From: Mariprofundaceae bacterium
GTDB taxonomy: Bacteria > Pseudomonadota > Zetaproteobacteria > Mariprofundales > Mariprofundaceae
NCBI GenBank assembly: GCA_013139875.1
Contig: WSZY01000241.1
Location: 1-15,115, forward strand
DNA: 15,115 nt
Direction of reading: 5' to 3'
The stretch's first letter is position 1; every line of letters starts with the position of its first letter. A program made the translations under genes and the position numbers. This document shows, piece after piece, positions 1-15,115 of this stretch. Under the pieces are notes generated by a model. It worked only from the letters and a program-made list of their open reading frames with translations, did not search any database and was not told the DNA's origin.

Positions 1-394
1 GAAAAGTTAAAATATCCGGAAGGAGGCCTGTCTCAAGATCTATCAGTGTTAAAATCCATAACAGTGAGATCATCACCAGCGCCTGAATAAGCACCGGGCT
101 CCAGCCAAATTTCCAGGCAAGCCCTGCCCAGCTTAACCCCATAAACAGCTCAAGGGCAGGATACCGAATGGAGATGGGAGCTCTGCAACTGCGGCATTTT
201 CCGCTCAACATCAACCACGAAACGAGTGGTATGTTGTCGTACCATGCAATCTCATGTTCACAAGCAGGGCACCGGCTTCGTGGTGAAACAATTGATATCT
301 GTAACGGTATTCGGTGAACACAAACATTGGAAAAACTTCCAAACAGCAGCCCGAACAATCCGGATGCAAACACCAGAAACAGTTCAGGGTTCAC
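1..394 (-). CDS. pilD: Prepilin peptidase / N-methyltransferase PilD (5' part, runs off the left edge)
   Basis: This is the N-terminal 131 codons of the inner-membrane aspartic protease that cleaves type IV prepilin leaders and N-methylates the new N-terminus. Visible features are a hydrophobic N-terminus, the family motif FGSFSNV with HRIP near residues 18-30, two zinc-type cysteine pairs (CPAC at 42-45, CRSC at 67-70), and IDLETGLLPD near 118-127, whose Asp119 fits the first catalytic aspartate. The second (GxGD) aspartate would lie beyond the window. The start is GTG at 394-392, overlapping the pilR stop by 4 bases (GTGA). An AAGGA sits about 9 bases upstream. The overlap implies coupled translation with pilR. 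The identification is secure. Only completeness is unknown. Confidence 0.93.
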   Translation of the reverse strand, partial: MNPELFLVFASGLFGLLFGSFSNVCVHRIPLQISIVSPRSRCPACEHEIAWYDNIPLVSWLMLSGKCRSCRAPISIRYPALELFMGLSWAGLAWKFGWSPVLIQALVMISLLWILTLIDLETGLLPDILTF

Positions 395-1740
395 TTGTCG
401 GAATCCTTCAATCCCAGCTTTTCAAGACGGTAGCGGATCGAGCGGAAACTGATACCAAGCAGGCCTGCTGCTTTTGTCGCATTACCTTTTGACTCATGCA
501 GAGCCTCAGTAAGAAGTTGCCGCTCAACCCCCTCAAGAGCCTGATCCAGACTCATCCCCTGATGCTGCAGTTCATTAAGTGTTAAGGCATCTGTCTCTGC
601 TTCAGGATAGAAATCATCCAGCAGAGACTCCTCAAGAAAGTCATTTTCAGACAGGGCGAGCAGCCGCTGAAGCAGATTTTCCAGCTCACGAACATTTCCA
701 AGCAGTGGCAGTTCGGAGAGCCGTTGCATACATGAATCAGAGATGCGTGCCTTATCTCCACCCCAGTGGTTCAGCAGAGATGCTACCAGTTCCGGAATAT
801 CCTCCCGGCGATGACGCAGTGCAGGCATGTGAATCGGAACAACATTCAGGCGATAAAAAAGATCCTCACGAAACGTCCCATTCTTAACCGCTTCCCCCAG
901 ATCCAGATTTGTTGCAGCAACAACACGGATATTGACCTTGTGCTCCTGCTCTTCACCCACCCTGCGTACTTTCATCTCCTGCAAAACACGCAGCAGCTTC
1001 ATCTGGGCCGCAGGAGGCATCTCGCCAACCTCATCCAGAAAAAGTGTGCCTCCATCTGCAGAGTCAATCAGGCCTGCACGGTCTGCCTCCGCGCCGGTAA
1101 ATGCACCCTTACAGTGCCCGAACAGTTCGGATTCAAACAAACCTTCAGGAATTGCACCGCAATGGACGGGAATAAATGGCCCTCTTCCACGCAGCGAATG
1201 ATTATGGACAAAGCGGGCGGCCAGCTCTTTGCCTGTCCCGGACTCCCCGGTAATCAACACAGTAAAATCTTTGGAAGAGGCTCGTAGCAGGCGATCACGT
1301 ACCCGGTGCATTACCTGCGAATCACCGATAAGAACCTCATCTTTCGATGCAGCACGCGAACCTGCTGAAGATTGATCATCTGAAGCCAGGGCGCGTTCTA
1401 CTGCCAAACCAAGCTCCTCACTGGATACCGGCTTGGTCAGATAGTCAAAAGCCCCCTCTTTCATCACCTCTACAGCCGTTTCTGCACTTGCATAAGCCGT
1501 CAGCAACAGCACCTTCGCCATCGGACATAATCTGGCCGCCATACGTACAACGTCGATACCGGCATCACGCCCATCCATCCGCAGGTCAGTCAGGACAATA
1601 TCAAACCCGCGCAACTCAAGGGCCTGCTCTGCCTCATCGGGCCCTGCACACGCCTCAACACTATGCCCGCGACCCTCCAGCCCCAGACTCAGAATCTCCC
1701 GGGCATTGCGTTCATCTTCGACCAATAGAATTTCAGCCAT
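391..1740 (-). CDS. pilR: Sigma-54-dependent response regulator PilR (NtrC family)
   Basis: A 449-residue transcription activator that, once phosphorylated, drives sigma-54 promoters; in type IV pilus systems the main target is the pilin gene. The receiver domain spans about 1-120, with phospho-acceptor Asp52, Thr81 and Lys103. The AAA+ domain spans about 137-365, with Walker A GESGTGKE (165-172), the sigma-54 contact loop GAFTGA (212-217) and Walker B GGTLFLDE (230-237). A Fis-type helix-turn-helix lies at about 400-445. The sensor-II region reads PLLGNVREL where most family members have PWPGNVREL. The start codon overlaps the pilS stop by one base (TAATG), as expected for a co-translated kinase-regulator pair. 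The name PilR rests on the surrounding pil genes. By domains alone it is any NtrC-type regulator. Confidence 0.93.
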   Translation of the reverse strand: MAEILLVEDERNAREILSLGLEGRGHSVEACAGPDEAEQALELRGFDIVLTDLRMDGRDAGIDVVRMAARLCPMAKVLLLTAYASAETAVEVMKEGAFDYLTKPVSSEELGLAVERALASDDQSSAGSRAASKDEVLIGDSQVMHRVRDRLLRASSKDFTVLITGESGTGKELAARFVHNHSLRGRGPFIPVHCGAIPEGLFESELFGHCKGAFTGAEADRAGLIDSADGGTLFLDEVGEMPPAAQMKLLRVLQEMKVRRVGEEQEHKVNIRVVAATNLDLGEAVKNGTFREDLFYRLNVVPIHMPALRHRREDIPELVASLLNHWGGDKARISDSCMQRLSELPLLGNVRELENLLQRLLALSENDFLEESLLDDFYPEAETDALTLNELQHQGMSLDQALEGVERQLLTEALHESKGNATKAAGLLGISFRSIRYRLEKLGLKDSDK

Positions 1741-3332
1741 TATTTTCCTCTTACTTTCGAACGGGGCAATTCTCCCCGAATGATAAATCTGCTTCCACCT
1801 GTAACCGCTTCAACCTCAACCTGCCAGCCATTGACCTGACAGACCTGCCATACTGTGGCAAGGCCAAGCCCTATCCCTCCGGACCTTCCGGTTGCAAACG
1901 GTTCAAAAAGCCGTCCTTTTATTGATTCAGAAATGCCTCCACCCTGGTCTGATACCGATAACTCCCAGGTACCATCCAGGCTCTCCATATTGACCTCGAT
2001 CGTACCCGGCTTCTCACTTGCCTGCAGGGCATTGCGTAACAGATTATCCAGCACCAGTCGCAGATGGTCTGCATCAAGCATCAGCGAATCAATGTCACAC
2101 ACCCAGTTTATTCGATGTTCACTCTGAAAATCAACCTGGGCAACCGATGAGCCAATCACCTCTGAGGGAGATATTTTGATCAATACCGGTGATAGCGGGT
2201 GCACATAATCGAGAAGGTCTGATACCAGCCGGTTCAACCGGCCAACCTCTTCGGAAACAATTTTTTGAATCTTTTCCTGCTGGGGTCGTTTGACGCTCTT
2301 CATTATTTCAACCGATTGGGCAATCGTCTGCATCGGATTGCGAACCTCATGGGCAAGCATGGCTATCATCTTTCCCATAGAGGCAAGCTTATCCTGCTCT
2401 GCAAGCCTCTTCTCCAGCCGCCTGATATCGGTGATATCTACAAGCGTCAGCAGCCACTGGGCCGACGGGTCATTGCCGGGAAGCTGTGTTGCAGTCACAA
2501 GACATATACCGGTTGGCATATTCCATTCGCACTGAAACAGCTCCCTGTCGGGCTTGTTTAGAAATTGCAGCAGCGCTGCCGGGGTTTCTGCTGCTTCCTC
2601 CAGTTTCAGCCATGCAGGGTTGCTTCCGGTCTGCAACAGCAGGCGGCGTGCTGATTCATTACTATCCTGAATATAGAGGGCCTGATCAAGAATCAGCATT
2701 CCCTCCTGCATAGAGGTTACGATCTGATCATGCAGCTCTTTCAAGCGGCGATGCTGCCTGACAACCTGATGGCTCTCCTGCTGCAGGCTGGCATGCCGTC
2801 TGGCAATCGCAGCCATGGCACCACCAACAAGAAACAGCGCAGAAACCTGCAGCAGCATGTGCAGTGTTGCCGCAGGTGTAATCTCTATCTGATGCCATAT
2901 TGAGAAGCCGTAGATAGAAACCAGATAGAAAATACAGGCAAATATGGTGGTTAATAACACGGCCATAACGTGTGACTGTGTTCCTGCCACCACAATGAGC
3001 AGGCCAAACAGGAAGACGAATGGACTCTGAATTCCACCTGTTATAACTACCAGCACACTGATCAGTAATAGATCCAGACCAAACTGAATCAGAAGCTGCT
3101 TAAAAAAAGACAGGGTTGAAGAGGTTAAATACCACTCAAAAGCGATAAACAGAAAAAAACAACCTGATGTTCCCAGCAACAGGCGACGTTGAAGTTCTGA
3201 GGATGGCTCATAAAAAAAATATATCGTTGCTGTTAACAGTGCCAGGGAGGCAATGGTTCGAAAGTAGAGCAGCCTTGTAAGACGCGGCCGTTTCTCCTGC
3301 TTATTCACAGGCAGAGAATCTGTCTGCATCAT
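1740..3332 (-). CDS. pilS: Membrane sensor histidine kinase PilS
   Basis: A 530-residue kinase, cognate partner of the adjacent PilR. The N-terminal 180 residues contain about six hydrophobic segments, matching the polytopic membrane sensor of PilS proteins. A PAS-like region follows at about 200-300. The HisKA dimerisation helix carries AHEVRNPM with His328 as phospho-acceptor. The ATP-binding domain has the N box LDNLLRNALQAS (Asn434), the G1 box SDQGGGI and the G2 box GIGLGLA (486-492). In Pseudomonas, PilS senses pilin in the inner membrane through PilR output; the same role is inferred here. The start has two consecutive ATG codons (3332 and 3329), with AAGG 7 bases upstream of the first. 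It lies 44 bases after pilC. Confidence 0.92.
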   Translation of the reverse strand: MMQTDSLPVNKQEKRPRLTRLLYFRTIASLALLTATIYFFYEPSSELQRRLLLGTSGCFFLFIAFEWYLTSSTLSFFKQLLIQFGLDLLLISVLVVITGGIQSPFVFLFGLLIVVAGTQSHVMAVLLTTIFACIFYLVSIYGFSIWHQIEITPAATLHMLLQVSALFLVGGAMAAIARRHASLQQESHQVVRQHRRLKELHDQIVTSMQEGMLILDQALYIQDSNESARRLLLQTGSNPAWLKLEEAAETPAALLQFLNKPDRELFQCEWNMPTGICLVTATQLPGNDPSAQWLLTLVDITDIRRLEKRLAEQDKLASMGKMIAMLAHEVRNPMQTIAQSVEIMKSVKRPQQEKIQKIVSEEVGRLNRLVSDLLDYVHPLSPVLIKISPSEVIGSSVAQVDFQSEHRINWVCDIDSLMLDADHLRLVLDNLLRNALQASEKPGTIEVNMESLDGTWELSVSDQGGGISESIKGRLFEPFATGRSGGIGLGLATVWQVCQVNGWQVEVEAVTGGSRFIIRGELPRSKVRGK

Positions 3333-3376
3333 TACATGGCCTTAGTCCATAACAAACCAGCAAAAAAATTCACTGG

Positions 3377-4570
3377 TTAAAGCGCATTGGCCATCTGGAA
3401 GATAGGCAGATACATTGATATCACCAGGCCGCCAATCACCACGCCCAGAAATGACATAATAAAAGGCTCCATCAGTGCGGTCATATTATCAACTGCTGTA
3501 TCGACCTCCTCTTCATAGAAGTCTGCAATTTTTGAAAGCATCTCCTCCAGACTACCTGTCTGCTCACCAATGGCGATCATCTGGGTTACCATAAGTGGAA
3601 AGATGCCACTCTCCTCCATCGGTTGCGCCAGAGTCATACCCTGACTAATAGAGTCTTTTGTCTTCAGAATCACCCTTTCGATCACAACATTGCCCGAAGT
3701 CTCGGCTACCGTATCAAGCGATTCCAGAATAGGCACACCTGCCGCAGAGAGTGTGGAAAAAGTCCGGCAGAAGCGGGCTACCGCACCTTTGCGAAGTACA
3801 TCGCCAATAATAGGGAGGTTGAGCAGTAGTTTATCAAGTTGATAATTTCCCTGTGGTGTTTTGTAGATAGCCTTGACTGCATACACGAGCAGCATCGGGG
3901 CAAACAGAACAACATACCAGTACTCAACAAACGTATCCGATATAGCCATTGTGACCTTCGTCGGGCCGGGCAGTTCCGCACCAAAACCTGAAAACATGTC
4001 TGCAAATACCGGGATTACAAAAATCATCAGAACCGCAGTTACAATAAATGATACAACAATAATTGATACCGGATAGACCATGGCAGATTTAATTTTTGCC
4101 TGCAGTGACAGCGCCTTCTCTTTGTACTCACAGAGACGCAGGAGAATCGTATCAAGAATACCGCCCTGCTCACCCGCCTCAACCAGTGCACAGGTCAGGC
4201 GATCAAACTCGTTGGGGAATTTTCGCAGTGTCTCACCCAATGGAGAGCCCCCCTCCAGTCCACTCCGGATCTCACCCAGCAGTTTGACCAGCGATTTTTT
4301 TTCAGACCCCTTCTCAGCCAGCTCGAAACACTGTACCAGAGGAAGCCCTGCATTGATCATCGTGGAGAGCTGCCTGAAAAAGATACTGATATCTTTCGCA
4401 TCAACCTTCTCGGGAAAAAGATTGATCTCAACCGGTTTTTTCTTGGCCTTGATATCAACCAGTCCCTGCCGGCGCAGCGTTGCTGTTGCGATATCTTTAT
4501 TTGCCACATCGAGTTCGCCACTCTGCGAACTCCCCTGCCGGGTCTTTGCTTCCCATAGATAAATTGCCAT
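3377..4570 (-). CDS. pilC: Type IV pilus inner-membrane platform protein PilC
   Basis: A 397-residue GspF-family protein that sits in the inner membrane and links the PilB/PilT motors to the growing pilus. Two repeated GspF domains are visible, at about 66-189 and 268-390. Each has the acidic loop pattern (EAGEQGG near 131-137 and GEQTGS near 335-340). Three membrane segments occur at about 167-190, 214-234 and 369-393. Length is typical for PilC (about 400). The start codon overlaps the pilB stop by one base (TAATG). A T2SS GspF would look similar, but the adjacent pilB, pilSR and pilD favour a pilus role. Confidence 0.95.
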   Translation of the reverse strand: MAIYLWEAKTRQGSSQSGELDVANKDIATATLRRQGLVDIKAKKKPVEINLFPEKVDAKDISIFFRQLSTMINAGLPLVQCFELAEKGSEKKSLVKLLGEIRSGLEGGSPLGETLRKFPNEFDRLTCALVEAGEQGGILDTILLRLCEYKEKALSLQAKIKSAMVYPVSIIVVSFIVTAVLMIFVIPVFADMFSGFGAELPGPTKVTMAISDTFVEYWYVVLFAPMLLVYAVKAIYKTPQGNYQLDKLLLNLPIIGDVLRKGAVARFCRTFSTLSAAGVPILESLDTVAETSGNVVIERVILKTKDSISQGMTLAQPMEESGIFPLMVTQMIAIGEQTGSLEEMLSKIADFYEEEVDTAVDNMTALMEPFIMSFLGVVIGGLVISMYLPIFQMANAL

Positions 4571-6264
4571 TAGTCACCCACCGTTACACGTAAGCACTCT
4601 TCAAGTGAAATCGAACCATCTCTGACCTTGTTCAATGCTGCCATACGCAGGGTTTTAACACCTTTTGAAATGGCAATGGCATTGATCTCATCACTATTTT
4701 TACCGGCATAAACAGCATCGCGAATTTCATCAAAAACAGGCATCACCTGATAGATACCGACCCGGCCCTTATAACCGGTTCCATTGCAGACACTACACCC
4801 TTTGCCATGCATTGGAGTAAGACTTCCTATCTCTTCGCTCGGGAAGCCTGCATCAATGAGTGCTTCATCAGGGATTTTCTCGGGCTCTGTACACTCCGCA
4901 CAATTACGACGACCCAGACGTTGTGCAGTCACAAGATTCACTGCCGAGCCAACAAGAAATGCCTCAATACCCATGTTGATCATACGGGTCATGGTGGAAG
5001 GGGCATCATTGGTATGCAGTGTGGCCAACACCATATGCCCGGTCAGTGCAGCCTTGATGCCGATGGCTGCCGTATCATAATCACGAATCTCACCAATCAG
5101 GATAATATCAGGATCCTGACGCAGAAATGATTTCAACGCGGCCGGAAAATCCATCCCGATCTCAGCATGCACATTCACCTGATTAATGCCCATAAAGTTG
5201 AATTCGACAGGATCCTCTGCCGTACAGATATTTACTCCGGGCTGGTTTATTTCCGCTACTGCGGAGTAGAGACTCACGGTTTTACCGGATCCGGTTGGCC
5301 CGGTGACCAGAACCATGCCATAGGGCAGATGGATGGCGTGCTGGAAACTTTTCAGATCCTCCGCCTCATATCCCAGTTTGGTCATATCCAGTTGCAGATT
5401 GGATGGATCCAGCAATCGCATTACTACCTTCTCACCAAACAGCGTTGGCAGCACAGAAACACGAAAATCAACCGTTTTTGCCTTGGAGAGCCTCAACTTG
5501 ATACGACCATCCTGAGGTACCCGTCGCTCCGCAATATCGAGTCTTGCCTGAATTTTTATACGGGAAACAATCGCATCACGCATATTCATCGGCGGCCGCA
5601 TAATTTCATGCATGACACCATCAATACGGTAACGAACCCTGATAATCTTCTCGTATGGCTCAATGTGAATGTCCGATGCGCCCCGCTTAATGGCATCAAG
5701 GAGAATCAGGTTAACCAGCTTAACAACCGGGGCTCCTTCACTCTCCGCCACGCTCTTCTCATCAAATTGATCTTCCTCGGTATCGACGATCTCCATATCA
5801 ACGGCGCCCAGTTCATCCATCACATCGTCAAGGTCCGATGCCATACCGGCCATCTCATCAAGCTTGGCAACAAGCTGGCTCTCCGGGACGATGACCACAT
5901 CAACCTGACTGCCACTGATAAAGGCGATCTCATCCAGACTGTTGATATCATACGGGTCGGCAACGGCAAGCGTAATGACACTGCCCTTTCGCCGTATCGG
6001 AATGGCCATATTCTTGCGCATCACAGCAACAGATAGCTTGGTCAGGTCGGGGTCAACCTCCACTTTGCTCAGATCAATAACAGGGCGGCCAAACAGTTTT
6101 CCGACAAGCTTGGCAAGGTCAATTTCCGTAAAGATATTCTGCTTTATAAGCTGTGCGGTGATGGTATCTCCACTCAGCTTCGTCTCGCGCTGAACATGTT
6201 CCAGTTGCTCTTTGGTGATTGATTGATTCTTAAGAAGAATATCACCTAAACGGGACTGCTTCAT
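4570..6264 (-). CDS. pilB: Type IV pilus extension ATPase PilB
   Basis: A 564-residue cytoplasmic hexameric ATPase that powers pilus polymerisation. The N-terminal 150 residues form the GspE/MshE-type N domain. Conserved C-terminal blocks are Walker A GPTGSGKT (322-329), the Asp-box AEDPVEF, Walker B IILIGEIRD (about 385-393) and the His-box GHMVLATLHTND. A four-cysteine zinc site (CAEC near 455 and CSVC near 490) separates PilB/GspE from the PilT retraction ATPases. I chose ATG 6264 because GGGAG precedes it and it forms an ATGA overlap with the aroE stop. The frame stays open to 6324, but those 20 extra codons lie inside aroE and do not resemble PilB. GspE is the alternative, disfavoured by context. 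Confidence 0.95.
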   Translation of the reverse strand: MKQSRLGDILLKNQSITKEQLEHVQRETKLSGDTITAQLIKQNIFTEIDLAKLVGKLFGRPVIDLSKVEVDPDLTKLSVAVMRKNMAIPIRRKGSVITLAVADPYDINSLDEIAFISGSQVDVVIVPESQLVAKLDEMAGMASDLDDVMDELGAVDMEIVDTEEDQFDEKSVAESEGAPVVKLVNLILLDAIKRGASDIHIEPYEKIIRVRYRIDGVMHEIMRPPMNMRDAIVSRIKIQARLDIAERRVPQDGRIKLRLSKAKTVDFRVSVLPTLFGEKVVMRLLDPSNLQLDMTKLGYEAEDLKSFQHAIHLPYGMVLVTGPTGSGKTVSLYSAVAEINQPGVNICTAEDPVEFNFMGINQVNVHAEIGMDFPAALKSFLRQDPDIILIGEIRDYDTAAIGIKAALTGHMVLATLHTNDAPSTMTRMINMGIEAFLVGSAVNLVTAQRLGRRNCAECTEPEKIPDEALIDAGFPSEEIGSLTPMHGKGCSVCNGTGYKGRVGIYQVMPVFDEIRDAVYAGKNSDEINAIAISKGVKTLRMAALNKVRDGSISLEECLRVTVGD

Positions 6265-7148
6265 AGCTGTTTCTCCCAACCCGGCAAATTCATTGGTGTG
6301 CGGCCAATCAGCGCCTCTGTCCATCTTAATGCTTCAAGGCGATTCGGTCGAACTGAATTATGCCACTGTGAAAAAGAGGCTGCTCCCTGAGCTATCAGCA
6401 TCGGCAATCCATCAACACTCTCTCTTCCACTCCTGCGGGCAGCCTGACAAAACGGTGTATCACCATCCGGACGGTAGACTGCATCCACAGCAACCCCCTT
6501 ACCCGGCAAGGTAAAAGGGAAAGTATCCCCGTCTTTCAACCCGATGGAGGTCGCATTAATAACCACACCTGCTTTCAAACTGACAGCCTCAACATTCGTA
6601 TTATCCCACTCAATCAATTCACAACTGATATGAGAATAGTTATCTCTCGTATGTGCTGCAAGCATTTCAGCCCGCTTCTGAGTTCGATTACAGATATACA
6701 GTGTGGAAATGTTCATTTTTGACAGGGCGTAGATAACAGCCCTGGCCGTACCGCCGGCCCCGAACAGAAGTACGGCCGCCGATTGTATATCGGCCTCCAG
6801 AGCTTCAAGTGCGGCAGAAAATCCTATCCAGTCGGTGTTGGTTGCCTGCCATCCCGCTTCACCACGCAGCACTGTGTTCACAGCACCAATCAGCGTGGCA
6901 CTCTCATCCGGATCGACATATGAAAGCACACTCTCTTTGTGCGGCACAGTCACATTAAAACCCTGTACATTCAGTGCCCACAAACCTCTGACAGCAGATT
7001 CAACATCACTCTCCTGCACACAAAACGGCACATATGTTGCATCCAGCCCACTTTTATCCAGAAACCACGACTGAAAGAGTGGCGAAAGCGAGTGCTCAAC
7101 CGGATTGCCGATAATGCCGTATATTTTTGTTTTTCCACTGATATTCAC
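6261..7148 (-). CDS. aroE: Shikimate dehydrogenase (NADP+)
   Basis: A 295-residue enzyme that reduces 3-dehydroshikimate to shikimate in the aromatic amino acid pathway. Substrate-site motifs are NPVEHSLSP (15-23), NVTVPHK with catalytic Lys71, NT at 91-92, and NTD with Asp106. The nucleotide site shows GAGGTARA (130-137) and NRT (154-156). The C-terminal GLPMLIAQGAASF motif is present. The start is GTG at 7148: a TAA stop lies only three codons upstream and the conserved fold begins at residue 7, so no other start fits. The nearest GAGG is just one base before the GTG, too close for a normal ribosome site. The gene heads the pilus operon and overlaps pilB by 4 bases. Confidence 0.95.
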   Translation of the reverse strand: MNISGKTKIYGIIGNPVEHSLSPLFQSWFLDKSGLDATYVPFCVQESDVESAVRGLWALNVQGFNVTVPHKESVLSYVDPDESATLIGAVNTVLRGEAGWQATNTDWIGFSAALEALEADIQSAAVLLFGAGGTARAVIYALSKMNISTLYICNRTQKRAEMLAAHTRDNYSHISCELIEWDNTNVEAVSLKAGVVINATSIGLKDGDTFPFTLPGKGVAVDAVYRPDGDTPFCQAARRSGRESVDGLPMLIAQGAASFSQWHNSVRPNRLEALRWTEALIGRTPMNLPGWEKQL

Positions 7149-7156
7149 GCCTCGTT

Positions 7157-7185
7157 AGCGTAGGGGCTAGGGGTTGGCATGTCAA
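7157..7185 (-). promoter_or_regulatory. Candidate promoter for the aroE-pilBCSRD operon, abutting the start codon
   Basis: On the minus strand a perfect -35 hexamer TTGACA (7185-7180) is followed after 17 bases by TACGCT (7162-7157). That -10 keeps the three most important positions of TATAAT. Initiation 7-8 bases further would start the transcript at about 7149-7150, one or two bases from the GTG of aroE, giving a leaderless mRNA. This fits the missing Shine-Dalgarno. Found by inspection only; a more distant promoter cannot be excluded. Confidence 0.4.
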
Positions 7186-7231
7186 AAAAGCCTTTAACCA
7201 CGATCCGGTTAAGCCACCCCCCGTTCTTCAG

Positions 7232-7268
7232 CCTGAACGATTATCACCTGAACGGTAACAACCCTGAA
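7232..7268. repeat. Short direct repeats in the aroE/atpI divergent region
   Basis: CCTGAACG occurs at 7232-7239 and again at 7247-7254, and a partial copy CCTGAA lies at 7263-7268. The copies are spaced 15 and 16 bases apart. They lie between the two candidate promoters and could be regulator half-sites. No family is assigned, and chance is possible for such short words. Confidence 0.3.
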
Positions 7269-7301
7269 AAACTTCAGCTAATGGTGTGCCGGGGATATCT
7301 G

Positions 7302-7310
7302 TGATATACT
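7302..7310 (+). promoter_or_regulatory. Extended -10 promoter candidate for the F0 operon
   Basis: TGATATACT is an extended -10 element (TGn followed by TATACT, five of six matches to TATAAT). No good -35 hexamer lies 16-18 bases upstream, which is tolerated for extended -10 promoters. The predicted transcript would start near 7317, about 30 bases before the atpI ATG. Confidence 0.45.
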
Positions 7311-7347
7311 GTATTTAGCGTTCATTAACCGGGTTCATGAGGAAGAT

Positions 7348-7590
7348 ATGAGCAAGCTGAAACAGGATAAGAAGCACCATGGTCACCAGTGGGGACTGCG
7401 TGTCGGCACTGAAATTGTTGCGTCGACAATGATTGGCCTTGGCATTGGATTCTTCATAGACCGTTGGCTCGATACCCGCCCGCTGTTCCTGATTATATTT
7501 GCCATTTTTGGTATTGCCGCAGGATTCATCAATCTCTACCAGCTTATGGTGATCGACATGCAGAACAAGAGCGATGGTGGCAGGCCATGA
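7348..7590 (+). CDS. atpI: ATP synthase accessory protein AtpI/AtpZ family
   Basis: An 80-residue small membrane protein of the AtpI/ATPase_gene1 family, associated with F0 operons and linked to c-ring assembly or Mg2+ supply in other bacteria. A basic N-terminus precedes two hydrophobic segments at about 20-38 and 45-68. The family motif region GIGFFIDRWLDT sits between them. GAGGAAG lies just upstream of the ATG. It is the first gene of the F0 block and overlaps atpB by four bases (ATGA). It is shorter than E. coli AtpI and resembles the short alphaproteobacterial type. Confidence 0.88.
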   Translation: MSKLKQDKKHHGHQWGLRVGTEIVASTMIGLGIGFFIDRWLDTRPLFLIIFAIFGIAAGFINLYQLMVIDMQNKSDGGRP

Positions 7591-8324
7591 GTATGGATAT
7601 GAGTGGCCCCATTGAGCACTTCAGGGTGATTATCTACCAGGACCTTCACATCGGTCCGCTTGATATTTCAATATCCAATACAGTTGTATACATGTGGATT
7701 GCAATTGTGCTGGTTGCGCTGGTGTTGCACCTGAGCATGATACGTCCGAAGCTGGTTCCGGGAACGGGGCAACTGCTGGCCGAAATGATCTACAGCTTTG
7801 TGGCCCGGCAAACCCGGCTGAATATCCATGGTGAGGGCGGCAGATACGTTCCACTGATGTTCACGCTCTTCACCTTCATTCTGGGATGCAATCTTATCGG
7901 CCTGGTTCCCGGCGCCTTCACACCGACCTCGCAACTGGCAGTAACCGGAACACTGGCTGTCGGCATCTTTCTCTATGCCGCAGGGCTTCGTTTCTATCGC
8001 CATGGTCTGGGTTTCTTCCGCGCTTTTGCACCCCGGGGTGTACCAAAGATCTTGCTGCCACTGATGATTCCGATAGAACTGATCTCATTTCTGGCACGTC
8101 CGGTGACGCTGGCTCTGCGACTGTTTGCCAACATGACGGCAGGCCATACAGCAATTGGAGTGCTGGCCGTGTTAGGGCTTGCAGCACCCTGGTTTATTCA
8201 GTGGCTGCCACTCGGCTTTACCATTGTGCAGATTGCACTGGAGATGATCATAGCCTTTATTCAGGCATATATTTTTATGGTATTATCATGCGTTTATATT
8301 GATGATGCTTTAGTGGATCACTAG
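7587..8324 (+). CDS. atpB: ATP synthase F0 subunit a
   Basis: A 245-residue polytopic membrane stator subunit forming the proton half-channels against the c-ring. The conserved block SFLARPVTLALRLFANMTAGH (about 167-187) contains Arg178, equivalent to the essential E. coli Arg210. The last helix region IVQIALEMIIAFIQAYIF matches the family. The start at 7587 overlaps the atpI stop (ATGA); further in-frame ATGs at 7593 and 7599 are possible. The frame is open upstream to 7464, but that stretch lies within atpI and is not subunit-a-like. Length fits alphaproteobacterial-type a subunits. Confidence 0.95.
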   Translation: MSMDMSGPIEHFRVIIYQDLHIGPLDISISNTVVYMWIAIVLVALVLHLSMIRPKLVPGTGQLLAEMIYSFVARQTRLNIHGEGGRYVPLMFTLFTFILGCNLIGLVPGAFTPTSQLAVTGTLAVGIFLYAAGLRFYRHGLGFFRAFAPRGVPKILLPLMIPIELISFLARPVTLALRLFANMTAGHTAIGVLAVLGLAAPWFIQWLPLGFTIVQIALEMIIAFIQAYIFMVLSCVYIDDALVDH

Positions 8325-8333
8325 GGGGTTCTT

Positions 8334-8561
8334 ATGGATGCAGCAGCAATGGTACCAATAGGCATGGGACTGGCCGCCGCAGGCATGGGTGGTGCAGCTA
8401 TCGGCATTGGCATGATCTTCAGTAAAATGATCGAGTCTGTAGCAAGACAGCCGGAGGCCGAACCAACGCTTTCCAAATATGCCTGGATCGGTTTTGCGCT
8501 GGTGGAGACCATTGCTCTTTATGCGCTGGTCATCGCATTCATTATCATGGGGCAGGGGTGA
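8334..8561 (+). CDS. atpE: ATP synthase F0 subunit c
   Basis: A 75-residue hairpin of two membrane helices that forms the rotor ring. Helix 1 is glycine/alanine-rich, the polar loop reads ARQPEA, and helix 2 has FALVETIALYALV with the ion-binding glutamate near residue 59. The 75-residue length and YAWIGFALVE context resemble alphaproteobacterial c subunits rather than the 79-residue Asp-type of E. coli. The residue after the glutamate is Thr and Tyr lies four further on, as in Na+ types. However, the helix-1 position of the Na+-ligand Gln is Ile, so proton coupling is more likely. A strong AGGGGG overlaps the atpB stop, 5 bases before the ATG, consistent with high expression. Confidence 0.95.
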   Translation: MDAAAMVPIGMGLAAAGMGGAAIGIGMIFSKMIESVARQPEAEPTLSKYAWIGFALVETIALYALVIAFIIMGQG

Positions 8562-8570
8562 TTCTTGGAA

Positions 8571-8600
8571 ATGAAAAATTACATCCGTGTATTTTTTCAT
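8571..8600 (+). other. Stem-loop 1 in the atpE-atpF gap
   Basis: ATGAAAAATTACA (8571-8583) pairs with TGTATTTTTTCAT (8588-8600): 12 of 13 positions pair, with one T-T mismatch and a TCCG loop. It starts 9 bases after the atpE stop. It could protect the 3' end of an atpE message or attenuate transcription. No U-tract follows, so it is not a canonical terminator. Confidence 0.6.
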
Positions 8601-8696
8601 CACGTAAAGGCAAAAACGTTGTTTCGCCTTTACTCACAACATCAAGTGGTTAACCACTTGATATTGGCAACACGTCCGTGTGCCGCAACCATCTAA
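8571..8696 (+). CDS. Possible 41-codon ORF between atpE and atpF, unrecognised
   Basis: An ATG at 8571 opens a frame of 41 codons ending in TAA at 8694-8696, 9 bases before the atpF ATG. The predicted peptide begins MKNYIRVFFHH and ends ATRPCAATI. It has no family I recognise and no clear membrane helix. A weak GGA sits just before the ATG. A frame this short has a fair chance of being open by accident, and the stretch is dominated by inverted repeats, so an RNA role is the better explanation. Its one merit is that atpF lacks a good ribosome site of its own and could be reached by coupling. Confidence 0.15.
   Translation: MKNYIRVFFHHVKAKTLFRLYSQHQVVNHLILATRPCAATI
8604..8633 (+). other. Stem-loop 2 in the atpE-atpF gap
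   Basis: GTAAAGGC (8604-8611) and GCCTTTAC (8626-8633) are perfect complements. An inner AAAC/GTTT pairing (8614-8617 with 8621-8624) extends the stem past a small bulge. It lies 3 bases after stem-loop 1. No U-tract follows. Confidence 0.6.
8641..8662. repeat. Perfect 22-bp palindrome in the atpE-atpF gap
   Basis: ATCAAGTGGTT is followed directly by its exact reverse complement, with the centre at GTTAAC. As DNA it could bind a dimeric regulator. As RNA it would form a third hairpin with a minimal loop. A smaller inverted repeat (ACACG/CGTGT, 8670-8681) follows. Confidence 0.7.
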
Positions 8697-8705
8697 GACA
8701 GCTGC

Positions 8706-8924
8706 ATGCCACAATTTGATACCACATTTTTCTCGTCCCAGATTTTCTGGACAATGATCTCATTCATCATCCTGTTTGTGGTGCTGAGCAGGTGGGTGCT
8801 GCCCCGTATTGCCGCAATCATTCAGGAACGGACCCGTCTGATCGAAGAGGAGATCGCAGAGGCACACAGAAAACGTGAGGAGATGGAAAGTCTCAAAAGT
8901 GAATACGCAACCAAACTCTCCTAA
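8706..8924 (+). CDS. atpF: ATP synthase b'-type subunit, N-terminal part, ending at an in-frame TAA
   Basis: This 72-residue frame encodes the membrane anchor and first part of the stator stalk. The opening MPQFDTTFFSSQIFW is typical of b' subunits, followed by one membrane helix (about 10-30) and the charged coiled-coil start ending SEYATKLS. TAA at 8922-8924 then stops translation. The same frame resumes with IDQETKK and the rest of a normal b' stalk to 9218. Read through, the locus would be about 170 residues, the usual b/b' length. It is therefore a broken gene, a sequence error, or half of a two-piece subunit. The ATG at 8706 has only a weak ribosome site. Confidence 0.85.
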   Translation: MPQFDTTFFSSQIFWTMISFIILFVVLSRWVLPRIAAIIQERTRLIEEEIAEAHRKREEMESLKSEYATKLS

Positions 8925-8948
8925 ATCGATCAGGAGACAAAAAAGATG
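8922..8948 (+). promoter_or_regulatory. In-frame stop plus internal ribosome site splitting the b' gene
   Basis: TAA (8922-8924) is codon 73 of the b' frame. AGGAG (8932-8936) follows, 9 bases before ATG 8946, which is in the same frame. This layout allows termination and re-initiation. The AGGAG is also part of ordinary codons (Gln-Glu), so it could be coincidental. Confidence 0.5.
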
Positions 8949-9218
8949 TTTGATGAGTCGGAAAAACGGATTGTCGAGCAACACAACCGGATGATGGATG
9001 AATGGAAAGAGGAGATGGAGCGGAAAAAACGGGCATTCCTGGAAGATGCTGAAGTTACGCGCCTGCGGGCGATCCAGGATATCAGAAGCCAGTCAGCAGA
9101 CCTTGTTGTTGCTGCCGCCGAGCAGGTCATTCATGAAAGAGTAGGCAAGTCCGACGCACAGAAGGCCCTTGAAGATTCGATTGATCAGCTTGAGAAGGAT
9201 TTCCCTAAAAAGATTTAG
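8946..9218 (+). CDS. atpF: ATP synthase b'-type subunit, C-terminal part
   Basis: A 90-residue, highly charged, helical frame beginning MFDESEKRIVEQHNR. It contains the b-subunit stalk and the C-terminal region (SADLVVAAAEQVIHERVG) that in the family contacts subunit delta on F1. No membrane segment is present, so alone it would be cytoplasmic. It is in frame with the upstream 72-residue part, separated only by the TAA and seven sense codons. It has its own AGGAG ribosome site. It ends with TAG 57 bases before the convergent glmS end. If the TAA is a sequencing error, this and the preceding entry are one gene, 8706-9218. Confidence 0.8.
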   Translation: MFDESEKRIVEQHNRMMDEWKEEMERKKRAFLEDAEVTRLRAIQDIRSQSADLVVAAAEQVIHERVGKSDAQKALEDSIDQLEKDFPKKI

Positions 9219-9275
9219 CACACAAACAAGAGCCCGTTTTTGATCCAGAGTGATCATTCGACCATCTCCGGATTT

Positions 9276-11102
9276 CTATTCTACGGTAACCGACTTGGCA
9301 AGATTACGCGGCTGGTCGATATCGGTTTCTTTAATCACAGCAACATAATAGGCCAGCAGTTGCAGCGGGATACTGTAGACGATGGGTGCAGTGCCCGGAT
9401 AGATATCCGACAGGGTCAGATTCTGATAGTGATCCAGCCCGATATTAACCTTGTGATCGCTGAACAGGAACAGCTCACCACCACGGGCTCGAACCTCCTG
9501 AAGATTGGAGAGCACCTTCTCCAATAGCGGATCATCCGGTAACGCACATACCACCGGCATGCTGGCATCCACCAGTGCCAATGGGCCATGCTTCAGCTCC
9601 CCTGCAGGATAAGCCTCAGCATGGATGTAAGATATCTCCTTCAGCTTCAGCGCACCCTCCATGGCAACGGGATAGAAGGCTCCACGGCCGAGGAAGAGGG
9701 CATTCTGTTTGTCAGAGAAGCCTTGAGCCATTGTCTTGATTTCATCAGCAAGCTGGAGAACCACTTCAACCTGTCTGGGTAGAGCATGGAGCTCATTGAC
9801 CATCTCCTCTTCCTGTTCAGTTGTGAGGCCTCTGCGACGGGCAAGTGCAATCATCATCAAACGCAGTGCAACCAGTTGAGTCGTAAACGCCTTGGTTGAA
9901 GCGACGCCAATCTCAGTGCCTGCACGGGTCATCAGGGATACGTCAGACTCTCTGACCAGTGAACTTTCAGGAACATTACAGATACAGAGGCTACCGATGT
10001 AACCCTGATCCTGGCTGCCGCGCAGGGCCGCCAGTGTATCGGCTGTCTCACCCGACTGGGAGATAGTAATAAAAAGGCAGCCCTCCGGCACAACGACCTT
10101 GCGATATCGATACTCGCTAGCCACCTCAACACTGCAGGGAATTCCGATCTCCTCCAGCCAGTACCTGGCAACCAGGCCGGCGTGATAGCTGGTACCGCAT
10201 GCGATAATCTGAACATGCCGGGTCTTGTCCAACAGTGCGGTTGTCTCATGGCCGAAGCTTGCTTCGAGCAGGCGTCCGTTATGAATACGGCCTTCAAGTG
10301 TCTCCGAAATCACACCGGGCTGCTCATATATCTCCTTGAGCATGTAGTGCGGATAGGGGCCCTTATCAACACTGCCACTGGATAGCTCCGACTCCTTAAT
10401 TTCCCGGGTGACCTGATCACCATCCGAGTTATATATAGAGACACCATCGCGGCGTACTTCAGCGACATCACCCTCTTCAAGAAAAATAAATTTCCGGGTG
10501 ACTGGAAGCAGTGCTGCAACATCGGATGCGATAAAATTCTCGCCATCACCCAGGCCAATAACCAGCGGACTGCCTTCGCGGGTCACCACGATACGACCAG
10601 CATCTTCAGGGCTGGCTGCCGCCAGTGCATAAGCGCCTTTCAGTTCGCCGGCAGTTTCAACAACCGCCTCAAACAGATCTTTTCCTGATTCCAGCTTATC
10701 TGCCATCAGATGAGCGATCACTTCGGTATCGGTCTCTGAAGTAAACTCATACCCCCGTGCACCTAAACGATCCCGGAGCTCATTGTGATTTTCGATAATG
10801 CCATTATGAACCACGGCCACCCTGACACCACTCATTTGCGGGTGGGCATTACGCTCTGCCGGCACACCATGAGTGGCCCAGCGCGTATGAGCAATCCCCA
10901 GCTCACCACTGATATCTGAGCTATCAACCAGCTTTTTCAACTCCGCAACCTTGCCCAATGCCCGGAATCGTTTCAGCTCACCGTTCAGATCCCTTACAGC
11001 AACACCGGCCGAGTCGTAGCCCCGATACTCCAGCCGTTTCAGCCCATCCATCAGAATGGGAAGGACATTACGCCCGGCAACCGCTCCAACAATTCCGCAC
11101 AT
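9276..11102 (-). CDS. glmS: Glutamine--fructose-6-phosphate aminotransferase (isomerizing)
   Basis: A 608-residue cytoplasmic enzyme (E. coli: 609) making glucosamine-6-phosphate from fructose-6-phosphate and glutamine, the first step to UDP-GlcNAc. Cys2 is the glutaminase nucleophile (MCGIVG). The class II glutaminase domain shows YRGYDSAG (26-33), HTRWATHG (72-79) and NGIIEN (100-105). Two SIS domains follow, with SQSGET near 347 and the EGALKLKEISYIHAEAY block near 480-500. The C-terminus LAKSVTVE is the family ending. TAG of glmU is 2 bases before the ATG, so the two genes form one operon and there is no room for a leader riboswitch. Confidence 0.97.
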   Translation of the reverse strand: MCGIVGAVAGRNVLPILMDGLKRLEYRGYDSAGVAVRDLNGELKRFRALGKVAELKKLVDSSDISGELGIAHTRWATHGVPAERNAHPQMSGVRVAVVHNGIIENHNELRDRLGARGYEFTSETDTEVIAHLMADKLESGKDLFEAVVETAGELKGAYALAAASPEDAGRIVVTREGSPLVIGLGDGENFIASDVAALLPVTRKFIFLEEGDVAEVRRDGVSIYNSDGDQVTREIKESELSSGSVDKGPYPHYMLKEIYEQPGVISETLEGRIHNGRLLEASFGHETTALLDKTRHVQIIACGTSYHAGLVARYWLEEIGIPCSVEVASEYRYRKVVVPEGCLFITISQSGETADTLAALRGSQDQGYIGSLCICNVPESSLVRESDVSLMTRAGTEIGVASTKAFTTQLVALRLMMIALARRRGLTTEQEEEMVNELHALPRQVEVVLQLADEIKTMAQGFSDKQNALFLGRGAFYPVAMEGALKLKEISYIHAEAYPAGELKHGPLALVDASMPVVCALPDDPLLEKVLSNLQEVRARGGELFLFSDHKVNIGLDHYQNLTLSDIYPGTAPIVYSIPLQLLAYYVAVIKETDIDQPRNLAKSVTVE

Positions 11103-11104
11103 AT

Positions 11105-12499
11105 CTACTTCTTCTTGGGACGTTGCCAGTCAGCTACATGGCGTTGTACAGGACGGGCAGAAAGAGTCAGCCCACCCTCTTTAACACCTTTGGTAATAAT
11201 GCTTCCAGCTCCGATAGTGGAGTCAGAGCCGACATCAACGGGTGCAATCAGCTTCGTATCCGAGCCTATAAAAACCCTGTCTCCAATGGTCGTTTTGTGT
11301 TTATTGGCACCATCGTAATTGCAGGTAATCGTACCCGCACCGATGTTGCATCCACTTCCCATCTCCGTATCACCGATATAGCTGAGATGATTTATTTTAC
11401 TGCCACGGTTAACAATCGAGTTTTTAATTTCGACAAAATTGCCGATATGCACCTCTTCATCCAGCTCGGCTCCGGGCCGCAGGCGGGCAAAAGGGCCGAT
11501 TTTTGCTTCAGAGCCGACATTGGCACCATGAATATGGCTGAATGCAAAGACGTTGACCCGGTCATCAAGCATTGCATTAACAAGCACGGCATTGGGTCCG
11601 ATGCGGCACTCATCACCAATCCGGGTGGAACCGATCAGATAGCAGCCAGCCTGTATAACGGTATCAATGCCAATGCTGACGCTGGCCTCAATACGAACAC
11701 TCTCCGGCTTCTCAATCGTCACACCATTCATCTGCCAGTCATGTATAATCCGCTGCTGCATCAGAGCTTCAACCTCGGAGAGCTGAACACGGTTATTTAC
11801 ACCGAACATCTCCGAAGCATCTTCCATAACAACCGTCTCAACTGCTTTACCATCTTTGAGTGCAAGCGGAACAATATCGGGAAGGTAGTATTCACCCTGC
11901 GCGTTGCTATTACCGACCTTGTGAAGCAGGTCGAAGAGCGTGTCGTAACGTACACAGTAGATACCACTGCTCACTTCATGCAGGGCGCGCTGAGCCTCAT
12001 CAGCATCTTTCTCCTCAACAATCGCAGAGACCCGGCCTTTCCCATCGCGAATAATGCGCCCGTAACCATGTGGATTCTCCGGCTCTGCGGTGAGGACAGT
12101 AACAGCAGCGTCACGGTCCCGATGCTCATCAATCAGCTTTGACAACGTTTCAGTTCTAAGCAGTGGCGTGTCACCACATACAATCAGCACATCGCGAACA
12201 TCACGAATAACATTCTCACACTGGTTGACTGCATGGCCTGTTCCCAACTGTTTATCCTGAATTACCCACTCAAGATTCTGGGGCTGACCAACATGCTCCT
12301 GTACCATTTCGGAAGCGTGACCGGTCACCAGTGCAATTCCTTTCGGGCGAAGCATCTCAACGGTATGCAAAAGATAATCGATCATGGCACGCCCCAGAAC
12401 CGGGTGCAGTACTTTCGGTTTGGATGAACGCATCCGCTTGCCCTTGCCTGCGGCAAGAACACAAACCTGTAGATCGGGGTAGTGCATCAGTTGAGCCAT
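11105..12499 (-). CDS. glmU: Bifunctional GlcNAc-1-phosphate uridylyltransferase / glucosamine-1-phosphate acetyltransferase
   Basis: A 464-residue enzyme for the last two steps to UDP-N-acetylglucosamine, needed for peptidoglycan and LPS. The N-terminal nucleotidyltransferase has LAAGKGKRM (14-22), QLGTGHAV and GDTPLL. The C-terminal left-handed beta-helix has hexapeptide repeats, GPFARLRPG, NHLSYIGD and GAGTITCNYDG with VFIGS. I chose ATG 12499 because GGAGGAGAG directly precedes it and the sequence then reaches the nucleotide motif at the usual distance. The frame is open to 12535, but that start has no ribosome site. It lies immediately upstream of glmS and downstream of atpC, the same order as in E. 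coli. Confidence 0.96.
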   Translation of the reverse strand: MAQLMHYPDLQVCVLAAGKGKRMRSSKPKVLHPVLGRAMIDYLLHTVEMLRPKGIALVTGHASEMVQEHVGQPQNLEWVIQDKQLGTGHAVNQCENVIRDVRDVLIVCGDTPLLRTETLSKLIDEHRDRDAAVTVLTAEPENPHGYGRIIRDGKGRVSAIVEEKDADEAQRALHEVSSGIYCVRYDTLFDLLHKVGNSNAQGEYYLPDIVPLALKDGKAVETVVMEDASEMFGVNNRVQLSEVEALMQQRIIHDWQMNGVTIEKPESVRIEASVSIGIDTVIQAGCYLIGSTRIGDECRIGPNAVLVNAMLDDRVNVFAFSHIHGANVGSEAKIGPFARLRPGAELDEEVHIGNFVEIKNSIVNRGSKINHLSYIGDTEMGSGCNIGAGTITCNYDGANKHKTTIGDRVFIGSDTKLIAPVDVGSDSTIGAGSIITKGVKEGGLTLSARPVQRHVADWQRPKKK

Positions 12500-12558
12500 C
12501 TCTCCTCCGCAAGCAATATTAGACGTCTCATACACAGGTAATTCAGTGTCGGTCTAAA

Positions 12559-12589
12559 CTAGGATTGTAGCTGTCTAGATTGCTACTGT
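12559..12589. repeat. Imperfect tandem repeat in the glmU leader
   Basis: CTAGGATTGTAGCTGT (12559-12574) is followed directly by CTAGATTGCTACTGT (12575-12589), differing by one substitution and a missing base. GTAGC and GCTAC within them also form an inverted repeat. It lies between the candidate glmU promoter and the start codon. Function unknown. Confidence 0.3.
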
Positions 12590-12621
12590 TTTGCCTGAGT
12601 ACGCGAAAACAAAGCAGAGTT

Positions 12622-12650
12622 TACTATTGTAAATGAGCATTTGTTGTCAA
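12622..12650 (-). promoter_or_regulatory. Candidate glmU promoter
   Basis: On the minus strand a perfect TTGACA (12650-12645) is followed after 17 bases by ATAGTA, or after 18 bases by TAGTAA. The -10 is poor. The site lies downstream of the atpC hairpin and about 120 bases before glmU, where a separate promoter is expected. The 242-base gap 12500-12741 holds no gene. Confidence 0.35.
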
Positions 12651-12695
12651 AGTAATCGGGTAAAGCAGTAGTGAGCTAAATAGTTACATACGCAA

Positions 12696-12720
12696 AAGGG
12701 TCGCACAACGTGCGACCCTT
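12696..12720 (-). terminator. Hairpin terminator after atpC
   Basis: AAGGGTCGCAC (12696-12706) and GTGCGACCCTT (12710-12720) form a perfect 11-bp stem with a 3-base loop. It lies 22 bases beyond the atpC stop. On the minus strand the stem ends in TTTTGCG, so the U-tract is short and termination may be partial, allowing some read-through into glmU-glmS. Confidence 0.65.
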
Positions 12721-12741
12721 GCAAAGAACAAAGAGCAGTTT

Positions 12742-13157
12742 TTAGTGCTTCTTCTTTTTACGCAACCAAAGCAGGCGAGCGGTCATCATGGCAAGTTCCG
12801 CTTCAGCAAGGGCGAGATCCACATCTTCCTTCTTGCCTTCAAGAACTTCCTCAGCCTTGCGCTCAGCAGCAAGTGCCGCAGCTTCATCAATATCGGCAGC
12901 CCGTTCAGCGGTATCAGCAAGTATGGTGATCATATCAGGCTGAACTTCCATGAAGCCACCGGATACAAATACTTCATCAACCTCTTCAGGGCCGACAGTG
13001 ATTCTCAGCTCACCGGCAGTCAGCGCACAGAGAAGCGGCGAATGCTTCGGCAGAATACCAAGATCACCAGCTGCTCCGGGAGCAACAAGCATCTCAGCTT
13101 CACCGCGATAAACTTCGCGTTCAGCCGTTGCAACCAATACTTTTACAGTAGAAGCCA

Positions 13158-13158
<1 letters not shown>
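12742..13158 (-). CDS. atpC: ATP synthase F1 subunit epsilon
   Basis: A 138-residue central-stalk subunit (E. coli: 139) that couples gamma to the c-ring and inhibits ATP hydrolysis. The N-terminal beta-sandwich is recognisable from GEAEMLVAPGAAGDLGILPKHSPLL (about 19-43) and VSGGFMEVQPD. The C-terminal third is a two-helix region rich in Ala/Glu/Lys ending in a lysine run. The ATG overlaps the atpD stop by one base (TAATG), so translation is probably coupled. It is the last gene of the F1 operon, followed by a hairpin. Confidence 0.95.
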
Positions 13159-14561
<1,403 letters not shown>

Positions 14562-14584
14562 CTAAAAAATAAAACTATTAACGG

Positions 14585-15115
14585 TTAACCAGCTGCTGCA
14601 GCACCGGCACAGATTTCTGCCAGCTCCTGCGTAATCGCTGCCTGACGTGCTTTGTTATAGGTAATGCTGAGTTCTTTAACGATATCTCCGGCATTATCAG
14701 TCGCAGCTTTCATTGCCACCATACGGGCAGACTGCTCACACGCTTTGTTCTCTAAAACACTATGGAATACCAGTGATTCGACATAACGACGAAGCAGGCC
14801 ATCCATCACCTCTTTACTATCCGGCTCATAAAGATAATCCCAATAACCGGTGTGTGTAGCATCTTCTGGGATTGGACATGGCAGAAGACGCATGGAAACA
14901 GGTGTCTGGGTCATGGTGTTTTCAAATTCACTGTAGACGAGATAGACCTCATCCACTTTGCCACTCATGTAGTGTTCCATGGCAACGCCGACCAGACCGA
15001 GAATATCTGCAATTTCAGGAGAATCAGGAACATTCTCAACTGAACCGGCAATATCGGGAAAACGGTGCAGGAACGTACCTGAACGACGACCGATAGTATA
15101 AGCTTCAGTATGAAC
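14585..15115 (-). CDS. atpG: ATP synthase F1 subunit gamma (C-terminal part; 5' end off the right edge)
   Basis: The last 176 residues of the central rotor shaft. The frame is open to the window edge, so the internal ATG at 14980 is not the start. The recognisable stretch is VHTEAYTIGRRSGTFLHRF at the window end, then KVDEVYLVYSEFENTMTQTP, and the conserved C-terminal helix ARMVAMKAATDNAGD...YNKARQAAITQELAEI that fills the alpha3beta3 core. The gene precedes atpD on the minus strand in the standard G-D-C order. atpA and atpH are expected to the right but are not visible. Confidence 0.96.
   Translation of the reverse strand, partial: VHTEAYTIGRRSGTFLHRFPDIAGSVENVPDSPEIADILGLVGVAMEHYMSGKVDEVYLVYSEFENTMTQTPVSMRLLPCPIPEDATHTGYWDYLYEPDSKEVMDGLLRRYVESLVFHSVLENKACEQSARMVAMKAATDNAGDIVKELSITYNKARQAAITQELAEICAGAAAAG

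Follow-up and report, generated by a model that had tools for sequence, protein, structure and literature searches.

In one strain, or strain mixture, of Mariprofundaceae bacteria, the gene for the b-type stalk subunit of a second F0 (here termed b2) most probably carries a recent nonsense mutation at codon 73, which would leave a stub as its product, with the canonical b subunit serving the main enzyme. We assign this reading a probability of roughly 0.6. The gene lies in a stretch of 15,115 nt (the window), where a b-type frame of 170 codons (8706-9218) reads as 72 residues, a TAA at codon 73 (8922-8924), 97 further residues, and a terminal TAG. The first-pass annotation had reported the TAA, the 97 in-frame residues beyond it, and an AGGAG situated 9 nt before an ATG at 8946, and all three are exact when the sequence is read again. 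It had also named the gene ATP synthase b'. The assignment to the b-type subunits is borne out, but the gene encodes the b subunit of a second F0 set and not a b' of the cell's ATP synthase. Sequence matches place the organism in or near Mariprofundaceae, as the nearest match among named genomes is a MAG of that family (L032, 71%) and the named protein matches come from Mariprofundaceae or Zetaproteobacteria.

The whole interrupted frame matches PF00430 at 64.2 bits, above the curated cut-off, with one TAA inside the match. The N-terminal piece alone reaches 44.9 bits, and the 90-residue C-terminal piece alone matches no Pfam family at E 0.01. A b-subunit frame as long as this one is far beyond what chance could produce. 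When a profile of b2 relatives was compared with solved chains, b chains were matched over positions 12-163 of 170 (E 4e-17), and the nearest solved chain to b2 by sequence is the b subunit of Bacillus PS3 (6n2y). Like other F-type b and b' subunits (PF00430), b2 has an N-terminal anchor and follows the gene order I-a-c-b. It differs from them in being interrupted at codon 73, whereas known b subunits are single uninterrupted chains, and in belonging to a second F0 set, with 20% identity to the canonical b that its own genome encodes. The interruption falls at a variable position. In an alignment of 19 of the 128 listed proteins plus the window, residue 73 is Glu in eight, Asp in three, Ser in one, and His in one of the 13 full-length rows, the six fragment rows being excluded from these counts.

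Table 1. Coordinates of features in the window (G000, genome of the window; G001 and G002, related genomes).
Feature	Coordinates	Strand	Basis
atpI2, AtpI-like gene	7348..7590	+	PF09527, 58.6 bits; 92% identical in G002
a2, subunit a; likely start overlaps atpI2 stop	7587..8324	+	PF00119, 198.6 bits (score from the longer frame 7464-8321; start 7587 chosen by eye)
c2, subunit c	8334..8561	+	PF00137, 59.1 bits; 98.7% identical in G002
Dispersed four-hairpin repeat filling the c2-b2 gap	8562..8705	+	Fold z -6.29
b2, b-type subunit frame of second F0, interrupted	8706..9218	+	Frame reading and PF00430
b2 N-terminal piece, 72 residues (membrane anchor and start of stalk), ends in TAA	8706..8924	+	
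Weak hairpin UCUCCU/AGGAGA over the stop and SD-like site	8917..8937	+	MFE fold of 8895-8965
b2 in-frame TAA, codon 73	8922..8924	+	Frame reading and alignment
AGGAG, part of b2 Gln-Glu codons	8932..8936	+	Sequence reading
b2 C-terminal piece; initiation at ATG 8946 (codon 81) would give 90 residues	8946..9218	+	Predicted gene P0127 in the protein collection
epsilon of the only F1 found	12742..13158	-	Sole PF02823 match in G000
beta of the only F1 found (presumed name)	13158..14549	-	93% identical frame in G001
gamma, C-terminal part (N-terminal part on contig C153)	14585..15115	-	PF00231 and contig overlap

The b2 gene closes a cassette with the order atpI2-a2-c2-b2, a second F0 without an F1, whose a, c, and b genes stand together and away from the canonical F0 genes. 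This second F0 is carried by 18 of 37 family genomes (G000-G036), as checked by annotation of the window and 17 fetched loci (L049, L050, L053, L054, L056-L068). Its location varies: some cassettes adjoin glmS, and others lie between epsilon and glmU, precede canonical a, or are located elsewhere. None of the annotated cassettes has an F1 set of its own, although the opposite strand of L056 contains a weak alpha/beta-like match (25%). Gamma and delta were searched for in 25 family genomes (G000-G024), and exactly one of each was found in nine of the ten carriers with at least 90% completeness (G001, G006, G007, G008, G011, G012, G018, G019, G020, and G021), these counts covering gamma and delta. 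The exception is G008, which has two gamma and two delta genes, the second of each residing in a third ATPase cluster on contig C5. In G011, a single-contig genome, a and b are each present twice, and gamma and delta once each.

In a tree of a subunits whose root is uncertain and which contains two long branches, the a2 of the window groups first with eight other rows (support 100/100) and at the next level with 14 (99/97), separately from canonical a1. The a2 subunits of carriers G001 and G015 are placed just outside the a2 group with weaker support (85/85), and that of G007 is outside both the a2 and the a1 groups. A link between the second F0 and a second epsilon subunit was considered and rejected, because PF02823 occurs twice both in genomes with the cassette (G006, G008, G018, G019, G022) and in genomes without it (G004, G005, G016, G017). 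A second, divergent epsilon is seen in several genomes with or without a second F0 (G004, G005, G016, G017, G038, G039, and others). Two loci have unusual gene content. Locus L060 (2673-3806), from G018, holds two tandem b-type genes, unlike the other cassettes read. The third ATPase cluster of G008 (L076, contig C5) has matches to alpha, beta, gamma, epsilon, a, and c, together with a 280-codon frame that matches the b family and, weakly, the delta family, and is possibly a b-delta fusion.

The main b of the cell lies elsewhere. Contig C153 of the same assembly carries c1, an intact b1 of 160 residues, delta, alpha, and the start of gamma. The minus strand of the window carries the continuation of gamma, followed by genes that are presumably beta, glmU, and glmS, with epsilon between the first two. 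Positions 15078-15111 of the window overlap positions 1-34 of C153 inside gamma (34 bases, 2 mismatches), and on this overlap the two contigs would be neighbors in the genome. The two gamma matches in G000 are halves of one gene cut by the contig break, and the mismatches in the overlap fit the presence of co-assembled strain variants. Canonical a1 was not found in G000, a MAG of 243 contigs and 74% completeness in which C153 breaks off shortly past c1; it is present in G002 and in other genomes. The first-pass annotation had proceeded from the premise that losing the link between the membrane and F1 abolishes coupling. This premise fails here, because an intact canonical b lies among the other canonical genes of C153.

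If the stop reflected an established arrangement, it would be expected among close relatives, as the first-pass annotation had proposed to check by alignment. It is absent from all other places examined. An internal stop was observed at only one of 88 PF00430 places in 61 genomes, namely the window b2 (0 of the other 87), and when the b2 protein served as the query, at one of 49 places in 37 genomes, again the window b2 (0 of the other 48); the two sets overlap. The b2 frames read from 16 other cassettes are all open and span 167-175 codons. The b2 of a 17th cassette (G014), located at a contig end and partly annotated, has no internal stop in the PF00430 search. Among the best 120 of 194 matches in the protein collection, the first 79 are 168-178 residues long with at least 50% identity. 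The closest of the listed matches (P0001) is a metagenome protein on a JGI contig of 2,400 bases, which is 97% identical to b2, 170 residues long, and uninterrupted. Like the contig overlap, this near-identical protein speaks for a mixture of strains. As far as the data reach, then, the relatives are uninterrupted, this strain alone differs, and a second intact gene is present elsewhere in the genome, as a single canonical b rather than the b/b' pair that had been envisaged.

A second broken b2 seems to exist, judging from protein entries. P0086 (95 residues, with the sequence lost after 'DQEVK') and P0128 (75 residues) are each assigned to a 12,326-base contig, and their placement on one contig follows from equal contig size and source label. 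The loss of sequence in P0086 comes a few codons past the place of the window's stop, and our guess is that it stems from a slip in an A-run. Two apparent lesions in b2 fit weak or variable selection on the gene, but might also be two errors.

The history of the gene before the lesion was assessed by comparison with G002. The fastest-changing member of the cassette is b2 (71% identity, compared with 82% for a2, 92% for atpI2, and 98.7% for c2), and the canonical set has a fast member as well (delta at 76%, with b1 at 87.5%, alpha at 95%, and c1 at 96%). Between G000 and G002, codons 1-72 of b2 give dN 0.18 and dS 1.64, and codons 74-164 give dN 0.15 with dS saturated and yielding no estimate. 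These values indicate that both halves have been under constraint since the split from G002, and any loss would therefore be recent, in a gene that mattered until recently.

The strongest competitor to a nonsense mutation is a wrong base in the MAG consensus, which would mean that the b2 gene of the organism is uninterrupted. The fragmented and incomplete state of the MAG, the near-identical uninterrupted protein P0001, the mismatches at the contig ends, and the open frames of the other cassette genes are all consistent with such an error. However, spurious stops do not pervade the assembly: the other 14 genes of the window are each a single open frame, and none of 21 ABC-ATPase matches in the MAG, of which 19 exceed the cut-off, contains an internal stop. 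Moreover, a single wrong substitution is seldom left in a consensus that combines several reads. On the assembled sequence, we consider an error unlikely while granting it a substantial share of the probability. Together with a recent nonsense mutation, it accounts for nearly all of the probability. These are the two of the four options in the first-pass annotation that stand; the remaining two, read-through and a stator made in two pieces, do not.

We infer that the stop is present in the organism, arose recently, and inactivates b2. On this nonsense-mutation reading, the b2 product is expected to be a membrane-anchored stub of 72 residues that ends early in the stalk and would be unable to reach delta on F1. 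The canonical b encoded on C153 would serve the main enzyme, which would be unaffected, and growth therefore need not depend on b2. The second F0 of this strain would be either idle or borrowing the canonical b. Some facts weigh against this reading. The gene has otherwise been constrained relative to G002, and its partner c2 is nearly unchanged. Because the MAG is incomplete, another b2 copy or more F1 genes may be missing from view. In addition, the C-terminal piece of b2 is a predicted gene in the protein collection (P0127) in a cluster of two member sequences, and so the same piece might occur in another assembly.

Far less probable is the proposal that the 72- and 90-residue pieces are both made, through re-initiation, and reassemble via their coiled coil into a two-piece stator. 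The idea derives its appeal from the AGGAG (8932-8936) that precedes the in-frame ATG (8946-8948) by 9 nt, with the ATG located 21 nt past the TAA, an arrangement that had been described as a ready-made re-initiation site. A ribosome terminating at the TAA would be expected to open the weak hairpin that hides the AGGAG, and the C-terminal piece is represented by P0127, albeit only as the output of a gene caller. The site is nevertheless ordinary coding sequence. The ATG encodes Met 81 of b2, and both this methionine and the codons that include AGGAG are common in uninterrupted b2 genes. A codon-level comparison revealed the identical AGGAG-9-ATG at codon 81 in two of 13 uninterrupted orthologs (L060 and L068), and so the site was not created along with the stop. 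ATG 81 with some SD core is present in six of the 13. Among 145 internal in-frame ATGs of 14 window genes, seven (the b2 site included) have an SD core of at least 4 bases at 4-10 nt, and the b2 site is the only one with a full AGGAG. The local RNA (8895-8965) folds no better than its shuffles (z -0.31). Re-initiation at ATG 8946 is possible by chance, and may yield some of the 90-residue piece, with no indication of selection for the site. A split stator as an adaptation was rejected, given that the split is not conserved (0/87 and 0/48), the closest listed protein is uninterrupted, the SD-like site is pre-existing coding sequence, and a canonical b is present. Read-through or recoding of the TAA, which has in its favor only a frame that goes on with normal stalk sequence, is more improbable still and was likewise rejected, as TAA is the ordinary stop of six of the 13 further genes in the window for which the stop codon was read (epsilon, beta, gamma, and the genes that are presumably pilS, pilC, and pilB) and of three of four on C153 (alpha, delta, and c1), internal stops occur in no other place examined, and the window contains no Rfam family.

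The gap between c2 and b2 is occupied by a repeat element that folds far better than its shuffles (z -6.29). Between the last sense codon of c2 and the start of b2, match coordinates give a distance of 147 nt in the window, about 149 nt in G002, about 40 nt in G001, 13 nt in G008, and 44-88 nt in G011, G020, G027, and G033. The element is found at the same site in G002, where it is 94% identical over 137 nt. The sequence AGGAAG directly precedes the b2 start in G011, G020, and G033, and is absent in the window and G002. In this lineage, the element may have reduced the expression of b2. In the c2-b2 gaps of L062 and L066, a hairpin followed by a T-run looks terminator-like by eye and perhaps lowers b relative to c.

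The structure of the element was examined with an alignment of 17 rows, drawn from 22 loci after exclusion of four weak or truncated copies (L095, L096, L106, and L108) and omission of L091. Compensatory changes are present in 17 of 36 pairs, and 92.8% of cells pair, the corresponding values being 82.9% for shuffles and 32-41% for slid controls; because the structure was derived from the same alignment used for counting, it is favored over the slid controls by construction. A covariance model located the element in 19 of 46 genomes, with 28 copies in G000, 40 in G001, 44 in G020, and at least 65 in G041. These counts include the copies used for model building, and as 68 candidates were scored per genome, the high ones are lower bounds. 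Copies are mostly intergenic and occur in either orientation. Two of 18 (L050 and L090) overlap an ORF chosen by length alone, and two of 22 (L090 and L097) lie inside an open frame of at least 120 codons. By eye, several copies start near TTAAGGAT and finish near ATCCTTA, and the copy in the window has no clear 3' end. The ends of these several copies suggest a MITE-like dispersed repeat. No match to Rfam at gathering thresholds was obtained in the window or in 12 loci, and our literature search returned nothing relevant to this repeat.

The b2 stop itself is ordinary, either a strain-level lesion or an error. What is worth keeping is the repeat element and the presence of a second F0 across a family of iron-oxidizing bacteria, where about half of the sampled genomes carry it and a second gamma or delta is lacking in most of the well-assembled carriers. 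The most parsimonious view is that the second F0 is an alternative membrane motor for a single F1. A second I-a-c-b set, whose rotor ring and stator differ, would dock on the same alpha-beta-gamma-delta-epsilon head, and swapping the motors might serve, for instance, to adjust the H+/ATP ratio where iron oxidation supplies a low proton-motive force. Should one F1 accept both F0 sets, the cell could shift its H+/ATP gearing by exchanging membrane motors. We hold only tentatively, at somewhat less than even odds, that Mariprofundaceae have one F1 with two interchangeable F0 motors and that the second motor of this strain has just lost its stalk, being now silent or held by the canonical b. A strain with a broken b2 would offer a natural test of whether the second F0 requires a stalk of its own.

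No description of a full second-F0 cassette in Mariprofundaceae was found in the literature searched, which consisted mostly of papers available without subscription, and the portions on ATPases seen in five papers (PMC3179512, PMC4643136, PMC10734525, PMC8250860, PMC3770913) mention no second F0 in Zetaproteobacteria. According to the part of one of these that was consulted, Sideroxydans has a second complete ATP synthase (PMC3770913). Duplication of a bacterial F0 without F1 is already in print, to judge from the sections available to us of a survey that reports an ectopic full F0 duplication in Desulfococcus oleovorans (Koumandou and Kossida 2014, PMC4154653). As in the window cassette, an extra a-c-b set occurs there without extra F1 genes. 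That case, as presented in those sections, concerns one species, whose a and c subunits group with Thermotogae (PMC4154653), whereas the second F0 described here is carried by 18 of 37 genomes of one family. The Mariprofundaceae cassettes further differ from it in having atpI and, in all but one cassette read, a single b.

The same sections (Table 2 and text) report an ectopic b outside the main locus in Mariprofundus ferrooxydans, a member of the same bacterial group (PMC4154653). Only an extra b and an extra epsilon are listed for that species in the portion seen, in contrast to the complete I-a-c-b cassette described here. N-ATPase, presented there as a second complete ATPase that was laterally acquired with its own F1, resembles the present case as a second rotary-ATPase locus beside the canonical one (PMC4154653). 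Identity with N-ATPase was rejected, given the lack of F1 genes in the annotated cassettes. A parallel for exchangeable membrane parts comes from the fungus Podospora anserina, in which, according to the part of the source consulted, two paralogous c-subunit genes provide alternative rotor parts for one ATP synthase (PMC4956034). There the alternative involves c only, whereas in Mariprofundaceae it would extend to a whole bacterial F0.
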